The notes beneath the pieces were generated by a model, which was not told the DNA's origin, made no database searches, and worked only from the letters and a program-made list of their open reading frames with translations. From NCBI GenBank assembly GCA_025363475.1, contig JANYDS010000070.1, forward strand, positions 1 to 46,988: DNA of 46,988 bases. The letters are read 5' to 3'. The translations under genes and the position numbers were made by a program. This DNA is from Terriglobia bacterium (GTDB taxonomy: Bacteria > Acidobacteriota > Terriglobia > Bryobacterales > Bryobacteraceae). Of the stretch, positions 1-46,988 are shown in pieces. How positions within the stretch are numbered: the stretch's first letter is position 1; each line of letters starts with the position of its first letter.

Positions 1-30
1 GTGGTAATTAAGGTTTGGAAGCGATCTTGA
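1..30 (+). CDS. possible 3' end of an upstream gene (partial)
   Basis: Frame 1 is open from the window edge to a TGA at 28-30, giving nine codons (VVIKVWKRS). The next small reading frame starts at ATG 31, directly after this stop, which is the spacing seen in operons. Nine codons are too few to name a family, and the frame may be chance. Confidence 0.2.
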   Translation: MVIKVWKRS

Positions 31-237
31 ATGGCATCAAGGAGTTGGTTTTGGCGATGGAGATTCCTGCTGGTGGTTCAAATCTGGCTGCTCTCAGCTA
101 CTCTGGATGCGGTGCTCGCAGGGCACAGAGAGACAGCTCTGCCGGGCGCGATTGTATCCGGCGTGCTGTGTTCAGCGTGCTTCGCGATGTATCGATTTGT
201 CCGGCGAGTGGACCGTGACTGGCGCCCAGACCGCTAG
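31..237 (+). CDS. small hypothetical membrane protein
   Basis: This 68-residue frame starts with ATG at 31, immediately after a stop codon in the same frame. It has a hydrophobic stretch near residues 9-24 and another near 38-53, and ends in a basic tail (RRVDRDWRPDR), so a short protein with two membrane segments is possible. No family was recognised and the ribosome binding site is poor. It may be a truncated remnant or a chance frame; reading frames in the following 250 bases look broken. Confidence 0.25.
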   Translation: MASRSWFWRWRFLLVVQIWLLSATLDAVLAGHRETALPGAIVSGVLCSACFAMYRFVRRVDRDWRPDR

Positions 238-489
238 TATCCGCGTCGCTCAGCCTGGCGCTATACGCTGTTCTATCCGAATCCCAGCAGATACAACCGG
301 CAAAATGTGCCAGGGTGGGCCATGCAGCATTTCGCGAAGCCCCGTCTGGAAGCCGCCCGACGGAAATCTTCCACCCGCCCGATAGTAATGCATTTTGCAG
401 TCGCAGCCTGCTGTTGGGCGCGGTGATACCGATTAATTATTGGCAGGCGCGGCGGCAGCGGCTGAAACAGTTGCGGAGCGAGGTGAGGA
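238..489. other. region without a clear gene, upstream of the antitoxin
   Basis: The partner toxin of the following XRE gene would be expected here, but I see no RelE/HigB-like (Gp49-like) sequence in any frame. One plus-strand frame running to a stop at 510-512 ends in a hydrophobic patch followed by a basic helix (YWQARRQRLKQLRSE). It overlaps the antitoxin start and may be a gene remnant. Confidence 0.3.
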
Positions 490-813
490 ATGCTGAAAAA
501 AAGAACTCTTGAAATGGAACCCGGTTCGGGCAATGTATTCGCGGACCTCGGTCTGGCTGACGCCGGCGAACATCTGATCAAGGCTGGCCTGGTGGTTAAG
601 ATCGACCGGGCGATTCGGCAGCGACATTTGACCCAGACGGCCGCGGCCCAACTTATGGGCATTGATCAGCCTAAGGTTTCAGCGATGCTGGCGGGTCAGT
701 TTCGGGGATATTCGGTGGAGCGGCTGATGCTCTTCCTGGTTGCGCTGGGACATGATGTCGAGATCGTCGTGAAGCCGGTGACGCGGGGTTCAGGCGAACT
801 TCGGGCCGCTTAG
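490..813 (+). CDS. XRE-family helix-turn-helix antitoxin, HigA2-like (orphan)
   Basis: The 107-residue protein matches the small XRE antitoxin type of COG5606: a short N-terminal arm containing GSGNVFADLGLADA, then a five-helix DNA-binding domain near residues 36-95 with the recognition region AAAQLMGIDQPKVSAMLAGQ and the closing motif FLVALGHDVEIVV. In this family the protein neutralises a Gp49/RelE-like mRNA-cleaving toxin and represses their shared promoter. A purine-rich ribosome binding site (AGGTGAGG) stands before ATG 490. No toxin gene is visible upstream, and downstream is a palindrome followed by an unrelated gene, so it is an orphan here. The family call is firm; activity as an antitoxin is inferred. 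Confidence 0.85.
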   Translation: MLKKRTLEMEPGSGNVFADLGLADAGEHLIKAGLVVKIDRAIRQRHLTQTAAAQLMGIDQPKVSAMLAGQFRGYSVERLMLFLVALGHDVEIVVKPVTRGSGELRAA

Positions 814-884
814 ATCAGTTTGTCCCCCTCCTCGTGTTCGAGCGTCGTTTCGTTTGAGAATATGTTGTGGGTGAGGCAAAAAGA

Positions 885-928
885 GGACAGGTCCCATTTC
901 GCAAGGACGGCGAAATGGCGACCAGTCC
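885..928. repeat. REP-like imperfect palindrome
   Basis: CCATTTCGC (894-902) pairs perfectly with GCGAAATGG (910-918) around a 7-nt loop. The outer arms GGACAGGTC (885-893) and GACCAGTCC (920-928) pair with one mismatch and a one-base bulge. The element is extragenic and has the size and form of REP sequences mobilised by RAYT transposases, of which a fossil lies at 45902-46122. It has no T-run, so a terminator role is unlikely. Confidence 0.6.
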
Positions 929-1066
929 CCGTTTTGCGGATGCCGAAGGTCTTCTGTGCTCCCACTTCTGGCGCAATGATGTCGAGCATGTCCGGCACAA
1001 AGTCACCATAACACCGAGTTCGTCCCGGGATTGGCGTATAATTTCGGACAGATCAGGAGACCAGAG

Positions 1067-2248
1067 ATGCCCGAAACCATGACGCGAAGAGATTCCCTGA
1101 GGGGCGCGCTTGCCGCCCTTGGCGCAGTTGCGCTGATTCCGGAATGGGCGCTTCCTGCCCTGGCCGACGCCGATACCGACGTTCCGTTCACCGATCTCCC
1201 CAAGCCTTTCAACCCCGGTCTCAATACCGCCGGGACCACACGCACTCTCGATATCCGCAAGATTGACGGCATGATTACACCGGCCGACCAGTTTTTCTTT
1301 ATTCAGCACAAGAACCAGCCGAAGATCGACCCTGCTGGTTACAAACTGAAGATCAGCGGTCTTGTCAAACAGCAGGCCGAGTTGTCCCTTGCTGACCTGA
1401 AAGCCATGCACCCGGTGGAACTGATCAATGGTTATGAGTGTTCCGGCAATAGTCCGCGCGGCGTGCAGGGTCTGTCATCTTGCGGACGTTTCACGGGAGT
1501 TCCGCTGAGCGCCGTCCTGAAGAAAATCGGCGTGGATGCGGCGGCTCGCGAAGTGGTTCTGTTTGGCACCGACAAGAGCAAGGAGGATGTGGTCTTCCGC
1601 GGCACGACTTACGCGGTAGATCAGCAGTTCGCCCGGAGCATCACCATCGAGAATGCGCTGCGGCCGGAGCCGATTCTCGCGTGGAACCTGAACGGCGAAC
1701 CGCTTGTATACCAGCAGGGCGGACCGCTGCGCCTGATCATGCCGGGCTGGTACGGGGTAGCGAATGTGAAGTGGCTCGCCGAGATTCACCTTCAGGAAGA
1801 GCGATTTCTCGGCAACTACCAGGCGCGCTGGTACCGGTCTCTGGCAGGCGTCGGCGGGAGTGGGCGCGACACCGATACTGACACGCAGTGGGTGGAAAAC
1901 GAGATTTCGAAGATGCACCTGAAATCAGTGATTGCGCGCGTACGCAAGACCGGTAAAGCTCATCAGGTATTCGGCTTTGTGCTCAACGACGGTACGCCCG
2001 TTAAGTCCGTGGAGGTGAAGGTTGATGACGGGCCGTGGCAGCCGGCGAAGCTTGACCCGAAGAACACGCGTTTTTCCTGGAAACTCTTCACCTATGACTG
2101 GAAGGGTGCAACGCCTGGTGAACACACGCTGGTTTCGCGGGTTACCGATGCCAGCGGCAAGGCTCAGCCGACGCTGGACGACCTGAAGATGAAGAAGACC
2201 TTTCTCCAGGACAACTCTCAGTTCCCGCGCAAAGTGATGATCGCCTGA
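1067..2248 (+). CDS. Tat-exported sulfite-oxidase-family molybdoenzyme
   Basis: This is a periplasmic oxidoreductase of the sulfite oxidase (SUOX) fold with molybdopterin cofactor. The chosen start, ATG 1067, has AGGAGA six bases upstream and gives a twin-arginine signal (TRRDSLRGALA, residues 6-16) followed by a hydrophobic stretch. The upstream TTG at 1031 would bury the signal. The Mo-ligand cysteine is Cys125 in YECSGN. The molybdopterin-binding domain covers roughly residues 60-260, with typical stretches QQGGPLRLIMPGWYG and NVKWLAEI, and the C-terminal third is the Ig-like dimerisation domain. The substrate (sulfite or another oxo-acceptor) cannot be read from the sequence. No cytochrome partner adjoins it, unlike the soxCD pair at 9607. 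Confidence 0.88.
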   Translation: MPETMTRRDSLRGALAALGAVALIPEWALPALADADTDVPFTDLPKPFNPGLNTAGTTRTLDIRKIDGMITPADQFFFIQHKNQPKIDPAGYKLKISGLVKQQAELSLADLKAMHPVELINGYECSGNSPRGVQGLSSCGRFTGVPLSAVLKKIGVDAAAREVVLFGTDKSKEDVVFRGTTYAVDQQFARSITIENALRPEPILAWNLNGEPLVYQQGGPLRLIMPGWYGVANVKWLAEIHLQEERFLGNYQARWYRSLAGVGGSGRDTDTDTQWVENEISKMHLKSVIARVRKTGKAHQVFGFVLNDGTPVKSVEVKVDDGPWQPAKLDPKNTRFSWKLFTYDWKGATPGEHTLVSRVTDASGKAQPTLDDLKMKKTFLQDNSQFPRKVMIA

Positions 2249-2266
2249 GCGGCACAAATCGGTAGT

Positions 2267-3121
2267 TCAAGCAGATGCGGGGCGATGGGCCTTCAGGAAA
2301 GAGCGGATCTGGCGAATGGCCAGGGGAATCCTTTCCTTCGGTTCCTTCCACGGGAAAATACTGACTTCGGCCTTTGGTGCCAGCATCGCCGCTTCCATGG
2401 CAACGGCGTAGGGGTGCGCGGGGATGTCGTCGGGCAGAATCAGAACCGGTGTCTGGCAATTGTGTACAAATTCGCGGGTGACGGTGAAGACGAAATCGGG
2501 ATTGGTGCGGTACATCCGGGTGAGGAATTTTTCGACCATCGCAGGGGTGATTTCGGGCCGGCGCTTGATCAGATCCGGACCCCAGCCTTTCATATTGGTT
2601 TCGTAAAAGAGGTCGCGGGCTTCCGGTCGTGAGCCCGAGGGCTGGGCGAGCACGGCGGCGACCACGCGATTGGGCGCGCGCTTCAGCAAGTTCCAGATGA
2701 AGGGGCCGCCGATGCAGAAACCCATCACCATGAACTTGTCGATACCGAGATGATCCATCAGGCCGAGGTGGTCATCGGTGTAGGCATCCCACGGCCGGTC
2801 GGATTCCAAGGGCCCGGAGGACTGGCCGGTGTTGGCGTTGCGGAGGTCGGCGGCGATGCAGCGGTATTCGCCTTTAAATTCAGGGAAGGGATCGAAGGGG
2901 CTGGAGAGGCCGGCGATGGTTGAGTTGAGGCCTCCTCCAGCGATCAGGAGTAAGGGGAAGCCGGAGCCAGCCTCTGTATAGATGATGCGAACGGTGCCTT
3001 TTTCATATACGGACATGGCTGATGCTCCCTGGGCGAAGACTCGCGGGGCGGCGGCGATTGCGACCGCTGCGGCACCGGTTGCGAGTGCGGTGCGTCTGGT
3101 TGGACCGATTTTTGAACCCAT
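2267..3121 (-). CDS. Tat-exported alpha/beta hydrolase with cysteine nucleophile
   Basis: The 284-residue protein starts with a Tat-like signal (TRRTALATGAA, residues 8-18) and an AQG cleavage region. The hydrolase core has an oxyanion region at LLLIAGGG and a nucleophile elbow GFCIGG with Cys136 where serine is usual, as in dienelactone hydrolases. An acidic residue in LPDDIPAHP (near residue 230) may complete the catalytic set; the catalytic His is not obvious. It lies 40 bases downstream of the PHP phosphoesterase on the same strand and is probably in its operon. Substrate is unknown. It converges on the molybdoenzyme gene with an 18-base gap. Confidence 0.8.
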   Translation of the reverse strand: MGSKIGPTRRTALATGAAAVAIAAAPRVFAQGASAMSVYEKGTVRIIYTEAGSGFPLLLIAGGGLNSTIAGLSSPFDPFPEFKGEYRCIAADLRNANTGQSSGPLESDRPWDAYTDDHLGLMDHLGIDKFMVMGFCIGGPFIWNLLKRAPNRVVAAVLAQPSGSRPEARDLFYETNMKGWGPDLIKRRPEITPAMVEKFLTRMYRTNPDFVFTVTREFVHNCQTPVLILPDDIPAHPYAVAMEAAMLAPKAEVSIFPWKEPKERIPLAIRQIRSFLKAHRPASA

Positions 3122-3161
3122 AGCCGGAGGTCTCCCTCGTCATTGTAATCGTCATCAGGGA

Positions 3162-4592
3162 TCAAAAGTTGATATAAATCGGATTCCCCAACAGCACTGT
3201 CTGACCTTCGGGCGTGCGGACCGTGAACCGGAGCCAGTGTCTGCCGCCATCACTGGGCCAGTCGAAGGAAAGAACGGTGTCGGCTGACGATATCGATTTC
3301 GTAGTGCCCGGCTGGCCGTCCTGAATCATTTCCACCAGATCCCCGGCAAGATACACCGTGTGAATCGACAGCCGCACTGTCTCCCCGGACCTCGATTGCA
3401 GAGCATCGCCCATCTGAGCCGTTTGATTGAGGGTGGATGCTGTGCATTCGAGCAACCTGTCATTGGAACCTTGTAAATCCACAAACACGTGGCCCGCCCG
3501 GAGACCGCTTAATATCGCCTGCTGCGAAAGCTCTTGCGCCTGGATCACGGTCTCCGGAAAGCCGATGCTGCCGGTGGCGTTCAATGGCTTGCCCGCATCG
3601 TGATTGTCCGAGCCGCCAATGCCCGTGACGCGAAAACCGCGCCGGATCAGCGCGTCCCAAAACGCGATTCCGCTTTCATCTGCGCCGTTCACGACCTCAA
3701 CCGCATTGATGCTCCGGTAGTCGGTTGCGGCCGTCCATCCGCAGCCCATACAGGACTCGTCTGACGGAGACATGGGGTGATTGATGGAAATCACCCCATG
3801 CAGCGCGTTCACCTGCGTTTGCAGGGCGTTGATATTCGGAACCGTTTTGCTGCCCAGCCGGAAGTCGATGAAGTCCACGGGGCCGAACACGTTGGCGTGG
3901 CCGTGAAACGTGGTAATTTCCCGGCCTGGGATCAGCAGGAGACGATCGAAGTAGCTTTGCAGTTCGCGCATGGCGTGGAAGGTTGAAGTCGTATTGTGAT
4001 CGGTGATGGCGATGAAATCGAGACGCCTTTCCACAGCTGCTTCGAGAGTTTTGAAGACCGGACACGGGACGCGCGCGCCGGTCTGGCTCAGGCAAGTTCC
4101 GTCGCTGTGGCCGGTGTGCATGTGGAGATCGCCCCGGTACCAGGCGGGGCCGGTGCGCACTGTAATGGCAGGCGGGTCGCCCGGACGCGCGAAGAAGATT
4201 TTCGCAGTGAACCGGCTTGCCACACGGGCGCGAATGTTGGGGACGCCCAGCAGGAGGAACCAGCGGCCGGGCCGGATGGGGCCGGGCAGGAAAGACGGCG
4301 TGGCATCCGTGACGGCGAGGGTGAACTGACTCTTGTTCCCGCCGCTCCAGCCACGAAATCTTTCGCCGTCGAAGATTCCGAGGTCGATTGTGGTGCGTTG
4401 TTCCTTATCGGTGCAGGAGAATTCGACGCTGAGCCGGGTCACGCCGGGCGGCACGTTGAAAGGGATTTCCTTGTATGTCTGGTGGTCTTTGCCGGTGACA
4501 GTACCGCTGAGTACCAGGTCAGGAGCTGATGCAACGGATTGTGCGCTTATGGCAGGGACGAACGCGATGAACAGGATGAGGAATCGGCGCAT
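3162..4592 (-). CDS. secreted PHP-domain metallohydrolase, CehA/McbA type
   Basis: CehA/McbA proteins are metal-dependent phosphoesterases/esterases with a PHP fold. The start at 4592 (MRRFLILFIAF) gives a clear Sec signal; a longer frame to 4649 would put 19 residues ahead of it. Residues 20-150 form a beta-rich domain like a pre-peptidase fold. The PHP metal motifs follow in order: DLHMHTGHSDG (155-165), ITDHN (196-200), GREITTFHGHAN (223-234), INHP (270-273) and GGSDNHDAG near 330. A beta-rich tail of about 100 residues ends the protein. Short Cys-containing loops occur in the domain (CLSQTGARVPC, CMGCG). It is divergent from the membrane pair at 4643. Fold call firm; substrate unknown. 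Confidence 0.88.
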   Translation of the reverse strand: MRRFLILFIAFVPAISAQSVASAPDLVLSGTVTGKDHQTYKEIPFNVPPGVTRLSVEFSCTDKEQRTTIDLGIFDGERFRGWSGGNKSQFTLAVTDATPSFLPGPIRPGRWFLLLGVPNIRARVASRFTAKIFFARPGDPPAITVRTGPAWYRGDLHMHTGHSDGTCLSQTGARVPCPVFKTLEAAVERRLDFIAITDHNTTSTFHAMRELQSYFDRLLLIPGREITTFHGHANVFGPVDFIDFRLGSKTVPNINALQTQVNALHGVISINHPMSPSDESCMGCGWTAATDYRSINAVEVVNGADESGIAFWDALIRRGFRVTGIGGSDNHDAGKPLNATGSIGFPETVIQAQELSQQAILSGLRAGHVFVDLQGSNDRLLECTASTLNQTAQMGDALQSRSGETVRLSIHTVYLAGDLVEMIQDGQPGTTKSISSADTVLSFDWPSDGGRHWLRFTVRTPEGQTVLLGNPIYINF

Positions 4593-4642
4593 GGTTTGGG
4601 ACTGAATAGCGTATCTTATATTCTGAGTCCCGAACGGACCTG
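4593..4642. promoter_or_regulatory. divergent intergenic region between PHP hydrolase and membrane pair
   Basis: Only 50 bases separate the two start codons. An AT-rich patch (TATCTTATATT) around 4613-4623 could give -10 elements, but no good -35 was found, so the promoters may reach into the coding sequences. Confidence 0.3.
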
Positions 4643-5590
4643 ATGACAACGATACTCACGCGGCTGGAGCAATGGAAGGAGAGCGGCATTATTTCGCCGG
4701 AGCAGCACACACTCCTCGAGGGCCTCTCGCGCGGGGAACCGCTTTCTATCTTCCTGGAACTGAACATTCTGCTTTACGCGGGAATTCTGGCGTTCGTTGG
4801 CGGGCTCGGCTGGACCATCACCACCTGGTCGCAGCAACTGGGTGACGGGCTTGTTCTGACCACACTCGCGGCAATCTTTACCGCCTGTTTTTGGTACTGC
4901 TTTTCGCGCGGGTCCGCGTGGTCCGCTGCGGAAACTCCTTCTCAGGGCCTGGTATTCGACTACGTGCTTTACCTGGGCAGCCTTACGTGGTCTGTGGAAC
5001 TTTCATACATAGAGACCCGTTTTCATTTGCTCTCCGGACAATGGGACATCTATTTGCTGGCGACGGCCTGCCTCTTTTTCTTCCTGGCTTATCGTTTCGA
5101 CAACCGTCTGGTGCTGTCGCTCGCATTGTCTTCGCTAGCCGGATGGTTTGGATTCACCGTCTCGCACTGGCCTTCAAATCAGGGCCTGGCGTACCGCCAG
5201 TATGCAATTCTCTACAGCCTGCTGGTTGGCCTGGCCGGCACTCTGCTGCAACGGCGCAGTATTAAACCGCATTTCTTCGGCACCTATTTGAACATCGCGG
5301 CCAACGTTCTTTTTTGGGCCCTGCTTTCGGGGGTCTCCAATCGGCAAGGCTACGCGGTATGGCTTCTGGCTCTGCTGGTTGCGTGCGGCGGATCTCTTGC
5401 CTGGGGCCTGCCGCGCCGACAGTTTTCTTTTGTTGCCTACGCTGCCGTTTACGGCTATGCGGGTATGAGCTCGAAAGTGATCGATGGTATTCAGGGCGGG
5501 ACCGCGCTACTGAGCTATTTCGTGGTGACGGGCGTGGCGATGGTGGCCATACTGGTCCAGATCGCGCGCCGCTTCGGGAGAGAAGCGTGA
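4643..5590 (+). CDS. DUF2157-type polytopic membrane protein
   Basis: The 315-residue protein has a short cytoplasmic N-terminus (about 40 residues, LTRLEQWKESGIISPEQH) typical of DUF2157 proteins, in which a helical lead is followed by membrane helices. About eight hydrophobic segments follow, beginning at LNILLYAGILAFVGGLGW (near residues 40-57). The family occurs as two-gene units with a second membrane protein, and the downstream gene overlaps the stop by four bases (GTGA). The molecular role of the family is unknown. Confidence 0.8.
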   Translation: MTTILTRLEQWKESGIISPEQHTLLEGLSRGEPLSIFLELNILLYAGILAFVGGLGWTITTWSQQLGDGLVLTTLAAIFTACFWYCFSRGSAWSAAETPSQGLVFDYVLYLGSLTWSVELSYIETRFHLLSGQWDIYLLATACLFFFLAYRFDNRLVLSLALSSLAGWFGFTVSHWPSNQGLAYRQYAILYSLLVGLAGTLLQRRSIKPHFFGTYLNIAANVLFWALLSGVSNRQGYAVWLLALLVACGGSLAWGLPRRQFSFVAYAAVYGYAGMSSKVIDGIQGGTALLSYFVVTGVAMVAILVQIARRFGREA

Positions 5591-6789
5591 GGGCCTGCGA
5601 CGCATTCAGCGAAGAAGCGCTGCGCGCCCGCAAGTTGCTCAGGGACTGGGCCAGCGAGGGCTTCCTCACTGAAGCGCAGTACGTGCGCATGGAACAGGAA
5701 GCAGTGTGTGAGCTGCGCTGCACCAACATTTTCCTGCGCCTGGTTTTGTTCCTTTTTACCGTGATGATTGTGGGTGCCGCCGCGGGACTCTTCTCCACGG
5801 TCTTTTTGTCGCATCCCGCGCAGGAAACCACAGGTATTTTCCTGCTGGTGTTTGCTGCCCTTGCATATGCCGGTGTTGAATTCGCCGTGTACCGGGGCCG
5901 GTTTTATCGCTATGGGATCGAGGAAGCGCTTGCCGCTTGTTCGGTTGGATTTCTCTGCGCGGGAATATCGGCCGCACTGTTCCCCGCCAGCCGTTCGCCG
6001 AAGCCGCATGAAATGGAATTTCTGGTCCCCGCCGCCGGGGCTATTGCCTCGCTCTGGATATGGCTGCGCTTCGGGCTGCCGTATGCATTTCTCGCCAGCA
6101 TGATCTTCGTGGTCTGGCTGCCGGGCTACTGGACTTCGTCAATATGGGCGCAGCATCTAATGCTGGCGACGGTCTATGCGGCCGGGCTGATCATACTGGC
6201 GGTGTTACGCTCCCGTGATCGGTTTGCGTATCTCAACCAGCAGTATTCGATGGCCGAAGTGCTGCTCTGGCTCGGTGTCTACCTGGCGATCAACCTTCAA
6301 CTTTCGGCAGTGACGGCTGCGGAGGGGCTGGTTGGCTTTCGGTCCACGTCTGAATTTCCCAGACTGTTTTATTGGGCCACATGGGTGGTGATCTGGGGTT
6401 TGCCACCTGCTGTTCTCGCGCGCGGCCTGCGACGGAAAGACAGGCTTGTCATGGCAGCGGGTGCGAGCCTGGCCGTGCTGACATTTGTCACCAATAAGCC
6501 GTATCCTGGCTGGGTGCGGCATAGCTGGGATCCGATGCTGCTGGGCGCAGTATTGATCGGTGTCGCGCTCTTCATCCGTCGCTGGCTGGCGGCCGGCCCG
6601 GGCGGAATTCGCTATGGCATTACGGCCCAGCGCCTTTCGGCGAGAGACAAGCGCTGGATGAGTGCCGGGATGGGTGCATTCGGTCTTGTTTTGCCGCACT
6701 CAGTGGGGGTGAACCCGGAAGCGGGCGGCGCTGCCGTGCGGTTCGGTGGGGGAGATTCTGGTGGTGGCGGCGCCAGCTCTGATTTCTGA
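5587..6789 (+). CDS. polytopic membrane protein, partner of the DUF2157 protein (DUF4401-like)
   Basis: A GTG start at 5587 overlaps the upstream TGA, so the two genes are probably translationally coupled. The 400-residue product has a cytoplasmic N-terminus with a repeat-like element of the upstream protein (LLRDWASEGFLTEAQYVRME), then about ten membrane segments, and a Gly-rich tail (GGGDSGGGGASSDF). The gene order matches DUF2157-DUF4401 pairs, but I assign DUF4401 only tentatively. The frame is open far upstream of the GTG, but that part is antisense-like in composition and overlaps the first gene, so the short start is preferred. Confidence 0.75.
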   Translation: MRACDAFSEEALRARKLLRDWASEGFLTEAQYVRMEQEAVCELRCTNIFLRLVLFLFTVMIVGAAAGLFSTVFLSHPAQETTGIFLLVFAALAYAGVEFAVYRGRFYRYGIEEALAACSVGFLCAGISAALFPASRSPKPHEMEFLVPAAGAIASLWIWLRFGLPYAFLASMIFVVWLPGYWTSSIWAQHLMLATVYAAGLIILAVLRSRDRFAYLNQQYSMAEVLLWLGVYLAINLQLSAVTAAEGLVGFRSTSEFPRLFYWATWVVIWGLPPAVLARGLRRKDRLVMAAGASLAVLTFVTNKPYPGWVRHSWDPMLLGAVLIGVALFIRRWLAAGPGGIRYGITAQRLSARDKRWMSAGMGAFGLVLPHSVGVNPEAGGAAVRFGGGDSGGGGASSDF

Positions 6790-6827
6790 GGCGGGGTCGC
6801 CTGTCGCGGTAGTATACTTTGCACGTG

Positions 6828-7388
6828 ATGCGCACTGTGAGAATCGCGATTGCGGGGCTGGGGTTGTGCGTGGCGGCTGCTCCGCAGACCGTGGTGGCAC
6901 CCAAGACTGTGGCACCCAAGACTGTGGCACCCGGGACTGTGGCACCTAAGACGGCGCCAGCAACGCATGTGACGAAGGACCAGATTCAGGACTTTATTGC
7001 GAAGCTGCCCAAAGGGCGGATTTTGGACAGTCCGATCCGGGCGGTGGACGTGGGCGGGTATCGTGTGGGTGTGTTCGCGGTGGTGCGGCCGAAGGATTCG
7101 CCGCAGGATGCGATTTATCACGATACGAATATGACGGAGATTCTCTATATTCTGGAGGGGTCGGCGAATTTGATTACTGGTGGGACGATTCCGGATGCTC
7201 GTCCACCGGCTCGGGTTGGGGGGAATTATACGGGTTCCAGGATTGAAGGGGGCGCGAGCAGGCATGTGGTTCCGGGGGATGTGATTATTACGCCGGGGCG
7301 GACGCCGCATTTGTGGGCGAATATTGAGAGTGATATGTCGTATTTGGTTTTTCGGCCGGATCCGGATGGTACGCTGCCGCTGAAGTAG
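6828..7388 (+). CDS. secreted cupin-domain protein with tandem VAPKT repeats
   Basis: The ATG at 6828 opens a Sec signal (MRTVRIAIAGLGLCVAAAP). Residues 23-43 are four near-perfect VAPKT/VAPGT pentapeptides, forming an extended linker. The rest is a single cupin barrel: YHDTNMTEILYILEGSANLITGG (metal-binding motif 1 region, with H and E present) and GDVIITPGRTPHLWAN (motif 2, His present). It resembles the cupin at 12559-12996, including the (I/V)EGG(A/T)SR signature before motif 2. Such secreted small cupins are common in acidobacteria and their substrate is unknown. A shorter N-terminus from the GTG at 6825 differs by one residue only. Confidence 0.8.
   Translation: MRTVRIAIAGLGLCVAAAPQTVVAPKTVAPKTVAPGTVAPKTAPATHVTKDQIQDFIAKLPKGRILDSPIRAVDVGGYRVGVFAVVRPKDSPQDAIYHDTNMTEILYILEGSANLITGGTIPDARPPARVGGNYTGSRIEGGASRHVVPGDVIITPGRTPHLWANIESDMSYLVFRPDPDGTLPLK
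6894..6953 (+). repeat. four tandem 15-bp repeats inside the cupin gene
   Basis: The unit GTGGCACCCAAGACT occurs four times head to tail: two identical copies, then one with CGGG in place of CAAG and one with two silent or terminal changes. It encodes the VAPKT linker and keeps the reading frame, so copy number can change without breaking the protein. Confidence 0.9.
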
Positions 7389-7453
7389 GGGGTCTGAAAA
7401 GGCTTGACCGCCCTGGGCTTGGCGTCAAGGGCTGGCCGTTGAACGAGTGTCCT

Positions 7454-7615
7454 TCACCGGTGTTTCCCGGAGTGCGGTTGTCGGGATCCGATTGCCTCGG
7501 CAATAATTGCGGTCACGAAGCTATTGATACTCACACCCTCATTTTCCGCCTGCGTCGTCAGCTTTGAGTAGAGTGTGCGCGGCAACCATTGCCGCCACTG
7601 AGCCGCTTCAATACC
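7454..7615 (-). pseudogene. 3' fragment of an RHH-type (HicB/antitoxin-like) gene
   Basis: The minus-strand frame ending at TGA 7454-7456 reads LPRTLYSKLTTQAENEG followed by VSINSFVTAIIAEAIGSRQ. This is the C-terminal ribbon-helix-helix typical of HicB-like and Arc-like antitoxins. There is no start: the upstream sequence changes at about 7615 into TIGR03435 sequence in a different frame, so the 5' part has been lost by recombination. Confidence 0.55.
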
Positions 7616-7923
7616 GGGTTTGGGTACGCCTGACCTGATCCGGAGATGCGGATTTGTCGCCCTTGGCGAGTACCTCGAACCTGTCCCGGTCGATCCAGCA
7701 CGGTCCGCCAGTCAGCTGGAATGGCTTCATACCGTATGCTTCTTCGATCAAGGTCCGAAGCGTCACGTTCCCGGCCCTCGAATTGCCGCCAGGTGTAATC
7801 ATTGGGCGGAGCAATCGCGAATCGGGATTACCGTGCTTGACGGAGGCGACCTCGGAAAACCGGATGCTGAGCAAATGCATAAAGCGAGAACGCTGCTGCG
7901 AGGCACCCACCGCGTAACCACAT
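7608..7923 (-). pseudogene. truncated, frameshifted TIGR03435-family gene
   Basis: A start at 7923 with GGGAGA six bases upstream encodes a signal peptide (MWLRGGCLAAAFSLYAFAQ). An extra base near 7853-7857 (TTCCGAGG instead of TTCGAGG) shifts the frame, after which the family hallmark EVASVKHGNPDSR, the NVTLRTLIEEAYGMKPFQL segment and WIDRDRFEVLAKGD continue. The gene stops after SPDQVRR, just where the conserved RxMLQxLLxDRF block should begin, and joins RHH-like sequence. Compare the complete family member at 37628-38350. Confidence 0.75.
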
Positions 7924-8006
7924 GTTGGTTCTCCCTTTGTCGCGCTGTTCAGTATCCTGTTTCAAACCAGTTTAATATCTAAACTGCCTCTGATGGCTAC
8001 TACGAG

Positions 8007-8025
8007 ACGCGACTGCAAGTCGCGT
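8007..8025. repeat. small perfect inverted repeat
   Basis: ACGCGACT (8007-8014) and AGTCGCGT (8018-8025) flank a 3-nt loop. No T-run follows, so it is more like a REP-type palindrome than a terminator. Confidence 0.5.
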
Positions 8026-8090
8026 GTCCTGGTTTGCCAACCATTCCGCAGCAATTCGGATTTAGAAACTAACCGGCGTTCTGCCACCGG

Positions 8091-9503
8091 CTAGCGCTTC
8101 CCGATTGACGACTTAGCAGCCTCGGCGATTGTTGCGTCGGCTTCGGGTCGCAGGATATAGCCGGCCTTAAAGTTCTTCTCCGTCACAGCGCGCACTGCGG
8201 CGACGTACGCCTCGTCGCTGGGGTAGAGCGCGGCGCGCTTCTGTTCATCGAAGTCTTTGTGTGACCCATACAGGCGGCAGAAACCGGGCCCGGTGTTCAG
8301 TCCGCTGTTGAGGCCCGTCGGCACGGCAAGCTCGGCCAGCCGGATGCCGCCGCCCGATGAATTCCCGTTCGTGTCACGTTTGATCACTCCCGGAGGTCCG
8401 ACTGCGGTCACGTCGATTGGCTGCGCCGTCGGAGGCGCTTTTCCAGAACGAACCCACTCGGCGAGATGGTCAATCGCCGCATCCATCACCTGATAAAACG
8501 GTACGTGACTATAAAGGGGTTCGGCGCAGGGATTGGTGCCCGCCGACGGCACAAGAGGCTGCGCGCCGCCCCGCCCTCCGCCCGCCGGTGCCTGAATTTG
8601 CGGGTTTCCATCACGCTTGCTCAGCAGTTCGGAACTCGCGCGGAACTGCGTGTCGACGTGTGAATCTCCGGCCACTTCCCACGAGCGGAAGTTTTCGGTA
8701 TCGGGCTGACGGAGGGCAGCCTGGCTCAGGATCACGTCCGTCTCGGAGAGGATCTTGAAGACTTTCAGCTTGCCGAGGTCCGTGCGGATTTTTGTGCCGC
8801 CTCCGTGCACGATCGCGGCGTCGTATACCGGATCGAGAGGATGTACATCGTTCACGTAGATGCCGAGGCGCTGGGCCGATTGCGAATGCCCGGTGGCGAT
8901 GACGCGCTGCGGTTTCAGGCCCCCGAGGAGACTTGTTAATCCCGGTTGGCGGGCCGCGCGTCCTACATCGGCAAACACGTCGTAGCTGAGCGAATCGTCA
9001 TTAATCGTGCCGTCCGCTGTCACATCGAGCGAGGCGTAGCGCTGTTTGTTCCACACCTTCATTGAATCGACGCCGATGCGCTGCGGCGTGGCGGCGATGA
9101 AGGCGTAGCCGGAGCGCATCAGGTAGTCGTGGACCTGGTACCAGTCGATGATCTGGTCGTGCCCGGCGGTGACGTTGTTCCATTCGACGATTACGGTGCC
9201 GTTGAATTTTGCGGAATCGGCAGGGCGGCGCACGATGACGCGGGTTTGATATTTGTGCTCGCCGTCGATGATTTTGCCGGTGGTGCCTTCGGGTGTCTGG
9301 TAGCGGTTGGCGGTGCCGGCGATGAAGTATTCGTATTCGACGTAGCCCTTTGCCTTCAGATCTTCGAGTGCGGCGAGGTAGGGGTAGTCGCGGGAAGGGT
9401 CGCCTGGCATGGCTTTGGCGATTACCGGACCGGTTACTACCGGATTCGCGGCATACATGCTTGCGGACATGGCGGCCAGAATCAGAATGTTGATTTTTCG
9501 CAT
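8091..9503 (-). CDS. secreted alpha/beta hydrolase-domain protein (Abhydrolase_10 type)
   Basis: The 470-residue protein has a Sec signal (MRKINILILAAMSASMYA) and belongs to the large alpha/beta hydrolase-domain family found in soil acidobacteria and proteobacteria. Landmarks are TVIVEWNNVTAG (near residues 103-114), the nucleophile elbow GHSQSA near residue 205, and the late SHKDFDEQK segment near 415. A Gly-rich low-complexity loop (APAGGGRGGAQ) sits near residue 305. AGGAAA lies before the ATG. It diverges from soxC across 103 bases. The reaction is probably ester hydrolysis; the substrate is not known. Confidence 0.8.
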   Translation of the reverse strand: MRKINILILAAMSASMYAANPVVTGPVIAKAMPGDPSRDYPYLAALEDLKAKGYVEYEYFIAGTANRYQTPEGTTGKIIDGEHKYQTRVIVRRPADSAKFNGTVIVEWNNVTAGHDQIIDWYQVHDYLMRSGYAFIAATPQRIGVDSMKVWNKQRYASLDVTADGTINDDSLSYDVFADVGRAARQPGLTSLLGGLKPQRVIATGHSQSAQRLGIYVNDVHPLDPVYDAAIVHGGGTKIRTDLGKLKVFKILSETDVILSQAALRQPDTENFRSWEVAGDSHVDTQFRASSELLSKRDGNPQIQAPAGGGRGGAQPLVPSAGTNPCAEPLYSHVPFYQVMDAAIDHLAEWVRSGKAPPTAQPIDVTAVGPPGVIKRDTNGNSSGGGIRLAELAVPTGLNSGLNTGPGFCRLYGSHKDFDEQKRAALYPSDEAYVAAVRAVTEKNFKAGYILRPEADATIAEAAKSSIGKR

Positions 9504-9565
9504 GGCGTTTTCCTGTTTATCTCAATGTCATTGTATTCGTGCTTCGGGTTAGTTGCAGAAGATTT

Positions 9566-9585
9566 GCCGGACGAGGGCGTCCGGC
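9566..9585. repeat. extragenic palindrome with AGGG loop, shared core with 12524-12540
   Basis: GCCGGACG (9566-9573) and CGTCCGGC (9578-9585) form a perfect 8-bp stem around AGGG. The core GGACGAGGGCGTC recurs at 12525-12537. The palindrome stands 21 bases upstream of the soxC start, so it could act in the soxC leader or be a REP element. Confidence 0.6.
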
Positions 9586-9606
9586 TGATATATACTCTGA
9601 TCGATC

Positions 9607-10851
9607 ATGTCAAATCCGAGCAAGCCTAACCGTCGCGGATTTCTGAAGGGTGGCACCGCTCTGGCCGGTTTGGCCGCTGCGGGCGGAGCCAAAGAAGCTG
9701 CCGCGCAGGCCACTAATCAGAGCGCTGCAGCTAAGAAGACAGAAGAAGTGATTGGCTATGGCGAGCGCTCCCGCTTCATCACGTCCAAACGCTACCCGGT
9801 GGCGGGGCGTCACTCTCCGGATGAGTTCGGCCTCATGTTCCACGTGCTCACGCCACTGCAGGATTCGGTGGGCATCATCACGCCGTCGTCACTTCACTAT
9901 TTCGCCACTCACCGCGGCTCGTTCATCCCTGACATCGATCCGAAAGAGCACCGGCTGATGATCCACGGGATGGTGGATCGGCCGTTGATTTTTTCCGTGG
10001 ATGAACTGAAGCGCCTGCCGTACGTAACCCGCGTGCATTTCATTGAATGCCTGGGCAACCGTGCACGCGCGGCAGACGCCACGGTTCAGGACACGCACGG
10101 TCTTACCAGTTGCGCCGAATGGACTGGCGTGCCGCTCTCTCTGCTTCTCAAAGAAGCGGGCGTGCAGCAGGGCGCTGCGTGGATTGTGGCCGAAGGCGCC
10201 GAAGAAGTGAAAGGGTCTTCGAGCATCCCGATCAATAAGGCCATGGACGACTGCATGGTCTGCTATGCCATGAATGGTGAACCGATCCGTCCGCAGCAGG
10301 GCTTTCCGCTGCGCCTGATGGTCCCTGGATTTGAAGGTATTTATCAGATTAAGTACCTGCGCCGTATCAAGGTGGTGGACCGCCACTACCTTACATACGA
10401 CGATTACGGCCACATTACGGCGGACCCGAAGGCAGCGGCGCTTACGAACCAGATCGGGCCCAAATCTGTGATCACTTATCCCTCCGGCGGCCACAAATTG
10501 CAGGGGCCGGGTTTTTATGAAATCAGCGGTCTGGCGTGGTCCGGGGCCGGGGCAGTACGGGGGGTTGATGTTTCCGTGAATGGTGGCCGCAGTTGGCAGG
10601 CGGCGGAACTGCGCACCCCGGCATATCCGATGGCGCATACGCGCTTCGGTTTTCATTGGCAGTGGGACGGCCAGCCTTGTACGCTGATGTCACGCTGCAC
10701 GGATGAGCTGGGCAGCGTGCAGCCGTCGCGTCAGGAAGTGGGCAAGTACTGGAATGATCCGCCGGAAAGGATTCGCGTTCGCGGCAACGACAATACGATT
10801 CAGCCGTGGAAAGTTGGCGCGGACGGAGGGGTGACCAATGGCCTTGCGTAA
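9607..10851 (+). CDS. soxC: SoxC-type sulfite/sulfane dehydrogenase molybdenum subunit
   Basis: SoxC is the molybdopterin subunit of the periplasmic sulfane dehydrogenase SoxCD, related to sulfite dehydrogenase SorA. The 414-residue protein starts with a Tat signal (NRRGFLKGG, residues 8-16). The conserved SoxC N-terminal block (PVAGRHSPDEFGLMFH, TPLQDSVGIITPSSLHY) is present. The Mo-ligand is Cys148 in IECLGN, and PQQGFPLRLMVPGFEG and the dimerisation domain (GVDVSVNGGRSW) follow. The cytochrome gene soxD overlaps its 3' end by 14 bases. No soxXYZAB genes occur in the window, so the pair may serve sulfite oxidation or an incomplete Sox route. Family is certain; substrate is open. Confidence 0.92.
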   Translation: MSNPSKPNRRGFLKGGTALAGLAAAGGAKEAAAQATNQSAAAKKTEEVIGYGERSRFITSKRYPVAGRHSPDEFGLMFHVLTPLQDSVGIITPSSLHYFATHRGSFIPDIDPKEHRLMIHGMVDRPLIFSVDELKRLPYVTRVHFIECLGNRARAADATVQDTHGLTSCAEWTGVPLSLLLKEAGVQQGAAWIVAEGAEEVKGSSSIPINKAMDDCMVCYAMNGEPIRPQQGFPLRLMVPGFEGIYQIKYLRRIKVVDRHYLTYDDYGHITADPKAAALTNQIGPKSVITYPSGGHKLQGPGFYEISGLAWSGAGAVRGVDVSVNGGRSWQAAELRTPAYPMAHTRFGFHWQWDGQPCTLMSRCTDELGSVQPSRQEVGKYWNDPPERIRVRGNDNTIQPWKVGADGGVTNGLA

Positions 10852-11425
10852 GCTCATTTTGGGCGCTGCGGCGTTTTGTTTCTGTCAGATCGTTTGGGCA
10901 CAATCACCTGCCTACGGCGTGGGCCGCAAACCTACTGCTGAAGAGATCAAGGCCTGGGATATATCGATCGGGCCGACGGGCAAGGAACTTCCGGCCGGGC
11001 ATGGGACGGCGAAGGAAGGCGCGGCAATTTATAAAGTAAAGTGCGCCGGGTGCCATGGCGCGGACGGCTATTCAAAGAATCATGCTCCCACGCTGATTCA
11101 GAGCAAGATTCCGCGGCCCAAGGAAGGTGTTGTGCATTGTCTTGAACCCTGTGTGGACGATAACAATACGATGGCCGTCCATTCGCCTTACGCGAACGTA
11201 ATTTGGGATTACATTAACCGTGGCATGCCGCTGGGCCGGGAAGGTTCGCTCAAGCCCGATGAGGTGTATTCGCTCACGGCGTTCCTGCTCTTCCGGAACA
11301 ATGTGATCACAGAGGCTGAGTTGATGAGTGAGACAACGCTGCCGGCGGTGAAGATGCCGAATGTCAACGGGTTTGCTGTGGCGGAGTGGAAGCACGGAAC
11401 TCCGCGGCTTCAGCGCTATCCCTGA
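10838..11425 (+). CDS. soxD: SoxD-type c-type cytochrome subunit, monoheme
   Basis: The product is a secreted cytochrome c (signal MALRKLILGAAAFCFCQIVWAQ) that takes electrons from the SoxC molybdenum centre. It carries the SoxD hallmark AWDISIGPTGKELPAGHGT (near residues 39-57), a single heme motif CAGCH (69-73), and candidate distal methionines in RGMPLG. Paracoccus SoxD has two heme domains, so this is the short monoheme form. A further Cys pair (CLEPC, near residues 106-110) may form a disulfide. The gene overlaps soxC, consistent with one transcript, and is followed by a terminator hairpin. Confidence 0.9.
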   Translation: MALRKLILGAAAFCFCQIVWAQSPAYGVGRKPTAEEIKAWDISIGPTGKELPAGHGTAKEGAAIYKVKCAGCHGADGYSKNHAPTLIQSKIPRPKEGVVHCLEPCVDDNNTMAVHSPYANVIWDYINRGMPLGREGSLKPDEVYSLTAFLLFRNNVITEAELMSETTLPAVKMPNVNGFAVAEWKHGTPRLQRYP

Positions 11426-11434
11426 TAACCGGCC

Positions 11435-11468
11435 GGCAGGGGATTCCGCTCGGGATCCCCTGCCTTTA
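11435..11468. terminator. terminator hairpin between soxD and the dienelactone hydrolase gene
   Basis: GGCAGGGGAT (11435-11444) pairs with ATCCCCTGCC (11455-11464) around a 10-nt loop and is followed by TTT. It lies between converging genes and can end the soxCD transcript. Confidence 0.65.
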
Positions 11469-11483
11469 AGCCGCTCCCCGCGG

Positions 11484-12347
11484 TTAGGCCAGAGCCTTAC
11501 CGTAGTGGGCCAGTAAACGGCTCCACGCTTTCTCCGCGAGATGCTCGTTGTAGACACCGGAATCGGGCGGGCACCAGCCATGCGCCGAACCCGTGTAGAC
11601 CTCGATCTCAGCAGGCAGATTCGCCTTGGCGAAGGTTTCTTTCAGTGTGTCTTTATCAGTGGGCGCGCGCGAATCGTCATTGGCTGCGATAGCGACCAGG
11701 AACTGCGCCTTCGATTTTGACGCCTGAAGGTGCGGGCTGTTGGGGGCCGGTGTTACCAGTCCGCCGCCATGGAATGAACCGACTGCCCCCACGCGGTCTG
11801 GCATGGCAGCGGAGGTACGAAATGCCATGGGGCCGCCCATGCAATAGCCCTGCGTGCCGATTTTGCGATTCTTCGCGACGGATGCCTGCTGGTCAAGCCA
11901 GCCGATGAATGCTTTCGCATCGGTCATATGGGTGGTTTCGTTGAGGCCCTGGGCGAGCGGCATCAGCTGCGCGATGGGGGTTGCCGCACCGGTGGCCGCG
12001 GTGGGGGCCTTTTGGGCGCGGTAGAAAGGATTTACCACCAGCACCGAATAGCCTGATTCGGCGAGGCGTTTGGCCATCTGGCGGAACGCGGGCCGCAACC
12101 CGAAGATATCCGGCCAGACCAGAACGCCGGGCGCGGTGCCGGTCGCGGGATGCACAAAATAGCAATCGGCTGTACCGTCGGGTGTCTTGATGGTTACGTC
12201 GGATTCGGTGACGGTTGCGGCGTTGGCAACTTTCGGCAGCATCATGGCGATGCCTGCACCCAGTGCAATACCGAATTGCTTTCGTGTCACTAAACCGCGG
12301 GCTTCGTAATCTTTACGGTCGTCCTCAAAATGATCCTGATCACACAT
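11484..12347 (-). CDS. dienelactone hydrolase family protein, exported
   Basis: Dienelactone hydrolases open cyclic esters using a Cys-Asp-His triad. The start at 12347 is preferred because GGGGA precedes it and the product then begins MCDQDHFEDD; the longer frame to 12389 adds 14 residues with no such site. Residues 20-43 (TRKQFGIALGAGIAMMLPKVANA) look like a Tat-like or membrane-anchoring signal with an RK pair. The nucleophile is Cys169 in GYCMGG, the acid is in IAANDDSR, and the base is in GSAHGWCPP near residue 260. It is divergent from the cupin at 12559. The true substrate is unknown. Confidence 0.88.
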   Translation of the reverse strand: MCDQDHFEDDRKDYEARGLVTRKQFGIALGAGIAMMLPKVANAATVTESDVTIKTPDGTADCYFVHPATGTAPGVLVWPDIFGLRPAFRQMAKRLAESGYSVLVVNPFYRAQKAPTAATGAATPIAQLMPLAQGLNETTHMTDAKAFIGWLDQQASVAKNRKIGTQGYCMGGPMAFRTSAAMPDRVGAVGSFHGGGLVTPAPNSPHLQASKSKAQFLVAIAANDDSRAPTDKDTLKETFAKANLPAEIEVYTGSAHGWCPPDSGVYNEHLAEKAWSRLLAHYGKALA

Positions 12348-12501
12348 GGTGGTCCCCTTCGTGAGGCGCAGTTTGCGGATGGTCCGCACGCCTACCGGAT
12401 TATTTTACTTCTAATTTGGTTTGAGCGGGTATCGGCTGAAGTAAAGAACTGTTTCGTCGCGTCAGGCTATGATGAATTTCGCGCTTGGCCGCTGGCCGGA
12501 T

Positions 12502-12543
12502 GTCCGGTCAGGGGACCGGACGCGGACGAGGGCGTCGGCCCTC
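12502..12543. repeat. two adjacent palindromes in the cupin leader
   Basis: GTCCGGTC (12502-12509) and GACCGGAC (12514-12521) flank AGGG; next, GAGGGC (12528-12533) and GCCCTC (12538-12543) flank GTCG. The second contains GGACGAGGGCGTC, also present in the palindrome at 9566-9585. The pair lies just ahead of the GAGGAGA ribosome binding site, so it could also fold in the mRNA leader. Confidence 0.55.
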
Positions 12544-12558
12544 CATTGAGGAGACAGG

Positions 12559-12996
12559 GTGCGAATATTTTTGATTGTGATGGTTGCTGGTTTTGCGGCA
12601 GTGGCTCTGGCGCAGCAGCCCGACAACACGTTTGTCAGCGCCGCCGATGTGGACGCGATGGTGGCCAAAGCGAAGACCGACAGGAAGCCCGATCAGGCTA
12701 ACTTTATTCAGCCGCTTTTGAGGCTGGCTCCGTATCGCGCGAACCTGGAGTACCGAATCGAGGGCGTTGACACGCCTGCCACAATACACGAAAAGGAGGC
12801 CGAGTTGATCTATGTAATCGACGGCGCGGGGACCTTCACGACTGGCGGAAAACTTTCCGGTACCGGGGTGGAAGGCGGTACTTCACGCAAGATTTCGAAG
12901 GGCGATTATATTTTTGTGCCCGAGAATACGCCCCACTCTTTCACGAAGACTGAGGGTCGGCTGGTCATTATGTCGATCCACGTGCCGCGGGGTTGA
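12559..12996 (+). CDS. secreted cupin-domain protein
   Basis: The GTG start at 12559 is supported by GAGGAGA five bases upstream. A Sec signal (MRIFLIVMVAGFAAVALAQ) precedes a 120-residue single cupin barrel with HEKEAELIYVIDGAGTFTTG (motif 1: His, Glu) and GDYIFVPENTPHSF (motif 2: His). It is a paralogue of the cupin at 6828-7388 but lacks its VAPKT linker. Metal binding is likely from the motifs; the ligand or reaction is unknown. Confidence 0.82.
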   Translation: MRIFLIVMVAGFAAVALAQQPDNTFVSAADVDAMVAKAKTDRKPDQANFIQPLLRLAPYRANLEYRIEGVDTPATIHEKEAELIYVIDGAGTFTTGGKLSGTGVEGGTSRKISKGDYIFVPENTPHSFTKTEGRLVIMSIHVPRG

Positions 12997-13066
12997 TATC
13001 CTTAAACCTATGGCATGCGGCGGCGGTGTACCCACGAATTTGAAAGAAGAACCGGCGGGCGGGCGC

Positions 13067-13336
13067 ATGGTGATGTGCGTCAAGTTCCAGCGCGAGATGC
13101 CCGGGCTTGACGAGATTCCCTTTGAGGGACACCCCATCGGGCAGCGCATTTACGACGGCGTTTCGAAAGAAGCCTGGAAGATGTGGATTGAGCATATGAA
13201 AATGCTGCTGAACGAATACCGGCTGAACCTTGCAACGAAGGAATCGCAGGAATTTCTGGTGCAGCAGATGGACGATTATTTCTTCGGCGCAGGCTCGGCA
13301 CTGCCGCCTGATTTTGTGCCTGCCCAGGCGAAATAG
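13067..13336 (+). CDS. YggX-like Fe(2+)-trafficking / oxidative damage protection protein
   Basis: The 89-residue protein aligns with the YggX family, which protects iron-sulfur proteins and handles Fe(II): MVMCVKFQREMPGLDE, IGQRIYDGVSKEAW, HMKMLLNEYRLNL and the C-terminal MDDYFFG are the family blocks. The conserved near-N-terminal Cys is Cys4. I chose ATG 13067 because the family starts directly with this beta strand; an in-frame ATG at 13010 would add 19 residues (including MACGGGVPTNLKEEP) without a good ribosome binding site. It ends 16 bases before the converging ATP-grasp gene. Confidence 0.88.
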   Translation: MVMCVKFQREMPGLDEIPFEGHPIGQRIYDGVSKEAWKMWIEHMKMLLNEYRLNLATKESQEFLVQQMDDYFFGAGSALPPDFVPAQAK

Positions 13337-13352
13337 CCGGCTTCCTGATTCT

Positions 13353-14582
13353 TCAGATGACGGGCAGTTTCGCCGCGATGCGGAAGCGGAGCTTTGAGTG
13401 GGCCTGGCGCAGCGAACGATCCACCTGCTCTGAAGTACTTCCTCTGGCGAAAATGAAACCCAGGTAGCTGGAGCCTTCCGGCAATTTCTCCAGCGTCTGG
13501 CCTGCTTTGGCTGTGATGGCAATTTCTTCCACTCCGCCGACTGCGGTTGCGTTGTCAACCCCCTCAGCACTTTCGAAGACGCCTGAAGCCGGGATCGGAA
13601 TCATCATTACGCCTGAGGCAATGCGCTCACGGATGAAGTGCGTGACGTCCTCACCGGCGGCGTGGCGCAGCAGGATCTCTTCCAGCGGGACTGCACCGTC
13701 ATAACGCAGCGCCTTCGCACACAGGCCGCCGATGGGACGCGGGGCCACTTCGAGGACCCAGGTCTGTTCGCCGTCATCGCGCATTTCGGCGTGAACCGGG
13801 CCATGTGTCAGACCCAGCGCGCGAACAGCTTGTTCCGCCGCCGGGACGAGCCTCGACAACGGCTGGCGTGGCGGCGTGAGATAGATGCTCTCTTCGAAGA
13901 ACGGTCCGTCAAGCGGGTCGGGTTTCTCGAAAACCGCCAGTGTCTGCAGACGTCCGGCGGTTACCAGCCCTTCCAGCGCGTACTCGCGCCCGGCGAGGAA
14001 ACTCTCGACCTGAATGTATTGGTCCTGATCTTCACCGGACAAGCGGATTTCAGGTCTTGCGAGCAGAGCTTTGATTCTGCAAAAGGCGGTGGTGAATTCC
14101 GCAGCATTGTTGACGCGGATCACGCCGCGGCTGGCGGAAAGACCGAGCGGTTTGAGGACGCAGGGATACGTGGCCAGACGCGAGTGCTGCGCCGGGTCAT
14201 CCGCAGTGCTCATGCGTGAAAAACGCGGCACCGGTAAACCTGCCTCCGCGAAGCGTTGTTTGGTGTGGAATTTGTTGCGGGCGGCATCGACTGACGCCGG
14301 TGAGTGAAACGGCACGCCGAGAGCCACGGCAGCGAGCGCCGCGAAATATGCAGGCCGGTCACCGACGGCGAGGATGCCATCGAACGGACCCGCCGCAATG
14401 ATTGCCTGCACCGACGCCGGGTCATTAAAGCGGATCGGAACAGCCCGGTCGCGCCAGGGATCTTCGAGAACATGACAGCGATCTGTGGCGAGAGCGACCT
14501 CAATACCGAGGCGGTGCGCGGCTTCGGCGAAGCTTCTGATCTGGTAGCCAGTGGTTGCGGCAACAAGCAGAATGCGTTTCAT
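13353..14582 (-). CDS. ATP-grasp ligase-like protein coupled to a radical SAM gene
   Basis: This 409-residue cytosolic protein has an N-terminal PreATP-grasp Rossmann-like domain (residues 1-105, beginning MKRILLVAATTGYQIRSFAEAA), then the ATP-grasp core: LKPLGLSASRGV for the phosphate loop (near residues 147-158), YIQVESFLAGREYALEG, and the metal-binding strand WVLEVAPRPIGG near residue 275. ATP-grasp enzymes join a carboxylate to an amine or thiol through an acyl phosphate. Its ATG lies inside the stop of the upstream radical SAM gene (ATGA overlap), so the two are translationally coupled. The substrate is unknown; biotin carboxylase-like and peptide-ligase-like roles are both possible. Confidence 0.85.
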   Translation of the reverse strand: MKRILLVAATTGYQIRSFAEAAHRLGIEVALATDRCHVLEDPWRDRAVPIRFNDPASVQAIIAAGPFDGILAVGDRPAYFAALAAVALGVPFHSPASVDAARNKFHTKQRFAEAGLPVPRFSRMSTADDPAQHSRLATYPCVLKPLGLSASRGVIRVNNAAEFTTAFCRIKALLARPEIRLSGEDQDQYIQVESFLAGREYALEGLVTAGRLQTLAVFEKPDPLDGPFFEESIYLTPPRQPLSRLVPAAEQAVRALGLTHGPVHAEMRDDGEQTWVLEVAPRPIGGLCAKALRYDGAVPLEEILLRHAAGEDVTHFIRERIASGVMMIPIPASGVFESAEGVDNATAVGGVEEIAITAKAGQTLEKLPEGSSYLGFIFARGSTSEQVDRSLRQAHSKLRFRIAAKLPVI

Positions 14583-15937
14583 AGCCCGGCGAGTTGTTCG
14601 GCGGTTGGCTCGGCGCAGCAGTACCAGGCCTCACTCAGTTGCGGGGCCGGAGTTTCGGGAATCAGCGTTGCGCTGTTCGGGAGAGCGCCGCCGTGCGCCA
14701 GCTCCCAGATACGCGCGAAGATCTGGTGCCGGGGGGACTGATGGCGGTCTTCGGCCTGAATGAGCGACTGTAAATCGCTGCACAATTTGTCCATGGCAGG
14801 GTCATCGTGGTGCCAGCGGTAAGAGAGCGCGTCAGAATCGAAGTCGCCGGTTTTACCTTCGAGTTCAGGCAATTCAAGGAGTCGCGAGCCGGCGGGGATT
14901 AGCAGCCGGATGGCCAGTTGAATGGGAGCGACATTGCCGACCAGACCCAGCGCCGCGATGGTTTCAAGAAGGTCGCGGTAGTCATCGCGCGTGGTCCACG
15001 GGGTGAAGGTGACGAAGGTGGGAGAAAGCGTTAAGCCGGCGGCGCGGGTGAGGTGGACGGCTTCGATGAAATCGGCGCGCGTATGGCCCTTGTCGAGGAG
15101 GTCGAGGACGTGGTCATTGAGGGATTCGACCGCCGAAATAATGAACAGACAGCCTGTTAATTTGAGGCCGGGGAGCAGGTCGCGGTGTTTGAGGAGATGC
15201 TCGATTTTGATGGTGGCGTCCCAGGTGAGCGCGGGGAATTCGGCATGCAAGGCCTCGGCTATCGCCATTGCATGGGTGGGGCCGTTGAAAAAGTCGGGAT
15301 CGCCGAAGGTGATGTGTTCGGCTCCAGCGGCCACCTGCTGGCGGATGTCGGCGAGGACGACGTCGCGCTGCACCACACGGAAAGCGCCGTTGTAGACGGG
15401 CACGACGGGGCAATGCCGGCAGAGGTGCTTGCAGCCGCGGCTGGCTTCCGTGGAACCTGCGATTTTCGTGGAACCGCCCGCGCTGAGGGTGGCGTAGGAG
15501 GACAAGACAGGAAATTGTGAGCGATCCGGCAGGAGAAATTGCAGGCGGGGCAGCAGGGCGAGCGGCGTTTCGCCTGGGTTGGCATCGGCCAGATTTGCGA
15601 GGGCGGCTTCAAATTCTGCGCCGAGAATGTGACTTACGCCGAGGCCTCGCAGGAACGGTTCATTCATAGGCGCGTACAGCCCATAGCAACAGATGTTGGC
15701 GTTTGGCTTCGTTTCGCGGACACGCCGGATTAGCGGGACGGCAAGGCGCGTCGCGGTGTGCATGGGCAGGTAGAACGCGATGAGGTCGGACTGGCAGACG
15801 GCTTCGAGCGGGAAGCTCTGGCGCGAGGTATCGATGTAAGTGACCTGATGACCGCGCGCACTGAGCCAGGCGGCGGCAGAGGCAAGGCCGAAGGGTTGGC
15901 GGCCGAGTTCATAGGTGGAAATCAAGGTTACTTTCAT
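14579..15937 (-). CDS. CCAEP-tail radical SAM protein with B12-binding-type domain
   Basis: The 452-residue protein has an N-terminal cobalamin-binding-like Rossmann domain (residues 1-130) and a radical SAM barrel with the 4Fe-4S motif Cys169-x3-Cys173-x2-Cys176 (RGCKHLCRHC), followed by GAEHITFGDPDFFNGP. The C-terminus reads WYCCAEP plus eight residues (438-452), the signature of the CUAEP/CCAEP-tail radical SAM family, in which some members carry selenocysteine. Here both positions (440, 441) are TGC cysteine codons, so no selenocysteine is needed. It overlaps an ATP-grasp gene by four bases. The family's reaction is not established. Confidence 0.88.
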   Translation of the reverse strand: MKVTLISTYELGRQPFGLASAAAWLSARGHQVTYIDTSRQSFPLEAVCQSDLIAFYLPMHTATRLAVPLIRRVRETKPNANICCYGLYAPMNEPFLRGLGVSHILGAEFEAALANLADANPGETPLALLPRLQFLLPDRSQFPVLSSYATLSAGGSTKIAGSTEASRGCKHLCRHCPVVPVYNGAFRVVQRDVVLADIRQQVAAGAEHITFGDPDFFNGPTHAMAIAEALHAEFPALTWDATIKIEHLLKHRDLLPGLKLTGCLFIISAVESLNDHVLDLLDKGHTRADFIEAVHLTRAAGLTLSPTFVTFTPWTTRDDYRDLLETIAALGLVGNVAPIQLAIRLLIPAGSRLLELPELEGKTGDFDSDALSYRWHHDDPAMDKLCSDLQSLIQAEDRHQSPRHQIFARIWELAHGGALPNSATLIPETPAPQLSEAWYCCAEPTAEQLAGL

Positions 15938-16050
15938 GGTCTGTATTCGGTTGGTTTATCCAGTATGGCGGAAGCGCGTGAAATGGGGCGCTCCAGCGGT
16001 CTGGGTTCGGTGGCCCTCCAAGTGCATGGGTTGTACCAGAGGTCACTGCA

Positions 16051-16869
16051 ATGAAATTTTCGAGACTGGTTTCTGTCCTGTTATTTGGTAGTTTAATTTG
16101 CAGCGGTCAGGTCATCAGGCCACTTTATGAACAGGCTGCCCGGGTGGACAAACCACAGGCTTTTCAGATCCAGGGAACAGAATACGTAATTCCGGAACTG
16201 ATCATCGGGGGCGAATGGACTTCTGTGATCAAGATGACAAACCGGGGGACGAGCGCGATCCCAACTACCAATGTCTTCTTCTACGACGACGCCGGGAATC
16301 CGATGCGGGCGACGTTTCAGGTCTCAAATGGCAACATCATTACCGACACTGGTTTTTCCTTTTCGCTTTCGCCAGGAACTATGCTTGAGGCAACATTCAC
16401 GGCCGGGAGCGCGCCCGGATTTGGTCACGGTGTGATTGCCTGCTCTTCGGCCGGGTGCAATACGCCTGGACTGTACGGTGATGTGACACTGAGAAACCGA
16501 AATTCGACCAGACCTGATTTTGAATCGGTCTTTGCGTTTGAACGCCCGGTGCCATTGCAATACATGCTTTTCGACGGGAGATCCGGCTACAGTACGGTCC
16601 TCTATATCGTCAATGAGAATACATCCTTCAGCAATGTTGCGATTGATGTAGTTGACCCAGGCAACCGGCTGGTTCGTACGGTAAATCTTTCGTTTGGTCC
16701 GTTTACTACTCAAATCCTGACGCTGGGTTCGCTGGTGCCGGAAACGCTCGGCATTCAGGGCACGCTGGTAATTCGGGGCCAGAACAGCAATGGCGCACTG
16801 ATTACTGTGACGGCGCTGCGCATCAACCCTTCGAACAGTTTCACGCCCGTACGTGCCTGGATTCCTTAA
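16051..16869 (+). CDS. secreted beta-rich hypothetical protein
   Basis: The 272-residue product has a Sec signal (MKFSRLVSVLLFGSLICSGQ) and a beta-rich body of two similar halves: a first half with the phrase YVIPELIIGGEWTSVIKMTN and a second with YMLFDGRSGYSTVLYIVNEN, each an Ig-like sandwich candidate. A Cys pair (IACSSAGCN, near residues 130-137) may form a disulfide. Proteins of this shape are frequent in acidobacterial genomes, but I do not recognise a named family. It diverges from the radical SAM gene over 113 bases and converges on the cytochrome gene at 16891. Confidence 0.7.
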   Translation: MKFSRLVSVLLFGSLICSGQVIRPLYEQAARVDKPQAFQIQGTEYVIPELIIGGEWTSVIKMTNRGTSAIPTTNVFFYDDAGNPMRATFQVSNGNIITDTGFSFSLSPGTMLEATFTAGSAPGFGHGVIACSSAGCNTPGLYGDVTLRNRNSTRPDFESVFAFERPVPLQYMLFDGRSGYSTVLYIVNENTSFSNVAIDVVDPGNRLVRTVNLSFGPFTTQILTLGSLVPETLGIQGTLVIRGQNSNGALITVTALRINPSNSFTPVRAWIP

Positions 16870-16890
16870 CAGGCTGCGAACCAGTTCGGG

Positions 16891-18090
16891 TTATTTCGGG
16901 CGTTCGAATTTTGCCGGGTCAATCGTTACGTTGGCCTGGATTTCGCTGAGTTGAATGGCATCGCGGCCATCGAGCCAGGCGAAGGTCATACGGAAAGGCA
17001 TTTTCACGCCGGCAACCTCGCGATAATCCGCGTAATCAACCTGCGTGGAAATCCGGCCGATGGGCGTGGCGCCATACCGTATCACGCGCAACAACAGGTT
17101 CGTCTTCGCGTCGAAGTACAGGGTGACGAGAAGGCCGCGCGGGCCGGTGCCCTGGACCACATTGACCAGCCTGTCTTGCATCACATCGGCTGCCGTGCCC
17201 TGCACGGTGGCGGTCTGGCTGGAGGGACCAGGCAGATCGCTGATGGTAGTCGGCTGGCCGACGTGCAAACTGGTGAGCGCCTGTTTAATCTGGCCCGGGA
17301 AGGACAGCTGGGCATCAATCCTGGCTCCGTCGAGTTCGGTTCCGGTGAGCTGATAATCGGTCAACACTGCGAGGGGAGTCTTGATGAAGCCGATCGTGCC
17401 ATTGTAAACGCGGTCGCTGTCGGTGCGGCCGGTGGCAGCGGCAAACTTAATAAACATGGAACGCTGATCGGGAAACTTGCCATACATCTCTACTGTGCCG
17501 CCGCCGCCAAAGCCGCCGAAGCCCACGCTGGTGCCTTTGGCTGCGTAGCTCTTGATAGCGGCCAGTTTCTGAGCGCCGCCCAGGGCTTCAATGTAAAGAT
17601 CGAGGATCTTATCGCCGGTCGGTTGTCCGGGGGCTTGCGTGATGAAATCGTCGGTTTCGGTGGATCCGGGGCCATAGACTGTGTCCATTGCAGGCGTAGT
17701 GGATGGACGGTCACGCCCATGGTGACAACTCCAGCAGGTGACGGGCTGGCGTGAACCGAAGTTCTCTTTGTTGATTTTGGCCACCATGGTGGTCATCCGG
17801 CGGGCGATGAGTTTTTTGGGGTTGTCGTCGGCAGCCCAGTTGACTTTGTCTGTACCGGCGTTATTGTGGCATTCGGAACAGTCAAAGCCGACGGCGGCGG
17901 ACATGATGCCCATGGTCCCGAGGAAATCGTCGGCAGGAATGCCTTTCAGCACCTGGATGTTCTTGAAAATAACTTCCGACATCTGCGATTTGGGGGCCTG
18001 CGGGGCCGCCACCGGGACGGCAGCGAGCCAGACCAGGGCGGGCACGGCAGTCAGGATCAATCTCAAACCAGGTTTCATACGGTGATTCAT
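16891..18090 (-). CDS. secreted diheme cytochrome, photosynthetic reaction centre type, with LolA-like tail
   Basis: The N-terminal half resembles the reaction-centre cytochrome c subunit family (CytoC_RC), with heme motifs CSECH (71-75) and CWSCH (119-123) and the characteristic VLKGIPADDFLGTMGIMSAA helix before the first heme. The photosynthetic protein has four hemes; this one has two. From about residue 160 a beta-rich domain like the outer-membrane lipoprotein-sorting fold follows (LDLYIEALGGAQKL, then alternating strands to VDYADYREVAGVKMPF). It is a periplasmic electron carrier by inference. The ATG at 18090 and another at 18078 both precede the signal peptide. Confidence 0.83.
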   Translation of the reverse strand: MNHRMKPGLRLILTAVPALVWLAAVPVAAPQAPKSQMSEVIFKNIQVLKGIPADDFLGTMGIMSAAVGFDCSECHNNAGTDKVNWAADDNPKKLIARRMTTMVAKINKENFGSRQPVTCWSCHHGRDRPSTTPAMDTVYGPGSTETDDFITQAPGQPTGDKILDLYIEALGGAQKLAAIKSYAAKGTSVGFGGFGGGGTVEMYGKFPDQRSMFIKFAAATGRTDSDRVYNGTIGFIKTPLAVLTDYQLTGTELDGARIDAQLSFPGQIKQALTSLHVGQPTTISDLPGPSSQTATVQGTAADVMQDRLVNVVQGTGPRGLLVTLYFDAKTNLLLRVIRYGATPIGRISTQVDYADYREVAGVKMPFRMTFAWLDGRDAIQLSEIQANVTIDPAKFERPK

Positions 18091-18258
18091 TCCTTAGTAG
18101 TCAGACAGACATCGTCCGGAGCTTTTCGCGTCAAACGCCGGTGCGATATTCAGTATAAAGGTTTCGGTTGAGATGGCAACTGCGGACTTCGCGCCGCTTG
18201 AACTGCTGCGCAGGTGCCAGGGGTGTGTAACGGTTTCTGATAAAGTGACTGGGCAGTT

Positions 18259-19470
18259 ATGATGATGCCACTTCCACCTGCTTTCCGACCATTGAACGGC
18301 TGGTTTATGGTGCCGTTGCTTTTGATCTCCGTGTTGAACGCTCAGGCACAGGAACCACCGGTCGGCCTGCGGGTACCGCGCCTCATTGCAGGACCGTTGA
18401 TAGTCGAAACGGCTGAGCAACCTCTGATTCGCGTGACGGTGGTGGCGAGGGGCCTTGTTCACCCGTGGGCACTGGCGTTTCTACCCGATGGCAGCATGCT
18501 TGTCACGGAAAGACCTGGCCGGCTTCGGATCGTTCGGGACGGAGTGCTGGACCCGAAGGCGATCACAGGCATTCCTGAGGTGCGAGCGAAGGCTTTTGGG
18601 GGTCTCCAGGACGTTGCACTGCATCCTAAATTTGCCGAAAATCACCTTGTCTATTTCACGTACCTGAAGCCGGTGGAAAACGACATGGGTGCTCCCGTAG
18701 TGGCCCGGGGAAAGCTGGAAGGCGGGGCGCTGACTGAGGTGCGCGATATTTTGGTTGCGGACGCCTACGCAGGCAATTCAGCTCTCAGCGCGCGCATTGC
18801 TTTCGGGACGGACGGGATGCTCTATGTGGCGCCGGGCGGCAATATCGACAACGTAGCGCAGGAGCCTGGCAGTCTGCGGGGAAAGATTCTGCGTGTGCGC
18901 GACGATGGCTCAGCACCGCCAGACAATCCATTCGCGGGACGGGCTGGTTACAGGCCGGAGATTTACTCTCTTGGGCACCGCAATTCATTAGGTCTGATCG
19001 TTCATCCCCAGACTGGGGCCGTGTGGAACAACGAGAATGGCCCCAACGGTGGCGATGAGATGAACATTATCCTGCCCGGTCGCAACTATGGCTGGCCCCT
19101 GGTAAGTTTTGGCCGCGAGTATACAGGGCCGCGTATCTCCGACGCCCCGGCACGCGAGGGCATTGAATCACCCATCGTGGTTTGGCTGCCTGCCATCGCC
19201 GTTTCCGGAATGGCGGTCTACACGGGTGATCGTTTCCCGAAATGGAAGGGCAACATCTTTGTAGGCTCGATGCGCACGGGCGAAGTCCGCGGTACGGGCC
19301 ATCTGGAACGTATTGTGCTGACCGGGAAGAATGAGGAATTGCGGCGTGAATCGATGCTTGGTGAGTTGAGGCAGAGGATTCGCGAAGTCCGCCAGGGTCC
19401 TGACGGGTACTTGTATTTGTTGACAGATGAGGACGACGGTGCACTGCTGCGGATAGAACCGGCGCAGTAA
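18259..19470 (+). CDS. PQQ-type aldose (glucose/sorbosone) sugar dehydrogenase, secreted
   Basis: The 403-residue protein has a signal peptide (WFMVPLLLISVLNAQAQ) and a six-bladed beta-propeller of the soluble PQQ glucose/sorbosone dehydrogenase family. Landmarks are VHPWALAFLPDGSMLVTER (first blade, with the active-site His region), GGLQDVALHPKF, YSLGHRNSLGL, ENGPNGGDEMN and GRNYGWPLVSFGREY. Electrons would pass to a periplasmic acceptor such as the neighbouring cytochrome at 16891, which diverges from it. Three consecutive ATG codons open the frame. The gene is followed closely by the MBL-fold gene (26 bases), suggesting one transcript. Confidence 0.88.
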   Translation: MMMPLPPAFRPLNGWFMVPLLLISVLNAQAQEPPVGLRVPRLIAGPLIVETAEQPLIRVTVVARGLVHPWALAFLPDGSMLVTERPGRLRIVRDGVLDPKAITGIPEVRAKAFGGLQDVALHPKFAENHLVYFTYLKPVENDMGAPVVARGKLEGGALTEVRDILVADAYAGNSALSARIAFGTDGMLYVAPGGNIDNVAQEPGSLRGKILRVRDDGSAPPDNPFAGRAGYRPEIYSLGHRNSLGLIVHPQTGAVWNNENGPNGGDEMNIILPGRNYGWPLVSFGREYTGPRISDAPAREGIESPIVVWLPAIAVSGMAVYTGDRFPKWKGNIFVGSMRTGEVRGTGHLERIVLTGKNEELRRESMLGELRQRIREVRQGPDGYLYLLTDEDDGALLRIEPAQ

Positions 19471-19496
19471 GCATGTCAAACGTGAGGAGCAAAATC

Positions 19497-20564
19497 ATGA
19501 AACGCGGAATACTTTTACTTTGGGCTGTGGCGGTTGTTGCCGCCAGCGCGTGGGCGCAGGGGACAGGTTATCCCATCACGCTTGTTCCTCCCGGAAAAGG
19601 GCCGTATGAGTTTCCTCAGGGGTACCAGATACCGTGGGACAAGATCGACATGGTGGTTACAGAGAAGCTGGCGGCGAATCTTTACTCTCTGCACGGGTCG
19701 GTAGGTTTGGACCCGGCACATCCCGATGGCGCAGGTGGCAGGGTGGCGGTGCTCTTTGGCCCGGATGGCGTGCTGATGGTGGATACGGAAGATCCGCAAC
19801 TGGCAGCGAAGACACTCGACGCTATCCGGACATTCACGAACGGGCCGATTAAGATTGTGGTCAATTCACATATTCACTCCGACCATACCGGCGGCAACGC
19901 ATTCTTTGCCAAACAGGGGGCGGTGATTTACTCGCAGGAGAATCTGCGCGAAGAAATGGTCAACCCGCCCTACGGAAGCAAGCCTGACGCCGCGGGTGTT
20001 CCGGTTTCTACTTATCGATACGGGTCAGCGGGAGTAGCACCGGGTACCCCTGCGGTCACGATCCATATGAATGGCGAAACGGTGGATTTTATCCCGATGA
20101 TGCCGTCGCATACCGCAGGTGACACCATCGTGCGCTTCAACAAGGCGAACGTGATTTACATCGAAGATTTTTATCGCAACTTCGGGTATCCGTTTGCGGA
20201 CCACGCGAACGGCGGTTCGATCAAGGGCATGATTGAGGCTGTTGACCTGATTCAAAAGCTTGCAGGCCCTGACACGACGCTCATCCCGGGCCACGGAACT
20301 CTGGTGACGAAGAAGGATCTGCTGGGTTACCGGACGATGCTGGTGGACATTTTGGGAAAGGTGCAGAAGCTTCGCGACGGGGGCAAGTCGCTGAATGAGG
20401 TGCTGGCCGCAAACCTGACTGCACCCTATGACGCGACCACGCTGGGCGACACGCAGCAGAGCAAAGATCGTTTCATCACCGAGGTGTACGACGAAGTGAA
20501 AGACTTCCCGCCTGTTGTCGACGGCAAACGGACTATGCCGAGGCGCGTAGTGCCTGCCCGGTAA
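19497..20564 (+). CDS. secreted metallo-beta-lactamase-fold hydrolase
   Basis: The MBL fold is shown by His125-x-His127-x-Asp129-His130 (HIHSDHTGGN), then SHTAGDT (third zinc His), an acidic residue in IEDFYRN, and GHGTLV near residue 263. The start at 19497 has GAGGAG upstream and gives a clean signal peptide (MKRGILLLWAVAVVAASAWAQ); the ATG at 19473 would add eight residues. It resembles the broad group of quinoprotein-relay or lactonase-like periplasmic MBL enzymes; no beta-lactamase activity should be assumed. Confidence 0.85.
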   Translation: MKRGILLLWAVAVVAASAWAQGTGYPITLVPPGKGPYEFPQGYQIPWDKIDMVVTEKLAANLYSLHGSVGLDPAHPDGAGGRVAVLFGPDGVLMVDTEDPQLAAKTLDAIRTFTNGPIKIVVNSHIHSDHTGGNAFFAKQGAVIYSQENLREEMVNPPYGSKPDAAGVPVSTYRYGSAGVAPGTPAVTIHMNGETVDFIPMMPSHTAGDTIVRFNKANVIYIEDFYRNFGYPFADHANGGSIKGMIEAVDLIQKLAGPDTTLIPGHGTLVTKKDLLGYRTMLVDILGKVQKLRDGGKSLNEVLAANLTAPYDATTLGDTQQSKDRFITEVYDEVKDFPPVVDGKRTMPRRVVPAR

Positions 20565-20592
20565 GCCCGCTGGCCCGTCTCCTGTTAAACTT

Positions 20593-20621
20593 TTGACGCG
20601 CAGATGCAACTCGAGTATAAA
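20593..20621 (+). promoter_or_regulatory. candidate sigma-70-type promoter of the first receptor gene
   Basis: TTGACG (20593-20598) and TATAAA (20616-20621) are separated by exactly 17 bases, close to consensus, with the start codon 17 bases after the -10 element. This implies a very short leader. Confidence 0.55.
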
Positions 20622-20638
20622 AAAATCGTGAAGTTCTG

Positions 20639-23287
20639 ATGGCTGCAAAATTCATGCTGGTGGCGTTGCTGCTGCCTGCGTTTTTTTTGGTTGCGCAACA
20701 ACCAGTTCCGACAGCACCAGTCAAGCCCGCTTCTGAACCAGCTGCCGAGCCATCCCTGGAACCGGTTCCGCCCGCCGCAGTTGAATCATCCACGCAGCAA
20801 AATCGTTCGCTCAATCTTGCGGGCCAGACTGATGCCTCCAAAGGCGAGGCACGCCGCAATGAAAACGTGCAGGTCAACATGGTGGACACCAACGGTGCCA
20901 GAGACCTCAACAAACGCATGGGTGTAACGGCCACCACCTTTGATGAATTCCGCGGCGACCGGGGTTATTTCGGCAGTGAGTTCGGCAATGCACCCCGCGC
21001 GCTGGTGCATGTGGCGCCGCAAGCGGGAGCCGGCTTCCACGGCAGTGTCTTCTGGGGCCATAACAACAGCATCTTCAGCGCCAGGGCATTTTTTCAGGCG
21101 GGGCCGGTAAAACCTTCCCGCGAAAACAGTTATGGCACGACGTTCGGCGTGCAGCCGTGGAAGGGTGCATTCTTCAGTTTCAGCGGGTCACAGGAAAAAA
21201 ATCGTGGCAATGTAAACGGCAATATTCTGATCCCGTTGCCGGCGGAGCGTGTCCCGCTCGCGACAGACCCTGCGGTACGCGCGGCGATCCAAATCGCGAT
21301 GAGCGGCTACCCCAATGCGAACCCCAACCGGCCGGACATCGCAGCCCGGTCACTGAACACCAACGCGCCCCAGAGTATCGATACGGATTCGGTCACCGGA
21401 CAGCTTTCGCAGAAGTTGCGGACCAAAGAAAGCATCACCGCCCGTTATGCGTTTACGGCGCAAAAAATTGATGCGTTCCAGTTCATTCAGGGAGCCAACC
21501 CGAATACCCGCAACAAGGCGCATACCGCACGACTTTCGTGGAACCGGTCATTGGGAGCCGGGATCATTGTGGATGCTTCACTAGGCTTCGACCGCCAGGC
21601 CGTAGCGCTCACGCCCACGGCAGACGCGCCCGCCACCAGCCTTATCACGGGCCTGAATACGCTGGGCCCGATTCCGACGATTCCCATAAATCGGAGGCAG
21701 AACCGTTTCCGCTATGCGACGTCAGTGAATTCACAGCACGGGCGTCATACTTTTTCCGCAGGCTTTTCGGGCACAAGGCTTCAGTTCAATGGCACGGAGG
21801 ATGAAGCGTCACTGGGAATTTTCCAGTACCGGAGCGATTTCGGTAATGACGCGATTACAAATTTTCGGCTCGGGCTGCCTTCCAGCTACAGCATCGCGCT
21901 GGGCACCACGTACCGCGCCTTCCGGAACTGGGAACTATTGGGCTACGCGGGTGATCACTGGGCAGTCAACAACAATCTGACCCTGAACTACAGCCTGCGC
22001 TTTGAGCCAGTAACGCGGCCTGTGGATGCCTCGGGACGAGGCAAACTGCGGTTCGATTCGGACTGGAACAACGTAGCGCCGTCTGCCGGGTTCGCCTTGC
22101 GACTGCCGAAGAAGGCAGGGACGATTCGGGCTGCGTACGGAATCATGTTCGGCCAGATTTTCCCGGCAACGTTCGGCATGGAACGTGCGGAACCCGGCTC
22201 CAGCGTGCGGCTAACGGTGCAGGCACCCTCGCTGTTGAATCCGCTGGCGGGCATCAACGTTTCCAATCTCAAAACGACAGTTGGTTCGGACTATGTTGTG
22301 AGCCCGGATCTGGCAACGCCGTATTCGCAGCAGTACAACTTTACCTGGGAGCGGGAACTGGGGCGCGAGTGGAAGCTGCAAATGAGTTACATCGGCAGCC
22401 GTTCCATAAAATTGTTCAGCACTTTTGTGCAGAACCGCGCCCACGTGATTCCTGGACTTCCACTGACGACGCTCAACGTGAATGACCGGCGGGCGGACCC
22501 GACGAAGCAGGAAGTGATCCTGCTGGGAAATTCCAACCGGGGCTATTATGATGCCGGGCGGGCCACGCTGACGGCACCGCGGTGGCACCACATGTCGCTG
22601 ATGATTTCGTACTGGTTCAGCAAAGCAATCGACCTGGGGTCAGACTACAACTCGACGGGCGCGGGACCTGAAACAAGGCGGGGCGCCGGGCAGTATGAAT
22701 TTGAAAGCCACAGAGACCTGAAGGGCCTGAGTGCCTTTGACCAGCCGCACTCATTCATGGTGCAGGCAAACTACGATCTGCCGCGGGTTTCGGGGCGCTT
22801 CGCGTCAGCCATTACACGCGGGTGGAGCGTGAATGGTGTGGGTTTGATGAAGAACGGCACACCCTTTGTAGTGGATTCAGGCAGCGACGGGCCAGGCTTT
22901 GGCAATGTGGACGGGTCAGTGGGTGACCGGGTCAACATCATTGACCCCAGTATTCTGGGGCGCACAATCGGCAATCCGGATACGTCACGCCAGTTGCTGC
23001 CCCGGTCTGCTTTCCGCTTTATCAATGCGCCGACGGAGTTGAGCGGCAACCTGGGAAGAAACGTTTTCAGGCGCGGACGAATCGCCAACGTAAATGCGTC
23101 TCTGGCGCGTACCTGGAAACTGCCGCGCGAGTGGCAGATGATGCTGCGGGCTGAATCCGTCAATCTGCTCAATACACCGCAATTTGCCGAGCCCGGTTTT
23201 TCCCTCACCTCAACAAGTTTCGGCCAGATTACGAACACGCTCAATGACGGACGAACCTTCCGTTTCCAGCTGCGGTTAAGCTTTTAG
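20639..23287 (+). CDS. TonB-receptor-like outer-membrane barrel, copy 1
   Basis: The 882-residue protein has a Sec signal (about 20 residues), a Pro/Ala/Glu-rich linker (residues 21-55), a short conserved block (QQNRSLNLAGQTD, EARRNENVQVNMVDTNGAR) and a large barrel with the aromatic terminus FRFQLRLSF. TonB-dependent receptors import large or rare nutrients across the outer membrane. I do not see the N-terminal carboxypeptidase-regulatory domain or a canonical plug, so the plug region is either reduced or divergent. The gene at 23870 is a close paralogue along almost the whole length. A MarR gene lies between them. Substrate unknown. Confidence 0.8.
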   Translation: MAAKFMLVALLLPAFFLVAQQPVPTAPVKPASEPAAEPSLEPVPPAAVESSTQQNRSLNLAGQTDASKGEARRNENVQVNMVDTNGARDLNKRMGVTATTFDEFRGDRGYFGSEFGNAPRALVHVAPQAGAGFHGSVFWGHNNSIFSARAFFQAGPVKPSRENSYGTTFGVQPWKGAFFSFSGSQEKNRGNVNGNILIPLPAERVPLATDPAVRAAIQIAMSGYPNANPNRPDIAARSLNTNAPQSIDTDSVTGQLSQKLRTKESITARYAFTAQKIDAFQFIQGANPNTRNKAHTARLSWNRSLGAGIIVDASLGFDRQAVALTPTADAPATSLITGLNTLGPIPTIPINRRQNRFRYATSVNSQHGRHTFSAGFSGTRLQFNGTEDEASLGIFQYRSDFGNDAITNFRLGLPSSYSIALGTTYRAFRNWELLGYAGDHWAVNNNLTLNYSLRFEPVTRPVDASGRGKLRFDSDWNNVAPSAGFALRLPKKAGTIRAAYGIMFGQIFPATFGMERAEPGSSVRLTVQAPSLLNPLAGINVSNLKTTVGSDYVVSPDLATPYSQQYNFTWERELGREWKLQMSYIGSRSIKLFSTFVQNRAHVIPGLPLTTLNVNDRRADPTKQEVILLGNSNRGYYDAGRATLTAPRWHHMSLMISYWFSKAIDLGSDYNSTGAGPETRRGAGQYEFESHRDLKGLSAFDQPHSFMVQANYDLPRVSGRFASAITRGWSVNGVGLMKNGTPFVVDSGSDGPGFGNVDGSVGDRVNIIDPSILGRTIGNPDTSRQLLPRSAFRFINAPTELSGNLGRNVFRRGRIANVNASLARTWKLPREWQMMLRAESVNLLNTPQFAEPGFSLTSTSFGQITNTLNDGRTFRFQLRLSF

Positions 23288-23381
23288 TTACTTTCCGGCG
23301 CAAAACCAAATCCGACCTGAAGAACCACTTGCTTGCGCGCGTGGCTCGGTCAGCGGTTACGCAGCGCGTGTGTTAAATTAG

Positions 23382-23393
23382 TTGCACATGCAA
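23382..23393. promoter_or_regulatory. candidate MarR operator over the marR start codon
   Basis: TTGCA-CA-TGCAA is an inverted repeat spanning the marR start codon (ATG 23388). MarR-family dimers often bind TTGC-N4-GCAA-like palindromes, so repression of its own gene and the downstream receptor is plausible. Only one copy was found here. Confidence 0.45.
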
Positions 23394-23873
23394 TCAATAA
23401 AGACGGCGGCCAGGCGGATTCCGGACCTTCCCTGTGCCTGTGCCACGCTGCGGCGCGCGGCCCGGGCCGTGACACAAATCTACGCGGACGAATTTCAGGG
23501 CATGCTGGAAGGTTCACAATTTTCGCTGTTGAACGTCCTGGCCAAACGTCCCGGCATCAGACAAACCGACATTGCGCAAATTTTGCTACTGGACAAGACG
23601 ACACTCTCACGCAATCTAAGCGTGATGAAGCGGAACGGCTGGCTTGAGCGGGTCGAAACCGACGACCGCCGGGAGCGCGGGTTTCAACTGACCGTACGCG
23701 GTACGGAAATCCTGGAGCAGGGCAGGCCCGCGTGGCAGCGTGCGCAAAAACGGCTGAGGGTGGCATTGGGATCAAGCGACTGGCAGCAGCTGTTCGAAGT
23801 GGCCAACACGGTGACCCGCACGGCCTGGCACTTGACGGGAACGAACACAGAGGGGCGGAGCACCAATCAATGA
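23388..23873 (+). CDS. MarR-family transcriptional regulator
   Basis: The 161-residue protein is a winged-helix regulator: ATLRRAARAVTQIYADEF (dimer helix), FSLLNVLAKRPGIRQTDIAQ, the recognition helix DKTTLSRNLSVMKRNGWLER, and the wing with DDRRERGFQLT (DxRxxG motif), then a C-terminal dimer helix. An Ala-rich Cys pair (CACA, near residues 16-18) could sense redox or metal. Its stop overlaps the start of the second receptor gene (ATGA), so the two are translationally coupled. It probably controls the receptor pair; the ligand is unknown. Confidence 0.9.
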   Translation: MQSIKTAARRIPDLPCACATLRRAARAVTQIYADEFQGMLEGSQFSLLNVLAKRPGIRQTDIAQILLLDKTTLSRNLSVMKRNGWLERVETDDRRERGFQLTVRGTEILEQGRPAWQRAQKRLRVALGSSDWQQLFEVANTVTRTAWHLTGTNTEGRSTNQ

Positions 23874-26554
23874 GGACGCTGAATTTAACCCGGATCATGA
23901 CCACTCTGCTGACGGTGGCATCGTTTGCGACTGCCCAGCAAAGTCCCGCTCCGGCTCCAGCAATCACGGCTCCGGCGTTCGAACCTGTCCCTGCTCCGGC
24001 AGACGATGTCGAGACTCCGGCTGAAGACAAACCAGCCGCAGGCGCTGAACCCACACCACAGCAGAACCGGACGTCTCTGAACCTGGCCGGACAGACCGAT
24101 ACAGCGAAGGGCGAAGCACGCCGGAATGAAAACGTTCAGGTGAATTTGGTGGATACCAACGCGGCGCGGGAACTGAACCGGCGCCTGGGAGTGACCGCGA
24201 CCACGTTCGATGAATTCCGCGGCGACCGGGGCTATTTCGGCAGCGAGTTCGGCAATGCGCCCAGACTGCCTATCCATGCCGCGGCACAAACCGGAGCAGG
24301 GTTCCATGGCAATGTGTTCTGGAACCACAACAACAGCGTGTTTAGCGCCCGCGCGTTTTTTCAGGTGGGCTCGGTGAGACCCTCGCGGGTGAATCAGTAT
24401 GGCTCAACGTTTGGCTTTCGTCCGTGGAAAGGTGCGTTTTTCACGTTTAACGGATCTCAGGAAAAGAGCCGCGGCAATGTGAATGGGAATGTCCTGATTC
24501 TGCTGCCGGGTGAGCGCACCGCGCTGGCCACGGACCCCGCAACACGCGCCCTGGTGCAGAAAGCGCTGGACGGTTTCCCGAAAGATATTCCGAACCGCCC
24601 GGACATCGCGGCAAGATCGCTCAACACGAACTCGCCGCAGCTCATCGATACCGATTCGGCTACCGGTCAGCTCACCCAGAAACTAAGGTCGAAAGAAACT
24701 GTGACGGCCCGGTACGCGTTCACTGGGCAGAAGGTGGATGCGTTTCAGTTCATTCGCGGGTCGAATCCCAATACCCGCAACAAATCACACACGGCCCGCC
24801 TGTCATGGAACAGCGCCATTGGAGATCACATGATACTTGACGCTTCGGTGGGTTTCGAGCGGCAGGCTACGGTACTTTTGGCCGTCAATGATGCGCCCGT
24901 AACAAGCGCCGTTACAGGCTTGAGTCTGCTGGGCCCCAACCCTACGATTCCACTGAATCGCCGTCAGAACCGCTTTCGATACGCCGCTTCCATGACGCAG
25001 CAGCGCGGACGCCATTCCCTGAGCGCCGGCATATCCGCGACTCGCTTGCAGTTCAACGGCACCGAGGATGAAACGGGCCTCGGTATTTTCCAGTACCGCA
25101 GCGATTTCGGTCGCGACGGGATCACCAATTTCCGGCTGGGGACAGCTTCTTCCTACAGCATTGCGCTTGGCAGCACGTACCGTGCGTTCCGCAACTGGGA
25201 TGCCCAGGTTTACGCGGGCGACCGCTGGGCAATCAACAACTCCCTGACGCTGAATTACAGTCTGCGTTATGAGCCCGTGACCCGTCCGGTTGATGCGTCC
25301 GGAAGGGGCCGTGTGCTCTTTGATTCAGACCTGAACAATGTCGCGCCCTCAGCAGGATTCGCGCTGCGGCTGCCGAAAAAAGCGGGGACAATCCGGGCTG
25401 CTTACGGCATAATGTTCGGCCAGATCTTCCCCGCCACATTTGCATTTGAGCGGTTTGAAGCGCCCTATAGTATCCGGCTGACGCTGCAGGCACCGTCGCT
25501 GGTTAATCCGCTGGCGGGCCTCGATCTGGTCAACCTGAAGAACACGCCGACAACAGGCTACGTCGTCAGTCCGGATCTGGCTACTCCTTATTCGCAACAA
25601 TATAACTTCACGTGGGAACGGGAACTGGGCAAGAACTGGAAAATGCAACTGGGTTATCTGGGCAGCCGTTCCGTGAAGCTGTTTGCTTCTTACATGCTGA
25701 ACAGGGGCCAGCCGGTGAACGGCATTCCGCTTACTACAGCCACCGTGGGACTGCGGCGTGCGGACCCATCGAAACAGGAAGTGGACTATCTTAACAACGC
25801 CAACCGCGGGTATTATGACGCTGGCCGCGTAACTCTGACCGCACCGCGCTGGCACAGGATGTCATTAAATATTTCCTACTGGTTCAGCAAAGCGATCGAT
25901 ACCGGCACGGACTACAACTCGACAGGCGCGGCGCTCGACGGGCGGCGCGCAGGGGCTCAGTATGAGTTTGAGAGCCAGCGGGACATGAAGGCACTGAGCG
26001 CGTTCGATCAGCCACACGCATTTCTGGTGCAGGGCAACTACGAACTTCCACGCATATCCGGCAAATGGGCGTCCGCAATTACGCGCGGCTGGAATTTCAA
26101 CGGCGTGGGCTTGCTGAAGAACGGGACACCGTTCATTGTGGACACTGGCAGTGACGGCCCCGGCTTCGGGAATGTGGACGGCACAGTGGGTGACCGGCCT
26201 TCCATAATTGACCCGGGCATCCTGGGCCGTACCATCGGGAATCCGGATACTTCGCAGCAGTTACTGCCGCGCTCGGCATTCCGTTATATCAATACTCCAA
26301 CAGAGTTATCCGGCAATCTGGGGCGCAATGTTTTCCGCCGGGGCAAGATCGCCAACATCAATGCTTCGATCTCGCGCGACTGGAAACTACCGCGCGAGTG
26401 GCAGATCAACCTGCGAGCGGAATCCATCAACCTGTTTAATACGCCGCAGTTTGCTGAGCCTGGATTTTCGATCAGTTCGCCCAGCTTTGGCCAGATCACG
26501 AATACGCTGAATGACGGACGCACGTTCCGCTTTCAACTGCGCCTGTCTTTTTAG
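23870..26554 (+). CDS. TonB-receptor-like outer-membrane barrel, copy 2
   Basis: The start ATG 23870 overlaps the marR stop; upstream in-frame ATGs lie inside marR and read antisense-like sequence. The 894-residue product has a signal (LTRIMTTLLTVASFATAQQ), a Pro/Ala-rich linker (residues 25-62), and the same blocks as copy 1 (SLNLAGQTD, ENVQVNLVDTNAAREL, FDEFRGDRGYFGSEFGNAP) through to the terminal FRFQLRLSF. The strongest differences between the copies are in the linker and in extracellular-type loops. A recent tandem duplication around marR with later divergence is the simple explanation. It converges on the next gene with a 2-base gap. Confidence 0.85.
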   Translation: MRTLNLTRIMTTLLTVASFATAQQSPAPAPAITAPAFEPVPAPADDVETPAEDKPAAGAEPTPQQNRTSLNLAGQTDTAKGEARRNENVQVNLVDTNAARELNRRLGVTATTFDEFRGDRGYFGSEFGNAPRLPIHAAAQTGAGFHGNVFWNHNNSVFSARAFFQVGSVRPSRVNQYGSTFGFRPWKGAFFTFNGSQEKSRGNVNGNVLILLPGERTALATDPATRALVQKALDGFPKDIPNRPDIAARSLNTNSPQLIDTDSATGQLTQKLRSKETVTARYAFTGQKVDAFQFIRGSNPNTRNKSHTARLSWNSAIGDHMILDASVGFERQATVLLAVNDAPVTSAVTGLSLLGPNPTIPLNRRQNRFRYAASMTQQRGRHSLSAGISATRLQFNGTEDETGLGIFQYRSDFGRDGITNFRLGTASSYSIALGSTYRAFRNWDAQVYAGDRWAINNSLTLNYSLRYEPVTRPVDASGRGRVLFDSDLNNVAPSAGFALRLPKKAGTIRAAYGIMFGQIFPATFAFERFEAPYSIRLTLQAPSLVNPLAGLDLVNLKNTPTTGYVVSPDLATPYSQQYNFTWERELGKNWKMQLGYLGSRSVKLFASYMLNRGQPVNGIPLTTATVGLRRADPSKQEVDYLNNANRGYYDAGRVTLTAPRWHRMSLNISYWFSKAIDTGTDYNSTGAALDGRRAGAQYEFESQRDMKALSAFDQPHAFLVQGNYELPRISGKWASAITRGWNFNGVGLLKNGTPFIVDTGSDGPGFGNVDGTVGDRPSIIDPGILGRTIGNPDTSQQLLPRSAFRYINTPTELSGNLGRNVFRRGKIANINASISRDWKLPREWQINLRAESINLFNTPQFAEPGFSISSPSFGQITNTLNDGRTFRFQLRLSF

Positions 26555-26556
26555 AT

Positions 26557-27750
26557 TTAAGGCCCGTCTTTACTGAGCAAAATCCAGATTATGTAAGCCA
26601 GCACGATGGCACCGAGCGCGAGTGAGAGTGAAGTGGTGCGGAACACGGCGCGGCGGCGCGACACTGCCGCAGCCTCACGGCGTTCCCACCAGTTTCTAAG
26701 AATTGGCGTGAGGCATTCGCGCGCGATCTCATACCGTATGGCTTCGTGGGTGGCTACAGACCGCAGTATGCCGGCGGCGGTAGCCAGGGGCAGCAGCGTA
26801 AGGGCGAAGCGGTTGAGTTTGCCGGCATAGTCGGTGAGGCCTTTTTCGGTGACCGCGAGGCGACGGATTTCGGGTGAGATCAGAACATTACACCAGCGAA
26901 ACAGCAGTTCAACGTGGGTGGTGCCGAACTCGTTAATGATGGAATCAAGAGACTCCATAATCAGGCGGTCCACGCCGCCGCCATCTGTAATCAATGAGGC
27001 TTTCAGCGTTGGAGCGCGGAGCGATTTGCCCGCCGCGTATAACTGCGCCGTGGCTACTTTCAGGAAAAAAGGATGGGCGCGACCAACGTTTCTGGCAACA
27101 ACGGGTGAAGCCAGCAGCAGATCAAGCACCGCAGGTTCCACGTCCATACCCAGTGCGCGGGCTTCGACAATTACGGCTGCCCGGCCCGCAGTGGCGCTGA
27201 TATCGCCGAGGCGCACCTGGTAACCGAGCAGGTTGGGAATGTGCTGGCCGAAACGTTCAAACGCAGGCACTGCATGATCCTGAATGGCGACGACACAGCG
27301 CAGGTCGCGACCGGCGATGGCCTGGGCCAGTTCGGCGTCGAAGGAGTCAGAAATGTCGGTGCCGGTATGGCAGCGGACGTAATCTTCAAACTGATCGAGA
27401 AGCAAAACGAGATGTCTGCCGGTGCGGGAACGAACCCGCCGCGACAGAGTGTCGAGACGCTCGCCTTCGGGAAAAAAATCAGGTGCGGCCTGTTCGCGCA
27501 CGGCGTCGGCGATGGCTTCTTTGAGGTTTGTGTTGAAGGCCTTGCCCTGCCAGTCACTGAAATACGTGACGATGAAACCTTCGCGTTTTAAGGCAGGCGC
27601 AATACCGGCATTCAGGAGTGATGTGAGGCCCACGCCGGGTTCTGAGGCGAGGACAACCAGACGGTCTGCGCGGATACTGGTGATGGTTTCGCGGAGCTCA
27701 ACCTCACGCCCGCAGAGCAGGGCTTCATCGTTTTGGGTCAGCGGGGGCAA
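26557..27750 (-). CDS. nSTAND-like ATPase with degenerate Walker A and C-terminal membrane anchor
   Basis: The 397-residue protein has an N-terminal P-loop region at SEPGVGLTSLLNAGIAPAL (residues 36-54), where the invariant Lys of GxGK(S/T) is Leu42. The Walker B-like strand is LVLLLDQFEDYV, near residue 118, matching the (V/L)(D)QFEE(L/F) pattern of nSTAND1 ATPases. An alpha-helical arm follows, and the last 30 residues contain a membrane helix (SLALGAIVLAYIIWILL). The start is TTG at 27750; no ATG fits. Without the Lys, ATP hydrolysis is doubtful, so it could be a pseudo-ATPase scaffold. STAND proteins signal or defend, but no effector domain is visible here. Confidence 0.7.
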   Translation of the reverse strand: MPPLTQNDEALLCGREVELRETITSIRADRLVVLASEPGVGLTSLLNAGIAPALKREGFIVTYFSDWQGKAFNTNLKEAIADAVREQAAPDFFPEGERLDTLSRRVRSRTGRHLVLLLDQFEDYVRCHTGTDISDSFDAELAQAIAGRDLRCVVAIQDHAVPAFERFGQHIPNLLGYQVRLGDISATAGRAAVIVEARALGMDVEPAVLDLLLASPVVARNVGRAHPFFLKVATAQLYAAGKSLRAPTLKASLITDGGGVDRLIMESLDSIINEFGTTHVELLFRWCNVLISPEIRRLAVTEKGLTDYAGKLNRFALTLLPLATAAGILRSVATHEAIRYEIARECLTPILRNWWERREAAAVSRRRAVFRTTSLSLALGAIVLAYIIWILLSKDGP

Positions 27751-27805
27751 TGATTTGAGAATGTACCACGCTCACACGACAGCTCTGTGCAGCGCTTCCC
27801 GCAGG

Positions 27806-28690
27806 CTATTTTTTCACCGCCGGCCTGGCGGAAATTCGTTTGAACCCTTCCAGCCGCAGGCATGCAGCGGCGGCGCGGAGACGGACTGCTTCTTTTTTGT
27901 CTTCGAGCAGGGGTTGCAGAGCCGGCTCAAGGGCAGGATCGTTGCGCAGAGCCAGCGCATGAACGGCGGCTGCGCGCACAGACCAGTCCTTATCCGCAAG
28001 CGCTTCCTTCAGTGCGGCGAGCACTTCGGGATTCTTGTCCACGCTGAGCAAGAGCGCGGCGGCCGCTCTGCCCGAGACACCGGGATCAGACAGAATTCCC
28101 TGCATGGACGACACCCCCTCGCCAACACCAGGGATGGGAGCCAGCCCGATGCCCTGAACGACCGCAAATGTAAACAAGGTCCGGGGCGTGTGAAACATCC
28201 GCAGGGCGTCGCGCTTTTGTCGGGTGAGGAAGCCGGACGATGACTTCGTTTCACCGCTGAGGACCGCCACGAGAGCGGTCCTGCCCGCCGGAACATTGAG
28301 AGTCCAGAGTGCTTTTGCAGCGGCAAAGGCAACTTCCGGAACGTCGTCATTGAGGGCTTTTTGAAGAGCATCGATGGGACGTTTGTCTTTCAGGTCAACC
28401 AGGCTGGCGATCGCCGCGAGGCGTACTTCGACATCCTTATCGTCAAGCATGGATTCAACCTGCGAAAGCCACGGTTCGCGTGAAGCGGCCAGACCGAGGG
28501 CTTGAACTGCTTGTTTTCGGGTGTCCGGGTTCTTGTCTTTCAGTGCATCATTGAGAACCGCCGAAGCACGGTCGTGCAACGAATTTTGTGACACCGGTGG
28601 AGGTATTGTTTGGGCCACGGCACCGGAGTTCGCAAGCACGGCCAGAGCCATCATCGGGAGAAAAGATGCACTCAGTCTGGAAAAATACAT
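27806..28690 (-). CDS. secreted HEAT-repeat protein
   Basis: A Sec signal (MYFSRLSASFLPMMALAVLANSGAVAQ) precedes 265 residues of HEAT/PBS-lyase-like repeats: NPDTRKQAVQALGLAA, DVEVRLAAIASLVDL, VPEVAFAAAKALWTL, then a less regular Gly/Ser section (residues 175-205), and DWSVRAAAVHALALR and KEAVRLRAAAACLRLEG. Such repeats are protein-binding scaffolds. Its start codon is 24 bases from the divergent MetX-like gene. Partner unknown. Confidence 0.85.
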   Translation of the reverse strand: MYFSRLSASFLPMMALAVLANSGAVAQTIPPPVSQNSLHDRASAVLNDALKDKNPDTRKQAVQALGLAASREPWLSQVESMLDDKDVEVRLAAIASLVDLKDKRPIDALQKALNDDVPEVAFAAAKALWTLNVPAGRTALVAVLSGETKSSSGFLTRQKRDALRMFHTPRTLFTFAVVQGIGLAPIPGVGEGVSSMQGILSDPGVSGRAAAALLLSVDKNPEVLAALKEALADKDWSVRAAAVHALALRNDPALEPALQPLLEDKKEAVRLRAAAACLRLEGFKRISARPAVKK

Positions 28691-28714
28691 GTCTTCACAT
28701 TACCCTGAAAGGAA

Positions 28715-29788
28715 ATGAAACCCTTCGTTGTTTTCCTGTTTGTCTCACGACTGCTGCTTGCCCAAGGCGCGGACAACGGCGTTCGCCACGAGTTCGTGAT
28801 CCCAAATTTCCATACGGAAAGCGGCGCTGTTCTGCCAGCGGCTCACATCGTGTACGGGACCTGGGGGACCCTGAATGCCGCCAAAGATAACGTGGTGCTG
28901 CTTCCGTCGCATTACCTGGCGAATTATCGCGGGTATACGTGGCTGATCGGGCAGGATCGTGCGCTTGATCCGTCGAAGCTTTTTCTGGTGGCCACGGAAT
29001 TGTTTGGCAGCGGAAATTCGTCGTCGCCCAGCAATACTCCCGAGCCGTTTCACGGACCGCGATTCCCGGTGATGACGATTCGGGACAACGTGGAAGCGGT
29101 ACACCAGCTACTGACGGCAGAGTTGAAAGTCACGCATCTGCGGGCGCTGATTGGCTTTTCCATGGGAGCGCAGCAGGCTTTCCAGTGGGCAGTGAGTTAC
29201 CCGGACTTCGCCAGCCGGATTGTGGCGACATCGGGAACGGCGAAGACGTATGGGCACGGCGTGGTGAGACTGGAGGGACAAATTGCCGCGCTCACGACTG
29301 ACCCCGCATTTCAGAACGGCGATTATGCCACCGCACCGAAGAAAGGTTTAGCCGCGTTCGGAATGGTGTGGGCGGGCTGGCTGTATTCGCAGGAGTGGTG
29401 GCGCCAGGAACTTTGGCGCACCACGGCGAAACCGGGGACCACGTTTGAAGAATATATGAACAGTTTCCGGACACGTTTTTCCGCCGATGCCAATGACTAT
29501 ATTCTGCAGGCGCGTACGTGGCAGAAACACGATATCGGCACGACGCCGGGTTTTGGGGGCGATGTGGAGAAAGCTCTGCGGTCTATCAAAGTTCCCTTTC
29601 TGTATATGCCTTCAGCTACTGATCTTTATTTCCCGATTAACGACGCACAGTACGAACAGGCGTTCATTCCGCATGTTACGTTTTTGCCGATCCCCTCGTT
29701 GTGGGGACATACGGCGGGGGCGGCGAGCAATCCGGCGGATGCTACTTTTTTAAATTTGAATATCGGGAAATTTCTGGCTGGTTTCTGA
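28715..29788 (+). CDS. secreted MetX-like alpha/beta hydrolase
   Basis: The 357-residue protein resembles homoserine O-acetyltransferase-like alpha/beta hydrolases (HVIYGTWG, VLLPSHYLANY, FGSGNSSSPSN, and the nucleophile elbow GFSMGAQQ near residue 150). A signal peptide (MKPFVVFLFVSRLLLAQ) sends it out of the cytosol, which argues against methionine biosynthesis. The Asp and His of the triad are probably in PSATDLYF and SLWGHTAG. AAAGGA lies two bases before the ATG. It diverges from the HEAT gene with almost no space. Confidence 0.82.
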   Translation: MKPFVVFLFVSRLLLAQGADNGVRHEFVIPNFHTESGAVLPAAHIVYGTWGTLNAAKDNVVLLPSHYLANYRGYTWLIGQDRALDPSKLFLVATELFGSGNSSSPSNTPEPFHGPRFPVMTIRDNVEAVHQLLTAELKVTHLRALIGFSMGAQQAFQWAVSYPDFASRIVATSGTAKTYGHGVVRLEGQIAALTTDPAFQNGDYATAPKKGLAAFGMVWAGWLYSQEWWRQELWRTTAKPGTTFEEYMNSFRTRFSADANDYILQARTWQKHDIGTTPGFGGDVEKALRSIKVPFLYMPSATDLYFPINDAQYEQAFIPHVTFLPIPSLWGHTAGAASNPADATFLNLNIGKFLAGF

Positions 29789-29857
29789 TCGCCACGGAGG
29801 CCGACGGGGGCGGCGGCTGCCGGTTCATGTAGAATCTCTTTGAACAGGAGACTCGAC

Positions 29858-31981
29858 ATGAAGCTGGGCGGCTTGGCGGCGGTTTGTTTGGCAGGTGCGG
29901 CGCTGGCCTCCGGGTCGGAGGGCATCCGCGCCCTCTCAACCGATGCGGCACATGTCACGGGCGGCGATGTTCTTCTGGAAGTTTCGGTTCCGCCAGGCAA
30001 CAGAATCATGGCGGGGGAACGCGACGTTACGAGCGTTTTTCATACTGATACTGCGACGGGCAAGCTCACCGGCGTGGTTACCGGCTTGCCCCTCGGCAAG
30101 AGCATCATCCGCGCTGGTGCGGCTTCTTTGGAAGTCAATAACTATCCCGTGACAGGGCCGGTGTTTTCCGGACCATGGCAGCAGCCATTTATCTGTCAGA
30201 CAGAAGAATTCAAACTGCCTGACGGCACCGCACTGGGTGCGCCGCTCGATGCCAACTGCTCCGCTGCCACAGTCATCCAGTACGTCTACATGCCGAAGGG
30301 AGGGGCGACTTCGAGGTTCAAGCCCCTGCCGAACCCGGCTTCGGTGCCCGCCGATGTCGCCACTACAACCACCGTGACGGGAGCAACCGTGAGGTTCATT
30401 GTGCGGGTGGAAACCGGAACCATGAACCGGGGTATTTACCAGAACGTGATTTTGCATGACCCGGCGACAGACCCCGCGCCAACGCCCGCGAATCCGCCAC
30501 GCGGCTGGAACCACAGGCTGATTGCGGTCCACGGGTCAGGCTGCGCGACCGGGTGGTACGTGCAGGGTGCGGTGGAAGGCGTCAATCCGCTGGATCCGGA
30601 ACGGCTGGGCCAGGGCTATGCGCTGTTCACAAACACGCTTAATCACCCTACCAACAGCTGCAATGCCATTGTGGCGGCTGAAGCCACGATGATGGGCAAG
30701 GAGCATTTCATCGAAACGTTTGGCGTGCCGTTTTACACCATCAGCACGGGAGGCTCTGGCGGGGCGTATACCAGTTTGCAGATCGCCGATGCCTTCCCCG
30801 GTTTGATCGACGGCGTCTTTATCCGCGCAACTTTTCCCGATGCTCTGGCGATTGCCATGTCCGGTCTGGACGCGCACCTGCTGATGCACTATTTCACTGT
30901 CAATCCCGAAGGCATGACCGAAAAGCAGAAAGTTGCGGTGGGAGGGTACGCCGGGATGCAGGCGATGGTTGACGCCGCCAACCAGTCGCAACGCACAGAT
31001 CCCGTCCCCAACCGCGTCGATATTGAGGGCTATCTTTCAGCGCGCTGGAACAAGGCGGTACCTGCGGCATTGCGGTATGACCCGGTGACGAATCCAAAGG
31101 GCGCAAGACCTACGGTGTTTGACGCCGCGCGCAATGTTTATGGGACGAATCCGGAGACGGGTGCCGCGCTGCGCCCCTTCGACAACACGGGTTTACAGTA
31201 TGGCCTGCATGCGCTGAACACGGGAGCGATTACCCCTGCGCAGTTCCTCGATCTGAACGAAAGAATTGGCGGCGTGGATACGGATGGCAACTATATTGCG
31301 TCACGCTCAGTGGGCGATCCGGCAGCCATTCAACGCACGTATCAGGCTGGATTGATGCTCAACGGGAAGGGCGGACTTGCGTCTATTCCGGTTTTTGACA
31401 ATGCCACATCGAAGGAAACGGGCGGCTATCACTATGGCTGGTTCCATTACGCGTTGCGGGACCGGTTGCGGGAAGCCAATGGTGATTCGGCCAACATGGT
31501 GATGTGGCGCAGCCTGCCGGAGGTCGCGGAAAACCGTGACGCGGAAGAACTTTTCGACCGCTGGATGATGGCTTACAAGTCAGATGAATCGAGTGACGCT
31601 CAGCGGACGAAAGTGCTGCGGGCTAAACCGGCGGGCGGCACGGAAGGCTGCTTTGACAAAGAACAGTTCATCGCGGAAAGCCTGGATTTCACGAGTCAAC
31701 CTGTTTCCGGCTGCAGCAAGCTGTATCCGGTTTATTCGAATCCGCGCAAGGAAGCAGGCGGGCCACTGGCGGCGAATGTTCTTAAGTGCCAGTTGAAGCC
31801 GGTGAGCACGGAAGATTACAGCGTGGCGTTCAGCGATGCGGAAATGGCGCGGCTCAGGACGGTTTTCGCGGGTGACGTTTGCGATTTTTCAAAACCTGGA
31901 ATCAATCAGGTTCCGCTGGTGACCTGGCCCTCGTTCGGACCTGCGCCGGAACATTTGGTTTGGGATCAGTCGGGGCATTAG
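29858..31981 (+). CDS. secreted DUF6351-family protein
   Basis: The start at 29858 has AGGAG seven bases upstream and gives a signal peptide (MKLGGLAAVCLAGAALASG). The 707-residue protein matches the DUF6351 group seen in soil bacteria: an Ig-like N-terminal region (LLEVSVPPGNRIMAGERDV), then an alpha/beta-hydrolase-like core with HRLIAVHGSGCATGW, a possible nucleophile turn in YTISTGGSGGAYTS, and a C-terminal extension ending with DQSGH. Function is not known, though esterase or lipase-like action is suggested by the core. A 5-residue Cys spacing (CDFSKPG) near the end may be structural. Confidence 0.75.
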   Translation: MKLGGLAAVCLAGAALASGSEGIRALSTDAAHVTGGDVLLEVSVPPGNRIMAGERDVTSVFHTDTATGKLTGVVTGLPLGKSIIRAGAASLEVNNYPVTGPVFSGPWQQPFICQTEEFKLPDGTALGAPLDANCSAATVIQYVYMPKGGATSRFKPLPNPASVPADVATTTTVTGATVRFIVRVETGTMNRGIYQNVILHDPATDPAPTPANPPRGWNHRLIAVHGSGCATGWYVQGAVEGVNPLDPERLGQGYALFTNTLNHPTNSCNAIVAAEATMMGKEHFIETFGVPFYTISTGGSGGAYTSLQIADAFPGLIDGVFIRATFPDALAIAMSGLDAHLLMHYFTVNPEGMTEKQKVAVGGYAGMQAMVDAANQSQRTDPVPNRVDIEGYLSARWNKAVPAALRYDPVTNPKGARPTVFDAARNVYGTNPETGAALRPFDNTGLQYGLHALNTGAITPAQFLDLNERIGGVDTDGNYIASRSVGDPAAIQRTYQAGLMLNGKGGLASIPVFDNATSKETGGYHYGWFHYALRDRLREANGDSANMVMWRSLPEVAENRDAEELFDRWMMAYKSDESSDAQRTKVLRAKPAGGTEGCFDKEQFIAESLDFTSQPVSGCSKLYPVYSNPRKEAGGPLAANVLKCQLKPVSTEDYSVAFSDAEMARLRTVFAGDVCDFSKPGINQVPLVTWPSFGPAPEHLVWDQSGH

Positions 31982-32041
31982 ACAGCCCCGGATCGGTAAA
32001 AATAGAATGCGAGTTTCGTTTGGCAAGTCCCGGGAGACTAT

Positions 32042-33076
32042 ATGAAATTGAATCTGACGTTGTCGGCGGCACTGATGATCGTGGCCGCCACACCTGCCTT
32101 TGCACAACGCAAGGCGACGATTGAACATGTCCCTGAAATACCGTTCACTACTGTTCCGAACTTCCTGAAGCTGCCTGCGACCGAACACCTTGGTGAATCG
32201 GTTGCGGTCGCCACTAACTCCAAAGGCCACATCTTTGTGTTTCACCGCAGCCAGAACACGCGGCTGTTTGAGTTTGACCAGACGGGCAACTTCCTGAAGG
32301 AAATCGGCCCCGGGTATTCCGGGTTTGAGTTTGCCCACTCGGTTCGGGTGGATAAAGACGACAACATCTGGACGGTTGATGAAGGCTCCAATACCGTGAC
32401 TAAATGGTCTCCTGAAGGCAAGTTCCTGATGGTGATTGGCCGCAGGCCGACGGTAGTGGCAGGTGCGGTTCCATCCCCGGCCGGACCCAATCCGCCCGCG
32501 CAGAAGTATGTTCTCTGCCGCCCCACAGACGTCGGCTGGGATCCGCAGGGCAACATTTTCATCTCTGACGGCTACTGCAACAACCGTGTTGTGAAGTATG
32601 ACAAAGAAGGCCGCTTCGTGGCTCAGGCGGGCAGTGAAAAGGCGAGCAATGCGCTCGGCCAGTTCAATCTTCCGCACAGTTTGCAGGTCGATGGCCAGGG
32701 CAACGTCTGGGTAGCGGACCGCAGCAACTTCCGCTATCAGGTACTCGACAACAACCTCAAGCCCATCCGTGAAATCACCAATCTGGGCGTCGGCTGGACT
32801 GTCTGTGTGTCCGGCGGCCCCCATCAATATGCGTTTCTGTCGAATTCGAACCCGAATGGCAACGTCCCCGGCTCATGGGATATCACGGGCGAAATCTACA
32901 AAACCGAACTCGATGGAACGGTGCTTGGCCGTTTTGGGAAGCCCGGCAAACTGGCCCCCAATTTCCAGGTGGTGCATATGATGGATTGCCGTGATCCAAA
33001 CGGCATCATCACGGGCGAAATCGAGTCATGGCGGGTACAGAAGTTCCTGCTTAAACCCGTCGCCGCAGCCAAATAA
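32042..33076 (+). CDS. secreted NHL-repeat beta-propeller, copy 1
   Basis: The product has a signal (MKLNLTLSAALMIVAATPAFAQ) and six NHL-type repeats (for example GHIFVFHRSQNTRLFEFDQTG, NIWTVDEGSNTVTKWSPEG, NIFISDGYCNNRVVKYDKEG, NVWVADRSNFRYQVLDNN). The fold is like that of the peptidylglycine alpha-amidating lyase family and of other NHL propellers. GGGAGA lies before the ATG. It ends 24 bases before a paralogous gene at 33101, and the two probably form an operon. No enzymatic residue can be assigned from sequence alone. Confidence 0.82.
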   Translation: MKLNLTLSAALMIVAATPAFAQRKATIEHVPEIPFTTVPNFLKLPATEHLGESVAVATNSKGHIFVFHRSQNTRLFEFDQTGNFLKEIGPGYSGFEFAHSVRVDKDDNIWTVDEGSNTVTKWSPEGKFLMVIGRRPTVVAGAVPSPAGPNPPAQKYVLCRPTDVGWDPQGNIFISDGYCNNRVVKYDKEGRFVAQAGSEKASNALGQFNLPHSLQVDGQGNVWVADRSNFRYQVLDNNLKPIREITNLGVGWTVCVSGGPHQYAFLSNSNPNGNVPGSWDITGEIYKTELDGTVLGRFGKPGKLAPNFQVVHMMDCRDPNGIITGEIESWRVQKFLLKPVAAAK

Positions 33077-33100
33077 GCAGTCGGAATCAGGAGAATACAC

Positions 33101-34150
33101 ATGACAAACATGATCAGAACCCGGCTGGCTGCAAGCTTTATGACTGTAAGTTTCATGACCGGCAGCTTTATGACAGGAATGCTGAGCGCGCAGGTTCCCG
33201 AAATTCAGTTCGATTCCGTCCCCAATGCGATCCAGCTCCCGACCAGCATTTCGCCTGGTGAAGCCGGCGGTGTGGCCACTAACTCAAAAGGCGACATCTA
33301 CGTCTATATGCGGACCGGCCATCCCACGATCACGATCGGCACTTCGCGGCCTTTCGCCCACGGCGGTTCGCGCCTGTTTCAGTTCGACAAGACGGGCAAA
33401 TTCATCCGTGAAGTTGGTAAGGACACCTATGGCTTCATCGCGGCTGCGCAGGTTCGCGTGGATTCGTCCGACAACCTCTGGGTGGTGGATGAATTCAGCG
33501 GCATGGTGTTCAAGTTCAATCAGGAAGGCCGTGTAGCCATGCTGCTGGGACGCAAGGCGGAATCTGAGAACGTGCCCGCACGCGCACCGGCAGGCAACGG
33601 CGCGGGCCAGCAGACCGATCTGTTCAACCGCCCCACAGATATTGCATGGGATGCCGCCGGCAACATCTTTGTGGCTGACGGTGCAGGCAATGCCCGCATC
33701 GCCAAGTTCGATAAAGACGGTAAATTTATCAAATCCTGGGGCAAGCGGGGAACCGCAAACGGTGACTTCGCTAATGTCATGAGCATCGCTGTGGATGGGC
33801 AGGGGAATGTTTACGCCGGTGACGCCGGCAACAAACGTGTTCAGGTTTTCGACAACGATGGCAACTTCAAAACCGCCTTCGCCAATATGGGCAACCCGCA
33901 GGCGCTTTGCATCACGAAGGGCGCAAACCCCGTGTTGTTCGTATCGAACTCAAATGCCTGGGATGACCTTGATGTCGGGGGAGAAATCTACAAGATAAAA
34001 CTCGACGGCACCATCCTGGGGAAGTTCGGTCGCGCAGGAAAGATGATGAAGGAGTTCGGGACGGTCAACGAAATCGATTGCCGCGCGGAAAACTCGCTGC
34101 TGGTGGCAGAAATCGGTAATTTTCGGGTGCAGAAACTGAACCTGAAATAG
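33101..34150 (+). CDS. secreted NHL-repeat beta-propeller, copy 2
   Basis: This is a paralogue of the preceding gene, with the same opening (VPEIQFDSVPNAIQLP) and the repeats NIFVADGAGNARIAKFDKDG, NVYAGDAGNKRVQVFDNDG. The signal region carries three 15-bp tandem repeats (33134-33178). AGGAGA precedes the ATG. As with copy 1, the propeller could bind or cleave a small ligand or peptide. The C-terminus (EIGNFRVQKLNLK) matches copy 1 (ESWRVQKFLLK). Confidence 0.85.
   Translation: MTNMIRTRLAASFMTVSFMTGSFMTGMLSAQVPEIQFDSVPNAIQLPTSISPGEAGGVATNSKGDIYVYMRTGHPTITIGTSRPFAHGGSRLFQFDKTGKFIREVGKDTYGFIAAAQVRVDSSDNLWVVDEFSGMVFKFNQEGRVAMLLGRKAESENVPARAPAGNGAGQQTDLFNRPTDIAWDAAGNIFVADGAGNARIAKFDKDGKFIKSWGKRGTANGDFANVMSIAVDGQGNVYAGDAGNKRVQVFDNDGNFKTAFANMGNPQALCITKGANPVLFVSNSNAWDDLDVGGEIYKIKLDGTILGKFGRAGKMMKEFGTVNEIDCRAENSLLVAEIGNFRVQKLNLK
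33134..33178 (+). repeat. three 15-bp tandem repeats in the signal peptide of the second NHL gene
   Basis: AGCTTTATGACTGTA, AGTTTCATGACCGGC and AGCTTTATGACAGGA follow without gaps and encode SFMTV-SFMTG-SFMTG. They lengthen the hydrophobic core of the signal peptide and can change in number by slippage without changing the frame. Confidence 0.8.
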
Positions 34151-34154
34151 CGGG

Positions 34155-34649
34155 TTAGACTGCCCGACCCAAATCGTTGAGAGAAACGCGGATATCCGGT
34201 TTGGTGGCTGTCAAAATACCGTCGCGTACTTCTGTCACACCGTTAGCGGTGTGGATGAATGCGCGGCCGGTTTGCGGCTCGATCAGCCAGACGTATTGGA
34301 CGCCGAAGTTCAGATAATCGTCAACGCGATCCTGCATTTCAGAAAAACGATCACTGGGCGAGAGGATCTCTATACAGAGAAACGGCGGTTTGGTGATGAT
34401 GCCGCCATCAGGACGCGGACCCGCGATCACCGTGATATCAGGTTTTACCTGGACGCGCTGCTCCGGGACGACGAGGATTCCCCATTCCCGTTCCTGTGAG
34501 CAGAGAAATTGGCACAGGAGACTCTGCAGACGGCTGTGATCCCATTCACCGACATTGCGCTCCAGGAGTTCGCCATCGAGATAGTCGCAGTCCGGGCGGT
34601 GGCTGGTTTCCAGATATTCCTGCAATGAGACTGGAACGGCTACAGGCAT
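34155..34649 (-). CDS. Uma2-family (DUF820) putative nuclease
   Basis: Uma2 proteins have the PD-(D/E)xK nuclease fold. Here the N-terminal lead is EYLETSHRPDCDYLDGELLERN, and the core shows the conserved VKPDITVIAG (Asp) and CIEILSPSDR (Glu, Ser) strands, a basic residue in MQDRVDDYLNFGVQYVWLIEP, and the length (164 residues) is usual. They are common in cyanobacteria and acidobacteria, often near mobile DNA, and may be defence or restriction-like. It lies between the NHL pair and the ECF operon, pointing away from the latter. Confidence 0.82.
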   Translation of the reverse strand: MPVAVPVSLQEYLETSHRPDCDYLDGELLERNVGEWDHSRLQSLLCQFLCSQEREWGILVVPEQRVQVKPDITVIAGPRPDGGIITKPPFLCIEILSPSDRFSEMQDRVDDYLNFGVQYVWLIEPQTGRAFIHTANGVTEVRDGILTATKPDIRVSLNDLGRAV

Positions 34650-34699
34650 GTTGTGGCTTTCAAGTGAAATTATGGCAGAGGCCGGGCATTGAATTCCCC

Positions 34700-34727
34700 G
34701 TAACCTTTTCGCCCATTGACAGTATTC
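34700..34727 (+). promoter_or_regulatory. candidate ECF-type promoter of the sigma operon
   Basis: GTAACC (34700-34705) and GTATTC (34722-34727) are separated by 16 bases, similar to the -35 GTAAC and -10 CGT-like pattern of many ECF sigma targets. It lies 15 bases upstream of the sigma gene, so autoregulation is plausible but not proven by sequence. Confidence 0.35.
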
Positions 34728-34741
34728 TCAGTTTGTAAGGG

Positions 34742-35344
34742 ATGACAACTGCAGCCACCGGTGCCGGGTATGACCCACAGATTGATCATCAGCTGATGAT
34801 TTTGGTGGCGCGGGGAAATCTCAAAGCGATGAGTGAAATCTACGAGCACCGCCACCGGTCTCTGTTCCGTTTTTTCTTTCGGCTGACAGGGCGGCAGGGG
34901 GCTTCGGAAGATCTGGTTCATGAAGTATTTCTGCGGATGATCCGTTATCGCCATACATACGAAGGTGCGAGCGGGTTTGAGGCGTGGATGTACCGGATTG
35001 CCCGGAACGCGCTGACGGACAGCGCGAAAAGGCACCGGCTGGAAAGTCCGGCTGATGAGGGGCAAATGGAGCAGGTGGCGAGCGGGCGTCCTACACAACT
35101 GGAGTCCATGATGAAAGAGCAGGAGTTGGCGCTGCTGCACAAAGCGATGCGGGCTTTGCCGGAAGACAAGCGCGAACTGCTGGTTTTGAGCCGGTTTCAG
35201 GGACTTTCTTACGAAGAGATTGGCCGTATTGTGGGGTGTGAGACGGGCACGGTTAAAGTTCGTGTGTTTCGTGCCGTGAAGGCGATGGGGCAGATTTTTT
35301 GCCAGTTGCGCGCGGGCCAGTTGCACGAGGAGAAGACATGGTGA
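34742..35344 (+). CDS. ECF-family RNA polymerase sigma factor
   Basis: The 200-residue protein has region 2 at residues 20-90 (EIYEHRHRSLFRFFFRL, ASEDLVHEVFLRMIRY, AWMYRIARNAL) and region 4 at residues 135-185 (LPEDKRELLVLSRFQGLSYEEIGRIVG and TGTVKVRVFRAVKAM), with no region 3, as in ECF factors. The downstream anti-sigma gene overlaps it by 7 bases. The operon continues with two DUF4097-like genes and a TIGR03435 gene, so its targets probably include envelope functions. Confidence 0.92.
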   Translation: MTTAATGAGYDPQIDHQLMILVARGNLKAMSEIYEHRHRSLFRFFFRLTGRQGASEDLVHEVFLRMIRYRHTYEGASGFEAWMYRIARNALTDSAKRHRLESPADEGQMEQVASGRPTQLESMMKEQELALLHKAMRALPEDKRELLVLSRFQGLSYEEIGRIVGCETGTVKVRVFRAVKAMGQIFCQLRAGQLHEEKTW

Positions 35345-36120
35345 ATTGCGATCAGGCGAAGGAATACATGGCTGTCTCGTGGCGGGAAAGCCGTAACGAT
35401 GGGGCCCTGACGGAACACCTGGCAGGTTGTGCGGAGTGTTTCGCGGAGCACTCCACGCTGGGTGTGATTTGGGCGCGGTTGGGTGATATCCCGGTGCCGG
35501 AACCGAGTTTGGCAATGAACCGGCGGTTCCAGTCCGCGCTGACTGCTTTGAGCAGCGAAGCGGCGCCTGCGGTGGAGCAGCACTGGCGGTGGGCGGACCT
35601 GTGGCCGCGAAATCCGGTTTGGCAGACAGGGATCGCGGCGGCGTGTCTGGTGCTGGGTTTAGCTGCAGGCGCGAACTGGCCTCATCAGGACAAAGAGATC
35701 GCGGTGCTTCGTGACGAAGTTGCCAGTACGCGTGAGCTGGTGGCGCTGTCGCTGTTGCGGCAGGAATCGGCTACAGGACGTTTGCAGGGTGTGGAATATT
35801 CGGGCCGCATGAAGACGATGGAGCCTGAAGTAGTAAATGCTCTGGTGCAGGCGATTGAGCGGGATTCCAGCGTGAACGTGCGACTGGCGGCGATTGATGC
35901 GCTGGGCAGAGTGTCGCGCAGCGAAGGAGTCGTGCGGGCTTTAACCGGGTCGCTGGGGAATCAGGAATCACCGATGGTGCAGGTAGCGCTGATCGATTAC
36001 TTTGCTGATGCTCATGACCGGGCGGCGGCGGGTGCGATCCGGCAGCTTTCGCAACGGGCGGATGTGAATCCGGCAGTTGTGGAGCGGAGCCGGGTGGCTC
36101 TGCGTGAACTGAGTCAGTAA
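35338..36120 (+). CDS. zinc-finger anti-sigma factor with HEAT-like C-terminal domain
   Basis: The start ATG 35338 lies within the sigma gene. The product has a zinc anti-sigma domain with His27-x3-Cys31-x2-Cys34 (EHLAGCAEC), a single membrane helix at residues 95-113, and an outer part: a coiled-coil-like segment (KEIAVLRDEVASTRELVAL) followed by HEAT-like repeats (SVNVRLAAIDALGRVSRSE, VQVALIDYFADAHDRAAAG, PAVVERSRVALREL). It would hold the sigma factor at the membrane until a periplasmic signal is received. The HEAT tail may bind a protein partner such as the following DUF4097-like products. Confidence 0.88.
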   Translation: MVNCDQAKEYMAVSWRESRNDGALTEHLAGCAECFAEHSTLGVIWARLGDIPVPEPSLAMNRRFQSALTALSSEAAPAVEQHWRWADLWPRNPVWQTGIAAACLVLGLAAGANWPHQDKEIAVLRDEVASTRELVALSLLRQESATGRLQGVEYSGRMKTMEPEVVNALVQAIERDSSVNVRLAAIDALGRVSRSEGVVRALTGSLGNQESPMVQVALIDYFADAHDRAAAGAIRQLSQRADVNPAVVERSRVALRELSQ

Positions 36121-36146
36121 ACCAAATTATTCGAGGAGACGACGGG

Positions 36147-36815
36147 ATGCTTTATCAAAAGCTGGCGATCGCTACAGGTGCGTTTGCACTGGTGTCAATG
36201 GTGTTTGTGGCTCGCGACTGGAAGGAAGAAGCGCGGGAAACTGTGCAGCATGTCTTTTCCGGTGACCGCTCTTGCGATGTCGATAACATCAACGGGTTCA
36301 TAAGGGTGATTGGAGATGGCGGCAGCACCATACGACTGGAAGGCGAGAAGATTCTGCGCGCTATCAACAAAGAAGCCATGGAGCGGGCGAAGAAGGAAGT
36401 TACGCTCGACATGAACGAGAAGAACGGGGTGGCGCAGGTGTATGTCAACGGGCCGTTTCGCGGCCATGGCCGCCGCGGAGATGACAGCCATGGGTTCCAC
36501 GAGCATGATGACTATCGCAATTATGCGGTGACTTACAACCTGACCGCGCATGTGCCCCGCGATATGGTGCCGCGGCTGCGAACCGTAAATGGAAGTGCCG
36601 CGGCAGAGATGCGCTTCAAGACATTGAACGGAGCCACTTATTCGGACTTCGATGTGACGCCGATGGCGGGTCCGGCGGGCCAGGTGGAGCGGCATGACGG
36701 TCGTTTTATTTACCGGGGCAATCGGATGTCAGCCGTGAAGGCTGGTTCCGGTGGACCGGCGTTAAGTTTTGAGACTGTTAACGGGTCGATCACGATCAAC
36801 AAGGGGACGAATTAA
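36147..36815 (+). CDS. DUF4097-like adhesin-type protein, copy 1
   Basis: The 222-residue protein starts with an uncleaved-looking hydrophobic segment (LAIATGAFALVSMVFVARDW), then a right-handed beta-repeat-type body with the recurring VNG/LNG turns of DUF4097 proteins (DNINGFIRVIGD, LRTVNGSAAAEM, KTLNGATYSDFDV, FETVNGSITINKG). A His/Asp-rich loop (residues 105-122, HGRRGDDSHGFHEHDDYRN) may bind metal. GGAGACGACGGG precedes the ATG. It is followed by a second, clearer family member. Confidence 0.78.
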   Translation: MLYQKLAIATGAFALVSMVFVARDWKEEARETVQHVFSGDRSCDVDNINGFIRVIGDGGSTIRLEGEKILRAINKEAMERAKKEVTLDMNEKNGVAQVYVNGPFRGHGRRGDDSHGFHEHDDYRNYAVTYNLTAHVPRDMVPRLRTVNGSAAAEMRFKTLNGATYSDFDVTPMAGPAGQVERHDGRFIYRGNRMSAVKAGSGGPALSFETVNGSITINKGTN

Positions 36816-37628
36816 ATGAAGACACAAGTGATGATTCTGGGGTTTGTGCTTGCCGCTCTGGCAGCGGCGCAGGAAAAAGTAACGGTGCCAGTTTCGAATC
36901 CGGCGCTGCCTGTGACCATCAAGGCTCATCTGCTTTCGGGCAGTATTACGCTGACCGGCGGCGGTTCTGCGGTGGTGGTGGAATCGCAGGAAGAATCGGG
37001 CAGGGGCCGGGCGCGGGAACGGAACCGGGAAACGAACATACCGCCGGGCATGAAGAAGATTGCCGGAGCGAATGCAGGGCTGGATATTTCCGAAGACCAT
37101 AATGTGATCACGATCAAGTCAGGAAGCTGGGCTGCAAATACGAATCTGGTGATTCAGGTGCCGGTGAATACGTCAGTCGAGCTCAAGAGCGTGAATGGCG
37201 GACACATTGATGTCTCGGGCATCAACGGTGATCTGGATGTGGAGTGTACCAACGGAACGGTGACGCTCAAGGATGTTTCCGGGACCGTGGTGGCGCACAC
37301 GATTAACGGCAACGTGACGGTGACGATGGACAAGATTGCCGGGGGTAAACCGATGTCGTTTACGTCGCTTAATGGGAAGGTGGATGTGACACTGCCGGGG
37401 GATGCCAAGGCCCGGTTGCGGTTGAAGACCACCAATGGCACGGTTTACAGCGATTTTGACGTCAAGATGGAAGCGGACGACAGTAAACCCGTGATTGAGG
37501 ACGGGCGCGGCAAGGGCGGGAAATACAAGATCAAGATGGACCGTGGAGTGTACGGGTCAATCAATGGCGGCGGGCCGGAATTCCTGTTTCAGACGATGAA
37601 TGGAGATATTCTGATTCATAAGAAATAA
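36816..37628 (+). CDS. DUF4097-family secreted protein, copy 2
   Basis: The 270-residue protein directly abuts the preceding stop. It has a signal (MKTQVMILGFVLAALAAAQ), an Arg/Glu-rich insert (residues 56-75, the ESGRGRARERNRETN region), then a beta-stack with regular VNGG, INGD, TNGT, INGN, LNGK, TNGT and MNGD turns every 15-25 residues. The pattern is that of bactofilin-like/DUF4097 beta-solenoid proteins. The shared TNGTVYSDFDV phrase with copy 1 (LNGATYSDFDV) supports paralogy. Confidence 0.82.
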   Translation: MKTQVMILGFVLAALAAAQEKVTVPVSNPALPVTIKAHLLSGSITLTGGGSAVVVESQEESGRGRARERNRETNIPPGMKKIAGANAGLDISEDHNVITIKSGSWAANTNLVIQVPVNTSVELKSVNGGHIDVSGINGDLDVECTNGTVTLKDVSGTVVAHTINGNVTVTMDKIAGGKPMSFTSLNGKVDVTLPGDAKARLRLKTTNGTVYSDFDVKMEADDSKPVIEDGRGKGGKYKIKMDRGVYGSINGGGPEFLFQTMNGDILIHKK

Positions 37629-38350
37629 TGTTTCCTGCCCGATGCCTGTCCGTCGTGTTTGCCGGTCTCACGCTGTTGTGTGCCGCCCGGGCGCAGCAAT
37701 TCGAAGTCGCTTCGGTGCGGATCACTAAAGCCGACAATGGGATCTCAGGCATTTCGGTCAAAGGGGACAGGCTGATCGGCAACAATATGTCGCTGCTCAG
37801 CTATATCCGGCGTGCGTATGGGGTGGGCGAGTTCCAGGTAACAGGCCCGGAGTGGATACGGTCGGACGGGTTCGATATCAACGCGAAGGGTCCGGACGGG
37901 TCTAGCGCGGACGATCTGATGCCGATGCTGCAGCGGCTTCTGGAGGACCGGTTCAAGCTGGTGACGCACCGTGACAGCAAGGTGATTGCGGTTTATGAGA
38001 TGCGCGTGGCACCGGGCGGACTGAAGGTGAAAGAGTCGTCGGGTCAGGGCAATCTGGCTGCGGAACAACGTGCGGGAAGGCTGGGTGTCCGGGGTGCTTC
38101 GATGGCACGTTTTGCCGAGGTGCTGACGCGGGAGACGGACCGGCCGGTAATGGACCGGACACGACTTACGGGGATTTTTGATTTTGCACTGGAATGGACG
38201 CCCGATCTCGAGCGTGAGGCTGGCGCGGTTGATGTACGGGCATTGTTTACGGCGGTGCAGGAGCAGTTGGGTTTGAAGTTGCAGCCGAACCGGGCGCAGG
38301 TTGGGGTGTTGGTGGTGGACAGTGCGGAACGAGTGCCTGCGGAGAATTAG
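37628..38350 (+). CDS. TIGR03435-family secreted protein
   Basis: The 240-residue protein is a complete member of this acidobacterial family: signal peptide (FPARCLSVVFAGLTLLCAARA), the QQFEVASVR opening, NMSLLSYIRRAYGVGEFQV, PEWIRSDGFDINAKG, the MLQRLLEDRFKLVTHRD block, then MARFAEVLTRETDRPVMDRT and the terminal LGLKLQPNRAQVGVLVVDSAERVP. The start codon overlaps the preceding stop by one base, so it is translated from the sigma operon. Function of the family is unknown. A broken copy lies at 7608-7923. Confidence 0.92.
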   Translation: MFPARCLSVVFAGLTLLCAARAQQFEVASVRITKADNGISGISVKGDRLIGNNMSLLSYIRRAYGVGEFQVTGPEWIRSDGFDINAKGPDGSSADDLMPMLQRLLEDRFKLVTHRDSKVIAVYEMRVAPGGLKVKESSGQGNLAAEQRAGRLGVRGASMARFAEVLTRETDRPVMDRTRLTGIFDFALEWTPDLEREAGAVDVRALFTAVQEQLGLKLQPNRAQVGVLVVDSAERVPAEN

Positions 38351-38464
38351 GCTGGAGTCATCAGACCATCGATATTTATCTCCGAACAATAGCGCTTGCC
38401 AGTTGTGTTACACTAACTTTGATACAAACGAGAGAAAAAGAAGAGAAGGAGTAGTAGATCTTAG
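38351..38464 (+). promoter_or_regulatory. rpsO upstream region
   Basis: The 114 bases contain TTGTGTTACACTAACTTTGATAC (around 38402-38425), which offers a poor sigma-70-like promoter, and AAGGAG at 38444-38449, which lies 15 bases before the ATG, further than usual. I see no clear S15-binding pseudoknot. Confidence 0.3.
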
Positions 38465-38734
38465 ATGGCATTGGTGGCAGAAGCAAAACGGCAGATAGTA
38501 GTCCGGAACCAGACTCACAAGACGGATACCGGGTCGCCGGAAGTGCAGATCGCGCTACTGACGGATCGTATCAGTCAGTTGACGATGCATTTTAAGACAC
38601 ACCAGAAGGATCACTCTTCGCGGCGGGGCCTTTTGTGCCTCGTAGCCAAGCGTCGTCGGCTGTTGACCTATCTTAAAGTCAACACCCCGGAACGGTATAA
38701 GAGCGTTCTGGTGAAACTGGGAATCCGCCACTAG
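38465..38734 (+). CDS. rpsO: 30S ribosomal protein S15
   Basis: The 89-residue length and the family blocks identify S15: [39 protein letters not shown] and [22 protein letters not shown]15 binds 16S rRNA early in assembly of the small subunit. It precedes pnp, the usual bacterial order, with a 211-base gap. Confidence 0.96.
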
Positions 38735-38945
38735 TTCGTCGGGTCCTTTACTCGCAGCGGTGTTAATCCACACTCGTCAGCCCATTCGGGCTGCGAGCAG
38801 CAGTCTGTGCATTCTCTATATAGAGACACGGGCTGTCCCTCCTTTTTTCCCCCATCCCTCGTCCAAATTTTAGACCCAGCCGATTTTTCGGCAGAAGGAC
38901 GCCCGGGGCTTCCGGCCTGTGTGCCACCCCGGCACTGAACAAAGA
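38735..38945 (+). other. rpsO-pnp intergenic leader
   Basis: The 211 bases contain a perfect CAGCCC-ATTC-GGGCTG hairpin (38778-38793) and the palindrome CTCTATATAGAG near 38815, followed by a pyrimidine tract. In other bacteria the pnp leader is cleaved by RNase III and degraded by PNPase for autoregulation. Such a role is plausible here but not shown by sequence alone. No small ORF is convincing. Confidence 0.45.
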
Positions 38946-41057
38946 ATGAATATACATACAGTTGAAGTGGAGCTCGACGGCCACAAGCTATCGATCGAGA
39001 CCGGCAAGCTGGCCAAACAGGCTGGCGGTGCGGTTGTTGTGCGCTGGGGCGATACGGTGGTTCTGGTGAGCGCCTGCGCCGCCAACAAGCCGAAGCCCAA
39101 CCAGGGATTCTTCCCCCTGACCTGCGATTATCGCGAATTTACGTACTCCGCAGGCAAGATCCCCGGCGGCTATATCAAGCGCGAAGGCAGAATGTCAGAG
39201 AAAGAGACTCTGACGAGCCGGATGATCGACAGGCCGATGCGCCCGTTGTTCCCGGAAGGTTATATGAATGAAGTCCAGATCATCGCCATGGTGATCTCGG
39301 CCGATCCCGAACATGATCCGGGCGTCCTCGGTATCGTGGGTGCCGGTGCGGCACTGGCGATTTCTGATGTTCCGTTCCATCATCTGGTTAGCGCGGTTCG
39401 CGTAGGTTTCGTGGATGGCAAGTACAAGATCAATCCCAGCTACAGCGAAGGCCGGGCGTCGAAGATGAACCTGCTGGTGGCTGGTTCTGAGAATGGCCTG
39501 GTCATGGTGGAAGCCGGCGCGCAGCAGGTTTCTGAAGAAGAAGTGCTGGGTGGTCTCGAATACGGGCATGAAGCGATCAAGAAGATCGTTGACGTTGTGA
39601 AACAGCTGGTGACACTGGCGGGCAAGGCCAAAAAGGTCTTCACCCCGAAGGTCATCAATGAGGCGCTGCTCGCCGAGATCGACAAGAAGATCCGTGTCGA
39701 ATTGACCAGTGCGCTCGATACCCAGAAACACGAGAAGCTGGAAAGCTATGCGCTGATTGACGCGCTGCACGAACGTGTTGTGGCTGAAGCGGCTGAAGAA
39801 GACAAACCGGAAGCGGGCAAGCTGTTCAGCCTGCTCAAGGAAAAGATTTTCCGCGACGAAATGCTGGATTCCAAGCGTCGTCCGGATGGCCGCAAGTTCG
39901 ACGAAGTTCGCGCTATCTGGGGCGAAGCGGGCATGCTGCCGCGTACACACGGTTCGGCTGTGTTTACCCGTGGTGAGACGCAGGCCCTGGTGACGGTTAC
40001 GGTCGGCACCAAGGATGACGAGCAGCGCATTGAACTGCTGGAACCGGGTGAGAATTTCAAACGGTTCATGCTGCACTACAATTTCCCGCCGTTCAGCGTG
40101 GGCGAAACCGGTTTCATGCGCGGCCCTGGCCGTCGCGAAATCGGCCATGGTGCGCTTGCAGAACGCGCAGTAACCGCGATTCTGCCGACGCAGGAAGCAT
40201 TCCCTTACACGCTCCGCGTGGTTAGCGACATTCTGGAATCGAATGGTTCCAGCTCCATGGCGACCGTTTGCGGTGCGAGCATTGCGTTGATGGATGCCGG
40301 TGTGCCGATTGTGGCTCCGGTGGGCGGCGTGGCGATGGGTCTGGTGAAGGAAGGCGACAAATACGCCATTCTGACGGACATTGCCGGTGCGGAAGATCAT
40401 TACGGCGATATGGATTTCAAGGTGGCCGGTACGAAGGATGGTATTACCGCTCTTCAGATGGACATCAAGGTTCCTAATGTTTCCCATGCTCTTCTTAAAG
40501 AAGCGCTGGAACAGGCGCGGCTTGGCCGGTTACACATTCTGGACAAGATGAACGATGTGATTGCGGAGAGCCGCAGCGAAATGTCGCCTCATGCTCCGCG
40601 TATTTACACGACGAAGATCCCCGTGGATAAGATCCGCGACGTGATTGGACCGGGCGGCAAGGTGATTCGTGGAATCATCGAAGAGACTGGCGTGAAGATC
40701 GACGTGGAAGACGACGGTACGATTCATGTGGCGTCGAGCGATCCGGTAGCGGCGAAGAGGGCTCTGCAGATTATTGCGGATCTGACGGCGACGGCGGAAA
40801 TCGGCAAGACATATCTGGGTAAAGTGGTCCGCCTGGTGGATTTCGGCGCGTTTGTCGAGATTTTCCCCGGTACGGATGGCCTGCTGCATATCAGTGAAAT
40901 CGCGGAGAACCGGGTTAAGGAAGTTCGCGATGAGCTGAAAGAAGGCGATCAGATTCTGGTGAAGGTTTTGGGCCTTGAAGGCAACAAGATCAAGCTGAGC
41001 CGCAAGGCTGTGTTGCGTGAGCAGCGCGAGAAACTGGCAGCGGCAGCCAAAGACTAA
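38946..41057 (+). CDS. pnp: polyribonucleotide nucleotidyltransferase (PNPase)
   Basis: PNPase degrades RNA phosphorolytically and is the core of the degradosome-like machinery. The 703-residue length is standard. Two RNase PH domains flank a helical linker, with the second catalytic domain at residues 330-550 (SDILESNGSSSMATVCGASIALMD). The KH domain starts near residue 557 (VDKIRDVIGPGGKVIRGIIEE) and the S1 domain near 620 (GKVVRLVDFGAFVEIFPG). The ATG at 38946 gives the canonical N-terminus (MNIHTVEVELDGHKLSIETG); an upstream in-frame start at 38919 adds nine residues without family support. The terminator follows. Confidence 0.97.
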   Translation: MNIHTVEVELDGHKLSIETGKLAKQAGGAVVVRWGDTVVLVSACAANKPKPNQGFFPLTCDYREFTYSAGKIPGGYIKREGRMSEKETLTSRMIDRPMRPLFPEGYMNEVQIIAMVISADPEHDPGVLGIVGAGAALAISDVPFHHLVSAVRVGFVDGKYKINPSYSEGRASKMNLLVAGSENGLVMVEAGAQQVSEEEVLGGLEYGHEAIKKIVDVVKQLVTLAGKAKKVFTPKVINEALLAEIDKKIRVELTSALDTQKHEKLESYALIDALHERVVAEAAEEDKPEAGKLFSLLKEKIFRDEMLDSKRRPDGRKFDEVRAIWGEAGMLPRTHGSAVFTRGETQALVTVTVGTKDDEQRIELLEPGENFKRFMLHYNFPPFSVGETGFMRGPGRREIGHGALAERAVTAILPTQEAFPYTLRVVSDILESNGSSSMATVCGASIALMDAGVPIVAPVGGVAMGLVKEGDKYAILTDIAGAEDHYGDMDFKVAGTKDGITALQMDIKVPNVSHALLKEALEQARLGRLHILDKMNDVIAESRSEMSPHAPRIYTTKIPVDKIRDVIGPGGKVIRGIIEETGVKIDVEDDGTIHVASSDPVAAKRALQIIADLTATAEIGKTYLGKVVRLVDFGAFVEIFPGTDGLLHISEIAENRVKEVRDELKEGDQILVKVLGLEGNKIKLSRKAVLREQREKLAAAAKD

Positions 41058-41085
41058 GTTCGGACGGCTTCAGGGGTCGTTTGGT

Positions 41086-41121
41086 AAAAGGGGGCAGGCC
41101 TTCGGGTCTGCCCCCTTTTTT
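41086..41121. terminator. strong bidirectional terminator between pnp and a converging gene
   Basis: AAAAGGGGGCAGGCC (41086-41100) and GGTCTGCCCCCTTTTT (41105-41120) pair across a TTCG tetraloop with one G-T wobble. The plus strand ends in a T-run and the minus strand also reads T-rich, so it can serve pnp and the gene ending at 41145. Confidence 0.9.
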
Positions 41122-41144
41122 ATTGCGAATGCGAGTCAGTTCAC

Positions 41145-42077
41145 TTACGGAGTAACGGTGACGGTGATGTCCTGATCCTTCCAAAGGGCTCCGTCAGAGG
41201 CGTGCCAGCGGAGGATGTACGTTCCGGGTTTGTCGAAGGTTGCGGTGGCAGTCCAGTTTCCGTCCGGCGACGGTGCCGGCGGCTCCCAAAAAGGTGACCA
41301 TTGAGAATTGGCACCCGCGCGAGTGTCTTCCCAGGTCTTGGGCTGATCGGGTGACATGTGCACAGCACCACCCGGACCGCGGTAGAGATAGCATGAAACC
41401 CAGAGTCCGGTGGCGCTTCCAACGGTGCTCAGGTGCGGAGCGACCAGCCTGATGTCTTTAACGGCTTCGGTTCCACCCCGACGTTCGAGGGAGGTGCCAT
41501 AGGCCTTTCGTTTTGGGACGCCGTCATCGGTAACATGTGCCGATAGGGTCAGCGGCTGGCCCACTTGCACGGTCCGAATGGTCTCGCCGGCAGCTTCCAG
41601 CATCGGCGGTTTATTGGCACGGATCTCCGGATTACTGGTTCCCGCGCCGATCGCCCCTGTCTCGGACGTGAAGATCATGTCGTCAACCAGATAATCCAGG
41701 CGCAACGACCCATACGCCTTGATGGTTTTCCCGTGAGTGGTCAGTGTCCAGATCAGATCTTTATCGCCCCAGTCCTTCGGGACTTTCACCCGAAACACGA
41801 ACCGGTTGCGGCGGGGGAAAAAATGTGTTGGCTGGCTGCGGTCCGGCCCGCCTGGCTGAATGTTATTGTCCGGACCCACCGGAATGTTAGGTTCTTCTTC
41901 CCAGTTCTCGTTCATGTAGCCGAAGATCATGTCGTAGGATCCATCGGCATTCTGCTGCCAGCCTTCATAGGCAGGCGAGGTGACCTGCCCTTTTGACCAG
42001 GAAAGCTGTGCGCTGGCCACCTGACAAGTCAGGAAAGCCAGCGCACTGAAAATCAACCCGCAAAACGCTCGATTCAT
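41145..42077 (-). CDS. secreted hypothetical protein paired with a cytochrome-copper fusion
   Basis: The 310-residue product has a signal (MNRAFCGLIFSALAFLTCQVASA) and a beta-rich body of two parts: an N-terminal module (YEGWQQNADGSYDMIFGYMN, NWEEEPNIPVGPDN, HFFPRRNRFVFRVKVPKDWG), and an Ig-like C-terminal module that ends in WHASDGALWKDQDITVTVTP. It is encoded directly after the cytochrome-copper gene with one base between start and stop codons, so they form an operon. I recognise the pair from soil bacterial genomes but not a named family. Confidence 0.72.
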   Translation of the reverse strand: MNRAFCGLIFSALAFLTCQVASAQLSWSKGQVTSPAYEGWQQNADGSYDMIFGYMNENWEEEPNIPVGPDNNIQPGGPDRSQPTHFFPRRNRFVFRVKVPKDWGDKDLIWTLTTHGKTIKAYGSLRLDYLVDDMIFTSETGAIGAGTSNPEIRANKPPMLEAAGETIRTVQVGQPLTLSAHVTDDGVPKRKAYGTSLERRGGTEAVKDIRLVAPHLSTVGSATGLWVSCYLYRGPGGAVHMSPDQPKTWEDTRAGANSQWSPFWEPPAPSPDGNWTATATFDKPGTYILRWHASDGALWKDQDITVTVTP

Positions 42078-43511
42078 CTACTGGCCACCGCCGCCAGTGC
42101 CGCCGGAAGTGGCGGAACGGTTGGGCCTCGGCTTGGGGGCGATGGGATTGCCATTGCAAAGCGGACAACCGATTACAACTTCGTTCGGTGTCAGCTTGAA
42201 TTTCTCGCGCCGTTTCGCCATCTCGGCGTAATATTGTTCGTCAGTTAGCGAGAGGCGCTGCCCCAGATCAATAAACATGTTGGAGATGGACCGGTTCCCG
42301 GAGCCGGACCAGTTGCGCGGGTCGGGCACATTCGTGTTCGCAGCCGTATTGTCCATAAAGCCGATGATGTGCAGAATGGTGCCTTTGGGCAGGAGCGGTG
42401 CGTAGTCGTCATCATATTCGTAGACACGTACCCAGTTATGGTCGTAACCGGCGCAGCTGAGGGTCTGAACGTTAATGCCCCAGATGTATTCGAGGCACTC
42501 GCGGTAGCCCGGCGCATGCAGATGCGGCTCAAACGAGACGATCTTGGTGGGTTCTTCCAGCACGGCATAGGCATCCAGCCGTTGATTCGGTTCATTCGCG
42601 CGAATCGAGATATCGACGCCGTTGCCGAGGCTGATTCGCGAGTATTTGAAGCCAGGAACGTAGCCCTTCGGGAAGAACGTGAAGCCATAGAGGAGCTTTG
42701 CCTTAACGTTTTGCCCGCTGGAGTGGATGTGGGCGGATGCAAAATTTACGCTGGAACCCGCTTTCAGGAGCTTGCCGGCATCATCCGGGAAGATATCAGC
42801 GTTGCGGCCCACTTCATGCACCGGCCAGCTGCCGCTGCCTTCGCCTACGAGGGGAGAATCATCGCCGGGGACGCTGGTGGACCAGATCATGTGGTGGAAA
42901 ACGTAGCGGGCGCCGACGGTCTTGCGCCCATTGGTCTCTTTCTTAACGTCGTTCACTTCCCGAATCTCGATGGATTTCACCCAGCGGTCTTCTTTGAGCC
43001 CCAGGGCAGCGGGTTCCAGTTCACCCCAATAATCGGGAGCGCCTGCCTTGACCGTTACTTCAGGAGTGGAAACGATCAGATCCGGCTGTCCGAGTGTCCA
43101 TTTATCGTTGTCACCGAAGGAACGAAGGGACGGCATGTCGGCCGAGTTGCCTTCGGGAGCGCCATTGTCGGCCCATTCGGCAATTCGCGCGAGTTCGTCT
43201 TCGCTCAGTGAGAGGTCGTTCTTGTAATGCTGGATGCCGATATTTTTTTCAATGAAGTAGGGCGGCATAACCCCTCTTTTGTCCCGTAGCGCAGTGCGTT
43301 CTTTGATGGCCTTGGCCCACGGCCGAGCCTGTTGCCAGGTCATGAGGGCCATGGGTGCCAGGCCCTGCTCGTTGTGGCAGTTTTGACAGCTGCGCTGCAG
43401 GACGGGCGCAATATCCTTCGAGAACGTGGGGACTGCGGCATCGGCTCCGACCGCCAGGGCGGCTCCTGCGATCAAGGCAGCAATGGTAAATCGAAACGCA
43501 AATCTTGCCAT
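42078..43511 (-). CDS. secreted cytochrome c domain fused to a copper-monooxygenase-like module
   Basis: The start at 43511 has AAGGAGA eight bases upstream and gives a signal peptide (residues 1-26). A cytochrome domain follows with CQNCH at 42-46 and candidate axial Met residues (MALMTW, GVMPPYF). From about residue 150 the protein resembles the ascorbate-dependent type-2 copper monooxygenase fold: FHHMIWSTS, ASAHIHSSGQN, SFEPHLHAPGYRECLEYIWG, GYDHNWVRVYEYDDDY, and MDNTAANTNVPDPRNWSG. Those His-rich motifs are candidate Cu sites. A C-terminal Cys pair (CPLCNG) precedes a Gly-rich tail. A self-contained electron donor plus oxygenase is the inference; the substrate is unknown. Confidence 0.78.
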   Translation of the reverse strand: MARFAFRFTIAALIAGAALAVGADAAVPTFSKDIAPVLQRSCQNCHNEQGLAPMALMTWQQARPWAKAIKERTALRDKRGVMPPYFIEKNIGIQHYKNDLSLSEDELARIAEWADNGAPEGNSADMPSLRSFGDNDKWTLGQPDLIVSTPEVTVKAGAPDYWGELEPAALGLKEDRWVKSIEIREVNDVKKETNGRKTVGARYVFHHMIWSTSVPGDDSPLVGEGSGSWPVHEVGRNADIFPDDAGKLLKAGSSVNFASAHIHSSGQNVKAKLLYGFTFFPKGYVPGFKYSRISLGNGVDISIRANEPNQRLDAYAVLEEPTKIVSFEPHLHAPGYRECLEYIWGINVQTLSCAGYDHNWVRVYEYDDDYAPLLPKGTILHIIGFMDNTAANTNVPDPRNWSGSGNRSISNMFIDLGQRLSLTDEQYYAEMAKRREKFKLTPNEVVIGCPLCNGNPIAPKPRPNRSATSGGTGGGGQ

Positions 43512-43708
43512 GGGTAAATTCTCCTTCGCGGCAGAGCCCAGCCCAGGGGAGTGCCAGGTCAAGTTTATTGCAATGCGGCACCAATGTCACTGGAGATTTT
43601 TTCGATTTCGAAGTTATGCGGGGATCCTGGGAAATCATGTGGCGCCGAGCGATCTGGCGGCGGCAGCCGGGAAAGCGTCCGAGGCGCAGGAAGACTTATG
43701 ATGGGAGC

Positions 43709-43912
43709 GTGGATACACTGGAGCGCAGCATTGAGCGCCTTCTCCATCCCGAGCCGGGCAGCCGTATCGAAAGGGCGCGCGACTTTGGCGTGGATTTAAA
43801 CCTTCTAGTTGCAAATCTCAGGCTTACGCCAGCCGACCGCGTCAAGAAAATGCACGAGATTTGTGTGGCTGCCGAGCAGATTCGCGGTATCGCACGCCGC
43901 TGTAAATCATGA
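43709..43912 (+). CDS. small helical protein coupled to a nucleotidyltransferase
   Basis: The GTG at 43709 opens a 67-residue alpha-helical protein (TLERSIERLLHPEPGSRIER, FGVDLNLLVANLRLTPADRVKKMHE). It overlaps the nucleotidyltransferase start (ATGA). Similar two-gene units occur in acidobacteria and behave like toxin-antitoxin or minimal nucleotidyltransferase pairs. A longer frame extends to 43505 but the extra N-terminus is Arg-rich and unlikely to be protein. Confidence 0.6.
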   Translation: MDTLERSIERLLHPEPGSRIERARDFGVDLNLLVANLRLTPADRVKKMHEICVAAEQIRGIARRCKS

Positions 43913-44391
43913 ATTTCGTCCAGGCTGTTCAGATACTGGCGGATGCCGGCGTTGAGTTTGCAATCATCGGCGGCTGGTCGGCGATCATGCATGGAAGTGC
44001 GCATGTGACGAACGATCTCGATTTGTGCTATTCGCGCACAGCGGTCAATCTCAAACGACTGGCAGATGCGCTCACACCTTTCCATCCAAGGCCAGCAGAT
44101 TTTCCGCCAGAATTGCCGTTTATTTGGGATGAGCAGACACTGCGAGGGGGGACGGTTTTTACTCTGGATACAGAGCTGGGACGAATCGACCTGCTGGCTG
44201 AGGTAGCAGGTCTGGGTGACTGGAATGAGCTTAAAAAATGTTGCGTGCTGCTGCCAGTATTCGACCGTGAGGTGTGGACGCTGGATCTGCCCAGTCTCAT
44301 CCGCGCCAAGCGGGCGGCGGGACGTACGAAGGACCTTCTGGTGTTGCCGGAACTGGAGAGCCTGCTGGATGCCGGGAGCGACAGTGCATAG
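43909..44391 (+). CDS. minimal nucleotidyltransferase, AbiEii/DUF6036-like
   Basis: The 160-residue protein carries the nucleotidyltransferase signature GGWSAIMHGSAHVTNDLDL (GG..., then Asp-x-Asp, residues 21-39), and a later acidic strand (GRIDLLAEVAG). These enzymes transfer nucleotides to proteins or RNA in several toxin or abortive-infection systems. Its partner is the overlapping small gene. The two form one transcription unit. Confidence 0.78.
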   Translation: MNFVQAVQILADAGVEFAIIGGWSAIMHGSAHVTNDLDLCYSRTAVNLKRLADALTPFHPRPADFPPELPFIWDEQTLRGGTVFTLDTELGRIDLLAEVAGLGDWNELKKCCVLLPVFDREVWTLDLPSLIRAKRAAGRTKDLLVLPELESLLDAGSDSA

Positions 44392-44402
44392 AGTCCTGGC
44401 AG

Positions 44403-44450
44403 GAACTGAAACCGGGCGCGAAGCTCTAACGTTACGAGATTGTCTTTGAA
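44403..44450 (+). pseudogene. fossil 5' end of a Pkn-type kinase gene
   Basis: The sequence reads ELKPGAKL, then TAA, then RYEIVFE. The living kinase gene at 46692 begins MELKPGAKLGPYEIVS, with matching DNA across the same stretch. The ATG has become CAG and an in-frame stop is present. It stands just upstream of the methyltransferase, whose start lies in its last codons. Confidence 0.65.
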
Positions 44451-45159
44451 CAACGGCTGGCAGGCGTCGGCAAAAGCCTGGATTGCTGACATGGGCGATC
44501 AGGGTGACTTCGGACGGCGCTATGTACTTGACCCGGTCATGATTCCGCGGGCGCTTGCGAAGTCGCCGGGACGTGCCCTCGATGTTGGCTGCGGTGAAGG
44601 ACGTTTTTGCCGGATTCTGAAACAGAGCGGTATCGAAGTAACAGGTATTGATCCGACACCGGGGCTGGTTGCACAGGCACGTCTGCGTGATTCCGATGGC
44701 CTGTATGTTCAAGGTGTGGGCGAGCGACTGCCGTTCGCCGATAAGACCTTCGATCTTGTCGTCAGCTACCTGTCGCTGATCGACATCCCCGATTTTCAGG
44801 CGGCCATCCAGGAAATGGCGCGCGTCCTGAATCCCGGTGGTTCACTTCTCATTGCGAATCTCAACGGTTTCAACTCGGCCTGCGCGGACACCGGCTGGGT
44901 TAAAGGCTGGACTGGAGACCGGCTTCACTATCCGATTGATCACTATCTGACGGAACGATCGATGTGGATCGCTTATCGGGGTATTCGCATAAAGAATCAT
45001 CATCGGCCGATGAGCGCTTATATGCGTGCTCTGCTTGGTTCGGGTTTGCACGTGGTCTATTTTGACGAGCCGCGACCCACGGGTGACGCACCAGATGCAA
45101 CGGCTGCGAACTACCGGCGAGTGCCGTGGTTCCACGTCATGGAATGGGTGAAACCCTGA
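44440..45159 (+). CDS. class I SAM-dependent methyltransferase
   Basis: The 239-residue protein has the SAM-binding signature ALDVGCGEGRFCRIL (motif I, residues 46-60), GIDPTPGLV (motif II), ERLPFADKTFDLVVSYLSL (post-I) and RVLNPGGSLLIANL (motif III). The start is a TTG at 44440 or, six bases on, a TTG at 44446; no ATG precedes the conserved GWQASAKAWIADMG. The C-terminal part ends with YRRVPWFHVMEWVKP. The gene lies between fossils of a kinase gene (44403-44450 and 45328-45429), so it was probably placed there by recombination. Substrate unknown. Confidence 0.85.
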   Translation: MSLNNGWQASAKAWIADMGDQGDFGRRYVLDPVMIPRALAKSPGRALDVGCGEGRFCRILKQSGIEVTGIDPTPGLVAQARLRDSDGLYVQGVGERLPFADKTFDLVVSYLSLIDIPDFQAAIQEMARVLNPGGSLLIANLNGFNSACADTGWVKGWTGDRLHYPIDHYLTERSMWIAYRGIRIKNHHRPMSAYMRALLGSGLHVVYFDEPRPTGDAPDATAANYRRVPWFHVMEWVKP

Positions 45160-45177
45160 ATCAACGGGTGAAACCCT
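45146..45177 (+). repeat. 12-bp direct repeat with 20-bp period at the methyltransferase stop
   Basis: GGGTGAAACCCT occurs at 45146-45157 and 45166-45177. The first copy carries the end of the methyltransferase gene (WVKP, stop). The second copy lies within the minus-strand fossil that follows. A slippage duplication is the simplest explanation. Confidence 0.5.
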
Positions 45178-45292
45178 CAAAACAGCGGGTCTTCGCCGCA
45201 CGTTCCTGGGCACGGGCACCGGCCAGAATACCGGTCATCGCCAGATTCCCCGCGTGGCAAGCGTATTCATGAATCGGACCTTCAAACCGGGT
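45161..45292 (-). pseudogene. C-terminal fragment of a soil-bacterial secreted protein
   Basis: On the minus strand, a frame ending at TGA 45161-45163 reads TRFEGPIHEYACHAGN followed by LAMTGILAGARAQERAAK. The EYACHEGNY-like phrase near the C-terminus is typical of a family of acidobacterial secreted proteins. There is no start or upstream sequence, so only a tail survives. Confidence 0.45.
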
Positions 45293-45327
45293 CGCCCGCC
45301 CCGCCTGACATGTGAGCAACCGGCTGA

Positions 45328-45429
45328 TATTTCAGCCATGGCCAGAGGTTCATGGTGGGCTTGCCCGCCGACGAAGGGCCCGCGCCCATCACCGTTGTGG
45401 CGAACCGGACGGCGGGGCTGAACAAATAA
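45328..45429 (+). pseudogene. fossil 3' end of a kinase/PD40-type gene
   Basis: The frame ending at TAA 45427-45429 reads GQRFMVGLPADEGPAPI followed by TVVANRTAGLNK. Acidobacterial serine/threonine kinases with PD40 propellers usually end DGQRFLVNT...PITVVLNWTAGLKK, so this is a strong match to that tail. An in-frame TGA lies immediately upstream at 45325-45327. It probably belonged with the fossil start at 44403. Confidence 0.6.
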
Positions 45430-45433
45430 AAGC

Positions 45434-45451
45434 GCTGCCTGCGCTCAGGCA
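45434..45451. terminator. hairpin after the kinase tail fossil
   Basis: CTGCCTG and CAGGCAG flank a CGCT loop (about 45434-45451), followed by only TTT. It could be the old kinase terminator; the T-run is short. Confidence 0.35.
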
Positions 45452-45495
45452 GTTTCGGGCGTTGAGCGTCGAACTATTGCATATACTGAAGCGAT

Positions 45496-45711
45496 ATGAC
45501 GCGCTCCTTTACGACCTATGTCGAATGGGACCCCGAGACCTTTTTATACGTTGGCACGGTACCGGGCTTGCCAGGCGCGCATACCCAGGGTGCCAGCCTC
45601 GACGTGCTCAAGACCAACCTTGAGGAAGTTGTGAGTCTCTGCCTAAGTGAGTATGCGGGGAATGCGAATGAGATTCCCCGGTTCGTGGGTCTGCAGGAAC
45701 GTGTTTGCTGA
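45496..45711 (+). CDS. HicB-family antitoxin-like protein (orphan)
   Basis: The 71-residue protein matches the HicB-type partial RNase H fold: VEWDPETFLYVGTVPGLPGA, HTQGASLDVLKTNLEEVVSLCL. HicB neutralises HicA, an mRNA-cleaving toxin. A C-terminal DNA-binding domain is missing, and no HicA-like frame is present next to it; the following DNA is another kinase fossil. The gene is intact and may be under selection. Confidence 0.8.
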   Translation: MTRSFTTYVEWDPETFLYVGTVPGLPGAHTQGASLDVLKTNLEEVVSLCLSEYAGNANEIPRFVGLQERVC

Positions 45712-45715
45712 CAGT

Positions 45716-45775
45716 GCCTCGCCGACGATCAATCTGATCACCAACTGGCAGAAACTTGCGCCGGGCGGAAAGTAA
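45716..45775 (+). pseudogene. second fossil 3' end of a kinase/PD40-type gene
   Basis: Directly after the hicB stop, a frame reads ASPTINLITNWQKLAPGGK and stop. This is a kinase/PD40 tail of the same type as that at 45328-45429 but from a different gene copy (NWQ and not NRT). No upstream part of the gene remains. Confidence 0.5.
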
Positions 45776-45827
45776 CTGGCAACGCTCGCAACGCCTGAGA
45801 ATCAATAGCCAGTATTACCCTGAAGCC

Positions 45828-45914
45828 ATGCGGACGATCTCACTCAAGCTGCCCGACGATCTCCTGGCTGAACTCTCAATCGAGGCCCGGCGGCTAACGC
45901 AATGCTGGCCCTGA
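45828..45914 (+). pseudogene. truncated RHH antitoxin
   Basis: ATG 45828 opens MRTISLKLPDDLLAEL, then SIEARRLTQCWP and a stop at 45912-45914. The opening is the standard ribbon-helix-helix antitoxin N-terminus (beta strand and first helix), and the second helix is missing, replaced from about 45900 by transposase sequence. It is a 28-residue remnant unlikely to fold. Confidence 0.6.
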
Positions 45915-46122
45915 CGGGAAACCGCTTTTGGCAGGAAGAGAGCTACGACCACCTGGTGCGCCATTTGCCGGAATTCGAGAGGATCCGGCATTACATCGAG
46001 GGAATCCCGTGCGGGAAGGGTAGTGGTTGAAGCCAGTGACTATCGGTGGTCGAGCGCGGGACGGGCGACCGTGGGATCGCCCGCAGACCAGGGGGGTCCG
46101 CCCCACAAGCCAGAGCCTGTAA
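45902..46122 (+). pseudogene. fossil of a RAYT (REP-associated tyrosine) transposase C-terminus
   Basis: One frame reads GNRFWQEESYDHLVRHLPEF, ERIRHYIEGIPCGKG and stops at 46028-46030. The adjoining frame continues VVEASDYRWSSAGRATVGS. Together they give the C-terminal block of Y1 (IS200-like) RAYT proteins (FWQ-ESYDH, RYI-NP, YRWSSA). At least two small indels separate the frames. RAYTs mobilise REP palindromes, which fits the extragenic palindromes in this window. Confidence 0.75.
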
Positions 46123-46243
46123 GTACTGGGTACGCTCAGATTCGTTTGACTGACGTGCGCATTGACAGTTCCTCCATTTCTATGTCGCACACCCACATAC
46201 CGGCTTCCCAACATGATGTAATGAAGGCAACCGGTCTAAATTC

Positions 46244-46489
46244 ATGTCATCAGCCGATCTGGAACCATTCCATAATTTCCTCTGGCTGGTTGCCGACCCC
46301 GATCTGCTGGGAGGCAAACTTGCGATCAGGGGTACGCGCCTTTCCGTGTCGCTGATTCTCAGTTGCCTTGCGGAGGGGATGAGAGTCGCCGAGATCGAGG
46401 AAACCTACGGCGCGTTCCCTCATGAGGCAGTGCCGGAAATGATGCAAGCCGCGTCTGAAGCAATGGATATGTCTATTGTGGCTGCTTGA
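46244..46489 (+). CDS. DUF433-family protein, antitoxin-like
   Basis: The 81-residue protein has the DUF433 pattern: DPDLLGGKLAIRGTRLSV, LILSCLAEGMRVAEIEETYG, and a final helix (PEMMQAASEAMD). DUF433 proteins are winged-helix-like and usually form toxin-antitoxin pairs with a DUF5615 PIN-like toxin, a remnant of which overlaps at 46476. It is intact. Confidence 0.8.
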   Translation: MSSADLEPFHNFLWLVADPDLLGGKLAIRGTRLSVSLILSCLAEGMRVAEIEETYGAFPHEAVPEMMQAASEAMDMSIVAA

Positions 46490-46652
46490 TGTCAACATGC
46501 CCAGGCACGTGCCGGGCTTGCTGGAGTTGTCCCTCATCGTTATCCCACAGGTGCGAGGCGTGGAATTTGCTGGTCTGTTTCGGGAGGCTTGGCGTATGCG
46601 GCCGCTGTTGCCTGTACCCGGAACACTGACTCGCTGGCCTGCCGGGTCTTGA
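46476..46652 (+). pseudogene. DUF5615 PIN-like toxin with an internal deletion
   Basis: A TTG start at 46476, overlapping the DUF433 stop, opens MWLLDVNMPRHVPGLLE, the usual N-terminus of DUF5615 PIN-like toxins including the catalytic Asp. The sequence then passes directly into LSLIVIPQVRGVEFAGLF, REAWRMRPLLPVPGTLTRWP, the C-terminal block of such proteins. The middle, with the other acidic residues, is missing in frame, so the 58-residue product cannot be an active nuclease. Confidence 0.6.
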
Positions 46653-46691
46653 TCTCTGTTCGACGATACACTGGAACGACTCCCCGAACCC

Positions 46692-46988
46692 ATGGAACTG
46701 AAACCCGGCGCGAAACTCGGACCTTATGAAATTGTCTCTGCCATCGGCAAAGGCGGTATGGGTGAGGTTTGGCGTGCGCATGATTCGCGGTTGAAGCGGG
46801 ATGTGGCGATCAAGACTTCGCTGGTTGGTTTCAGCGGCCGGTTTCTTACTGAAGCGCGGGCGGTTGCGGCGCTCAATCATCCCAATATCTGCACGTTGTT
46901 TGATGTTGGTCCGGATTACCTGGTAATGGAATACATCGAGGGTTTGACCCTGGCCGAGCGGATCAAACAAGGGGCGATTCCTCTCGGT
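46692..46988 (+). CDS. serine/threonine protein kinase, N-terminal part (partial)
   Basis: The frame is open from ATG 46692 to the window edge (99 codons). It starts MELKPGAKLGPYEIVSAIGK, with the glycine loop GKGGMGEV (residues 19-26), the ATP-binding Lys41 in VAIK, the helix-C Glu54 in FLTEARAV, the NHPNICTLFDVG stretch and the hinge YLVMEYIEG (residues 77-85). The N-lobe is shorter than usual between VAIK and helix C. It is a Pkn-type kinase; PD40 or WD40 extracytoplasmic tails are common in relatives. Fossils of related genes lie at 44403, 45328 and 45716. Confidence 0.92.
   Translation, partial: MELKPGAKLGPYEIVSAIGKGGMGEVWRAHDSRLKRDVAIKTSLVGFSGRFLTEARAVAALNHPNICTLFDVGPDYLVMEYIEGLTLAERIKQGAIPLG

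What the first reader, a model, noticed from the sequence alone, without database searches (positions are those of the whole stretch)
13353..15937. CCAEP-tail radical SAM protein translationally coupled to an ATP-grasp ligase
The radical SAM gene ends with the WYCCAEP signature and overlaps the ATP-grasp gene by four bases. The family is named by its tail, yet its reaction is unknown. A cobalamin-type radical enzyme plus an ATP-dependent ligase fits a small-molecule or peptide modification pathway, and the Cys-Cys tail could be a substrate tether or a metal site. Both positions are TGC, so the protein needs no selenocysteine machinery.
Basis: partly seen in the sequence, partly recalled or inferred. 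Interest (0 to 1): 0.75.

Follow-up and report, generated by a model that had tools for sequence, protein, structure and literature searches.

The report
Radical enzyme and peptide ligase partnership
A soil bacterium carries a radical-chemistry enzyme, related to one that makes an arsenic antibiotic and in most relatives containing selenium at its tail, that almost always occurs with the same amino-acid-joining enzyme, pointing to an undescribed pathway for a small unusual molecule.

Summary
The radical SAM gene (14579-15937, minus strand) has the WYCCAEP tail, both Cys TGC, and overlaps the ATP-grasp gene (13353-14582) by four bases. It belongs to NCBIfam rSAM_CUAEP; the next-best family is ArsL, the arsinothricin radical SAM enzyme. 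The partner is an L-amino-acid-ligase (LAL) type ATP-grasp.

The pairing is not local chance. Of 396 Acidobacteriota genomes, 63 have both, 2 only the radical SAM, 5 only the LAL, 326 neither (p = 1.7e-64); in 20 of the 63 they are not within 5 kb. It recurs in other phyla. YggX or an Nfu-type Fe-S carrier lies within 2.5 kb of the LAL in 75 of 96 loci, though YggX itself is common.

The tail pair interconverts: CU (commonest), CC (here), UC and UU (two adjacent UGA codons), at least 19 changes. Genomes without SelB and SelD over cut-off keep both enzymes with CC tails, so selenium is unlikely to be an obligate substrate.

Best reading: an ArsL-like enzyme moves SAM's 3-amino-3-carboxypropyl group to a soft atom held by the tail, and the LAL builds a dipeptide. 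Chemistry and atom are inferred. Cobalamin binding is unsupported; no arsenic operon was found around it.

The parts
14579..15937 (-). rSAM_CUAEP radical SAM enzyme (452 aa), with CX3CX2C at residues 169-176 and tail WYCCAEP at residues 438-444
   Evidence: NF040546 618 bits, cut-off 500; Pfam Radical_SAM; Cys169, 173, 176, 440, 441 in 136 of 136 aligned relatives, U counted as C, rows chosen by tail motif
13353..14582 (-). ATP-grasp, L-amino-acid-ligase type (409 aa)
   Evidence: Pfam ATP-grasp_4, ATPgrasp_N, LAL_C2 above cut-off; BL00235 3vot E 1.3e-34, fold TM 0.83
14579..14582 (-). four-base overlap (ATGA) of the stop of the radical SAM gene with the start of the ligase gene
14606..14626 (-). 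codons of the WYCCAEP tail (TGC TGC for the Cys pair)
   Evidence: sequence; codons
13067..13336 (+). YggX-type Fe(2+)-trafficking protein (likely start ATG at 13067), convergent with the ligase; recurrent neighbour of the ligase
   Evidence: Pfam Iron_traffic 104.8 bits, cut-off 27 (scanned 13070-13333); 55 of 96 flanked LAL loci have YggX within 2.5 kb

Best explanation
The two genes encode the core of a small-molecule pathway. Step 1 (inferred): the radical SAM enzyme works like ArsL. [quoted passage not shown] Step 2 (inferred): the LAL-type ATP-grasp activates this or a partner amino acid as acyl phosphate and forms a dipeptide. A YggX or Nfu-type partner probably supports the iron or Fe-S needs of the oxygen-sensitive enzyme. 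Shown: the near-obligate partnership, the family memberships, the tail interchange at codon level, the ArsL kinship, the recurrent iron partner. Inferred: the ACP chemistry, the dipeptide product, the role of the iron partner, that UGA is read as Sec. Unknown: the atom. Selenium is unlikely to be obligatory; arsenite is not favoured by gene context.
For: Closest characterised family is ArsL (257 bits, next 38.6); 16 plasmid records with ArsL/RCCLKC-type proteins are 27.6-33.6% identical over 85-87% of the length, and four of them share CX3CX2C, a D-x-D motif, F/YxPW, RL..GS.LL and a vicinal Cys pair at the tail. Co-occurrence 63 both / 2 / 5 / 326 of 396; 25 of 27 further genomes without a nearby ligase have it elsewhere. 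Sequence distances of the two proteins track each other over 41 loci, Mantel r 0.85, 0 of 2000 permutations as high (common descent alone would also give this). The ligase is a LAL by Pfam, PDB sequence and fold; its nearest solved relative BL00235 makes Met-Gly and Met-Met (PMC6920838, passages). An ATP-grasp gene also sits in 3 of 4 ArsL-type clusters examined. Tail changes at least 19 times among CU, CC, UC, UU. Five CC genomes without SelB and SelD over cut-off keep both genes.
Against: The protein fails the ArsL cut-off (257 against 450 bits) and lacks the RCCLKC tail. BLAST found no ArsR, ArsM, ArsB, ArsQ, ArsN or aquaporin relative among called genes of the 144 loci, whereas the 4 ArsL-type loci examined lie among ars genes. 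The ligase of two ArsL clusters compared is only 25-26% identical to this one over part of its length, so the shared pairing may be separate recruitment. No exporter or resistance gene recurs widely (POT transporter in 19 of 144 loci). Proximity of the tail to the active site was not measured, since no coordinates were available. No reaction was tested.
Confidence: 0.45

Rival explanations
1. Canonical 5'-deoxyadenosyl radical chemistry: the enzyme modifies an amino acid or small metabolite as AprD4 or OxsB do, and the tail pair is a redox couple (thiol/selenosulfide) that supplies electrons or protects the cluster. The LAL then ligates the product.
For: Best fold matches are AprD4 (E 2.0e-18, TM 0.68), OxsB and MgmA. 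CU/UC/UU/CC pairs are typical redox pairs (recalled). A tail UGA is present in 104 of 138 readable loci, as expected where redox reactivity matters. A molybdopterin-oxidoreductase-like gene (named from its sequence, not scanned) lies a few genes away in 15 of 144 loci.
Against: Sequence similarity to ArsL (257 bits) far exceeds that to AprD4 (29.4 bits). No thiol reductase was recognised among the commonest neighbour families, most of which were not scanned.
Confidence: 0.25
2. The pathway makes a housekeeping thiol or iron-binding peptide that works with YggX or Nfu proteins in Fe-S or iron handling, not a secondary metabolite.
For: YggX (55) or an Nfu-type gene (20) lies within 2.5 kb of the ligase in 75 of 96 flanked loci, never both, also where the radical SAM gene is not nearby and in a Chloroflexi genome. 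One match per gene in each of the 65 and 68 phylum genomes with a hit, with no regulator recognised as recurrent.
Against: YggX is in 172 of 396 genomes, many without the pathway. Bacillithiol BshC (E <= 1e-30) is as common with the pathway as without (24 of 40 against 118 of 207, p 0.86), so it is no replacement for bacillithiol. The pathway is patchy, 65 of 396.
Confidence: 0.2
3. Organoarsenic pathway proper: the tail binds arsenite or methylarsenite and the product is an arsinothricin-type amino acid, then capped as dipeptide.
For: ArsL is the nearest characterised family. ArsL-type clusters of Priestia, Alicyclobacillus and Pantoea plasmids also hold an ATP-grasp gene, beside various of arsM, ArsN1, aquaporin and ArsR genes. 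Thermomicrobium roseum has an arsC about 11.5 kb from its gene of this family.
Against: BLAST of ars proteins found one ArsC (L098) and nothing else among the called genes of 144 loci, whose flanks reach at most about 8 to 10 kb. A two-ligand tail differs from the three Cys of RCCLKC.
Confidence: 0.15
4. RiPP maturation: the pair modifies a ribosomal peptide.
For: Radical SAM and ATP-grasp enzymes both occur in RiPP clusters (recalled).
Against: The ligase is of the free-amino-acid LAL type. In the window the two genes overlap and 16 bases separate the ligase from the next gene. No recurrent small protein of 60 aa or more other than YggX and Nfu types stood out; ORFs under 60 aa were not searched.
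Confidence: 0.05

Closest known systems
ArsL, arsinothricin biosynthesis radical SAM enzyme (NCBIfam NF040542, RCCLKC tail)
   Same: Homology along the protein except the last tail segment; CX3CX2C; D-x-D motif; vicinal Cys at the C-terminus; in 3 of 4 clusters examined an ATP-grasp neighbour
   Different: 257 bits against a cut-off of 450; tail WYCCAEP after a longer linker, not RCCLKC; Cys/Sec interchange; no ars operon found around
rSAM_CUAEP, CUAEP/CCAEP-tail radical SAM (seleno)protein (NCBIfam NF040546)
   Same: Member: 618 bits, tail motif
   Different: Nothing in the family definition is contradicted. The family has a name, but no paper in the searched library contains CUAEP or CCAEP; a 2026 selenoproteome review (PMC13188914) has no NF040546 (passage search), though it lists other radical SAM selenoproteins, TIGR04167 and TrsS
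L-amino acid ligase BL00235 (PDB 3vot)
   Same: Fold and most of the length
   Different: 26% identity in the fold alignment; substrate unknown here
AprD4, OxsB, MgmA (solved radical SAM structures)
   Same: Overall fold
   Different: 14-19% identity in the fold alignments; chemistry may differ

Membership tests
rSAM_CUAEP (NF040546) | score over curated cut-off of 500 bits | tested here: met
   618.2 bits
rSAM_CUAEP (NF040546) | C-terminal C-[CU]-A-E-P tail | tested here: met
   WYCCAEP, TGC TGC
ArsL (NF040542) | score over curated cut-off of 450 bits | tested here: not met
   257 bits
ArsL (NF040542) | RCCLKC tail | tested here: not met
   tail is WYCCAEP
ArsL (NF040542) | lies in an arsenic operon | tested here: not met
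   no ArsR, ArsM, ArsB, ArsQ or ArsN relative among called genes of 144 loci, window stretch 4001-26000 included; one ArsC in L098
ArsL (NF040542) | ACP transfer from SAM to arsenic | not testable with these tools
   needs enzyme assay
L-amino acid ligase (LAL) | ATP-grasp plus LAL C-terminal domain | tested here: met
   ATP-grasp_4 89.7 and LAL_C2 63.7 bits, over cut-offs; TM 0.83 to 3vot
L-amino acid ligase (LAL) | ATP-dependent dipeptide formation from free amino acids | not testable with these tools
   needs enzyme assay
cobalamin-dependent radical SAM | B12-binding domain over Pfam cut-off | tested here: not met
   14.6 bits, cut-off 32.1
cobalamin-dependent radical SAM | DxHxxG lower-ligand motif (recalled; not used by all such enzymes) | tested here: not met
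   3 of 138 relatives (L152, L042, L044), not in the window protein
cobalamin-dependent radical SAM | cobalamin bound | not testable with these tools
   fold like OxsB and like AprD4, which does not decide it
selenoprotein | in-frame UGA | tested here: not met
   window has TGC TGC; 104 of 138 readable loci carry at least one tail UGA (101 CU, 2 UC, 1 UU)
RiPP pathway | conserved short precursor gene nearby | not tested
   ORFs under 60 aa were not clustered

The most novel reading that the evidence does not exclude
A widespread pathway in which a radical SAM enzyme uses a terminal Cys/Sec pair, in at least one Chloroflexi genome apparently two adjacent selenocysteines, to hold an element other than arsenic while carbon is bonded to it, after which an L-amino-acid ligase makes a peptide: a new class of organo-element dipeptide, possibly tied to iron handling.
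Probability: 0.3. Interest if true: 0.9.

Novelty: new variant of a known kind. Interest (0 to 1): 0.72.

Why it matters
NCBI names this enzyme family by its tail, and no reaction for it was found in the searches made here. The data turn it into a testable two-enzyme pathway: a relative with known chemistry (ArsL), a near-obligate ligase partner, a recurrent iron partner, and CC-tailed members (such as this one) that can be made in E. coli without selenocysteine. It would extend carbon-heteroatom bond formation by radical SAM enzymes to bacteria of several phyla, and the UU tail would be a case of adjacent selenocysteines in an enzyme.

Tried and rejected
Arsenic operon: BLAST of ars proteins of four ArsL-type loci against called neighbour genes found one ArsC in 144 radical SAM loci. 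Selenium as obligate substrate: judged unlikely, as G088, G269, G293 and G373 have no SelD match (E <= 1e-20) and G317 only one below the cut-off, none of the five has SelB over cut-off, and all five keep both genes. Replacement of bacillithiol: no association. YggX as a specific third gene: it is in 172 of 396 genomes, so it is a recurrent neighbour, not a marker. POT peptide transporter: 19 of 144 loci, seen as clade-level. VIA-align library was unavailable. Literature: no paper with CUAEP or CCAEP; a four-term search on selenoprotein, radical SAM, selenocysteine and Acidobacteria gave 0. A complex of the two proteins was not predicted, as the two structure jobs went to the single chains.

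Results against or unexplained: G099 and G335 lack a ligase match (71 and 74% complete); G408 and G416 lack one too; 5 genomes have the ligase only; the Thermomicrobium roseum megaplasmid has the radical SAM gene but no ligase match (the chromosome is not in that record) and has an arsC about 11.5 kb away. G110 has a UGA tail but no SelB over cut-off and no SelD match; G080 and G287 (both 75% complete) have UGA tails and no SelB over cut-off. The UU and UC loci show no RNA-structure excess after the codon (3 loci). 21 of 96 flanked ligase loci have neither iron partner within 2.5 kb.
Full report
Observation. The radical SAM ORF lies at 14579-15937 and the ATP-grasp ORF at 13353-14582, both on the minus strand; they share four bases, and the radical SAM protein carries WYCCAEP followed by TAEQLAGL. 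Both Cys codons are TGC. NCBIfam gives rSAM_CUAEP at 618 bits (cut-off 500) and ArsL second at 257 bits (cut-off 450), the next family at 38.6 bits. The ATP-grasp protein has ATP-grasp_4, ATPgrasp_N and LAL_C2 over their Pfam cut-offs; its nearest solved chain is the L-amino acid ligase BL00235 (3vot), E 1.3e-34, E 1.4e-70 with the family profile.

Is the pairing real? The radical SAM family (E <= 1e-60) is in 65 of 396 Acidobacteriota genomes, 61 over the cut-off. A profile of the ligase (E <= 1e-70) is in 68 of the same 396. Both: 63; radical SAM only: 2 (G099 and G335, 71 and 74% complete); ligase only: 5 (G017, G057, G226, G278, G325, the last weak at 288 bits); neither: 326; Fisher p 1.7e-64 (genomes are related, so the p value is only a guide). 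In 43 of the 63 the two genes lie within 5 kb, in 20 not: in G169 they are about 31 kb apart on one contig, in 19 on different contigs. Some of the 19 may still be linked: in G213 the ligase contig begins with the end of the radical SAM gene, and in G054 and G188 both genes lie at contig ends.

Beyond the phylum sample. Of the 80, 45 hold the ligase in the locus and 35 do not. Twenty-seven genomes were searched for it: 26 of these 35, and L098, whose ligase lies about 7 kb away; 25 of the 27 have it, so 24 of the 26. By the coordinates one of them, G407, has it on the same contig about 45 kb away. Nine of the 35 were not searched.

Orientation and coupling. Among 144 loci (63 phylum loci, 80 named, the window; L093 and L123 are the same sequence, L125 and L144 97% identical) the ligase is in the gene list of 88, directly downstream on the same strand in 67, and convergent, divergent or upstream in others. 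Of 26 phylum loci with the ligase downstream within 300 bases, 4 share the four-base overlap of the window. Translational coupling is thus a local form of a wider link.

Third gene. In 96 ligase loci with at least 2.5 kb on both sides, YggX (Fe(2+) trafficking) lies within 2.5 kb in 55, an Nfu-type gene in 20, neither in 21, both in none (relatives are not independent). The Nfu-type representative scanned has a NifU domain and an A-type Fe-S_biosyn domain just at its cut-off, which is the NfuA layout described in PMC8593673 (passages). YggX sits beside the ligase also where the radical SAM gene is not nearby, and in the order YggX-rSAM-LAL on one strand in L148, L154 and L168. But YggX is in 172 of 396 genomes, so it is not specific. 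NfuA regenerates the auxiliary cluster of lipoyl synthase (seen as a reference title), an analogy only.

The tail. Of 144 loci 138 have a readable tail: CU 101, CC 34, UC 2, UU 1 (found by a motif search). The other six: four end at the edge of the DNA held, two have the motif in another frame. On a FastTree tree with four ArsL-type outgroup rows, at least 19 changes of tail state are needed (136 family rows, 43 of 136 inner branches open). L156 has two consecutive TGA codons, L162 and L175 TGA then a Cys codon, all followed by the conserved AEP; their genomes have SelB and SelD over cut-off. SelB over cut-off is missing in 5 of 11 CC genomes and 3 of 48 CU genomes, p 0.004 (five genomes with unreadable tails and G099 left out). 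RNA folding after the codon shows excess structure in CU genes (mean z -1.10, n 97) and little in CC genes (-0.21, n 33), p 2.4e-4, with no difference in an upstream control, p 0.54: this fits a SECIS that decays once Cys replaces Sec. The three UC and UU loci show no such excess. The window genome keeps SelB and SelD although its tail is CC. The five CC genomes without SelB have no SelD over cut-off either and keep both pathway genes, so selenium is unlikely to be an obligate substrate.

Kinship and mechanism. Aligned with four ArsL-type proteins, the core is shared (CX3CX2C, TFGDPDFFN against such forms as TFTDADFFN, FTPW against FNPW or YNPW, the RL..GS.LL stretch), and both families end with vicinal Cys, as RCCLKC in ArsL. 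ArsL is proposed to move the ACP group of SAM to As(III), and cells expressing arsL make AST-OH from As(III) (PMC8552651, passages); a review cites ACP radical transfer for it (PMC12159101, passages; the 2024 JACS paper behind it was seen only as a citation). In three of four ArsL-type loci examined (Priestia, Alicyclobacillus, Pantoea, but not Pseudomonas amygdali) an ATP-grasp gene lies in the cluster; two of these were compared with ours and are 25-26% identical over part of the length. These point to a shared plan: radical SAM makes a gamma-substituted 2-aminobutyrate, the ATP-grasp ligates it. BL00235 makes Met-Gly and Met-Met (PMC6920838, passages), and Met is such an amino acid; this is suggestive only.

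What speaks against arsenic: no ArsR, ArsM, ArsB, ArsQ, ArsN or aquaporin relative among called genes of 144 loci, one ArsC. What speaks against cobalamin: Pfam score below cut-off and no DxHxxG in 135 of 138, though the fold resembles AprD4, OxsB and MgmA. The AlphaFold model is confident (pLDDT 94.1, pTM 0.92), the tail blocks 89 and 86, which suits an ordered site better than a loose tether; distances could not be measured. Bacillithiol BshC is no less common in genomes with the pathway (24 of 40) than without (118 of 207), so the pathway does not stand in for that thiol.

Novelty. The family name exists in NCBIfam; no paper in the searched library contains CUAEP or CCAEP, and the 2026 selenoproteome review has no NF040546 (passage search). 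The partnership, the UC and UU tails, the iron partner and the argument against selenium are new as far as these searches show. I file it as a new variant of a known kind (ArsL-like radical SAM plus LAL).

Noticed in passing
L156:7001-8386 (tail); also L162, L175: Chloroflexi members whose tail has TGA TGA (UU) or TGA followed by a Cys codon (UC), with conserved AEP downstream; adjacent selenocysteines would be unusual.
   Followed up: partly
L204:3483-4706, L205:3436-4668, L206:8572-9777: ArsL/RCCLKC-type plasmid clusters of Priestia, Alicyclobacillus and Pantoea carry an ATP-grasp gene, suggesting that arsinothricin-type products may be turned into peptides there.
   Followed up: partly
L202:11935-13371: The Thermomicrobium roseum megaplasmid gene of this family is annotated as ending at WFC; the next codon is TGA followed by AEP in frame, so the annotated protein is probably cut short of a selenocysteine tail.
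   Followed up: partly
G110 (L013, L076): UGA-tailed gene in a 95% complete genome without a SelB match over cut-off or a SelD match; missing contigs or a recent loss.
   Followed up: no
window 9607-11425: Sulfite-oxidase-like molybdopterin protein gene overlapping a c-type cytochrome gene.
   Followed up: no
window 20639-26554: Two tandem large outer-membrane beta-barrel proteins (OMP_b-brl_4), apparent paralogues.
   Followed up: no
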